From assembly GCA_020831765.1 (NCBI GenBank), contig JAFIFY010000056.1, positions 1-36,104 on the forward strand: a stretch of 36,104 nt of DNA, read 5' to 3'. Of this stretch, positions 1 to 36,104 are shown one piece after another (within the stretch, counting starts at the first letter, position 1; every line of letters begins with the position of its first letter). The position numbers were made by a program, and so were the translations under genes. The notes under the pieces were generated by a model, which saw only the letters and a list, made by a program, of their open reading frames with translations, was not told the origin of the DNA and searched no databases. This DNA is from Phycisphaeraceae bacterium. GTDB taxonomy: Bacteria > Planctomycetota > Phycisphaerae > Phycisphaerales > Phycisphaeraceae.

Positions 1-1
1 G

Positions 2-691
2 CAGACCCGGGCGATCTACCATGCGCTGCGGATGAACTGGAGCCGCATGGATCAGTATTTCCTGGTCAATCCAACCCTGGAGCGATACGACCTTCTTCGC
101 GGCGTTGAGCCGGGTTCGGCGGGACTCAGGCCAATGCCGGCCGGTGTGCGAACTCTAGCGCTCAAGAGCCATGGCGATCTGGCCGCGTTTGACTTTAATG
201 CCTTCGATCACATCGCGCCTTTTAAAGATCGGGACTACATCACGCGCAGGTTCTTCCGTCATCCGATCCATCGCTATGAAGTCCATCTCGTGCTGCTGGA
301 TGATCGGCCTGCATGTTTACTGGTTACGCGGATCGCTGCCCATGGGGGACGCGCGGCGTGCCGGGTGGTCGATCTGCTGGGCCGGACCGATCGGATGGAT
401 GCCGTGGCCGGCGTGCTCAGCGCGATGATCGTGCGGCGAGGCTGCGAGTACGCGGATTTTGTCTGCCATGGATTGGACGCGACGGCGATGGCCGAGGCGG
501 GATTCTCGAGTGTGGACTTTGAATCGGATCGGGTGATCGTCCCCAATTACTTCGAGCCGTTCGCCATGCGGAATGTGCCCGTCTACTGCGTTTGGGACAG
601 GACCGATAAGCTCACGTTCAGACAGTGCAAGGCCGATGGCGATCAGGATCGGCCCAACCATTTCGAGCCGTCGAACATGGCCGCGGCGTAA
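2..691 (+). CDS. Uncharacterised protein, 5' end outside the window
   Basis: The reading frame is open from base 2 and stops at 691 (TAA), giving at least 229 residues. An ATG at 32 is possible, but the ten codons before it are open and look coding, so the gene probably begins upstream. The product is soluble, with no membrane segment or signal. Near the C-terminus it has the motif KADGDQDRPN. From memory, this ending is seen in GNAT-like or FemAB-like proteins near surface-polysaccharide genes, but no acetyl-CoA loop can be shown here. Function is therefore unassigned. It is followed by a 215-bp spacer containing a small stem-loop. Confidence 0.7.
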   Translation, partial: QTRAIYHALRMNWSRMDQYFLVNPTLERYDLLRGVEPGSAGLRPMPAGVRTLALKSHGDLAAFDFNAFDHIAPFKDRDYITRRFFRHPIHRYEVHLVLLDDRPACLLVTRIAAHGGRAACRVVDLLGRTDRMDAVAGVLSAMIVRRGCEYADFVCHGLDATAMAEAGFSSVDFESDRVIVPNYFEPFAMRNVPVYCVWDRTDKLTFRQCKADGDQDRPNHFEPSNMAAA

Positions 692-732
692 TCGGACGTT
701 GGCTAAAGCAACGCGAATCGATTTCCAACACG

Positions 733-751
733 AAGTCCCGCTTTGGGACTT
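733..751 (+). terminator. Possible weak terminator stem-loop
   Basis: AAGTCCC and GGGACTT form a 7-bp stem around a 5-nt loop (GCTTT), 42 bp after the stop of the preceding gene. It is followed by TTTGGGGG rather than a long T-run, so intrinsic termination would be weak. Confidence 0.35.
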
Positions 752-906
752 TGGGGGCCCATCAAAATTCCCGACATAACGGGTAGGGCGACCGGTGACA
801 TCACCATGCGCACCTTGAGTGGTCGGCGGGCGATCGTGTGTCGGAGGGGTATTCAACAGGGCATGGACGGGAAGCGGAATTCCAAGTTTCCCGGGAGGAG
901 GAAGCG

Positions 907-2733
907 ATGAGACTGTGGCATTTGAACGAAGCGCTACGGATCAGTGTGGCCTGCGCGGCGGTTGTGGGCATGACGCTGGTGACAACGCCGGCATGGGGCA
1001 ACCGTGATGCGGCCAACACGACCAATGCCGATCAACTCTGGCCGGGTGGAGCGCTTGGGTACAACCTCACCGGCGCAGGTGTGACGGTTGGAGTCTTTGA
1101 AGCCTTGGACAATGGCAACTGGCGCGTCCGCTCGACGCATGAGGCCTTTACGCACGGTCAGCCGGGCGGGGTCAGCCGCTTGGCGTTTCCGGCCGGGCAG
1201 TCCGGCGGGTTCTCAGGCCATTCCACCCATGTGGCCGGCACGATCGGCGGAGCGCATGTTCCGGGCCGGGCGCCCTTCTGGGGCATGGCGCCAGGTGTGG
1301 AGCTTTACAGTTACTCGGCATCGATGGTCGAGAGCCGGATGGCGGGCAACGTCGATGGCCTGGACATCACCAATCATTCGTATGGGATTCCGCGAGGCCT
1401 CTGGGAGGTGCGGGCGTGGAACATTCCCTCGGGGTTGGGTGGCGTTCAGACACGAAGCTATTCGACCTGGGAAGGCGAATGGGACATCATCCGGCACGAT
1501 CCAGCGCACGGGCGGTATGGCGCTCATGCTCGGGCGCTGGATACGGTGCTGGTGAATCAACCGAATCTGCTGAGCATCTGGGCGGCGGGCAACGAACGCG
1601 GATCGGCCGCCAATCGGTATACGGACCTTCACGGCGATGGGCGCTACGTGGCGCGGTTCAGCCAGAGCTACATCAACCAGACCGGCGTCGATGGCGTGGC
1701 GCTGGGCAACCGGTATTTCCTGATCAGCGCCCAGGACTACCCGCTACCCGGATTGAAGCCGGGGGGGTATGACAGTCTCACCGATCTGCAGACGGCCAAG
1801 AACTCGCTGGTGGTGGGCGCTGTCAATGATCACACATTCAGCGCACACAGCCCCGCCCTGATCCGAACGAGCACATTCACCAGCTACGGCCCGACCAATG
1901 ATGGTCGCCTGGGCATCGATGTGGTGGCCAACGGCACGACACTGCGCTCGGCGAGCAATCTCGGGGATGCGGTCTACATCTCCATGAGCGGCACATCCAT
2001 GGCAGCGCCCAATGCCGCGGGCACCGCAGCGCTGCTGCTGCAGCATTGGCGCGACTCGGCAGGGGGGTACACGCCTAATTCAGCTTCGATGAAGGGGCTC
2101 CTGATGCATACGGCTACCGATGTCATTCAGGATGGACAGATCGGGCCGGACTATCGCAGCGGCTACGGACTGATCAACGCCGTCGAGGCGGCACGGTTCA
2201 TCGATCACGCCGTTGCCTGGTCTGACGATTCGCTAAAGGATCACTTCCGAGAGGACAGATTGTCGCAGGGTGAAGCTTGGAGCATGGACCTGATGGCCGC
2301 CGGTGGGGCGCTCAAAGCTTCACTGAGCTGGCTCGACCCGGTTCCAAGTTTCCTGCAGAGCGGGCTCGACGATCGGCGTAGCGTGCTGGTCAACAATCTT
2401 GATCTCTGGATCACCGATGGGAACGGCACGGTTTATTTCCCCTGGACGCTGGATGTCGAGAATCCTGATGCGCCGGCGAAGCGTGACCAACCCAATCGCG
2501 TGGACAATTTCATCCAGGTCCTGATCGACGACCTGCCGCCACACTCGCTGCTGACCCTGAACATCGATCACTTCGGCCCGCTGCGCGGCGGTCAGCAGGA
2601 TTTCAGCCTGTTTGTATCCGGGGCATATGAGATGACCTCGGTGCCGGAGCCGGCTTCTCTGGCGCTGATGGTCCTGGGGGCTGCGGTCATGGGGTGCCGG
2701 CGACTCACCGCGTCGACCGCCACGAGCATGTAA
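907..2733 (+). CDS. Secreted S8 subtilisin-like peptidase with PEP-CTERM sorting signal
   Basis: A 608-residue exported serine peptidase. The ATG at 907 is chosen because GGGAGGAGGAAG lies just upstream and the product then begins with a signal peptide (hydrophobic core about residues 11-29, cleavage near PAWG). The frame is open upstream to a GTG at 838, but that would bury the signal. Visible S8 motifs are GHSTHVAG (catalytic His105), AAGNE (oxyanion Asn229) and SGTSMAAP (nucleophile Ser364). Where subtilases have the catalytic Asp, this protein reads VGVFEALDNG, with Glu65 at the expected place. The C-terminus is a PEP-CTERM tripartite tail: VPEP at 579-582, a hydrophobic helix, then CRR. 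The protein is therefore expected to be processed by an exosortase and retained at the envelope or surface. Substrate unknown. Confidence 0.9.
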   Translation: MRLWHLNEALRISVACAAVVGMTLVTTPAWGNRDAANTTNADQLWPGGALGYNLTGAGVTVGVFEALDNGNWRVRSTHEAFTHGQPGGVSRLAFPAGQSGGFSGHSTHVAGTIGGAHVPGRAPFWGMAPGVELYSYSASMVESRMAGNVDGLDITNHSYGIPRGLWEVRAWNIPSGLGGVQTRSYSTWEGEWDIIRHDPAHGRYGAHARALDTVLVNQPNLLSIWAAGNERGSAANRYTDLHGDGRYVARFSQSYINQTGVDGVALGNRYFLISAQDYPLPGLKPGGYDSLTDLQTAKNSLVVGAVNDHTFSAHSPALIRTSTFTSYGPTNDGRLGIDVVANGTTLRSASNLGDAVYISMSGTSMAAPNAAGTAALLLQHWRDSAGGYTPNSASMKGLLMHTATDVIQDGQIGPDYRSGYGLINAVEAARFIDHAVAWSDDSLKDHFREDRLSQGEAWSMDLMAAGGALKASLSWLDPVPSFLQSGLDDRRSVLVNNLDLWITDGNGTVYFPWTLDVENPDAPAKRDQPNRVDNFIQVLIDDLPPHSLLTLNIDHFGPLRGGQQDFSLFVSGAYEMTSVPEPASLALMVLGAAVMGCRRLTASTATSM

Positions 2734-2911
2734 AAGCCCAGTGGACAGCAGATTAGGACTTGCGCGGCGATTGGGCATGAAGTCCGCCTGGCCGGCCACT
2801 CATCGAAGGCTGGTCGGCGGGCATTGAATTCGACCATGCTTGAATGCAAGTCGTCGGCGAGATAGCCTATTCCCAGCGGGATCAGATTCGGACTTTTATT
2901 CAGAGTCCTCA

Positions 2912-3673
2912 ATGATCCTGAGACTGGAGCTTACGTTGACTCATGTCTCCGGCCGCGCCTTCACGCTGGTTGAGTTGCTGGTGGTCATCAGCATCCTGGC
3001 CTTGCTGATCAGCCTGATGCTTCCGGCGCTGGGTATGGCCCGTGTGGCCGCGCGGGAGACGGTTTGCGCGGTCAACGTCAGGACCTTCACGCAGACCGCT
3101 GTGTCCTTTGCCGCGGAACACCGGGGTTGGTTGCCACACATGGGCCATGGGGATGCTCAGAGTCATCAGGAATCAGGCGGCGAGGGTCGGCCGTATTACA
3201 TCCATCGATTCTGGCGGGATCACCTCACCGGGCCGCTGGGGATGGTGCGCCCCAACTTTTACTCACCGACCAATGATGCGTGGAACGACGATGCGTTCTG
3301 GTCGTTCACCTCTTCCCGGGCGGTCATTGGATACTTCTATTTCGGGAACCGTCCGGCCCTGGAGAATTCGGTGCGAAGCGCGGTGATGGGCGCGGGGAGC
3401 GATCCGGCGGTCACCGTCTTTCCGCAAAGGATCGATCGCCCATCGTTTACGGACATGGTGGTGTCCGATCTCAATCGCAAGTGGCCGACATCCAACCCCA
3501 CGTTCAGTACGCCCGGCGATCCTAAACGTTGGGGTTCGAATCATCTCTACGACGCCGACGCCGTCGAGATCAATAAATCCCATGTCGGAAGCATCGATGG
3601 CGGCATTCGGACGGTGCCCGGCGATCGCGTGATATTTCGCTTCAACTATCAAAGCGTGCGGTTCCACTGGTAG
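2912..3673 (+). CDS. Pseudopilin-like protein with type IV prepilin N-terminal motif
   Basis: The product is 253 residues from the ATG at 2912; a longer TTG start at 2840 adds a tail with no coding character. Residues about 15-40 carry the class III prepilin signal GRAFTLVELLVVISILALL. The prepilin peptidase PilD/GspO would cleave before Phe, leaving Glu at position +5. The hydrophobic helix is followed by a soluble domain with no cysteine-rich or catalytic motif. Planctomycetes encode many such single pseudopilin-like proteins, often of the DUF1559 type. They are presumed to be anchored by the helix and may belong to a type II secretion-like or pilus system. There are no gsp or pil genes nearby, so the actual complex cannot be inferred. 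It is convergent with the next gene, 29 bp away. Confidence 0.85.
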   Translation: MILRLELTLTHVSGRAFTLVELLVVISILALLISLMLPALGMARVAARETVCAVNVRTFTQTAVSFAAEHRGWLPHMGHGDAQSHQESGGEGRPYYIHRFWRDHLTGPLGMVRPNFYSPTNDAWNDDAFWSFTSSRAVIGYFYFGNRPALENSVRSAVMGAGSDPAVTVFPQRIDRPSFTDMVVSDLNRKWPTSNPTFSTPGDPKRWGSNHLYDADAVEINKSHVGSIDGGIRTVPGDRVIFRFNYQSVRFHW

Positions 3674-3702
3674 TCAGCGACCGGCGATCGCTTCAGCTCG
3701 CC

Positions 3703-4893
3703 TTACTCATCCAGATGCGAGGCCAGGCGATCGGCATGTTCGATCAGCCATCGGACCTTGCGTTCGACCATGCGGAGGATGCCGATTCCCTCCATGCGGC
3801 CGAAGTTTCCCGTGGCGGCGATGGGGATGGCCGCCTCGGCGACGAGGGCCTCGATCATCAGCCAGGGGATGGTTCGCAGCTCGGCTCGCGAGATCACAGC
3901 GCCGGGTGTGTGGTCGTAGGCTCGCAGAAACCGCTTGTATCGGCCTTCGTCGATATAGTCCGGCCAGGTTTCCGGATCATCACCGCCGCCGAGGATGGAA
4001 AACTGCAGGGCACCGTTGGCGATGTCGGTGACCCTTTGCTGAAGTCTGGCCGCATCGTAGTCGATCACCGCGACGACCTTGGATTTTCGAAACAGCATGT
4101 TGCCCGGGTGCCAGTCGGAATGGACGATCTGCATCGGCCAGTCGGTCATGCCGATTTCGTTGACCTTGCGCGCCGCATCGGTGTAGCTTTTTTCGAGGAA
4201 CGCGAGGGTCTGGGCCAGTTCACCGGCGCTGATGGGTGAAGGCTCGACGCGGTTGAGCCGTTCAAGGGTCTGAGGGATGAGCTTGAGCGAGGAAACGACG
4301 CTGCGCGCCGCGTGATAGCAGCCCCGAGGCGGCTCGTAATCCGGTTCGTAACCCAGCAGCAGCTTGTGGAACAGGGCCAGCGTATGGCCGCTCTCGGCGG
4401 TCGCTTCCAGCGAGTTGTCGTAGCTGGTGCCCTTGATGAACTCGAACAACTCGTAGATGCGCCCGCGGAATTGCAGCATCGAATTGTTTTCCGCCTTGGT
4501 GCCGATCAGGTGTGGCAGGGGGAACCGTCGCTCGGAGAGGAACATCTGAAGCCCGTGACAGAACGCGACCTTGAAGGGATCGTCTTTGCCGCGCGCCCGG
4601 CGTTTGAGGAGGAACAACCCCTCGCTGGACCGGATGATGAGCTTAGGCGCCTTGCGCGAGCCGCGGGGAAAATCCTCGATCGCCTCGATGATGCCCACAT
4701 CGTAATGCGAAAGCACCATGGCCAGTTCATGCGGATCAAACAGTTCGCGACCGTGGCTGTCGACGCGGGCACCGGTGACGCTTCCGGTACCCGATGGCGC
4801 GTGTACGCCCAATTCTTCGGTGTTCGGCAGCGAAGTTGGCGTCGGGTCCTGGCTCATCGGCATCCTGATGGGAGGTTCGCGAGGCGGCGTCAC
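3703..4893 (-). CDS. Aminoglycoside phosphotransferase (APH)/kinase-fold protein
   Basis: A 396-residue protein of the APH/choline kinase fold. HSDWHPGN (258-265) is the catalytic loop, with Asp260 as the base and Asn265 binding metal. IDYD (277-280) is the metal-binding DFG equivalent, and Lys97 in FLLKRR is the probable ATP-binding lysine. The fold phosphorylates a hydroxyl of a small molecule. The substrate could be a sugar, an amino alcohol or homoserine and cannot be told from the sequence. The GTG start at 4893 overlaps the yicC stop (GTGA), implying translational coupling. An in-frame ATG at 4863 is an alternative, and neither has a strong ribosome binding site. It is the last gene of the tpiA-secG-yicC group, so a metabolic rather than antibiotic-resistance role is more likely. 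Confidence 0.85.
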   Translation of the reverse strand: MTPPREPPIRMPMSQDPTPTSLPNTEELGVHAPSGTGSVTGARVDSHGRELFDPHELAMVLSHYDVGIIEAIEDFPRGSRKAPKLIIRSSEGLFLLKRRARGKDDPFKVAFCHGLQMFLSERRFPLPHLIGTKAENNSMLQFRGRIYELFEFIKGTSYDNSLEATAESGHTLALFHKLLLGYEPDYEPPRGCYHAARSVVSSLKLIPQTLERLNRVEPSPISAGELAQTLAFLEKSYTDAARKVNEIGMTDWPMQIVHSDWHPGNMLFRKSKVVAVIDYDAARLQQRVTDIANGALQFSILGGGDDPETWPDYIDEGRYKRFLRAYDHTPGAVISRAELRTIPWLMIEALVAEAAIPIAATGNFGRMEGIGILRMVERKVRWLIEHADRLASHLDE

Positions 4894-5780
4894 TCGACGT
4901 TCTGGACCTGTTCCTTGATCCGGTCGATCGCCCCCTTGACCTCGACGATCGCCCGGTTGATGGAGGCATCACCGGATTTACTTCCGATGGTGTTGGCCTC
5001 GCGCAGGAGTTCCTGCGTGAGAAAGTCCAGCGTGCGCCCCACCGGCCGAGGGTCTTCATCACCGATCAGTTGATTGAACTGATCGAGATGGGCGCGGATT
5101 CGGGACAGTTCCTCGTTGATGTCGGCGCGTTCGGCGAAGATGCCGATCTCGCGGATCAGGTCCACCTGGTCGACCTGGAGCTGGGCACGGGCCAGCAGGT
5201 CATCGATGCGCGACCGCAACCGCGTATGGTATTCCTCGATCACCGTCGGCGCGCGTTGTGCGACCTGGTCCAGTTGTCGGCGAATGTCATCGCGGTAACG
5301 CTCGAGGTCCTGGCGAATGCCCCGGCCTTCGGTGTTCCGCATTCGAATCAGTGAATCCGCCGCTTTCTCGGCCAGTTCCAGCGCGACCGGCCGGGCGTTA
5401 TGGAGAATGCTCTCTTCATCCGGTTCCTCGACGACGCCCGGTAGCGCCAGCAGGTTGGCCGGATCGATGGTCATCTTCAGGCCCGCATCATCGCCGACGG
5501 CCTGTCGGAGCTGGTCAAGATAGTTCCGAATGACCGCTTGGTTGATCGCCTTGGCCGAACCAACCCCGGTGCCGTACATGCGAAGCGTGAGCGTCACCGA
5601 CCCGCGGGCCAGCTTGCGGCGGATCAGGGCATCGAGTTCCGGCTCGAGCCCGGCCACCACGTCGGGCAGGCGCATCGAGCACTTGAAATAGCGATTGTTC
5701 AGGCTCCGCAGTTCCAGCGAGTAATGGACCTCATCCACGGAAGTGGAGGCTTCGCCGAAACCGGTCATGGATCGAATCAA
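4890..5780 (-). CDS. yicC: YicC-family endoribonuclease
   Basis: The product is 296 residues, close to the usual length of about 290. The N-terminus IRSMTGFG is the family hallmark. It is followed by the ELRSLNNRYF segment and ends in the conserved DUF1732 block (DFLTQELLREANTIGSKSGD, then a region ending VKGAIDRIKEQVQNVE). YicC proteins are hexameric RNases that cleave RNA hairpins, for example in small RNA turnover in E. coli. The gene is downstream of secG by 168 bp and its stop overlaps the start of the phosphotransferase gene. Identification is secure; RNA targets in this organism are unknown. Confidence 0.93.
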   Translation of the reverse strand: MIRSMTGFGEASTSVDEVHYSLELRSLNNRYFKCSMRLPDVVAGLEPELDALIRRKLARGSVTLTLRMYGTGVGSAKAINQAVIRNYLDQLRQAVGDDAGLKMTIDPANLLALPGVVEEPDEESILHNARPVALELAEKAADSLIRMRNTEGRGIRQDLERYRDDIRRQLDQVAQRAPTVIEEYHTRLRSRIDDLLARAQLQVDQVDLIREIGIFAERADINEELSRIRAHLDQFNQLIGDEDPRPVGRTLDFLTQELLREANTIGSKSGDASINRAIVEVKGAIDRIKEQVQNVE

Positions 5781-5948
5781 TGCGTTAGCTCCGGGCGAAG
5801 ATGCTGGGCTGAAGCCCGCCGCCGTGCGGGGCCGAGGACGAGCGCATCTCAGGGATCGGGCTGATCCCGGACCATGGCTTTATCGGTCGGGCGGGTAAAC
5901 CGTCTTCAGGTTGGGCGACAACGCCCCGGTACCCCTCCAGGCGCTCCA

Positions 5949-6329
5949 TCATGGAAAACCGTGGATCGGAGGCGCATCCGCGGCTTCGGCGACCTCGGCC
6001 TTGATCTGCCAGGTGATGAACATCGACAGGGTCAGAAAGGTCACGAACGATGCGACCGTCACCCACGTGAGCACATCGCCGACCTTGGAGCCGAAAGCGG
6101 TCTGGGAAGCGCCCGCCGGGCCGCCACCGCCGCCAGCGCCGCCAAACGCGCCGGTTAGCCCGCCGCCTTTGGGTTTCTGAACCAGCACCACCAGAATCAT
6201 CAGCACCGAGACCAGAACGAAATACACCGCCATCGCCTGTACCACGCCGACAAGCAGGGTCAGGAGCAGAAAGAAGCCGACGATAACGGCGAGCACAATG
6301 GCCAGACCGCCGAACAAACCCATACCCAT
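5949..6329 (-). CDS. secG: Preprotein translocase subunit SecG
   Basis: A 126-residue membrane protein, the small accessory subunit of the SecYEG channel. The diagnostic motif VLVQKPKGGGL (48-58) is followed by a Gly/Ala-rich loop and TAFGSKVGDVLTW before the last helix (about 86-106), as in other SecG proteins. The usual protein has two helices. From the ATG at 6329 (preceded by AAAGGGTGA) this one has an additional N-terminal hydrophobic helix (about 5-30). A start at Met33 (ATG at 6233) would restore the normal two-helix form, so the true start is uncertain. The gene lies 6 bp after the tpiA stop, an arrangement that recurs in many bacteria. Confidence 0.92.
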   Translation of the reverse strand: MGMGLFGGLAIVLAVIVGFFLLLTLLVGVVQAMAVYFVLVSVLMILVVLVQKPKGGGLTGAFGGAGGGGGPAGASQTAFGSKVGDVLTWVTVASFVTFLTLSMFITWQIKAEVAEAADAPPIHGFP

Positions 6330-6335
6330 TTCGAT

Positions 6336-7121
6336 TCACCCTTTCTCTGAGCGTGCCGCCGCGGCCTGGACGATGGTCAGAAACTCATCGGACTTGAGCG
6401 AGGCTCCACCGATCAGGCCGCCATCGATATCGGGCTGGGCGAAAAGTTCGGCGGCGTTGGAACCTTTGACCGAGCCGCCGTACTGAATTCGTGTCGATTG
6501 GGCAATCTTACCATTGAAAAGGCTGGCGATCACCTCACGGCAGGCCGCATGGGCCGCCTGGGCGTCCTGGGGCGTTGCCGTTTTCCCGGTTCCGATGGCC
6601 CAGACCGGCTCGTAGGCCACGGTGAGCCTGGCCATCTGCTCGGGTTTAACGCCCGCCAGCCCGTAGGCGAGCTGTGCCGCGTTAATGGCATCGGTCTTCC
6701 CCGCCTCCCGCTGCTCCAGCTTTTCGCCGATGCAGAGGATCACTTCCATGCCCGCCTCGAGGCCTGCCTGCACTTTGTCGTTGATCAATGTCTCGGGCTC
6801 GCCGATGATGTGCCGCCGCTCACTGTGACCCACCAGAACCGCCGCGACCCCGTGGTCTTGCAGCATCGAGAGGCTCACTTCGCCCGTAAAGGCTCCGTTG
6901 GCAGCGGGATAGAAATCCTGAGCCCCCAGCAGAACCCCTGGGTTGGGCTGGCCTTGAAGCACGGTGGAAACCTCCACCAGATAAGGGAAAGCCGGAAAGA
7001 CCGCCACATCGACGGCCGGGGTGTTACAGGAGTTGGCCACAGCGCGGGCCAGGGCATGGGCCTCGCTGGTGTGAAGGTTCATTTTCCAGTTACCACCCAC
7101 AAAGGGCTTGCGACTGACCAC
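6336..7121 (-). CDS. tpiA: Triose-phosphate isomerase
   Basis: Interconverts dihydroxyacetone phosphate and glyceraldehyde 3-phosphate in glycolysis and gluconeogenesis. Every catalytic element is visible: GGNWKMN (Asn11, Lys13), VGHSERR (His99, the electrophile), AYEPVWAIGTGKTA (Glu171, the base, running into flexible loop 6) and the phosphate-binding GGS and GGASL segments near the end. The start is taken as GTG at 7121, with GGAG eight bases upstream; an in-frame TTG at 7127 is the alternative. The product is 261 residues, a normal length. It is first in a minus-strand run with secG, yicC and the phosphotransferase, and divergent from the flagellar genes. Confidence 0.97.
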   Translation of the reverse strand: MVSRKPFVGGNWKMNLHTSEAHALARAVANSCNTPAVDVAVFPAFPYLVEVSTVLQGQPNPGVLLGAQDFYPAANGAFTGEVSLSMLQDHGVAAVLVGHSERRHIIGEPETLINDKVQAGLEAGMEVILCIGEKLEQREAGKTDAINAAQLAYGLAGVKPEQMARLTVAYEPVWAIGTGKTATPQDAQAAHAACREVIASLFNGKIAQSTRIQYGGSVKGSNAAELFAQPDIDGGLIGGASLKSDEFLTIVQAAAARSEKG

Positions 7122-7298
7122 GGTCAATACTCCAGAGGGCGGGAGAGCGGGCTCGGCAACGCACGCCGACGGCCCGGGATTCCATACGGATCGCAGAGTA
7201 TAGCGAGGTCGGAGCCGGGCTTCATCTCAATAAAGGACTGGCTGGTCGGCCATTGGGCCGCCTTTGTGGCGCGGCGATGCGGCGCAGGTGGCCGGCGG

Positions 7299-7314
7299 CG
7301 GCCCGCGGCTTGCT
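7299..7314 (+). promoter_or_regulatory. Candidate sigma-54 promoter upstream of the flgJ-like gene
   Basis: CGGCCC-N5-TTGCT has the GG-N10-GC spacing of the -24/-12 class (GG at 7300-7301, GC at 7312-7313). It differs from TGGCAC-N5-TTGC at two positions. It sits 78 bp before the ATG at 7391, similar to the better fliC site. The region is very GC-rich, so chance similarity is possible. Confidence 0.4.
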
Positions 7315-7390
7315 CATGAAAGGGGTGGTGCCTCGGGGTTGGTCGGCGGTTGGAGCCGCCGTCGGAACGCCCCAGTCTGGAGAAAACTCC

Positions 7391-7849
7391 ATGAATGCCC
7401 AGCCAATCGCGCATCCAGGACCGGTCAGCGCAGCGACCAAGCCCACGACGATGACCGACTCCGACAAAGCCGAAGATGCGCAAGAGACCAGAAGTTTCGC
7501 GCAACAACTGCGCCAGGCCGCCGGGCCGCGCTGGACTCGGGATCAGATTCGCGAGGTCGCCGGTGAGTTCGTCGCCATCGCCTTTTTCGATCCCCTGTTC
7601 AAGCAGATACGTGAGGATCCGCTGCGCAGCGATCTGTTCAGCGGTGGGCGGGGCGAAGAAGTCTTTCAACCTCAACTTCACGCCGAACTGTCCAGGCGGA
7701 TGGCCCACGCCCGGAGCATGCCCCTGGTCGAGGCGATCACCGAAAGCTTCGCCAATAGCCTCAGGCTGCGCGATTCGGCACACAAAGTAGGAGGAAACAC
7801 GAATGAGTCAGGAGTTGATCCGCGAGCTTCAAGCGGTCCTTCAGAGTGA
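7391..7849 (+). CDS. FlgJ-like flagellar rod-binding domain protein
   Basis: The product is 152 residues from the ATG at 7391 (GGAG upstream). After a low-complexity N-terminus, residues about 40-120 match the FlgJ N-terminal rod-binding domain. The pattern is VAGEFVAIAFFDPLFKQIRE, then a gap, FSGGRGEEVFQPQLHAELSRRMA, then a final small helix. FlgJ caps the growing periplasmic rod. The C-terminal muramidase of enterobacterial FlgJ is absent, as in many bacteria with single-domain FlgJ. The 3' end overlaps the next gene by 47 bp in another frame. It is the first gene of a plus-strand flagellar cluster. Confidence 0.8.
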   Translation: MNAQPIAHPGPVSAATKPTTMTDSDKAEDAQETRSFAQQLRQAAGPRWTRDQIREVAGEFVAIAFFDPLFKQIREDPLRSDLFSGGRGEEVFQPQLHAELSRRMAHARSMPLVEAITESFANSLRLRDSAHKVGGNTNESGVDPRASSGPSE

Positions 7850-8309
7850 GTTGGAGTTTCACGAGCAGTTGGCGGGGCTGGTGGAGCGTCAGATTCTGGC
7901 CGCGCGCCAGGCCCAGGCCACCCTGCTGCGTGATCTTTGCATTCAAGAGCGGGCACTAACCCGTTCGATCGCCAGCGCCGCTGAAAAGCGAATGACCCTG
8001 GTCGCCAAGCTATCGGAGCGGTACCAGCCGGAGACCAGCGAGCCTTTGAGTCTCAAGGCGCTGTGCGCGGTATTGCCCTCGCCGTTGGGCGAGCAGGTGC
8101 TTCCCCTGCGCGAGCGGCTTTACGACCGCATGAGCCGACTGGCGCAGCGGGTTCGCCTCCTCCGGGCGACCGGTGATTCGCTGCTGATGCACATGCAGGG
8201 TGTGGTTCGCACGCTGGCGACCCGGATGAGCAGGACCGGGGTCTACCCGGCCGGCCGGCATACCGATCGCCAGGCGTTATCGGTCAGTACCTTCAGCGCC
8301 ACGGCCTAG
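7803..8309 (+). CDS. FlgN-like flagellar export chaperone
   Basis: A 168-residue, almost entirely helical protein. It has a long N-terminal coiled coil (LIRELQAVLQSELEFHEQLA onward) and a second helical hairpin, typical of FlgN-family chaperones that hold FlgK and FlgL until export. The ATG at 7803 is preceded by GTAGGAGGAAACACG, a strong ribosome binding site, which supports the start despite the overlap with the upstream gene. FlgN proteins diverge strongly in sequence, so the assignment depends on helical character and on position directly before flgK and flgL. Confidence 0.75.
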   Translation: MSQELIRELQAVLQSELEFHEQLAGLVERQILAARQAQATLLRDLCIQERALTRSIASAAEKRMTLVAKLSERYQPETSEPLSLKALCAVLPSPLGEQVLPLRERLYDRMSRLAQRVRLLRATGDSLLMHMQGVVRTLATRMSRTGVYPAGRHTDRQALSVSTFSATA

Positions 8310-8358
8310 GTTCGGGTCAACGGCCGTCGCCGATCTGATCCGTTGGGTTCCAGGCGCC

Positions 8359-8374
8359 AGGCATCCGGTTTGCC
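8359..8374 (+). promoter_or_regulatory. Candidate sigma-54 promoter upstream of flgK
   Basis: AGGCAT-N5-TTGCC has GG at 8360-8361 and GC at 8372-8373, the exact -24/-12 spacing, 62 bp before the flgK ATG. It differs from TGGCAC-N5-TTGC at the first T and the final C. Confidence 0.5.
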
Positions 8375-8434
8375 TGATAGGTCCGTTGGATCGAGTTGCC
8401 GCGCAAAAACCGCCGGCCTTACCTGGAATTGCCC

Positions 8435-10138
8435 ATGGGATTGACCAGTTCATTGATGATCGGCCGTTCGGGCCTGATGAGCAGCCAGGCCGCGATCGAA
8501 GTGGCGGGCAATAACCTTGCCAACGCGACGAACCCGGCTTACCACCGTCAGGTGGCCAATCTGACCGGCATGGGCGTGCGCGAGATCGGGCAGGGGATGT
8601 TCGTGGGCCGGGGGGTGCAGCTTGAGTCGATCACCCGGGTCATTGATGAGGCATTGGAGCGGCGACTCCGGAACGCGATCAGCGACCAGGCCGGCACCCA
8701 GGCCCGCCAGGAATACCTCCAACGCATCGAGGCGATTCACAACGAATTCACCGACGTCGATCTGTCCAGCCATCTCAACCAGTTCTTCAACAGTTGGAGT
8801 GAACTGGCCAACCGGCCGGAAGACCTTTCGCTCAGATCTCTGGTCGTGGCCGAAGGCATGAAGCTGGGGGCCTATATTCAGCGGCAGTATCAATCGCTGA
8901 TCGACACGCGCGAGCAGCTCGACGCCTCGATCACGCAGTCCGGGGCGCGCGTCGCCGACATTCTGGATCAGTTGGCGGCGCTGAATAAATCCATCGTGGC
9001 CGCGGAGTCGGGCAGGGGCGGCGCTCACGATCTGCGGGATGAGCGCGACCGTCTGATGACGGAGCTGGCCGGATACATCGACATCACGACGGTCGAACAG
9101 GCCAACGGCGTCATTGACATCCACGTGGGTTCGACACCGATCCTGCTCAACGGCAACAATCGGGGATTCGAAGTTCGCCGGGAAACGATCGATGGAGACC
9201 TGTCCATCTCGCTGCACATCAAGGCCGATGGCACGGAACTGAGACCGGCATCCGGCCGTCTGGGGGCACTGATTCAGGCTCGCGAGCATGACATCGGTGA
9301 TGCGATGGAGAAGCTGGACAAGCTGGCCCACGAGCTGATCTACGAAGTCAATCGTATCCATACCGGCGGGCAGGGCATGCAGGGGCACACCAGCCTGACC
9401 GGTACCAACCGCGTGCTGGATACATCGCTTCCGTTGAACGATCCGGAGGCGGGTCTTGGATTCGAGCCGACGCACGGCAGCTTTCTGATCCACGTGACCC
9501 AGAAATCCTCATCGCATCGAAGCACGGTGCAGATTCCGGTGGACCTCGATGGCATCGGAGCTGACACCTCGCTCGACGGCCTGGCCGCGTACATCACCGC
9601 CAATGTCGATCACCTGACGGCCGCGGTCACATCCGATGGGCGTCTTCGTATGCAGACGAGCTCGGGCGATTTCGAGGTGAGCTTTTCCGATGACAGCAGC
9701 GGTGTTCTGGCCGCGCTGGGGGTCAACACGTTTTTCACCGGATCGAGCGCCCGTGACATGGATGTCCGCGCTGATCTTCAGGGCAACCTCCGGCTGCTCA
9801 ATGCCGGGCAGGAGCACCTCGCCGGCGACAACCGCAATGCGTTCGCGATCGAGGGGATTCGGGACAGGGCGATGGACCGGCTTGATGGCCTGAGCGTGAC
9901 GCAGTTCTGGAGCCGTCATGTCGAGGATCTGGCGGTCAAGCTCGGGCAGGCGAATCAGAGGCTCGAATCCGATCGGATCGTCACTGAAAACCTGACCAAC
10001 CAGCGTAATAGCTACAGCGGGGTGAACATCGATGAGGAAGCGATCAACCTGCTGACGTTCCAGCGTGCCTACCAGGGCAGCGCGCGGTTCATCTCCGTCA
10101 TTGATGAAATGTTCCAGACCCTGTTGGGCCTGGTGTAG
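8435..10138 (+). CDS. flgK: Flagellar hook-associated protein 1 (FlgK)
   Basis: A 567-residue protein forming the first hook-filament junction ring. The start is ATG at 8435 (MGLTSSLMIGRSGLMSSQ), giving a normal axial-protein N-terminus; the frame extends upstream but without axial-protein character. Residues 1-35 are the rod/hook N-terminal domain, including EVAGNNLANATNPAYHRQ. Residues about 80-190 are coiled-coil D1, with a variable domain in the middle. The C-terminus (INLLTFQRAYQGSARFISVI, ending FQTLLGLV) is the Flg_bbr_C domain that packs against the N-terminus. It follows a candidate sigma-54 promoter and lies 13 bp before flgL. Confidence 0.95.
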   Translation: MGLTSSLMIGRSGLMSSQAAIEVAGNNLANATNPAYHRQVANLTGMGVREIGQGMFVGRGVQLESITRVIDEALERRLRNAISDQAGTQARQEYLQRIEAIHNEFTDVDLSSHLNQFFNSWSELANRPEDLSLRSLVVAEGMKLGAYIQRQYQSLIDTREQLDASITQSGARVADILDQLAALNKSIVAAESGRGGAHDLRDERDRLMTELAGYIDITTVEQANGVIDIHVGSTPILLNGNNRGFEVRRETIDGDLSISLHIKADGTELRPASGRLGALIQAREHDIGDAMEKLDKLAHELIYEVNRIHTGGQGMQGHTSLTGTNRVLDTSLPLNDPEAGLGFEPTHGSFLIHVTQKSSSHRSTVQIPVDLDGIGADTSLDGLAAYITANVDHLTAAVTSDGRLRMQTSSGDFEVSFSDDSSGVLAALGVNTFFTGSSARDMDVRADLQGNLRLLNAGQEHLAGDNRNAFAIEGIRDRAMDRLDGLSVTQFWSRHVEDLAVKLGQANQRLESDRIVTENLTNQRNSYSGVNIDEEAINLLTFQRAYQGSARFISVIDEMFQTLLGLV

Positions 10139-10151
10139 TGAGGATCCAGCC

Positions 10152-12131
10152 ATGAGCGGCATGCCCCCCTCGGCCATCGGCCGAACCTCAACCCTGATGA
10201 AGGCGGACCTGCTCAGCAGCGCGCTGCGCAAGACGCAGTCCGAACTGATGCGGCGTGAGATTGAAATGTCCACGCTGATGAAGGTGCATCGACCATCGGA
10301 TGCCCCGGCGGATACGGCCAACATTCAGTACCTGCAGGGCATGATGGAAAAGCGACGGCAGTGGGACCGTAATCTCGAGCATGCTTCGGGCATGCTCGGG
10401 GTCACCGATGTCGCGCTTGGGGATGTCACGGACATCCTGCTGGATGCCAAGGGCATCGCCTCGGGCCAGATCGGCGTGGGCTCCAACGCCGACACGCGTC
10501 TGAGTCAGGCGGCGATCATCGATGGTCAGCTTCAGGCAGTGATGGAGATCGCCAACCGCAAGTACGCGGGCGTGAGCCTGTTCGGCGGTCTGGCCGGTGG
10601 CCGCGCCGGGGAGATGTTTGAATCGTTCATGGGCGGTGTGCGTTATCGGGGGGATACATCGAATCTGGCCACACAGATCGGCCTCAACCGCCCGCTTGAA
10701 ATCAATTCCAATGGCATGGATGCCTTCGGCGCCGTGTCGGCCCGCGTCAGTGGAATCGCCGATCTTCAGCCGCTGCCGGCGGCGAATACGAGGCTCAGCG
10801 ATCTGGATGGAGCGCAGGGGCTGGGCGTCCGCCGTGGTGAGATTCACCTGCGGGTCAACGGCGTGGAAACGATGGTGGACCTGACCTCCGCCGAGACGGT
10901 GGGCGATGTGGCCGTTCGAATCCATGCCGCGATCGAGGCCATCGATCCGACCGCCGGAGGCTTCGCCTTCGTTCCTGGACAGAGTGGCTTCAGCTTTACG
11001 GCGAGTCCGGGCAGCCTGATCCGCATCGAAGACCCGGCCGGCGGCCGAATGGCCAAGGACCTTGGCATTGACATGGCCGTTTCGGCGACGACGGCTCCGG
11101 GCGATCCGATCAATCCGCGATTGACCATGCTCACACGACTGAGCGACCTTGAGCATCCGGTGGACTTGTCCGGGGGACTGAAGATCACGGTTGGCGCGAC
11201 CACGCGAATCGCCGATTTCAGCTCCGCCCAGACCATCCAGGACCTGGTCAACGAGATCAACCGACTGGACATGGGCTTGCGCCTGGAGATCAATCAGGCC
11301 AAGCGTGGTCTTTCGCTTTACACGGATGTGAGTGGTGTGGAGGTCTCCATCGGAGAGAACGGCGGGGGCACGACCGCCCGTGACCTTGGTCTGCGTTCCT
11401 TTGGCGAGGACACATTGCTGGCCGATTTTCAGTTCGGGCTTCGAGGGGTGACACGCGTGCAGGGCGAGGACGATTTCCGGGTGGAGTTGAAGGATGGGCG
11501 GGCGTTCGAGGTCAACATGGATGGGGCGATCACCGTTGGTGATGTGCTTGAGAAGATGCGTCAGTCGGCCCTGGCGGCCGGGATCGCCATCGGTGATCCG
11601 GGTAATGCGGCTTCGGAATTGAATATCGGACTGGCGTTAGATGGCAATGGTTTCCGCCTTGAGGACAACACCACCGGTGGCGGGGAGTTCGCCGTTCGAA
11701 CGTTGGGCCTGAGCCTTGCGGCGGTGGATCTTGGCATCGCGCACAACGCCGGCTCGGGTGATGTGATCCAGGGCAAGGATATGGCCAAGGTCCGCGTCGA
11801 AAGCGTGTTCACCCATTTGATTCATTTGCGTGATGCGCTGGCCACGAATGATGAACGTGGCATCGTGTTTGCTGGAGATCGGATGGAAGGGGACATCGAG
11901 CAACTGGCCCGAGTGCGTGCCGAAGTCGGCGTACGCGGGCAACTGGTTGCCCAGCACCAGGAAAGGTCCGCTGACTTGAACGTTCAGGAACACAGCCAGT
12001 TGAGTCTCCTGCGGGATGCGGACATGACCGAGTCGATCAGCCGTTACATGCAGTTGACACAGCAACTGCAAGCCACGATGCAGACCGGCTCCCTGGGGTT
12101 GCAGACGAGTTTGCTTGATTTCCTGCGCTAG
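10152..12131 (+). CDS. flgL: Flagellar hook-associated protein 3 (FlgL), enlarged with three internal repeats
   Basis: The second hook-filament junction protein. At 659 residues it is about twice the length of enterobacterial FlgL (about 317). The flagellin-like N-terminus (residues about 12-150, with HRPSDAPADTANIQYLQ) and C-terminal helix (about 600-659) are standard. Between them lie three related segments of roughly 90 residues, at about 215-305, 328-415 and 430-530. Each has a beta-hairpin, a V.D..E-type helix, and an ending such as AKDLGI, ARDLGL or VRTLGL. These resemble the flagellin hook IN motif and would form surface-exposed domains. The ATG at 10152 has GAGGAT upstream and lies 13 bp after flgK, so the two are co-transcribed. 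Confidence 0.93.
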   Translation: MSGMPPSAIGRTSTLMKADLLSSALRKTQSELMRREIEMSTLMKVHRPSDAPADTANIQYLQGMMEKRRQWDRNLEHASGMLGVTDVALGDVTDILLDAKGIASGQIGVGSNADTRLSQAAIIDGQLQAVMEIANRKYAGVSLFGGLAGGRAGEMFESFMGGVRYRGDTSNLATQIGLNRPLEINSNGMDAFGAVSARVSGIADLQPLPAANTRLSDLDGAQGLGVRRGEIHLRVNGVETMVDLTSAETVGDVAVRIHAAIEAIDPTAGGFAFVPGQSGFSFTASPGSLIRIEDPAGGRMAKDLGIDMAVSATTAPGDPINPRLTMLTRLSDLEHPVDLSGGLKITVGATTRIADFSSAQTIQDLVNEINRLDMGLRLEINQAKRGLSLYTDVSGVEVSIGENGGGTTARDLGLRSFGEDTLLADFQFGLRGVTRVQGEDDFRVELKDGRAFEVNMDGAITVGDVLEKMRQSALAAGIAIGDPGNAASELNIGLALDGNGFRLEDNTTGGGEFAVRTLGLSLAAVDLGIAHNAGSGDVIQGKDMAKVRVESVFTHLIHLRDALATNDERGIVFAGDRMEGDIEQLARVRAEVGVRGQLVAQHQERSADLNVQEHSQLSLLRDADMTESISRYMQLTQQLQATMQTGSLGLQTSLLDFLR

Positions 12132-12259
12132 GGCGCGGGAATTGCGCGGGTTCGTGCGGCAATAGGCCGACGCATGAGCCCACTCACCACCGGCAGGATG
12201 CCGACGGCTTGAGCCACGGGCCGGTGAGCCAGGAAGGTCGGCCTTCAAGGATCGTGAAC

Positions 12260-12712
12260 ATGCAGATTCAAACCACACGCTTCGGTACGATCGAGATCGA
12301 TGATTCGCGGATCATCACGTTTCCCAAGGGGCTTCTGGGTTTCCCCGATTTCACGCGCTACGCGATGATCGAGGCTTCGGAGGATCCTTGCTTCTGGTGG
12401 CTGCAATCGATCGAAGCCCCGGACCTGGCCTTCGTCGTGACCGACCCGATGCTCTTTGTGCCCACCTACCGCGTGCCGATCCGGCGCGAGCAGATGGATG
12501 AGCTGGGGATGCGGGGCATTGAGCAGTCACAGGTTCTGGTCATCGTCAACAAGCACGAGACCGTGTTGACCGGCAATCTGCAGGGCCCCCTGGTGATCAA
12601 CTGCCACACACTCGAGGGCGAACAGATGGTGCTGTCGGATCGCAGGTTCAACACGCGGGTTCCGCTGGTGGAACTGGACCGCGAGGTTCAACCGCTTCGC
12701 CAGTCGGCCTGA
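12260..12712 (+). CDS. fliW: Flagellar assembly factor FliW
   Basis: A 150-residue protein. The N-terminus (QTTRFGTIEIDDSRIITFPK) and GLLGFPDFTRYAMIE are FliW signatures, and the C-terminal half has LVIVN and GPLVIN strands typical of the family. In Bacillus, FliW binds CsrA away from its RNA site and releases repression of flagellin mRNA. Accumulating flagellin binds FliW and frees CsrA. The start is ATG at 12260 with AAGGA nine bases upstream. It lies between flgL and csrA, as in Firmicutes. Confidence 0.96.
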   Translation: MQIQTTRFGTIEIDDSRIITFPKGLLGFPDFTRYAMIEASEDPCFWWLQSIEAPDLAFVVTDPMLFVPTYRVPIRREQMDELGMRGIEQSQVLVIVNKHETVLTGNLQGPLVINCHTLEGEQMVLSDRRFNTRVPLVELDREVQPLRQSA

Positions 12713-12906
12713 GCCACGGCCCGGCGGATCGATCGGAACCCTGGGCATACAGACTTGTCCGCCGTCAGGCCTCCGATCGGACACGTGGGAAGTGAATTCG
12801 TGTCAGTTGAACCGTGCACTGGCCACGCCCATGGGATGGGATACGGCCGGCCGGTTCATTGGGAACCTCCAGAAAACCGCGGACTCCAGGGAAGGAGTTG
12901 ACTGCA

Positions 12907-13146
12907 ATGCTCGTTCTGTCACGCCAGAAAGATGAAACCATCATGATCGGTGATGAAGTGGAAATCACCGTCGTGGATATTCGTGGCGACAAAGTTCGCC
13001 TGGGCATCACCGCCCCTCGCCAGATCGCTGTGCATCGCAAGGAAGTCTACGATGCGATCCGCAGGGAAAACGAGGCGGCCATGAATCTCCCCGTGGACCA
13101 GGTCAAGGATGCGGCGCAGAAAATGCGCGGCTTACGACGCGCATGA
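12907..13146 (+). CDS. csrA: Carbon storage regulator CsrA, RNA-binding translational repressor
   Basis: A 79-residue homodimeric RNA-binding protein that recognises GGA in hairpin loops. The N-terminus MLVLSRQKDETIMIGDEVEI, the strand VRLGITAPRQIAVHRKEVYD and the C-terminal helix IRRENEAA are all canonical. The length with its C-terminal extension (to 79) resembles the FliW-partnered CsrA of Bacillus rather than the 61-residue enterobacterial form. The ATG at 12907 has AAGGAG upstream. The gene lies 187 bp before the flagellin gene, whose leader has a fitting target hairpin. A 194-bp gap separates it from fliW, so it may have its own promoter. Confidence 0.97.
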   Translation: MLVLSRQKDETIMIGDEVEITVVDIRGDKVRLGITAPRQIAVHRKEVYDAIRRENEAAMNLPVDQVKDAAQKMRGLRRA

Positions 13147-13249
13147 ATCGACCTCGCCCCACCCACCATCGTCTCGGCCCGGCCTTGCCCGTCGCCGATG
13201 TCGCCCACGGCCATCGATTAATCGTTTCTTTGCCTCTGAATCGCCGTCA

Positions 13250-13265
13250 TGGCACACCGCTTGCT
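13250..13265 (+). promoter_or_regulatory. Sigma-54 (-24/-12) promoter of the flagellin gene
   Basis: TGGCAC-ACCGC-TTGCT matches the sigma-54 consensus TGGCAC-N5-TTGCW at all conserved positions, with exact spacing. It is in the csrA-fliC gap, about 70 bp before the flagellin ATG, predicting a start of transcription near 13275. Confidence 0.85.
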
Positions 13266-13287
13266 TCAAACAAGCGTAACCACACCC

Positions 13288-13307
13288 CGGATCGTCGTAT
13301 CGATCCG
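13288..13307 (+). promoter_or_regulatory. Hairpin in the flagellin mRNA leader
   Basis: CGGATCG and CGATCCG form a perfect 7-bp stem around a 6-nt loop (TCGTAT), inside the predicted 5' leader and upstream of the Shine-Dalgarno hairpin. A GGA lies in the 5' arm rather than the loop. It might act as a second CsrA contact or as an mRNA stabiliser. Confidence 0.5.
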
Positions 13308-13313
13308 CCGGTC

Positions 13314-13333
13314 GACAGTCAAGGAGGATTGTC
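13314..13333 (+). promoter_or_regulatory. Candidate CsrA-binding hairpin sequestering the flagellin Shine-Dalgarno
   Basis: GACAGTC (13314-13320) pairs with GATTGTC (13327-13333) through seven pairs including one G-T wobble. This places AAGGAG in a hexaloop with GGA at 13323-13325. The loop is the ribosome binding site, and the stem ends one base before the ATG at 13334. GGA in a short loop over the Shine-Dalgarno is the classic CsrA repression site. Confidence 0.65.
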
Positions 13334-14815
13334 ATGAGTCGCATCAACACCAACGTCTCATCCATGATCGCCCAGTCCAATCTGGCCCGTTCCAACAAGG
13401 ACATGGCCGTGAGGCTGCAACGCCTCAGCACCGGGCTGGCCATCAACCGCGGCGCTGACAACCCCGCCGGTCTGATCGTTTCCGAACGCCTTCGGAGCGA
13501 AATCCGCGGCGTCGGTCAGGCGGTCGACAACGCCGAGCGGGCTTCCAATGTCATCTCCACGGCCGAGGCGGCGCTGCAGGAAATCTCCACGCTGCTGACC
13601 GATATGAAGTCGCTGATCGTCGAGGCGGCCAACACCGGCGCATTCTCCAAGGAGGAAGTGCGGGCCAATCAGCTTCAGATCGACTCGGCCATCGAATCGA
13701 TCACCCGCATCAGCAACACCACCAACTTCGCCGGCCTCAAGCTGCTCAACGGGTCGCTGGACTATGTGACCAGCGGAATCAACCCCGCTCATGTCAAGGA
13801 TGTGGCCATTCGTGGCGCTAATTTCGGCTCCGCCCCATACATCCCGGTCCAGGTTGAAGTGCTCGCCTCGGCCCAGCGCGGCGCGCTGCACGTTCCGGCC
13901 ACCGCCACGTCGGGCACACACGGCGCGCTGCTCTCCAGTGTCGCGGTCGAGATTCAGGGTGGCACGGGCGTGGAAGTCTTCAGCTTCACCAGCGGCATGA
14001 CCATGCAGCAGATGGTGACCGCGATCAACACCGTCTCCGAGGCGACAGGTGTCACCGCATCGCTGGCCGTGGCCTCCAATGCTTCATCAGGCATCGTACT
14101 TCGGAGCAACGAATTCGGCTCCGATGCCTTCGTCTCGGTTCGCAAGTTGCCCGGGGGCGGTACCTTCAACACCTTCGCCGGACAGGGCGGGCCCGCCGCC
14201 GTTCACAGCAGGGGCGAGGATGTGCTGGCCCTGGTCAATGGAAGCCTGGCGCTGGGCGAAGGCCTGGATATCCGCATGAACTCGGTCATGCTCAACGTCG
14301 AGATGAGCCTGTCGGCCGAATTCGCCACGACGATCGGCTCAACCAACTTCGACATCACCGGCGGCGGAGCCAAGTTCCAGATCGGCCCATCGGTCAACGT
14401 TCAACAGCAGGCCAGCTTCGGTATCCAGTCCGTCGCCGCCAGCCGGTTGGGCAACGCCGATGTGGGCTTCCTCTCCTCGGTGCGAACCGGTGGCGCTAAT
14501 GCCCTGGTCAAGGGTGGCGTCACGGCGGATGTCCAGGCTAAGAAGGCCTCGTCGATCGTGGACGCGGCCATCGATCAGGTCGCCATCATGCGTGGCCGCC
14601 TCGGCGCGTTCGAGCGAAACACGCTGGACACCACCATCCGAAGCCAGCAGATCGCGCTGGAGAATCTGACCGCCTCGGAATCAAGCATCCGCGATGCCGA
14701 CTTCGCCGCGGAAACCAGCAAACTCACTCGGGCCCAGATTCTGGTCAACGCCGGAACCTCAACCCTCGCCCTGGCCAACAGCACCGCACAAAGCGTGCTC
14801 TCACTCCTCGGCTAA
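13334..14815 (+). CDS. fliC: Flagellin, filament subunit
   Basis: The 493-residue filament protein. The N-terminal D0/D1 region is textbook: RINTNVSSMIAQSNLARSNK, RLSTGLAINRGADNPAGLIV and ISTAEAALQEISTLLTDMKS. So is the C-terminal region (GRLGAFERNTLDTTIRSQQI, then ADFAAETSKLTRAQILVNAG and VLSLLG). The central part (about 160-400) is an inserted surface domain including a flagellin IN-like repeat. The ATG at 13334 has AAGGAGGA upstream. Expression is probably driven by the sigma-54 site at 13250 and repressed by CsrA through the leader hairpin. A strong terminator lies downstream at 15012. Confidence 0.97.
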   Translation: MSRINTNVSSMIAQSNLARSNKDMAVRLQRLSTGLAINRGADNPAGLIVSERLRSEIRGVGQAVDNAERASNVISTAEAALQEISTLLTDMKSLIVEAANTGAFSKEEVRANQLQIDSAIESITRISNTTNFAGLKLLNGSLDYVTSGINPAHVKDVAIRGANFGSAPYIPVQVEVLASAQRGALHVPATATSGTHGALLSSVAVEIQGGTGVEVFSFTSGMTMQQMVTAINTVSEATGVTASLAVASNASSGIVLRSNEFGSDAFVSVRKLPGGGTFNTFAGQGGPAAVHSRGEDVLALVNGSLALGEGLDIRMNSVMLNVEMSLSAEFATTIGSTNFDITGGGAKFQIGPSVNVQQQASFGIQSVAASRLGNADVGFLSSVRTGGANALVKGGVTADVQAKKASSIVDAAIDQVAIMRGRLGAFERNTLDTTIRSQQIALENLTASESSIRDADFAAETSKLTRAQILVNAGTSTLALANSTAQSVLSLLG

Positions 14816-14825
14816 AACCCCCGAA

Positions 14826-14886
14826 CCCCCCCGGAAGCCGAGCCCCCCGGAAGCCGAACCCCCGTAAGCCGGCCCCCGGAAGCCAG
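14826..14886. repeat. Imperfect GC-rich tandem repeat
   Basis: About four units of a 14- to 16-bp motif, consensus CCCCCGGAAGCCGA, run directly after the flagellin stop. The array then decays into related CCCGG-rich sequence up to about 14912. Open frames here are low-complexity and are not called as genes. Confidence 0.75.
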
Positions 14887-15011
14887 CCTCCCGGCCCCGG
14901 AACTCCCGGGAAGCGAAGGTTGACCCCCGGCGGATGAGCAGGGGATTTCCCTGGGGCGGGCCGCCTTGCTGAACTGGGGATTCCGGAAGTTGGAAGAGCC
15001 CCAAAATGCCC

Positions 15012-15049
15012 AAGGGGCATCAGCCACGACTCCGCTGATGCCCCTTTTT
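15012..15049 (+). terminator. Strong rho-independent terminator after the flagellin gene
   Basis: AAGGGGCATCAGC and GCTGATGCCCCTT form a perfect 13-bp stem with a 9-nt loop, running into a TTTTT tract on the plus strand. It lies about 200 bp after the flagellin stop and closes the flagellar cluster. Confidence 0.9.
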
Positions 15050-15161
15050 CTATTGGTGATCGAGCGCCGGGGCGCGGCGGGGGCCATGTACGACTCACTC
15101 GCTCGAGCGCGATGTGCCTTCAGGGGCTGCCCGGGGTGGGCCATAAGCCCAATGCGGAGTT

Positions 15162-15701
15162 TCAGTTGGAAACGGTCAATCGGAACCCGGCCTCCATGGG
15201 CTCGCCTTCGGTCGGCTTGAAGAAAGCCTCAAGCCCCAGGCGGGCGCCGGTGGACAGGGTATCTGGCAGTTGAAGCCGGAACAGATAGGCCCGCGTGATC
15301 GGATCGTAGAATCGCCGCTGATCCGTGAGGGTTAGCACATCGATCTCCCAGCGATGAACGCGGCGGGCCCGGTCGATCTCACCTTGCCGGGTGACCGGGA
15401 AAAGGTCCAGCCGAGCCCGCCCGACGGCCTTGGTCGAGTCGCCCGCCGCATCCAGAAACTCCAGCCGCGCCTCGATGAGTTGACTTCCCGGCTCGCCAAC
15501 GATCCGGGTGCTCGGATAAACCCGCATTGATCGCGGCCCCAGCTCGAACCGGTCCGACCCGGTCTCGACCAGATTGGGCACACGAGGCTGCAACCGCCAA
15601 TCCGCACACCCCACCCCCCCGACCGTGGGCGAGGCCAAAGCGAGAACCCCCAGAATGCGCCAAAAGGCGCAAAAAATGCTGTGGATGCGGTGAAAGCTCA
15701 T
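15162..15701 (-). CDS. Putative exported or lipoprotein of unknown function
   Basis: A 179-residue protein with a basic N-terminus and a hydrophobic stretch (about 14-31), then VGGVGC with Cys32. This fits a signal peptide with a loose lipobox; the -3 residue is Gly rather than Leu, so lipidation is uncertain. The rest is a single mixed alpha/beta or beta-rich domain (RFELGPRSMRVYPSTRIVGE, then IEARLEFLDAAGD) without catalytic motifs. I do not recognise a family. It is convergent with the flagellar cluster and the last host protein gene before the tRNA. Confidence 0.7.
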   Translation of the reverse strand: MSFHRIHSIFCAFWRILGVLALASPTVGGVGCADWRLQPRVPNLVETGSDRFELGPRSMRVYPSTRIVGEPGSQLIEARLEFLDAAGDSTKAVGRARLDLFPVTRQGEIDRARRVHRWEIDVLTLTDQRRFYDPITRAYLFRLQLPDTLSTGARLGLEAFFKPTEGEPMEAGFRLTVSN

Positions 15702-15923
15702 TCTTCAAGGATACCGCCGCCCTGTGCCTGAGGGCAAGACGCTGACCGCCGCGCACCACCCTGGTGACCGGATCGGACTCCCCCAGCAATAGGAAAGGCG
15801 CGGCCGGGTCTCCCACCCGCCGTTCCGGCCGTCTGGCAATCACGCTCCGATGCCGTTACACTAACCACGGAATCGACGGTCCGGCCGCGCCCACCCACGC
15901 CCGGCGGCCACCGAAACCCACCA

Positions 15924-15997
15924 CGGGGTGTAGCGCAGCTTGGTAGCGCGTCTCGTTCGGGACGAGAAGGTCGGAGGTTCAAATCCTCTCACCCCGA
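15924..15997 (+). tRNA. tRNA-Pro (anticodon CGG)
   Basis: The acceptor stem CGGGGTG pairs with CACCCCG, with discriminator A at 15997. The D-arm is GCGC/GCGC. The anticodon stem TCTCG/CGAGA encloses loop TTCGGGA, anticodon CGG. The T-arm is GGAGG-TTCAAAT-CCTCT with one G-T pair. All arms are intact; CCA is not encoded. The 3' end overlaps the stop of the serine recombinase gene on the other strand, marking the probable junction of an integrated element. Confidence 0.95.
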
Positions 15998-17475
15998 CTT
16001 TTCTTCAAAAAGGGCCGTTCGACGAGAAAATCGAACGGCTTTCTTTTTGTCAACACAAGACTTACGTCGCTAACCTTACGGTTCAAACTGACCAGCTCCA
16101 GCAACTCCCGTTTCTGGGCCGAGTTTGAACCGCGCCACAATTCCACCAGATTCTGGCTGAATTCGAACGTCGCCAGCGCCACTTCGCCGCAGGCGGGGTC
16201 GAACTTGGCGGCCTCGTCGAGTTGGCGCTCGACCTCTTCGAGCTGCGCCTTCAGGTCGAACGATTTGATCTGGAACGTCTGCTCGTCGATGGAGCCGGCC
16301 AGGTAACCGTTGAGCAGGCGGTCCTGCATGTTGACCAGCTCGGTGCGGCGCTTGGTGAGGATGCGCTTCTGCTCGGCCTGGACGGTGCCGACCTGGCTAA
16401 AGCTCGCATCCAGCGCCTTGCGGAACCACTGAGCGTGCCGATCGGGCAGCCTGACGGCGTCCAGTTCCTTCTCGATGGCGTGATTGATCTCGGCCTCGCG
16501 CCAGCGAATCCTCGGGTGCCCGGCGTCGGGATGGTTGTTGCCGCACCGGTAGTAGACGTGCTCGTTGCAGCCGCCGCCGTTGAGTTTTCGGCGGATGAGC
16601 TCACCTGTCATGGCAAAGTCGCAGCAGGCGCAACGGAGGATGCCTCCGGAGAACGCGATGTCGGGGTTGCCCGTCCGCCGGTTGCGGCCGTGGAGGATAT
16701 CCTGGCAGATGTTGAACAACTTTCGGTCGATCAGCAGGTGGTAGCGGCCTTCGAATACCTGGCCGTTGCGCTTGAGCTCGCCAATGTAGAAGCGGTTGTT
16801 GAGGATGTATGACAGCGCCGTGCGATGGAAACGCGGTTGGCTGGGCTGATAGGTGTGCCCCTCGGCGGCGAGCTGGTCGGCCAGGCTCTTGAAGGTGAAT
16901 CGCCCACTGGCATAAAGCTCGAAGATTCGGACGACCGTCTTGGACTTCGCCGGATGCGGCACGACTGGTTCGTTGCGGTCGTCCACGTTCATGTACCCGT
17001 ACGGCGCGAGACCCGTCGGCCAGCCTTGCCGTACCTTCTCGTCCATGCCCTTGATGACCTCGGTGCGGAGGTTGTCCGAGTAATACTGGGCCACCGCCGC
17101 CATCACGTTGAACGACAGAGCGCCCGCAGCACCGGGGCCGAACTGATTTTCGACGAAGGTCAATTGCACGCCGCAGGTATCTTCCAGTTCCTGCAGCCGA
17201 ACCGCGTCACGCATGTTCCGGCAGACCCGGTCCAGCTTGTGGGCGAAGATGGCGTTGATCTTCTCACGCTTGGCGTTGGTCTTGACCCACTTGAACATCT
17301 GGTTGAACGCGACCCGATCGGCACCACGCTTGGCCGACTCGGCGACCGCGAACTCGCGGACAATGGTCCAGCCCGCCTTCGCCGCCTTGTCGCGCATGGC
17401 GCGGGTTTGTGCGTCGATGGAATAGCCTTCACGCTGTTCGCGGGACGACACTCGTGCCCAGGCCACTACGTTCAT
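15979..17475 (-). CDS. Large serine recombinase (integrase)
   Basis: A 498-residue site-specific recombinase that probably integrates the element. ARVSSREQREGYSIDAQ holds the catalytic serine (Ser10), and AHKLDRVCRNMRD matches the resolvase active-site region. A Recombinase domain (GWPTGLAPYGY onward), a Cys-rich zinc ribbon (CACC near the LRCACCDF segment, plus later Cys residues) and a coiled-coil tail follow. The ATG at 17475 overlaps the upstream gene's stop as ATGA. The last codons read through a terminator-like hairpin and the tRNA-Pro 3' end, so the extreme C-terminus may be supplied by host sequence after integration. Confidence 0.93.
   Translation of the reverse strand: MNVVAWARVSSREQREGYSIDAQTRAMRDKAAKAGWTIVREFAVAESAKRGADRVAFNQMFKWVKTNAKREKINAIFAHKLDRVCRNMRDAVRLQELEDTCGVQLTFVENQFGPGAAGALSFNVMAAVAQYYSDNLRTEVIKGMDEKVRQGWPTGLAPYGYMNVDDRNEPVVPHPAKSKTVVRIFELYASGRFTFKSLADQLAAEGHTYQPSQPRFHRTALSYILNNRFYIGELKRNGQVFEGRYHLLIDRKLFNICQDILHGRNRRTGNPDIAFSGGILRCACCDFAMTGELIRRKLNGGGCNEHVYYRCGNNHPDAGHPRIRWREAEINHAIEKELDAVRLPDRHAQWFRKALDASFSQVGTVQAEQKRILTKRRTELVNMQDRLLNGYLAGSIDEQTFQIKSFDLKAQLEEVERQLDEAAKFDPACGEVALATFEFSQNLVELWRGSNSAQKRELLELVSLNRKVSDVSLVLTKRKPFDFLVERPFLKKSRGERI
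16006..16049. terminator. Bidirectional terminator-like hairpin behind tRNA-Pro
   Basis: GCCGTTCGA (16014-16022) and TCGAACGGC (16031-16039) make a perfect 9-bp stem with an 8-nt loop. The plus strand then has TTTCTTTTT, and the minus strand has CCCTTTTT. It fits termination of tRNA-Pro but lies within the recombinase coding frame. Confidence 0.7.
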
Positions 17476-17777
17476 TGGTCGTTGCCCTCCCTTCGCAATC
17501 GCAGCAGCAACTCGCCCATTCGTTTGACGTTCATGAGAATCTCCACGGCTTCGTCTTCGCTGATCGGGCGGCCATACGAATCCGACCAGAGCTCGATGGT
17601 CTCGGCCAGCAGCTCGTCGGAAATCCATGCCACCGACAGTGGCCGCCCCCGGCCCTGCAAGTGGCGCTCTCCGACACCGGCGACAGTTACCTCATCCGGG
17701 GCAGTAAATCCAGTCGACTCAGAAAGATTTTCGGCCGGCGGGTCGAGCGTGCATGTGCATGATTCGCGGTCATTCAT
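17472..17777 (-). CDS. Small conserved protein of the recombinase operon
   Basis: A 101-residue protein. The C-terminal half (SDELLAETIELWSDSYGRPISEDEAVEILMNVKRMG) resembles, from memory, a recurrent block in small proteins of mobile elements and planctomycete genomes that pairs a GRPxSxxEA motif with two helices. The N-terminal third is disordered. Both ends overlap neighbours as ATGA (start with the sigma-like gene, stop with the recombinase), so the three genes are translationally coupled. It could be a recombination accessory factor, but there is no direct evidence for this. Confidence 0.75.
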   Translation of the reverse strand: MNDRESCTCTLDPPAENLSESTGFTAPDEVTVAGVGERHLQGRGRPLSVAWISDELLAETIELWSDSYGRPISEDEAVEILMNVKRMGELLLRLRREGNDQ

Positions 17778-18271
17778 TCCTCCCGCTCCTTGGGATCGAG
17801 ACCCTTCAATCGAGAGTTCAGGCGGCGAATGATGCGGTCGACGGTGTGCCAGCCGCATCCGACCTGCTTGGCGATCTGTACGATGGGCAGGTCGTCGGCC
17901 AGCCCACTGCAGACCTGCTGCTCACGCGGCGACAGCTTTGCCACAGCGCTGGCGACATCGATCGTGCGCGGATCGACTTCGTCGCGGCTGAACTCCGTGG
18001 CGTTCTGGCCGAACCGTTCGACGTGCATGCGGTAGCGCGTTTCCGCTCGCTTCATCTTCCGCAGGCGGTTGTCAATGATCGGCACCAGCGCTGTGCGTTC
18101 GATCGCTCCGTTGGCATGCTTGGGGTCGTACTTGAACTCAAGGATGACGAGCACCGCTTCCTGCAGGGCGTCGGGCATCTCATGCGGCTTGAATCCGCAG
18201 CGTTTGGCGCGACTGATGATGAGGTTGATCTTCCATTTCTCGATGATTCCGTCGTAGCTTGGCATTTCCAT
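17774..18271 (-). CDS. Sigma-70-like/HTH protein, first gene of the recombinase operon
   Basis: A 165-residue protein from the ATG at 18271, with AAAGG upstream. The N-terminal part (CGFKPHEMPDALQEAVLVILEF) looks like sigma region 2, with the polar DALQE helix. The C-terminus (LSPREQQVCSGLADDLPIVQIAKQVGCGWHTVDRIIRRLNSRLKGL) is a clear sigma region 4/LuxR-type helix-turn-helix. It probably directs or modulates transcription of the element, perhaps of its own operon. It faces a divergent control region. The length is short for an ECF sigma factor, so a DNA-binding regulator is possible. Confidence 0.8.
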   Translation of the reverse strand: MEMPSYDGIIEKWKINLIISRAKRCGFKPHEMPDALQEAVLVILEFKYDPKHANGAIERTALVPIIDNRLRKMKRAETRYRMHVERFGQNATEFSRDEVDPRTIDVASAVAKLSPREQQVCSGLADDLPIVQIAKQVGCGWHTVDRIIRRLNSRLKGLDPKEREE

Positions 18272-18385
18272 GTTGGCAGCCTTTCGTTCGTGGCTTGGAT
18301 TGCTGCGCCGAGAACGTCTCGGCGTGACGCACGAAGGTTCTGCCAACCATCTGGGTCACGTCTCTAAGCCTGAAGATGGCTCGTG

Positions 18386-18466
18386 AAACTCATATGGGTC
18401 GCTACATGGGCGGTAAGCGCGAGCAATATGTGACCCCCTAACCCATATGGCAGCCCATATGAGTTT
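18386..18466. promoter_or_regulatory. Divergent control region with CATATG-cored operator-like repeats
   Basis: AAACTCATATGGG (18386-18398) is an exact inverted repeat of CCCATATGAGTTT (18454-18466). A third copy, ACCCATATGG (18441-18450), lies between. The stretch 18272-18559 carries no gene and separates the minus-strand recombinase operon from the plus-strand phage genes, the classic place for a lysogeny switch. The binding protein is not identified. Confidence 0.6.
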
Positions 18467-18559
18467 TGGGCGGCGCGGCGAGATTTGGGGCTGAGCGGGT
18501 AATCACTCTGCGACGGGCGATGGCGGCGAGCGCATCGCTCCGCTCAAGGGAGTCCGACA

Positions 18560-19384
18560 ATGCCGCAGAACGTAGGGAACAACCTGGCCATCGACCTGAG
18601 CGTGTTGAGCACTGAGCCGGCTGACGAATACCACGCCAGGGCGGGCGAGTATCTGTCGAGCCATCAACTGCTCGACTTCATGACCTGCCCGTGGCTCTAC
18701 CGCAAAAAGCAACTCGGCCTGATTTCTGACCAAGACACGCCGGCGCTTCTGCTTGGCCGCGCCACTCACGTCCGCATCCTCGAAGGCCGCGACGCCTATG
18801 AGACTCAGTTCGCGGTCGGCGGTCCCATCAATCCGCGCACGGGCAAGCCCTTTGGCTCAGCCACTAAGGCCTTTGCCGAATGGGCCGAGGCTCAGGGCAG
18901 GCCAGTACTCTCCCACGACAACGTCGAACTGATTGAGCAGATGGCCTCGGGCGTCGCCATGAACAATGAAGCCGTCGATTTGCTTCTCTACGGGCGATCC
19001 GAAGGTGTGATTCGCACCACCTATTGTGAGACCCCGTGCCAGGCGCGCTTTGACTGGATTCATCCTCATCGTGGCCTGATTGACTTGAAAACCACCACCG
19101 ACTTGACTTGGTTTGAGAACGACGCCAAGCGCCGGCGCTACCACAACCAGGTGGCGTTCTACCAGGCCGTTCTCGCCCAGGTGATCGACCAGATGGTGCC
19201 TGTCTATCTCATCGGCATCGAAAAATCCGAACCGTTCCGCTGCGGCGTGTGGCACGTCAGTGACGACACGCTCGCCATCGCTAGGCAGGAGAACGAGGAA
19301 GCGATTCGTCGGCTTCGTCGCGCATGGGAGATCGACGCCTTTCCGACCGGCTACGAGGTCATCCGCATTCTCGACTTTCCCTGA
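18560..19384 (+). CDS. RecE-like PD-(D/E)XK exonuclease
   Basis: A 274-residue nuclease of the exodeoxyribonuclease VIII/DUF3799 type. YLSSHQLLDFMTCPWLYRKK is the N-terminal substrate-binding segment, and LGRATHVRILEG contains the conserved GxxxH. QARFDWIHPHRGLIDLKTT is the catalytic core (Asp of ARFD, then DLK). GYHNQ-like YHNQVAFYQAVL is the QxxxY-type helix of RecB-family nucleases. It is expected to resect dsDNA ends to give 3' ssDNA for the ATPase and ssDNA-binding protein nearby. The ATG at 18560 has AAGGGAG upstream. It is the first plus-strand gene after the control region. Confidence 0.88.
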   Translation: MPQNVGNNLAIDLSVLSTEPADEYHARAGEYLSSHQLLDFMTCPWLYRKKQLGLISDQDTPALLLGRATHVRILEGRDAYETQFAVGGPINPRTGKPFGSATKAFAEWAEAQGRPVLSHDNVELIEQMASGVAMNNEAVDLLLYGRSEGVIRTTYCETPCQARFDWIHPHRGLIDLKTTTDLTWFENDAKRRRYHNQVAFYQAVLAQVIDQMVPVYLIGIEKSEPFRCGVWHVSDDTLAIARQENEEAIRRLRRAWEIDAFPTGYEVIRILDFP

Positions 19385-19491
19385 TTCATCTCTCGCGCCC
19401 GGGCGGGTCGCCCCGGAATCGTGCCGCAATGGCATGGATGCCTTTCACGCATGAGGCGGCCGGACTCCCCACACCCGCCCGGGCGCATTTC

Positions 19492-19555
19492 GGCAGGGCC
19501 GGGCTACCTGGGTCTCATAAGCCCCGGGACGCGGGTTCGACTCCCGCACCTGCCA
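19492..19555 (+). tRNA. tRNA-like element, CAT anticodon, without a normal D-arm
   Basis: GGCAGG pairs with CCTGCC as acceptor stem, and GCGGG-TTCGACT-CCCGC is a perfect T-arm. GGGT-CTCATAA-GCCC is an anticodon arm with CAT (Met, or Ile if lysidine-modified). The outer part of the anticodon stem extends as CC/GG across one T-C mismatch. Only ten bases lie between the acceptor and anticodon stems, so a standard D-arm cannot form; total length is 64 nt instead of about 75. CCA at the end is formed by the acceptor strand plus discriminator. It lies in the 244-bp gap between the exonuclease and the next gene. It may be a degenerate or minimal phage tRNA, or a tRNA mimic. Confidence 0.55.
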
Positions 19556-19628
19556 TTCCCCGACTTCCGGGGGGACGCTGGCCAGCGTGACAAGACATGA
19601 ACCAATCAGCAGACAACCGGAGATCACC

Positions 19629-19931
19629 ATGAACCACAACCACCGCAACACAGACCCACCCACTTCCGCGCTGGCCGGGCGGGAAGCCGAAGCCAACGGC
19701 TCCGCCCAACGCCACCGAGCAATGTGCTTTGAAACCGTGATGCACAGGCCCGGGCTGACCGCCCGCGAGATTGAGGATCGCCTCGGCATCAAGGCGCACA
19801 AGCGCCTGCCGGAACTGCGCCGCGCCGGCATGATCCGCAACGGCAAATCCCGCACTTGCACTGTCAGTGGCCGACTGGCCCTGACCTGGCACCCCAACGT
19901 CGGCAACCACTGCGCAGGAGAACTCGCATGA
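19629..19931 (+). CDS. Small winged-helix-like phage protein
   Basis: A 100-residue protein from the ATG at 19629, with GGAG upstream. The core RHRAMCFETVMHRPGLTAREIEDRLGIKAHKRLPELRRAGMI reads as a winged helix-turn-helix (helix, turn at PGLTAREIEDRLG, recognition helix, wing). The N-terminus (TDPPTSALAGREAEANGSAQ) is the common phage lead-in to such proteins. The stop overlaps the start of the ATPase gene as ATGA. It is probably a DNA-binding accessory of the replication/recombination module. Confidence 0.8.
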   Translation: MNHNHRNTDPPTSALAGREAEANGSAQRHRAMCFETVMHRPGLTAREIEDRLGIKAHKRLPELRRAGMIRNGKSRTCTVSGRLALTWHPNVGNHCAGELA

Positions 19932-20665
19932 CCCTCATGAACTCACTGATCAGAAGCACCACACCCGCGCCACCCAAGATGATTGTCTACGGCCAGCCGG
20001 GTGTCGGGAAAACAACCTTTGCCGCCTCGGCCGGCGCGGTCCTATTGGACTGTGAGAACGGTGCCGGTGCAGTTCCAGGGGTGGCCCGCACGCCGTACCT
20101 GCAGTCCTGGCCACAGATGCGCAAGTGGCTCGTCGAGCTGGCGGGCTTGGACAAAGCCGACGCGCCCCAGGCTGTCGCGATCGACACCATCGACTGGATG
20201 GTGCAGCGGATCGTTGAACACGTCGTGCATGACCTTGATCCGAAGGCCGGGAACGATCTGACCAGCACATTGGGCACCGCCCACGGGGGCTACTTCAAGG
20301 CCCGCGAGATCGTGCAGAACATCGTTTATCGCGATCTATTGCCGATGCTCAACGCCGTGGCCGAAACCGGCGCGGCCATCATCCTCCTGGCCCACGCGGC
20401 CAACACGAAGATGACCACGCCCGAAGGCTACGACCAGCGTCTGGCTTCGCCCGATCTGCCGCACTGGATCGCGCCTCCATTCGTCGAGTGGGCCGACGCC
20501 GTGCTTTACGCCCACCGGAAGGACGGTCTGCGCCTTCTGCTCACCGAGGGGACCAACGTGATCTTGGCGAAGAACCGCTACGGCCTGCCGGCCGAGCTTG
20601 AACTTTCCTGGCCCGCGCTGATGCAGGCCATGTCTGCCAAAGCGGAGGGTCACGACCATGAGTAA
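19928..20665 (+). CDS. Sak4/RecA-like phage ATPase
   Basis: A 245-residue P-loop ATPase. IVYGQPGVGKTTFA (about 18-31) is Walker A, LDCENGAGAVPGV follows as in Sak4-type AAA_24 proteins, and AVAIDTIDWM is Walker B. IILLAHAANTKMTTPEGYDQ is the sensor-like segment with conserved His. These proteins are RecA/Rad51-core ATPases thought to help single-strand annealing with the phage ssDNA-binding protein. Neighbours fit: exonuclease upstream, DUF669 protein downstream. It overlaps the previous gene by ATGA and the next by 8 bp. Confidence 0.88.
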   Translation: MTLMNSLIRSTTPAPPKMIVYGQPGVGKTTFAASAGAVLLDCENGAGAVPGVARTPYLQSWPQMRKWLVELAGLDKADAPQAVAIDTIDWMVQRIVEHVVHDLDPKAGNDLTSTLGTAHGGYFKAREIVQNIVYRDLLPMLNAVAETGAAIILLAHAANTKMTTPEGYDQRLASPDLPHWIAPPFVEWADAVLYAHRKDGLRLLLTEGTNVILAKNRYGLPAELELSWPALMQAMSAKAEGHDHE

Positions 20666-20921
20666 TCCCCGCGTCGATGTCGAACCAACCTTCGTATTTC
20701 AGTGCTACCTGACTGACGAGAGTGGCGATTGGGAGTGCCGGTACTGCCCGGATGATCCCGAGGACACACAGATCACCCTCAGCGATGGCAGCCAGTCCGG
20801 CACATTCCAGATGTCCGTCGAAACCGCCCGGGCCGTTGCCCACATCATTCTCGCTGCCGTCGACAAGTACGACTGCGACAAACGCTTCGAAGAACTCATT
20901 GCACGAACCAAGGAGAGATAA
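20658..20921 (+). CDS. Small phage protein of unknown function
   Basis: An 87-residue acidic protein. It has CYLTDESGDWECRYCPDDPED near the start (a CxxC-like pair, not a complete zinc finger) and a C-terminal helix VETARAVAHIILAAVDKYDC. It overlaps the ATPase gene by 8 bp and ends 2 bp before the next ATG, so it belongs to the same transcript. No family recognised. Confidence 0.75.
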   Translation: MSNPRVDVEPTFVFQCYLTDESGDWECRYCPDDPEDTQITLSDGSQSGTFQMSVETARAVAHIILAAVDKYDCDKRFEELIARTKER

Positions 20922-20923
20922 CC

Positions 20924-21382
20924 ATGGCAAACCTGAACGGATTCAATGCGAACGAGGTCGAACCAACCACCACATTCGAGCCGCTGCCCGCCGGCAAATA
21001 CCTCGTGGCGATCACCGCAAGCGAGATGAAGGCCACGAAGAAAGGCGACGGGAGCTACCTGCAGATGGAGTTCACCGTCCTCGAGGGCGAGTGCAAGGGC
21101 CGCAAGGTCTGGGACCGGCTGTGCATCAACCACCCCAACGACCAGACGCAGAAGATCGCGCGGGGCAATCTCTCGGCCATCTGTCGGGCCGTTGGTGTGA
21201 TGCAGCCCAGGGACAGCGTCGAGCTGCACAACCTCCCGCTGGTGATCTCGGTCAAGTGCAAGAAGCGCGAGGACACCGGCGAGATCACCAACGAGGTCAA
21301 GGGCTACGAGGCGAAGGCGGCTGCCGCCGGTCGCCCGCAGCAGGCACCGACCACCGACACCACGCCGCCGTGGAAGCGATGA
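20924..21382 (+). CDS. DUF669 ssDNA-binding-like protein
   Basis: A 152-residue protein with an OB-like core: PLPAGKYLVAITASEMKATK, YLQMEFTVLEGECKGRKVWD, RLCINHPNDQTQKIARGNLS. These are the hallmark segments of DUF669, a phage family associated with single-strand DNA binding. The disordered tail ends PPWKR, reminiscent of SSB tails though lacking their acidic tip. AAGGAGAGATAACC precedes the ATG at 20924. It sits in a standard phage recombination module between the ATPase and RusA. Confidence 0.88.
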   Translation: MANLNGFNANEVEPTTTFEPLPAGKYLVAITASEMKATKKGDGSYLQMEFTVLEGECKGRKVWDRLCINHPNDQTQKIARGNLSAICRAVGVMQPRDSVELHNLPLVISVKCKKREDTGEITNEVKGYEAKAAAAGRPQQAPTTDTTPPWKR

Positions 21383-21390
21383 GGGGGTGA

Positions 21391-21819
21391 TTGTTGAAAC
21401 TGACGCTTCCCTGGCCTCCGAGCGTGAACCACTACTACCGCCGTGTCGGGCCGCGGACTTTGATCAGCCGTGAGGGCCGGGAGTACCGCACCCAGGTGTG
21501 CGGGCTCCTGGCCCCAGCCGGAGGCAACGGCATCCGCAAGCCACCTTCCGGCGGACGCATCGCCCTGGCGATGGATGCCTTTCCACCTGATCGACGCCGG
21601 CGCGACCTGGACAACCTCCTCAAGTGTACGCAGGACTCGCTCGCGCATGCGGAGGTGTTTGAAGACGACAGCCAGATCGACCTGCTGGCCGTGCGGCGAT
21701 GCGAGGTGGTTCGTAACGGAACGGTCGTGATTCGAATCAGCGAGATGCCCCTGGATCGCTGCCCACTGTGCGGTGGCAGGTATTCGCAGATGGAAAGTGA
21801 GCACCAACATGACAACTGA
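21391..21819 (+). CDS. RusA-family Holliday junction resolvase
   Basis: A 142-residue endonuclease that resolves Holliday junctions. LPWPPSVNHYYRR is the N-terminal RusA motif. RRRDLDNLLKCTQDSL supplies Asp72, Asp74 and Lys78, and VFEDDSQIDLL supplies the third catalytic acid. A short C-terminal addition has DRCPLCGG, a possible half zinc site. The start is one of two adjacent TTG codons (21391/21394) after GAGGGGGTGA, as no ATG fits the conserved N-terminus. It overlaps the next gene by 11 bp. Confidence 0.92.
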   Translation: MLKLTLPWPPSVNHYYRRVGPRTLISREGREYRTQVCGLLAPAGGNGIRKPPSGGRIALAMDAFPPDRRRRDLDNLLKCTQDSLAHAEVFEDDSQIDLLAVRRCEVVRNGTVVIRISEMPLDRCPLCGGRYSQMESEHQHDN

Positions 21820-22546
21820 CAAACAAACACTCAATCTCGACCAGATCCGCATCGACGGCGGCACGCAACCGCGTGTGGCCATCGACCAGGGCATCGTCGA
21901 TGAATATGCGGAGCAGTACAGCACGGGCGTTGACCTGAATCCGGTCGTCGTGTTCCACGACGGCGCGACGTACTGGCTGGCCGATGGCTTCCACCGGTAC
22001 TGGGCGAACAGAAAGATCAAGAGCGACTACATCTTCGCTTACGTCCACCACGGCACCCAGCGCGACGCCATCTTGTACTCCGTCGGGGCCAACGCAACCC
22101 ACGGCCTTCGCCGAACCAACGGTGATAAGCGCAAGGCCGTACTGACGTTGCTGGAAGACGACGAATGGAGCAAGTGGTCGGACAGCGATATTGCCCGCCA
22201 GTGCTGTGTCAATCAATCGACCGTAACGAGACACCGAACCTCACTTATGCAAAGCATAAGTGAGCCACGCTCGACGAACGCCAGCACGCGGACCTACAAG
22301 ACCAAGCATGGGACCGTCGCGACGATGAACACGGCCAAGATCGGCCGTCATCGCAATCGCGGTCCCGATTCCCCCAATCCCATCCGCCAGCCGCGTCCGG
22401 CACTGGCCCAGACCCATCTCAACCTGCCGCACGACCCGGCCTACGGCGCTCGCGCCATCGTGGCCGCGATGGGCGAGGAGTATGCCCATCGGTTGATCGA
22501 ATCCCTCACCACTTATCTCCGTGAAAAGAATGAAGGTGACTCATGA
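21809..22546 (+). CDS. ParB-like N-terminal domain protein with HTH
   Basis: A 245-residue protein. LNLDQIRIDGGTQPR and ADGFHRYWA (58-66) are the ParB/sulfiredoxin-fold signatures, with GFHR in place of the usual GERR-type box. WSDSDIARQCCVNQSTVTRH (around residues 130-150) is a helix-turn-helix. The C-terminal third is basic and low-complexity, then helical. Phage ParB-fold proteins can be DNA-binding CTPases or nucleases; no partner ParA is present, so partitioning is unlikely. It overlaps the next gene as ATGA. Confidence 0.85.
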   Translation: MTTDKQTLNLDQIRIDGGTQPRVAIDQGIVDEYAEQYSTGVDLNPVVVFHDGATYWLADGFHRYWANRKIKSDYIFAYVHHGTQRDAILYSVGANATHGLRRTNGDKRKAVLTLLEDDEWSKWSDSDIARQCCVNQSTVTRHRTSLMQSISEPRSTNASTRTYKTKHGTVATMNTAKIGRHRNRGPDSPNPIRQPRPALAQTHLNLPHDPAYGARAIVAAMGEEYAHRLIESLTTYLREKNEGDS

Positions 22547-23379
22547 TCACGACCAACAACCGTCTCCGTCCCACCAGCACCGAACCAGTGGTGCAACGGG
22601 TCCGCGTCGATCCCGACCTGGCCTTCGCCTGGTTGGATCAGCACAACACCAACAACCGCAAGGTGTCACAGAAGCACGTCGAACGCCTGGCCCGCGACAT
22701 GGCCGAGGGCAAGTGGGTGCTGACGCACAACGGCATCGCCTTCGGCCCCGACGGCACGTTGCTCGACGGTCAGCATCGTCTGTGGGCGATTATCGAATCC
22801 GGCTGCACCATCGAGATGTTCGTCTATTGCAACATGGACCCGAAATCCATGATGGCCATCGACTGCGGCAAGACCCGTTCGATGGCGGACATCCTCAACA
22901 TCGCCGGCGAGAACGGCGAGGTCAGCAAGAATGACCTGGCCACGCTGCGCGCGATGCTGGGTGGCTTCAGCAATCCGCCGATCCTCTCGCCATCGGAGGC
23001 ATCCGAAGCGATGCGTCGGCATCACGATGCCATCGAGTTCACCGTGGCCAATCTACCGACCGTGACGTCCGCCCGTGGCGTCAACACCGCCATCACGCGG
23101 GCGGTGATCGCCCGAGCTTTTTACTCGGTCGACCGGGCAATGCTCAAGGACTTCTGCCGCAAGTTGACCACCGGCATTGTGACCTGCGGTGACGAGGGTG
23201 TCGTCGTGCTGCTGCGCCAGCATCTGCAGGAGAATCGCGGTGGCTCCTACAGCCAGCGCGTGCAGCGCTACGGCAAAGTCGAACGCGTCCTGGCCGCGTG
23301 GCTCAAGGGCGAGAACCCCAGCCGCATCTATCCCGCCTCGGTCGAGCTGTTCCCGCTTCCCGAGGAGGTCGAGGCTTGA
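22543..23379 (+). CDS. ParB-like DGQHR-motif phage protein
   Basis: A 278-residue protein. NRKVSQKHVERLARDMAEGKW followed by FGPDGTLLDGQHRLWA (DGQHR at 75-79) is the conserved block of a phage ParB-fold family. The rest is an all-helical C-terminal domain. The DGQHR loop is the nucleotide-binding or catalytic element in ParB- and DUF262-type folds. Role in phage biology is not established; its position between ParB-like and helicase genes suggests replication. Its TGA stop overlaps the TTG start of the helicase gene. Confidence 0.85.
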   Translation: MITTNNRLRPTSTEPVVQRVRVDPDLAFAWLDQHNTNNRKVSQKHVERLARDMAEGKWVLTHNGIAFGPDGTLLDGQHRLWAIIESGCTIEMFVYCNMDPKSMMAIDCGKTRSMADILNIAGENGEVSKNDLATLRAMLGGFSNPPILSPSEASEAMRRHHDAIEFTVANLPTVTSARGVNTAITRAVIARAFYSVDRAMLKDFCRKLTTGIVTCGDEGVVVLLRQHLQENRGGSYSQRVQRYGKVERVLAAWLKGENPSRIYPASVELFPLPEEVEA

Positions 23380-25118
23380 ACCATTCGCTTCTGCCACCTC
23401 CAGAAGCGCCCTTGGAATGCGCGATCACGCTCCGTCCATACCAGGCCGAAGCCGTCGCCGCCGTCTACAACCATCTGCGCCGTCGGGATGACAACCCCTG
23501 TGTCGTCATCCCGACGGCCGGGGGCAAGACGCCGGTGATGGCCAGCATCTGCCGCGATGCGGTGCAGCAGTGGGACGGCCGCGTGCTGATCCTGGCGCAC
23601 GTGAAGGAACTGCTCGAGCAGGCGGTGGACAAGCTCCATGCGATGGCACCGGACCCGTGGAACAGGATCGGCGTCTACTCGGCGGGTCTGCGCAGCCGCG
23701 ACACCGACCATCCGATCATCGTGGCGGGCATTCAGAGCGTGTACCGGCGGGCGAAGACCCTCGACAGCTTCGACATCATTCTTCTGGATGAATGTCATAT
23801 GCTCCCGCCGGACGGCGAGGGCATGTACCGCACGTTCCTGGCCGACGCCAAGGAGGTCAATCCCAACGTTCGGCTGGTCGGCGTGACGGCCACGCCATAC
23901 CGCATGACCTCCGGCATGATCTGCGGCCCGGCCCCGGAACATCTGCTCAACCACGTCTGTTATGAGGTGGGCGTGCGCGAGTTGATCGTGCAGGGCTACC
24001 TGTGCCCGCTGAAAACCAAGGCGGGCCGGCGCAAGGTGGACACGTCGGGCCTGCACATTCGGGGGGGCGAGTTCATCGCCGGCGAAGTCGAAGCGCTGAT
24101 GGACGACGACTCGCTCGTGCGATCTGCGTGCTGGGAGATCGTCGACCACACCCGCGAGCGGCATTCGGTGCTGATCTTCGCTGCCGGTGTGCAGCACGCC
24201 CAGCACGTCCAGCGTGTGCTCGGTGAGATCGGCCACGATTGCGGTTTCGTCTGTGGCGAGACGCTGCCGTTCGAGCGGGCCGAGACACTCAGGCGATTCA
24301 AGAGTGGCGACCTGAAATTCCTGGTCAACGTCAACGTGCTGACCACAGGTTTCGATGCGCCGAACATCGATTGCGTCGCGCTGCTGCGTCCGACAATGTC
24401 ACCGGGGCTCTATTACCAGATGGTCGGTCGCGGTTTCCGACTCGATCCATCGAAGTCCGACTGCCTGGTTCTGGACTTCGGCGGCAACATTCTGAGGCAT
24501 GGCCCAGTTGATGCTCTGGAAATCCGGGGCTCAACTTCCGGGGGTGGAGAAGCACCCGCGAAGGAATGCCCGGAGTGTCAGGCGGTAATCCACGCCGCCT
24601 ATGCGACCTGCCCGGAGTGTGGATACGAGTTCCCGCCGCCGGAGCGGGAGAAGCACGACCACCGGGCCTCCACGGCGGGCATTCTCACGGGCGAGGTCAC
24701 CGAGACCGAGTACGGGGTCAGCGAAGTCTACTACCGCGTCCACCACAAGCGGGACGCACCCGAGGACCATCCGCGCACGCTGAGAATCGACTACCGCTGC
24801 GGCTTCAACGAATACCATAGCGAATGGGTCTGCCCCGAACACCCTCGGAATGGCTACGCGCGCCAGAAGTTCGAAGCTTGGTGGCGGGTCCGATCGAACG
24901 AGCCATTCCCCGACTCGGCGGAGGAGGCGCTCGAGTTGGCTGAGGCCGGGGCGCTCGCACCGACACGCGCCATCACCGTGCGATCGGTGGCTGGCGAACA
25001 GTTCGACCGAATCATCGACCATCAGCTCGGCCCCATCCCGCCGCGCCTCGATGGCCGCGATGAGCGTAACGACGATGTGCCCGAACCGGTCTGGCCCGAA
25101 GACGACATCCCGTTCTAA
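23376..25118 (+). CDS. Superfamily 2 DEAD/DEAH-type DNA helicase with zinc finger
   Basis: A 580-residue helicase. LRPYQAEAV is the Q-like motif, VIPTAGGKT (44-52) Walker A, LLDECHM (137-142) the DECH box, and GVTATPYR motif III. VNVLTTGFDAPNID and the MVGRGFR arginine-finger motif belong to the second RecA domain. After it comes CPECQAVIHAAYATCPEC (near 397-414), a four-cysteine zinc finger, and a C-terminal domain rich in aromatic residues. The TTG at 23376 is preceded by GAGGAGG; an upstream GTG at 23298 would overlap the previous gene. It probably unwinds or remodels DNA at the phage origin. Confidence 0.92.
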   Translation: MNHSLLPPPEAPLECAITLRPYQAEAVAAVYNHLRRRDDNPCVVIPTAGGKTPVMASICRDAVQQWDGRVLILAHVKELLEQAVDKLHAMAPDPWNRIGVYSAGLRSRDTDHPIIVAGIQSVYRRAKTLDSFDIILLDECHMLPPDGEGMYRTFLADAKEVNPNVRLVGVTATPYRMTSGMICGPAPEHLLNHVCYEVGVRELIVQGYLCPLKTKAGRRKVDTSGLHIRGGEFIAGEVEALMDDDSLVRSACWEIVDHTRERHSVLIFAAGVQHAQHVQRVLGEIGHDCGFVCGETLPFERAETLRRFKSGDLKFLVNVNVLTTGFDAPNIDCVALLRPTMSPGLYYQMVGRGFRLDPSKSDCLVLDFGGNILRHGPVDALEIRGSTSGGGEAPAKECPECQAVIHAAYATCPECGYEFPPPEREKHDHRASTAGILTGEVTETEYGVSEVYYRVHHKRDAPEDHPRTLRIDYRCGFNEYHSEWVCPEHPRNGYARQKFEAWWRVRSNEPFPDSAEEALELAEAGALAPTRAITVRSVAGEQFDRIIDHQLGPIPPRLDGRDERNDDVPEPVWPEDDIPF

Positions 25119-25129
25119 CGGAGACTGCC

Positions 25130-25369
25130 ATGCCCTGCGCATGTCTCGACAATCCCAGCACCGTCGCCCATGTGGCGCATCTGCTCGACACCGTGAAGCG
25201 CATCGGCATCGATGACCTGGAGCGGATCGTCCAGCAGGCCCACGAGTGCGACATCCATCAGATCGCCGAGCCGGTCGAGCCGTTCCCAGTCACGCGGAGG
25301 GCGCTGCGCATGTTCTGGCATTTTCGCTGCAATCTCGAGTCGGTGGAGGTGATGTCAGCACATGGGTGA
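25130..25369 (+). CDS. Small helical phage protein of unknown function
   Basis: A 79-residue protein (CGGAGACTGCC before the ATG at 25130). It is helical throughout (VAHVAHLLDTVKRIGIDDLERIVQQAHE), with no recognised family. It lies 11 bp after the helicase and overlaps the primase start by 8 bp, so it is part of the replication operon. It could be a loader or adaptor, but this is only positional. Confidence 0.7.
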   Translation: MPCACLDNPSTVAHVAHLLDTVKRIGIDDLERIVQQAHECDIHQIAEPVEPFPVTRRALRMFWHFRCNLESVEVMSAHG

Positions 25370-27851
25370 TCATCCGTCCATCCTGGAGGTCGCGCTGGCG
25401 TACCTGTCGGCGGGTCTGTGCGCGCTCCCGGCCATTCGAGCCGAGAAGCGCCCGGCTGTAGGCCCGTGGAAGCAGTATCAGCAGAGACTGCCCACCCCGG
25501 CCGAGTGTTCCGCCTGGATGGCGACCCCCCGGAAATGTCCAGACGCCCTCTGCATTCTCTGCGGCGCTGCGTCGAACAATGTCGAGATGCTCGACTTCGA
25601 CGGCGGCGGCGAGTTGTTCTCCGCGTGGTGGGACTGCATACCCGCCGACCTGCGCGACCGGCTGGTGGTGGAGCGCACGCCCTCGGGTGGGTGGCATGTG
25701 ATCTACCGCTGCATTGTGGCCGTCTGCGGCAACATGAAGCTGGCCCAACGCCATTCCGGGGGTGGGGAGAAGGTCGTCACGCTGATCGAGACGCGTGGCG
25801 AAGGCGGGCTTTTCCTCTGCGCTCCGACCGCCGGGTACGAGATCACCCAGGGCGACTTGATCGCTCTGCCGGTTCTGACCGAAGCCGAACGGGACGTTCT
25901 GCTCCAGGCGGCGTGGGATATGAACGAGTGTCCGCCGCCGGTGGCTCATGGCTCGGCAGACAATTCGAACAACGGCGGTTGTCCGCCAGAGAGCGCCCAC
26001 CTGTGCCATTGTCCGTCGGACAATGGTCATAGTCGGCCGATGTCGGTGGACATTTCGCGTATCTGCGGCTTGTCGGCCGATGATGCGGACATTCGCCATG
26101 GTGCGTCGCACAACGCCCACATCACGCCGGTGTCTGCCGACCCTTCGCACAGTCGCTCCATGTTGGCCGATAACGCCGACAGGCCGGGCGATGATTTCAA
26201 CATTCGCGGAAATGTGCGGGCCATCCTCCAGCAGCACGGCTGGGTGCGCCTGACCGACCGACAAGGCGCGGGCGGCAACGAGTACTGGCGTCGGCCCGAC
26301 AAGGATGCGCGTGCAGGAGGCTGGTCGGCCACGCTGAAGGAGTGTTCCGACGGCCTGGTCTTCTACGTTTTCAGCTCGAACGCCGCGCCCTTCGAGCCGC
26401 AGACCGGCTACGCGCCGTTCGCCGTCTACGCCCTGCTCGAACATGGCGGAGACTTCGAACAAGCCGCCCGCTCTCTGCGGACCTTGGGCTACGGTGGCCA
26501 ACCCCGGAATTGTCCGACGCACAATGCCGATGGTGTTCCGGGGGCGGACATCTCGGCCATATGCGGATTATCCGCCGCACCCGGCGCTTGTCCGTCGGAC
26601 ATTTCGCACATTTCGGGGGGTGGCCATGGCCCGGCGAACAATACCGACTCCGGGCTGGAGATTCAGAGTCTCAAGGCCCTGATCACCGGGTTCACCGGCC
26701 TCAATCGCCCGATCATCCACGAACTGCTGCGGGAGTGCGAGACGATGAACGTCATCGCCAGCCCGAAGATGGGTAAGTCATGGTTCGTCTCCCGCCTGGC
26801 AATCTCCGTCGCCTCGGGCCTGGACTGGCTGGGCCTGACGGTCGAGCCCGGGCGCGTGCTGCACATCGACAACGAGCTGCACGAGAACACCATCGTCCAC
26901 CGCTACCGCGTGATCAGCGAAGCGATGGATTTCCCGCACCACCTTTACAGCGGCAACATCGACATGGTCTCGCTGCGCGGCCGGCTCCGCGACCTTTACG
27001 GCCTGGCCGGCATGTTCGAGCAGATCGAGGCAGGCCAGTACAAACTGGTCATCCTCGACGCCTTCTACCGCACGCTACCGCGCGACACCGACGAGAACGA
27101 CAACGGCGCGATCGCCAATCTCTACAACCTGATCGATCACTACGCCAGCCGGTTGCAGTGCGCGTTCGTGCTGATCCACCACTCGTCCAAGGGCAATCAG
27201 TCAGGCAAGGCGGTTACTGACGTTGGTGCGGGCGCGGGCAGCCAGTCGCGGGCGGCCGACACGCACCTGATCCTGCGTCCGCATGAGGAGGACGGCATCG
27301 TCGTGCTGGAATCAGCCGTTCGAAGCTGGCCACCCATGGCCCCGCGAGCGCTCAAGTGGGACTGGCCGCTGTTCACGCCGACCGATGAGGTGGACACGTC
27401 GGCGCTGCTGGGCATGACGAAACCCAGCAAGCCCAAGGCCACACCCATTGAGGACTTCGTCGAGCAGTGCATCGCCACGAGCGATCCGTGCTCGAAACGC
27501 TCGGTCCTCTATGAGGCCAACCAGCGGCTGGGCCTTTCCGAACGCAAGGCGGAGGAGATGCTCGACCTGGCGATGGAGCGCGGGCTGGCCTCGCGCATCC
27601 GGGCAGGCTCGGCCATGGTCTACGTCAAGAATCGGCCAGGACTCACCGGCGACAAGGCCTTGTGGACCGGCGCATTGCTGGCCCGTCAACCCGACGCCAG
27701 CGCTCAAGACATCGCCGACGAGGTGGGTGTTTCCGAGCGGTACGTGAGGCAGATCCGCGCCGAAAACAAAGGACTTACGGCGGAACTGGACTTTGAGCCG
27801 GAACTGACCAGTTCCGGAACCAGTTCCGCAAATGAAAGCTGCAAACATTGA
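25362..27851 (+). CDS. Primase-polymerase/RepA-like helicase replication protein
   Basis: An 829-residue multidomain protein. Residues about 8-190 are a prim-pol domain: catalytic DFD at 78-80 in VEMLDFDGG and the SGGWH motif at 108-112. Two odd low-complexity linkers (about 195-280 and 381-428) rich in CPSDN, ADIS and ICGLSA motifs surround a small domain. Residues about 455-690 are a RepA-like P-loop ATPase: ASPKMGKSW is Walker A, LVILDAFYRTLP Walker B, and GAGSQSRAADTHLILRPHEE the sensor region. A C-terminal HTH (DASAQDIADEVGVSERYVRQ) follows. It is the likely replication initiator, acting on the repeat cluster just downstream. Confidence 0.9.
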   Translation: MGDHPSILEVALAYLSAGLCALPAIRAEKRPAVGPWKQYQQRLPTPAECSAWMATPRKCPDALCILCGAASNNVEMLDFDGGGELFSAWWDCIPADLRDRLVVERTPSGGWHVIYRCIVAVCGNMKLAQRHSGGGEKVVTLIETRGEGGLFLCAPTAGYEITQGDLIALPVLTEAERDVLLQAAWDMNECPPPVAHGSADNSNNGGCPPESAHLCHCPSDNGHSRPMSVDISRICGLSADDADIRHGASHNAHITPVSADPSHSRSMLADNADRPGDDFNIRGNVRAILQQHGWVRLTDRQGAGGNEYWRRPDKDARAGGWSATLKECSDGLVFYVFSSNAAPFEPQTGYAPFAVYALLEHGGDFEQAARSLRTLGYGGQPRNCPTHNADGVPGADISAICGLSAAPGACPSDISHISGGGHGPANNTDSGLEIQSLKALITGFTGLNRPIIHELLRECETMNVIASPKMGKSWFVSRLAISVASGLDWLGLTVEPGRVLHIDNELHENTIVHRYRVISEAMDFPHHLYSGNIDMVSLRGRLRDLYGLAGMFEQIEAGQYKLVILDAFYRTLPRDTDENDNGAIANLYNLIDHYASRLQCAFVLIHHSSKGNQSGKAVTDVGAGAGSQSRAADTHLILRPHEEDGIVVLESAVRSWPPMAPRALKWDWPLFTPTDEVDTSALLGMTKPSKPKATPIEDFVEQCIATSDPCSKRSVLYEANQRLGLSERKAEEMLDLAMERGLASRIRAGSAMVYVKNRPGLTGDKALWTGALLARQPDASAQDIADEVGVSERYVRQIRAENKGLTAELDFEPELTSSGTSSANESCKH
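26006..26602. repeat. Palindromic TGTCCG-N-CGGACA repeats inside the primase gene
   Basis: A perfect 21-bp palindrome is at 26006-26026, centred on T26016. A 17-bp near-palindrome (one mismatch) is at 26509-26525, and a perfect 13-bp palindrome TGTCCGTCGGACA at 26589-26601. Degenerate relatives lie at 26040-26053 and 26101-26111. All fall in the two linkers of the primase protein and in the same codon frame, encoding CPSDN, CPTHN and CPSDI. Confidence 0.8.
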
Positions 27852-28075
27852 CTATACAGAAACTTACGAAACGGAACTGCTGTTCCGTGGGACAGGTTGT
27901 GAGACAGGGCCAAAAAGTGCCCCCAGTTCCGCGACACGCGATTCCGCAAGTCATTGTAAATGACATGTTTACAGAAGATTTTGGGCGGAACTCAGAGTTC
28001 CGCGAGGGTGTGTCCCGTAAGGCGTTTCAAAACATAGCTTTACAGATGAAGAAGCTGCGGAACTGGGCGGAACTG
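27781..28075. other. Candidate replication origin: CGGAACTG iteron cluster with AT-rich core
   Basis: CGGAACTG occurs on the plus strand at 27781, 27799, 27872, 28058 and 28068, and as CAGTTCCG at 27809, 27821 and 27924. Near-copies include the perfect 19-bp palindrome GCGGAACTCAGAGTTCCGC at 27985-28003 and ACGGAAC-TGCT-GTTCCGT at 27871-27888. The segment 27948-27984 between them is AT-rich and contains GTCATT-GTA-AATGAC (27950-27964). It spans the primase gene's end and the following non-coding stretch (27852-28188), where no gene is seen. Confidence 0.65.
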
Positions 28076-28096
28076 GGCGCACTCTCTCCCCCTACG

Positions 28097-28139
28097 GGGG
28101 AGCACGCGGGCGTTTTGAAAACGCCCCGCGATGCTCCCC
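28097..28139. other. Long stem-loop between the iterons and the next gene
   Basis: GGGGAGCA (28097-28104) pairs with TGCTCCCC (28132-28139). Inside it, CGCGGGCGTTTT (28105-28116) pairs with AAAACGCCCCGCG (28118-28130), apart from single-base bulges at 28124 and 28131. About 20 pairs in total. It has no T-run, so it is not an ordinary terminator; a role at the origin or in mRNA processing is possible. Confidence 0.65.
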
Positions 28140-28188
28140 GAGGACGTAGGGCCTTTGACGCGCTCACCCATCACCCAAGGAGAACGAC

Positions 28189-28479
28189 ATGGACCGGATC
28201 GTGATCGAGAGTACGAACCTGCCCAGGTGGTTGAGGGTCGCGTTCGTGGATGAAGACGGTCAGGTGTTCCTGCCGTGCGGGGCGTTCGGCAACGAGACGC
28301 TGGCGCTGCTGTGTCTCGGAGCGGATGGCGTGCCGTTCGTGCGCGACGGCAAGCACATCTACGCACCTGCATCGTGGCTGGCGGAGTTGCATCCTCGTTT
28401 GGTCGACGCGATCCAGACCATTGCCGGGAATATCACCCGCCGCTTGACAGCGGGCGAAGCCGTATGCGCCGCCACGTGA
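28189..28479 (+). CDS. Small phage protein of unknown function
   Basis: A 96-residue protein from the ATG at 28189, with CAAGGAGAACGAC upstream. It starts MDRIVIESTNLPRWLRVAFV, beta-rich, and has a helical C-terminus. No family recognised and no catalytic motif. The 270 bp after it hold no gene I can support; a weak open frame there is listed among the rejected items. Confidence 0.7.
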   Translation: MDRIVIESTNLPRWLRVAFVDEDGQVFLPCGAFGNETLALLCLGADGVPFVRDGKHIYAPASWLAELHPRLVDAIQTIAGNITRRLTAGEAVCAAT

Positions 28480-28749
28480 TCGCACACGTTGGCCCGTGTC
28501 GCGGCCGGCTGCCCAGGTGGTACGACGCGACCACCCACCGCCCGTCGGCCACAGGTGCCAACGTGGGCGAAATGCCCGCCATCTGCCACTGTGGCAGCGC
28601 GGCATGGTTCCTTCCTGGCGAACCTGCCGGAGATGGCACGGGAACGCGTCGGCGTGTGAAACAGAGTTTGTTTGCGCTGTCCGGTTTTGCGCCGGCGGCA
28701 CCCCGGGATTCTGATTCCCCCAACCCCCAACGCATACGGAGATGCATGC

Positions 28750-29925
28750 ATGACGACCGCAACCTACGACGTCCAGCTCCGCAAGATCGACGACATCCGC
28801 CCCTACGAGCGCAACCCGCGCCTCAACGACAAGGCGGTGGATGCCGTGGCCGAATCGCTGCGCGAGTTCGGTTTCCGCCAGCCCATTGTGATCGATGCCG
28901 ACGGCGTCATCATCGTCGGCCACACCAGGTGGAAGGCAGCCAGGCAACTGGGGCTGGCCAAAGTACCCGTCCATGTGGCGACCGACCTGACGCCCGAACA
29001 GATCAGGGCGTACCGCATCGCGGACAACAAGACCGGCGAGATCGCCGAGTGGGACCTTGAGATTCTGCCCATCGAGCTCAACGAGCTGCGTGAGCTTGCT
29101 TCCGGGGGCGGGTTCGACATGGGCGTGCTGGCCTTCGATGAAGAGGAACTGGGCAAGCTGCTGAACAGCGCCCAAGGCGTGACCGAGGGCCTGACCGATC
29201 CCGACGAGGTGCCCGAGCCGCCGGATGATCCGGTCACCCAGCGCGGCGACATCTGGGTGTTGGGCGACCACCGGCTCATGTGCGGCGACAGCGGCGGCGT
29301 GGCCGACCTGGACCGGCTGCTCGCTGCCGGGGGCGGCAACACCATCGATCTGGTCAATATGGACCCGCCGTACAACGTGAAGGTGGAGCCGCGCAGCAAC
29401 AACGCCATCGCCGCCGGCATCACCTCGTTCTCACGGCGCGAAGACCTGCAGTGCGAGCGGTCGACCAGCGAGCGCGGCAAGAAGGATCGAGCCCGGCTGG
29501 CGGCCAAGCAGGCGAATACCGAGACATCAGCGGGAACATCGCGCAACAAGAAGGGTCTGCTTCATCATCAGAGCTTTGATGTGGCCCGGCTGGGAGAACG
29601 TAAGGCCACGCACACGAAGATGCGAGCCAAGGACCGCCCGTTGGAGAACGACTTCGTCACGGACGAGGCATTCGACGAGATGCTGCTGGCCTGGTTCGGC
29701 AACGCCTCGCGTGTGCTCAAGCCCGGCGGATCGTTCTACATCTGGGGCGGATACGCGAACCTGGGCAACTACCCCGGCCCGCTCAAGGCCTGCGGGCTCT
29801 ACTTCAGCCAGGGCATCGTGTGGGACAAGCAGCACCCGGTGCTGACGCGCAAGGACGGGATGGGTAGCCGTGTGGAGCGGGTCGCGTTCGCCTGGCGGCG
29901 GGGTGAGGTGCGGGCGGCGGCGTAG
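28750..29925 (+). CDS. ParB-domain DNA methyltransferase, C-terminally truncated
   Basis: A 391-residue product. The N-terminal ParB-like domain (VQLRKIDDIRPYERNPRLND, then IVGHTRWKAA at 57-64) is fused to a beta-type N4/N6 methyltransferase whose catalytic motif IV is MDPPYNV (204-210). KPGGSFYIWGG and the WDKQHP..TRKD segment follow as usual. In this family the SAM-binding motif I (FxGxG, as in DLFGGSGST) lies C-terminal to these, but the frame stops at 29925 soon after FAWRRGE. About 100 residues, including motif I, are missing, so methylation activity is doubtful. The stop lies 20 bp from the convergent DUF262-HNH cassette. Confidence 0.85.
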   Translation: MTTATYDVQLRKIDDIRPYERNPRLNDKAVDAVAESLREFGFRQPIVIDADGVIIVGHTRWKAARQLGLAKVPVHVATDLTPEQIRAYRIADNKTGEIAEWDLEILPIELNELRELASGGGFDMGVLAFDEEELGKLLNSAQGVTEGLTDPDEVPEPPDDPVTQRGDIWVLGDHRLMCGDSGGVADLDRLLAAGGGNTIDLVNMDPPYNVKVEPRSNNAIAAGITSFSRREDLQCERSTSERGKKDRARLAAKQANTETSAGTSRNKKGLLHHQSFDVARLGERKATHTKMRAKDRPLENDFVTDEAFDEMLLAWFGNASRVLKPGGSFYIWGGYANLGNYPGPLKACGLYFSQGIVWDKQHPVLTRKDGMGSRVERVAFAWRRGEVRAAA

Positions 29926-29928
29926 GCG

Positions 29929-29937
29929 TTGCGCCAC
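29929..29937 (+). repeat. 9-bp inverted repeat, left flank of the cassette
   Basis: TTGCGCCAC here matches GTGGCGCAA at 32790-32798 in inverse orientation. The two copies lie just outside the three minus-strand genes (stop at 29945, start at 32781). Short enough to be chance. Confidence 0.4.
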
Positions 29938-29944
29938 GCCCAAT

Positions 29945-31111
29945 TCAACGATTACCTTTGGCCCGATTGTGTGTCGCGCAAAGCATCTGGCAGTTCTTAG
30001 CGGAAGAATCGCCCCCCTTGCTCCATGCAGAGACGTGGTCGGCGTCCATCTCGTCGAGCTTGTAGATTCTGGCCTTGTTTGTGTTGTCGCCAATCGCGCA
30101 CAGCGGGCAGTTGCTCTTGCCCTTGGCCTGAGCCTCCTGCGTCTGCTTTTCGTAGGCCGCTCGGCTCACCTTCTTGTCGAACACCCGGACATTCAGCAGT
30201 TTCTTATCGTGCGACCCGCCCAGCAGGTATTCGAAAATCCCCCTGTGGTTGTTCACGGCGTCGTCGGCCATGAGCTTCTTTACATCCCCTGACATCTTGC
30301 CCGAGTTGTAAGACGTCCTGTGGTACGCCTCGTACAGCCGCCCCCACTCCAACCCCTTCATCTCCGGGAACACGTCCTCGAACACTGTCGAAACCCAGTC
30401 GATGACGGCGTTGAAGTAGTTCTTCAACTCGTCGATGTTCTTGTCATTGCGGTGGGCGCTCATGTACGCCCCCACATCCCCCTTGCTCACCCACTCCAGC
30501 GCGGTGGCAAGGAAATCCTGCCGGTTGGCGCTGCCCTTGATGTACGCGCTCCACTTCTGGATGTTCGCGTTCTGGGTGTTGCTGAACTCCGCCTTGGCCG
30601 CCGTCACGAACGGGCCGGAATAGACGGCGTTGAGCAGTTCCTGATCGTTGAGCGGAACCCCGGCGATGTTGATCGTCTTGAACCACTCCTTGATCTCCGT
30701 CTCCGTCCCCACGCATTCGTAGATGAGCAGTTTCGATTCGCGAATCTTCGTCTGTTGGTCCTTGGGAAGGCTGTCGAAATACTTCGGGTTGTCGCCGTCC
30801 ATGATCGCAAACTTGTTGGTGACGAACCGCCCGATGCTGGTGATCCGCTGTTGGCCGTCCAGCACCTCGAACTTGTCCTCGGCAACGGTGTTGAAGTAGA
30901 TCAGCCCCAGCGGATACCCCTTGAGCAGCGATTCGATGACCGCCTGCTCGCGCTTCCCTCCGCCGTCGGCGTAGATGTAGTTACGCTGGTACTCCGGCTG
31001 AATGGTGAGCTTCCCGCCGAGGCCATACAGGCCCTTGCCTTCGAGCTGGTTGTAAATGAATCCCTCGCAGATGTCGGCAACGGTGATGTCGGGACGCAGC
31101 GTGGTTTTCAT
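29945..31111 (-). CDS. DUF262-HNH nuclease
   Basis: A 388-residue two-domain protein. The N-terminal DUF262 (ParB-like) part has [11 protein letters not shown] (37-47) and [10 protein letters not shown] (83-92), whose DGQQR loop binds or cleaves nucleotide in GmrS, BrxU and SspE. The C-terminus is an HNH nuclease: CPLC (335-338), DADH (356-359, metal/catalytic), then CQMLCATHN (374-382). DUF262-HNH proteins often act as modification-sensing or NTP-dependent restriction enzymes. GGAGGGCC precedes the ATG at 31111, three bases after the upstream stop. It is the last gene of the cassette and probably its effector. Confidence 0.88.
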
Positions 31112-31114
31112 TAG

Positions 31115-31648
31115 TTAGGCCCTCCGAAGTCGCTCGATTAACGCGTCGTATGCCTTGACGCATCGGTGCCCTGCCGCAATCTCGTGGTAGCGTTCGGTTA
31201 CGCCGCGAATGCGCGGCGTAACGATGGGAAACTCTCCGGCGTCCAACGCTGCGAAAAACTCTCCACTAAGGTGAACGACCCGAACCAATCCGTTTCTCGG
31301 TAGATGATGCACGACCCACGTCTCTTGCGCGGGAGCCTTCTGCCTGGCGTTTTGCACCTTGTCCGGCCTGATCCAAAGCGGCGCACTCTCCACCACGGAT
31401 GTCACAAGCGGTCCTGTTACCTCTAGGTAAATGTTCGTACCAACGACGTTGAGGTCAGCATCGCCCTTTGTGTGCCCTTGTTGCGCGGCCGAGCCTGTAA
31501 GAAACTCAGCGCTTCCAGCACCGAGGCCGACGGTTCTGATCTCTCTGCCGGTCGCTTGCGACAGCTGAGCAGCAATCTCCGTTTCCCTTTCGGAGGACTT
31601 TCCCCAGGAATCTTGGTACTGCTTCTTCCAGTAGTCATAATCGGTCAT
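31115..31648 (-). CDS. Cassette middle protein with D...EVTG core, candidate nuclease-like
   Basis: A 177-residue protein from the ATG at 31648, with GGAGGAAGGC upstream and an ATGA overlap with the methyltransferase. GDADLNVVGTNIYLEVTGP (62-80) has the D-x(n)-E-x-K layout of PD-(D/E)XK nucleases (Asp63/Asp65, Glu76), but Thr78 replaces Lys. Glu24 in the first helix could be the additional acidic residue. Later it has conserved-looking WVVHHLP. It may be a divergent or inactive restriction nuclease, or a target-recognition or regulator subunit of the adjacent proteins. No family recognised. Confidence 0.8.
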   Translation of the reverse strand: MTDYDYWKKQYQDSWGKSSERETEIAAQLSQATGREIRTVGLGAGSAEFLTGSAAQQGHTKGDADLNVVGTNIYLEVTGPLVTSVVESAPLWIRPDKVQNARQKAPAQETWVVHHLPRNGLVRVVHLSGEFFAALDAGEFPIVTPRIRGVTERYHEIAAGHRCVKAYDALIERLRRA

Positions 31649-32781
31649 GCCTTCCTCCAACGAATGAACAGACGCTTAAACGTCTCCTTGCCTTTTAGGT
31701 ACGAGCCGCGTCCATACACACCGTTGGGGTCTTGGCCGATACCTCGATTGCTTCCAACAATCTCGAACTGGTCCGGATTGTATTTATCAAGGAACGTGAT
31801 CGGGACACCCATGACACCGCGGTAATCACTGGGAATCGCATCAACGAATGGGACGTCGATCGCGTCGTAGTTCTCGTAACGGTCATAGGCCCGCTTACCC
31901 TTGATCTCCTTGTGTTTACTGAACCGCAGGTTCTCTGCCATCGTCATGCATTCGAGCCTCTGATGCCGACGCCCATGATCGAGGTTCGTGAACCACATGA
32001 TGCTGCCCATGCTGAAATACTTCACGCCGTCCACAGTCTTCTTTCGTGATTCAGTTTGAATGTCGTAGTGGTCTTTCACCTGGAACCACTTCGTGCCACC
32101 GTTGTCAACGCCCAGCCACATCTTGTTGTCCCTGATGAGCGGAAAGATCTCCTTGTAGATGATCGCGTTCTGGTGCCCAATGATCAGGAACTTCTTCCCA
32201 TACTCGTCGAGCTGCGCGACGTACTCCCGGAACAGCGAGAACGGCGGGTTGGTTACGACGATATCCGCCTGTTCCAGGTACTCGACGCACTCGGCGCTGC
32301 GGAAGTCGCCGCCGGCGTATTGGACGTCGGGTTTGAGAGCTCTGCGAGCGGCCTTGTTGCGCTTGAGGAAGAGCTTGACGTCTTCGATGTTGGCCGCGCC
32401 GTCGTTGTTCTCGTCCTTCACGTGGTCAATGACGACCGCAATCGCCTTGGGCTTCTGGCGATTACCGTTTCCGGGGGCGTTGTATTCGTCGAACAGGGAG
32501 AGCTGCCCGGCGATGGGCGAGCCGTCGTAGCTGGTGGTGATGAGCTTCTTGAGGCCGAGCTTGTTGAAGTTGGCGGCGAAGTACTTGAAGAAGTTGCTCT
32601 CGAACGGGTCATCGCAGTTGCAGTAGACGACCTTGTTGCGGAAGGTGTCGGGGTCGAATTCGAGGTAAGCTTCGACCTCCTTCTGGATGTCGATGTACTG
32701 GGTGTAGAACTCGTCCTGCTTGGCGGCCTTGGCGGCGTGGAGCGAGCGGTTGAGTGGCTTATTTTGAATCTTCTGGCTCAT
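31645..32781 (-). CDS. EcoRI-type adenine-specific DNA methyltransferase
   Basis: A 378-residue methyltransferase. KQDEFYTQYIDIQKEVEAYL (21-40) and VYCNCDDPFESNFFKYF (52-68) are hallmarks of the EcoRI MTase family, with an atypical SAM site (CDDPFESNF). DIVVTNPPFSLFREYV (173-188) contains catalytic motif IV NPPF. C-terminal MGVPITFLDKYNPDQFEIVG is the usual closing block. It should form N6-methyladenine, protecting host DNA from the partner nuclease. The ATG at 32781 opens a minus-strand operon with the next two genes. The cassette is visibly less GC-rich than its surroundings. Confidence 0.9.
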   Translation of the reverse strand: MSQKIQNKPLNRSLHAAKAAKQDEFYTQYIDIQKEVEAYLEFDPDTFRNKVVYCNCDDPFESNFFKYFAANFNKLGLKKLITTSYDGSPIAGQLSLFDEYNAPGNGNRQKPKAIAVVIDHVKDENNDGAANIEDVKLFLKRNKAARRALKPDVQYAGGDFRSAECVEYLEQADIVVTNPPFSLFREYVAQLDEYGKKFLIIGHQNAIIYKEIFPLIRDNKMWLGVDNGGTKWFQVKDHYDIQTESRKKTVDGVKYFSMGSIMWFTNLDHGRRHQRLECMTMAENLRFSKHKEIKGKRAYDRYENYDAIDVPFVDAIPSDYRGVMGVPITFLDKYNPDQFEIVGSNRGIGQDPNGVYGRGSYLKGKETFKRLFIRWRKA

Positions 32782-32789
32782 GAGACCCT

Positions 32790-32798
32790 GTGGCGCAA
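32790..32798 (-). repeat. 9-bp inverted repeat, right flank of the cassette
   Basis: GTGGCGCAA, inverse of TTGCGCCAC at 29929-29937, lies nine bases before the methyltransferase start. The 273 bp from 32782 to 33054 otherwise hold no gene I can support. Confidence 0.4.
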
Positions 32799-32964
32799 GT
32801 ACGTCGTTGTTTGCCTCAGTCGCTGGACACCGCGTCAAGCAGGCAAAGCTTCCGACTCGGCATGGTCGCCTTGCGCCCGCGCAAAATCAAATGGACCGAT
32901 GCCCCGGCCACACCAATCCGTGCTCTGAAAGCCTGCTGGCCGCTGCTACCCGCACGAAAACTTG

Positions 32965-32990
32965 AAGCGGCCCTTTACGAATGGCCGCTT
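32965..32990. other. Stem-loop in the non-coding stretch upstream of the next phage gene
   Basis: AAGCGGCC (32965-32972) pairs with GGCCGCTT (32983-32990), an 8-bp stem with a 10-nt loop. The minus-strand side continues CAAGTTTTCG, a weak T-run. Confidence 0.4.
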
Positions 32991-33054
32991 TCGCTGGAAA
33001 TAAGTTGGGAGACGGGCGTGGTGCCCGTGGGCAAACCCCTTCAAGGAGACCGCT

Positions 33055-33573
33055 ATGGATCGGATCGGACTGACGTCGGACGAGTACGTGGACCTCAAGG
33101 TCCGGCCCCGCCAGGGCGCGGACGCCGCCTTCAAGGAGGCGGCGGAGCAGGAGCGGGCGGAGATGTTCCCGATGACGCTGACAGCTGCATCGAGCCACCT
33201 ACGGTCGCGTGGGTACGACTGCCGACCGGAAATGCTGGAAGTGCTGGTGCGCAACGAGGTTGTGAAGCCCGCCAGCCCGGACGCCTGGTCGCAGGCGGAC
33301 GTGGACGCCGCAGCCGAGCACTTCGAGGACTGCGACATGTTCACGCCGTATGCCGCCATGTGCCAGACGCTTGGGTGCCGGTACGTGGACTTCCTGCGGC
33401 CGCTGCGCGAGGCCGCCGAGGCCGAGTCGGCCAGGTACGGGCGGCGGGTGCCGGACGACGATCAGTACTTCGTCATGCATCGGATGCCGCCTCGCGGCGA
33501 GAGCCCGGCGATCCTCAACTTCACGCTCTGCGATGACATCCGGGAGCGTCTTGAACGTGGCGAGGAGGTGTAA
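33055..33573 (+). CDS. Phage protein of unknown function
   Basis: A 172-residue acidic protein from the ATG at 33055, with TCAAGGAGACCGCT upstream. The middle (EMLEVLVRNEVVKPASPDAWSQADVDAAAEHFE) looks like a helical MerR-like or terminase-small-like DNA-binding region but matches neither clearly. It ends directly at the next gene's ATG. Function unassigned; located with the second sigma-like gene and the capsid gene. Confidence 0.75.
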   Translation: MDRIGLTSDEYVDLKVRPRQGADAAFKEAAEQERAEMFPMTLTAASSHLRSRGYDCRPEMLEVLVRNEVVKPASPDAWSQADVDAAAEHFEDCDMFTPYAAMCQTLGCRYVDFLRPLREAAEAESARYGRRVPDDDQYFVMHRMPPRGESPAILNFTLCDDIRERLERGEEV

Positions 33574-34149
33574 ATGGACACCTCACCGCAGAAAATCGAA
33601 CTGACGCCCGATCTGCTCGAATACGCCCGGGCGGTGGCGCTCAAGGAGGCTCCCAAGCACTGCGGGCCGGGTGTGTCCTTCGACGACGCTGCCCAACAGG
33701 CAGTGCTTCAGTTGATTCGCAAGCCGCCCAAGTACGACCCCACGCGTGGTGCTGACGTGAAGACGTTGATCTACACCATCGTGCAGCGTGCGGTCATCAA
33801 GTTCGCCACCCGTGAGAAGAAGACGCTCAATCAATACCCCGAGCAGGCGAACGACCGATCGCCCCTCGAACCGACCGACGATCAGTCGCAGTTTCATCGT
33901 CGCATGACTGGGGCAGGGCCTACCGAGCACGAGGCGCGGCGGGCCCTGGTAGAGGACATGCTTCGATTCATCGACAACGAGGAAAGCCGGGCCATGTGCT
34001 GGCTGTTGCTCCAATGCAATGGCAACTACAGCGAGGTGGCGCGACGGCTGAAGTTGAGCGAGGGCACGGTGCGCTACCGCCTGAAGATGCTGGCTCCCAA
34101 GCTGCGGGCGGCGGGATTCAAACCACCTTGGGAAGGAGACGACACGTGA
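33574..34149 (+). CDS. Sigma-70-like factor adjacent to the capsid gene
   Basis: A 191-residue protein. The N-terminal half (LEYARAVALKEAPKHCGPGV, then FDDAAQQAVLQLI, YDPTRGADVKTLIYTIVQRA) is sigma region 2, with the polar DDAAQ helix and tryptophan-poor core. The C-terminus (CNGNYSEVARRLKLSEGTVRYRLKMLAPKLR) is sigma region 4 HTH. It may drive late phage gene expression, a rare arrangement in tailed phages. The ATG follows the previous stop directly, after GAGGAGGTG. Its TGA overlaps the GTG start of the capsid fusion. Confidence 0.85.
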   Translation: MDTSPQKIELTPDLLEYARAVALKEAPKHCGPGVSFDDAAQQAVLQLIRKPPKYDPTRGADVKTLIYTIVQRAVIKFATREKKTLNQYPEQANDRSPLEPTDDQSQFHRRMTGAGPTEHEARRALVEDMLRFIDNEESRAMCWLLLQCNGNYSEVARRLKLSEGTVRYRLKMLAPKLRAAGFKPPWEGDDT

Positions 34150-36041
34150 CGGCAACCATGACGGAGAACCTGCTGCTGGCCGCGCCTGAAGTGGCCATCG
34201 AGGCTGGCGCGGATCGGCGTAAGCCGCGCATCAACGTGGTGGCCTACACCGGCGGGCTGATGGCGGTGCCAGGCTGGGGCCCGGTCGCCATCGATCTCAC
34301 CGGCCTCGACGCGAACGGGCAGGTGCCGCTGCTGGCCGATCACAACGCCACGGTGTCCGGCGTGGTGGGCCACGGCGAAGCGCACGTTCAGGGCGACCGA
34401 CTGATCGTCGCCGGCGTCATGTCGGGTACGGGCGAGGCGGCGCGGCACATCGTGGACATGACGGCCGGCGGCTTTGCATTCCAGGCGAGCGTGGGCGTGG
34501 AGCCGGTCGAGCACGAGCGGGTGCAAGCGGGCGAAAAGGTACGGGTGAACGGTCGGCTGCTGTCGTCGGCGCGTGGGTTCGCGCTGATCAAGGCGGGCCG
34601 GCTTCGGGAAGTGAGCATCACGCCGCTGGGCGCGGACGCGGGCACGTCCGTGGCCATCGCGGCATCACGTCAAGGTAAGGAGGTCTCTGTGACCACGACG
34701 GAAGTTCAGAACATCGACGAGGCGGCGGTTCGTGCCGATGAGCGGGATCGCCTCAAGCGGATCGAGGCGACGTGCGCTGGGCCGAGGGACGGCTGGGGCG
34801 CGAACCAGGAGCGGGTGGACCAGCTCAAGGCATCGGCGCTGGCCGGCGAGATCAGCGAGAACGATCTGTCGGCGCAGATGCTGACGATTCTGCGGGAGTC
34901 GCGGCCGAAGCTGCACTTCAACACCATGCGGCCGGCGCAGATCGTCAGCCACGCCACGGCGCTGGAAGCGGCGCTGCTGGCACGGATGGGCATGACGGAA
35001 CTGGGCGAAAAGACGCTCGGCCCACTGGCGATGGAGCACGGTGCGCAGCTCAAGGCGAACCATGCCCTGGACCTGTGCCGGGCGGCGCTGATGTACGAGG
35101 GCCACGAGGTGCCGCGCGGGCGCGAGGAGATGGTCAAGGCGTCGCTGAGCACCACCAGCCTGCCGGTGGCGCTGGGCAACCTGGCCAACAAGGTGCTGCT
35201 GGACAGCTACAACGAGAGCCCGGCCACCTGGCGGTCGTTCTGCGCCGTGCGGTCGGTGAGTGATTTCAAGAAGAACACCGCCATCAGGCCGTCGTTCAGC
35301 ACCCCGCTGGAGCCGGTCGCGCCTGGCGGCGAGATCAAGCATGGCACCGTGGGCGAGTGGCTCGCTGAATACCAGGTGGACACCTTCGGCAAGATGCTCA
35401 GCATCGACCGGCGCGACATCGTCAACGACGATCTCTCGGTGTTCGATGAGACGGCGCGGACGCTCGGTCGCAGCGCCATGCGGAAGATCAGTGACCTGGT
35501 GTACTCAGTGCTGCTGGCCAACGCCGGCTCGTTCTTCTCCGCCGGCAACGGCAACTACTTCGATGGTGCGGACAGCGCGCTGACCTTCGATGGACTGGCG
35601 AAGGCGATCACGCTGATGCTGGTGCAGCGCGACGACGAGGGCAACGATCTTGACCTGCGGCCGCGCACGCTGCTGGTGCCGCCGGAACTGCAGACCGCCG
35701 CCAAGGCGCTGCTGGAGAGCGAGTACCTGCAGCAGATCGCCGAGAAGGTGCCCACCGGCAACAGCCTGCGGCGGGCGGTGAGCATCGAGGTCGAGCCGCG
35801 CCTGAGCAACGATGCCAAGTTCGGTTCCAAGGCCAGCGATCGGCACTGGTATCTGTTCAGCAGTCCGGCGGCGGTGCCGATGGTGGTCGGCTTCCTGCAG
35901 GGCCAGCAGAGCCCGACCGTCGAGTTCTTCGGCCTCGATCACCAGCCCAACCGCCTGGCGGTGACGTGGCGGGTCTATCACGACTTCGGCACGGCGCTGG
36001 TCGATCCGCGTGCGGCGGTGCGCAGCAAGGGCGAGGCCTGA
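34146..36041 (+). CDS. Prohead protease-major capsid protein fusion
   Basis: A 631-residue fusion. Residues about 25-172 are a HK97-type prohead protease: PLLADHNATVSGVVG (His66), FQASVGVEP (Ser115) and REVSITPLGAD. Residues about 182-300 are a helical scaffold-like delta region, and about 320-631 the HK97-fold/Mu gpT-like major capsid protein. The GTG at 34146 has GGAG nine bases upstream and overlaps the sigma-like gene's TGA; ATG at 34158 is the alternative. Cleavage between protease and capsid would be expected during maturation. An internal start at 34689 could make scaffold-capsid alone. Confidence 0.88.
   Translation: MTATMTENLLLAAPEVAIEAGADRRKPRINVVAYTGGLMAVPGWGPVAIDLTGLDANGQVPLLADHNATVSGVVGHGEAHVQGDRLIVAGVMSGTGEAARHIVDMTAGGFAFQASVGVEPVEHERVQAGEKVRVNGRLLSSARGFALIKAGRLREVSITPLGADAGTSVAIAASRQGKEVSVTTTEVQNIDEAAVRADERDRLKRIEATCAGPRDGWGANQERVDQLKASALAGEISENDLSAQMLTILRESRPKLHFNTMRPAQIVSHATALEAALLARMGMTELGEKTLGPLAMEHGAQLKANHALDLCRAALMYEGHEVPRGREEMVKASLSTTSLPVALGNLANKVLLDSYNESPATWRSFCAVRSVSDFKKNTAIRPSFSTPLEPVAPGGEIKHGTVGEWLAEYQVDTFGKMLSIDRRDIVNDDLSVFDETARTLGRSAMRKISDLVYSVLLANAGSFFSAGNGNYFDGADSALTFDGLAKAITLMLVQRDDEGNDLDLRPRTLLVPPELQTAAKALLESEYLQQIAEKVPTGNSLRRAVSIEVEPRLSNDAKFGSKASDRHWYLFSSPAAVPMVVGFLQGQQSPTVEFFGLDHQPNRLAVTWRVYHDFGTALVDPRAAVRSKGEA
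34676..34691 (+). promoter_or_regulatory. Internal ribosome binding site and GTG start in the capsid fusion gene
   Basis: TAAGGAGGT (34676-34684) is a full complement of the 16S anti-Shine-Dalgarno. An in-frame GTG follows at 34689-34691 (codon 182), five bases after GGAGG. It falls exactly at the boundary between protease and scaffold/capsid parts, where VTTTEVQNIDE begins. Confidence 0.7.
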
Positions 36042-36104
36042 TCCTGACTGGTGGCTGCGGGCAACGGCGGGGCCGGGGCCCTGCCCACCCCGCCCCCCCC
36101 CCCC
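36042..36104. other. GC-rich tail ending in a poly-C run
   Basis: After the capsid stop the sequence is G/C-rich without a gene and ends in a run of 12 C. This may be the contig edge or a sequencing artefact. Confidence 0.6.

What the first reader, a model, noticed from the sequence alone, without database searches (positions are those of the whole stretch)
34146..36041. Internal translation start dividing the protease-capsid fusion
A textbook TAAGGAGGT with GTG five bases after GGAGG lies in frame at codon 182, exactly at the domain boundary. A nested start would yield scaffold-capsid in excess over the fused protease, comparable in logic to lambda C/Nu3. It would solve the stoichiometry problem of a 1:1 fusion.
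Basis: partly seen in the sequence, partly recalled or inferred. Interest (0 to 1): 0.65.

Follow-up and report, generated by a model that had tools for sequence, protein, structure and literature searches.

The report
Second start inside fused capsid gene
A phage gene that joins a head-maturation protease to the shell protein carries a second ribosome start between the two parts, and the same start recurs in most relatives examined, so one gene probably makes two proteins: protease-free shell subunits and some that carry the protease.

Summary
TAAGGAGGT (34676-34684) and GTG (34689-34691), codon 182 of the fused ORF 34146-36041, lie in the low-confidence linker between an assemblin/T4-gp21-like protease and a helical scaffold plus HK97-fold capsid. 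It is the strongest Shine-Dalgarno (SD) of 51 in-frame starts. Codon-shuffled linkers (0/500) and synonymous shuffles (0/2000) do not reach the observed values. ClpP-type fusions agree (13 of 15 clusters). Against: 12 of 61 clusters fail, some of them close relatives, and for the window alone the synonymous test is uninformative. It works like lambda C/Nu3 and Mu I/Z, but the nested product here is scaffold plus capsid. Initiation and an excess of the short product are inferred; no protein was measured. New variant of a known kind.

The parts
34146..36041 (+). Fused ORF: prohead protease - helical scaffold/delta domain - HK97-fold major capsid protein, 631 aa, GTG start that overlaps the stop of the gene before it (GTGA)
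   Evidence: Translation; NCBIfam NF045541 and NF045540, PF25209, PF10124, phrog_4523
34133..34138 (+). AAGGAG, SD of the full-length start at 34146
   Evidence: Sequence; duplex -9.4 kcal/mol
34227..34661 (+). Protease domain (residues 28-172), assemblin/T4 gp21-like; His66 and Ser115 invariant in 44 sequences
   Evidence: Models; fold comparison; alignment
34665..34715 (+). Low-confidence linker (residues 174-190) that holds the internal SD and start
   Evidence: pLDDT under 50
34676..34684 (+). Internal Shine-Dalgarno TAAGGAGGT
   Evidence: Sequence; duplex -12.3 kcal/mol, strongest of 51 in-frame starts
34689..34691 (+). Internal GTG start, codon 182
   Evidence: Sequence; SD plus start at the matching place in 49 of 61 clusters
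34689..36041 (+). Predicted nested product: scaffold-capsid, 450 aa, (M)TTTEVQNIDE...
   Evidence: Inference from the site and its conservation
34719..35135 (+). Helical scaffold/delta region (residues 192-330)
   Evidence: Model secondary structure; the role as scaffold is inferred
35136..36026 (+). Major capsid domain (residues 331-627), HK97 fold
   Evidence: PF25209, 147 bits against a cut-off of 27; fold matches

Best explanation
The gene is read from two in-frame starts. Initiation at 34146 gives the full protease-scaffold-capsid chain. Independent initiation at the internal SD and GTG (34676-34691) gives a 450-residue scaffold-capsid chain with the same C-terminus. The two co-assemble through their common parts, so the procapsid is built largely from protease-free subunits with a fraction carrying a tethered protease inside; that protease then removes the scaffold and itself during maturation. 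Shown by sequence evidence: the site, its place between the domains, and its selection across the family. Inferred: that ribosomes start there, that the short form predominates, and the co-assembly and cleavage steps.
For: Strongest SD of 51 in-frame starts. SD>=4 plus ATG/GTG at the same place in 49 of 61 clusters of fused ORFs against 13.2 expected from other windows of the same ORFs; SD>=5: 31 vs 2.9; SD>=6: 14 vs 0.5. Without the window, 500 codon shuffles of the linkers reach at most 26, 13 and 6 clusters where 48, 30 and 13 of 60 are seen. Synonymous shuffles of the 7 codons before the first junction ATG: 0 of 2000 reach the observed sums, 48 of 60 clusters tested. The encoded residues differ between lineages, and the SD core falls in all three reading phases (30, 14, 5). 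SD motifs of 5 or more bases are followed by an in-frame start in 61 of 88 cases at the junction but 96 of 659 elsewhere. Local mRNA is less structured than the ORF mean in 48 of 49 clusters (window -11.7 vs -21.0 kcal/mol). In relatives at about 80% identity the start is ATG; in the window that codon is ACC, and GTG one codon upstream has a stronger SD. Fused ORFs first dropped by my length rule and scored later: 12 of 14 with SD>=4, or 10 of 11 after removing doubles. ClpP-type fusions: 13 of 15 clusters against 3.4 expected.
Against: 12 of 61 clusters do not reach the threshold; L004, L013, L067 and L085, at 52-57% identity to the window, have no in-frame start with an SD in the linker, so the element is dispensable in some lineages. 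Part of the SD>=4 count is chance (13.2 expected). For the window itself the SD is no stronger than its amino acids would give (P 0.75), and in the close clade the synonymous test is modest (7 of 2000 by energy, 12 of 2000 by match length). The low mRNA structure is largely low local GC; against shuffles of equal composition the effect is small (mean z 0.38, P 7e-4). SD strength at the N-terminal start region and at the internal site is similar (mean best match 4.6 vs 4.3, 57 clusters), so sequence gives no proof of an excess of short form. The exact-match measure scores 0 for the annotated internal start of lambda nu3 and 5 for Mu Z, so it is not a full guide to real starts. No expression, ribosome-profiling or mass-spectrometry data were available.
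Confidence: 0.85

Rival explanations
1. Fossil of gene fusion: the site is the leftover ribosome-binding site of a once separate scaffold-capsid gene and is no longer used.
For: The site lies where a separate HK97-type protease gene would end; in HK97 protease gp4 and capsid gp5 are adjacent separate genes.
Against: It persists in proteins only 30-40% identical while linker residues and length change, with selection on the bases (0 of 2000). I saw no intact separate protease-capsid pair among the loci that I checked for one (L076-L080, L098, L103).
Confidence: 0.04
2. Pause site: the SD-like motif slows ribosomes between two domains to help folding, without initiation.
For: It sits between two folded domains. 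That SD-like motifs can slow ribosomes is recalled and disputed.
Against: A pause needs no start codon and no fixed spacing. Here 49 of 61 clusters have ATG (43) or GTG (6), with the GGAGG core ending 5-8 nt before it in 43 of 49, and SD motifs are tied to in-frame starts at the junction (61 of 88) far more than elsewhere (96 of 659).
Confidence: 0.04
3. Protein-level constraint: a purine-coded, charged linker (Lys, Glu, Gly, Arg) with a Met is kept for protein reasons, and the SD is a by-product.
For: SD codons often encode Lys-Glu or Gly. In the ClpP-type class the peptide EF..M around the site is itself conserved. For the window alone the amino acids suffice to give the SD (P 0.75).
Against: Across the family synonymous shuffles (0 of 2000) and codon-order shuffles (0 of 500) fall short; residues differ between lineages; the window and five other clusters use GTG (Val).
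Confidence: 0.04
4. The family uses the start, but this particular gene, in a prophage cut off at the end of a contig, does not make a working phage, so the site here is inherited and idle.
For: The contig ends 63 bases after the gene; no tail or portal gene was identified in the window, and not every ORF was scanned.
Against: The ORF is intact with invariant His66 and Ser115, and its SD is among the strongest of the clusters (8-base match).
Confidence: 0.05

Closest known systems
Phage lambda genes C and nu3
   Same: In-frame internal start inside the protease gene, shared stop, nested assembly protein (record annotation; frame checked).
   Different: Lambda C is an S49-family peptidase, the nested product is scaffold only, and capsid protein E is a separate gene. 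The nu3 start has a weaker SD (-6.9 against -12.3 kcal/mol, no exact match of 3 bases or more).
Phage Mu genes I and Z, and PaMx73 gene 27
   Same: Scaffold started in frame inside the protease gene (Mu record). PMC4378225 (passages read) reports a putative internal Val177 start with an SD in PaMx73: a GTG-type internal start near the same position.
   Different: The major head protein T is a separate gene.
Protease-capsid fusions: NCBIfam NF045540/NF045541, Paracoccus prophages, Salmonella phage Gifsy-2
   Same: Protease and major capsid protein in one ORF: PMC6536676 (passages read) reports 17 Paracoccus prophages with one. The Gifsy-2 'tripartite capsid gene' is seen here only as a cited title; its content is recalled.
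   Different: No internal start is mentioned in what I could read; the Gifsy-2 paper is not held. The window scores below the cut-off of both models.
Herpesvirus UL26 and UL26.5 (recalled)
   Same: Protease-scaffold and a nested scaffold with the same C-terminus, the protease of the same fold class (fold comparison).
   Different: Recalled: the short form comes from an internal promoter, not an internal ribosome start, and the capsid protein is separate.

Membership tests
NCBIfam NF045541, prohead protease/major capsid protein fusion | Curated score cut-off of 525 bits | tested here: not met
   279.1 bits, E 7.7e-83, residues 47-629: clearly related, below the cut-off
NCBIfam NF045540, ClpP-like prohead protease/major capsid protein fusion | Curated score cut-off of 475 bits | tested here: not met
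   200.1 bits, residues 176-629 only: the protease part does not match
Pfam PF25209 Phage_capsid_4 | Gathering score of 27 bits | tested here: met
   147.4 bits, residues 331-627
HK97-fold major capsid proteins | HK97 fold | tested here: met
   Foldseek PDB matches at E about 1e-7 to 1e-6 to encapsulins and phage capsids including D3
Assemblin-like prohead proteases (T4 gp21, herpesvirus protease) | Shared protease fold | tested here: met
   VIA-align Z 10.0 to T4 gp21 and up to 9.0 to herpesvirus proteases, next unrelated fold about 5. Foldseek alone is weaker: best E 2.2e-3, gp21 at 0.21
Assemblin-like prohead proteases (T4 gp21, herpesvirus protease) | Catalytic Ser and His present | tested here: met
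   His66 and Ser115 invariant in 44 sequences; their catalytic role is assigned from recalled motifs, the third residue was not tested
Lambda C/Nu3-type nested protease and scaffold genes | In-frame internal start with SD after the protease, same stop | tested here: met
   conserved in 49 of 61 clusters
Lambda C/Nu3-type nested protease and scaffold genes | Nested product is scaffold only | tested here: not met
   The nested frame 34689-36041 includes the capsid domain
Lambda C/Nu3-type nested protease and scaffold genes | Short product observed | not testable with these tools
   No protein or ribosome data

The most novel reading that the evidence does not exclude
An internal ribosome start between protease and scaffold is an ancestral, near-general element of the fused protease-scaffold-capsid genes of tailed phages, held in two classes with unrelated proteases (assemblin-type and ClpP-type). 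Genes recorded as one 'prohead protease/major capsid fusion' would then encode two proteins. Most of the shell would come from the internal start, and the full-length chain would be a minor, protease-bearing shell subunit that builds the protease into the lattice instead of packaging it separately.
Probability: 0.65. Interest if true: 0.72.

Novelty: new variant of a known kind. Interest (0 to 1): 0.63.

Why it matters
Fused protease-capsid genes pose a stoichiometry puzzle: a shell of hundreds of subunits would carry hundreds of proteases. A conserved internal start would solve it, would correct the annotation of a widespread gene family (a match in 106 of 400 sampled genomes of the window's order), and would predict the true N-terminus of most capsid precursors. 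It can be tested directly by peptide mapping of virions or procapsids.

Tried and rejected
The first alignment suggested that distant homologues mostly lack the start. This was wrong for most of them: their start lies upstream of a long Pro/Ala-rich linker, and an unbiased scan found it.

Split protease | capsid gene pairs: with my first ORF rule 41 of the matched loci gave ORFs under 560 aa; with a corrected rule 26 remain, 16 of them cut by the end of the stretch held. The ten others are L008, L076-L079, L098, L101, L103, L212 and L256. I checked L076-L080, L098 and L103 for a protease with a profile: only L098 has one, in a copy broken by frameshifts. L008, L101, L212 and L256 were not checked.

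Energy-only SD scoring over-credits GC-rich sequence, so an exact-match measure was used beside it or instead from then on. That measure misses a known case: lambda nu3 scores 0. The rule 'first ATG' picks a codon other than the likely one in L046 and L043; it was kept as it stood, and still does so for L046 and L261. No Rfam family in 32000-36104.

Rows dropped before counts: 275 of 276 records held gave a match; 208 nonredundant ORFs of 560 aa or more were aligned; 5 without Ser/Thr at the anchor column were left out, giving 203. The rule wrongly lost 15 fused ORFs, which are not in the 61 clusters; scored afterwards, 12 of 14 have SD>=4 (10 of 11 after removing doubles), L182/L193 do not, and in L267 the anchor was not found. 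In one search, 12 of 60 clusters had no ATG in the tested range and were not tested. In one search one of 86 ORFs lacked the anchor Gly; the two failing clusters are L112 and L117, and L117 has its SD+ATG at codon 212.

Literature: ten searches listed no paper that I recognised as reporting an internal start in a protease-scaffold-capsid fusion; of listed papers I read passages only of those. The one paper with all six terms is PMC4378225, on protease-scaffold genes. The library lacks most subscription papers.

Full report
OBSERVATION. The window ends in a 631-codon ORF, 34146-36041, whose GTG start overlaps the stop of the previous gene. TAAGGAGGT lies at 34676-34684 and GTG at 34689-34691, five bases after GGAGG, in frame at codon 182. 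Of 51 in-frame ATG/GTG codons it has the strongest duplex with the 16S tail, -12.3 kcal/mol against -9.4 for the gene's own start. None of 487 equal-length stretches elsewhere in the ORF holds a start as good. The host 16S end carries ACCTCCT.

WHAT THE GENE IS. Residues 331-627 match Phage_capsid_4 (147 bits, cut-off 27). The whole protein matches the NCBIfam fusion model NF045541 (279 bits, cut-off 525) and phrog_4523 'major head and protease protein'. AlphaFold2 on 44 sequences (mean pLDDT 77.7, pTM 0.50) gives a beta-rich domain at 28-172, a low-confidence linker at 174-190, helices from 192, and a capsid domain. The protease alone (pLDDT 83.9) aligns best to T4 gp21 (Z 10.0) and herpesvirus proteases (Z up to 9.0), with the next unrelated fold near Z 5; Foldseek by itself is weaker, best E 2.2e-3. 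His66 and Ser115 are invariant in the 44 sequences. The capsid part finds HK97-fold shells. The internal start therefore sits in the linker between protease and scaffold.

CLOSE RELATIVES. Fifty-seven ORFs above 430 bits, in 20 clusters at 80% identity, were examined. In most the protease ends in (V)AIAAS; after it residues and linker length vary, but an in-frame ATG with a purine-rich SD follows in most. By a fixed rule (first ATG; for the window its GTG) 16 of 20 clusters have a start, and their SDs beat those of 241 control ATGs of the same ORFs (P 4e-5 by energy, 3e-7 by longest match). Four of 20 lack it: L004, L013, L067 and L085. In relatives at about 80% identity (L009, L010, L038) the start is ATG. 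In the window that position is ACC, the SD codons AAG GAG sit at the same place as in L039, and GTG one codon upstream has a better SD. I read this as turnover that keeps the function (inference).

WHOLE FAMILY. Homologues came from 392 genomes of the phylum (64 with a match), 400 of the order (106), genome contigs, viral contigs and named phages (of which 12 records were fetched). 208 nonredundant full-length ORFs were aligned; 203 have Ser/Thr at the protease anchor and form 61 clusters at 70% identity. In codons +15 to +45 after this anchor an in-frame ATG/GTG with an SD match of at least 4 bases occurs in 49 of 61 clusters (expected 13.2, sd 3.1, from sliding windows of the same ORFs); at least 5 in 31 (2.9); at least 6 in 14 (0.5). 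ATGs with SD>=5 pile up at +20 to +29 codons (24 of 61 clusters' sites counted there). Counting single ORFs, 181 of 203 have at least 4 and 137 at least 5. Fifteen fused ORFs lost by my first rule were scored later: 12 of 14, or 10 of 11 distinct genes, pass SD>=4.

IS IT THE BASES OR THE PROTEIN? Leaving the window out, shuffling the codon order in the linkers gives means of 17.7, 6.3 and 1.9 clusters where 48, 30 and 13 of 60 are seen, 0 of 500 shuffles reaching any of them. Keeping the protein and redrawing synonymous codons, 0 of 2000 draws reach the summed SD energy (z -4.9) or the summed match length (z 4.5), on the 48 of 60 clusters with an ATG in range. The residues upstream differ between lineages. 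The SD core is in phase 2 in 30, phase 0 in 14 and phase 1 in 5 of 49 clusters, so one conserved peptide cannot explain all, though most share a phase. For the window alone the synonymous test is uninformative (P 0.75), and in the close clade it is modest (7 and 12 of 2000).

START OR PAUSE? SD motifs of at least 5 bases are followed by an in-frame start at 4-13 nt in 61 of 88 cases at the junction and in 96 of 659 elsewhere (overlapping motifs are counted singly, so they are not independent). The GGAGG core ends 5-8 nt before the start in 43 of 49. The 60 bases around the start are less structured than the ORF mean in 48 of 49 clusters; for the window -11.7 against -21.0 kcal/mol. Much of this is lower GC (0.54 against 0.63); against shuffles of equal composition the effect is small but present (z 0.38, P 7e-4).

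HISTORY. On a capsid tree of the 61 clusters the 12 without a scored start lie singly or in pairs near the tips and need 9 changes (shuffled mean 11.3, so slightly clustered). This fits an ancestral element lost several times, but the tree is not rooted. Some of the 12 are perhaps missed rather than absent: L117 has AGGAG and ATG at codon 212, and L108 and L110 have GGGGA and ATG.

OTHER CLASS. In fusions with a ClpP-type protease, 86 ORFs in 15 clusters, the start is found in 13 of 15 (expected 3.4), with SD>=5 in 8 (0.96) and SD>=6 in 4 (0.18); in these 13 it lies 26 codons after the Gly of GFAD. There the flanking peptide (EF..M) is itself conserved and no synonymous test was run, so the evidence is weaker than for the assemblin class.

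CONTROLS. The annotated internal starts of lambda nu3 and Mu Z have duplex energies of -6.9 and -7.4 by the same measure, the window -12.3; by longest exact match they score 0, 5 and 8. So the exact-match measure can miss a known internal start. In HK97 protease and capsid are separate genes.

MECHANISM. Best reading: two nested products, protease-scaffold-capsid and scaffold-capsid, co-assembling so that a minority of subunits carries the protease inside the shell. Shown: the site, its place, its conservation and its selection. Inferred: initiation, ratio, co-assembly, cleavage. SD strength at the N-terminal start region (mean best match 4.6) and at the internal site (4.3) is similar in 57 clusters, the internal one being higher in 22 and equal in 15, so sequence alone does not prove an excess of the short form.

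KNOWN OR NEW. Internal starts of scaffolds inside protease genes are known: lambda and Mu records and PMC4378225, passages read. Protease-capsid fusions are known: PMC6536676, passages read, and the Gifsy-2 'tripartite' gene, title and reference only. Their combination, an internal start as a family-wide element of the fused genes, did not appear in my ten searches, in a library that lacks most subscription papers. I therefore call it a new variant of a known kind.

Noticed in passing
window 15979-17628 (-) to 36104: A large serine recombinase (Resolvase + Recombinase + zinc ribbon), then AAA, helicase, primase-like and ParB-methylase genes, suggests a prophage from about 16 kb to the contig end; the contig stops 63 bases after the capsid gene in a run of C.
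   Followed up: partly
window 33574-34149; L120 1870-2523 and 4701-6449; L039 5099-6775: Unusual gene order: a sigma-70-like gene lies directly before the capsid gene (window, L120), and a primase/helicase-like gene lies shortly after it (L039, L120).
   Followed up: partly
window 28672-29925: ParB-like domain fused to a DNA methylase domain, as reported for Paracoccus phages (PMC6536676, passages read).
   Followed up: no
L006/L007 (G000:C69) and L008 (G000:C105): The same genome holds a second, distant fused protease-capsid gene with its own CAGGAG and ATG about 37 codons after the protease anchor, and a capsid fragment.
   Followed up: partly
L076, L077, L078, L079: Capsid homologues in ORFs of 354-413 aa with no protease match in the stretch held. 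The window's capsid model has encapsulins among its top PDB matches. Possibly shells of another kind, or remnants.
   Followed up: partly
34146-36041 and relatives L039, L025, L131: All four score 277-289 bits against the NCBIfam cut-off of 525 for NF045541, so this branch would be missed by that model.
   Followed up: no
L098 (G525:C1:2071700-2075700): A broken copy: protease and capsid parts lie in one frame with several stops and out-of-frame sequence between them.
   Followed up: no
window 838-2733; 3703-4893 (-); 10065-12131: Host-type genes: a subtilase with a PEP-CTERM motif, an APH-family phosphotransferase, and a flagellar hook-associated FlgL-like protein.
   Followed up: no
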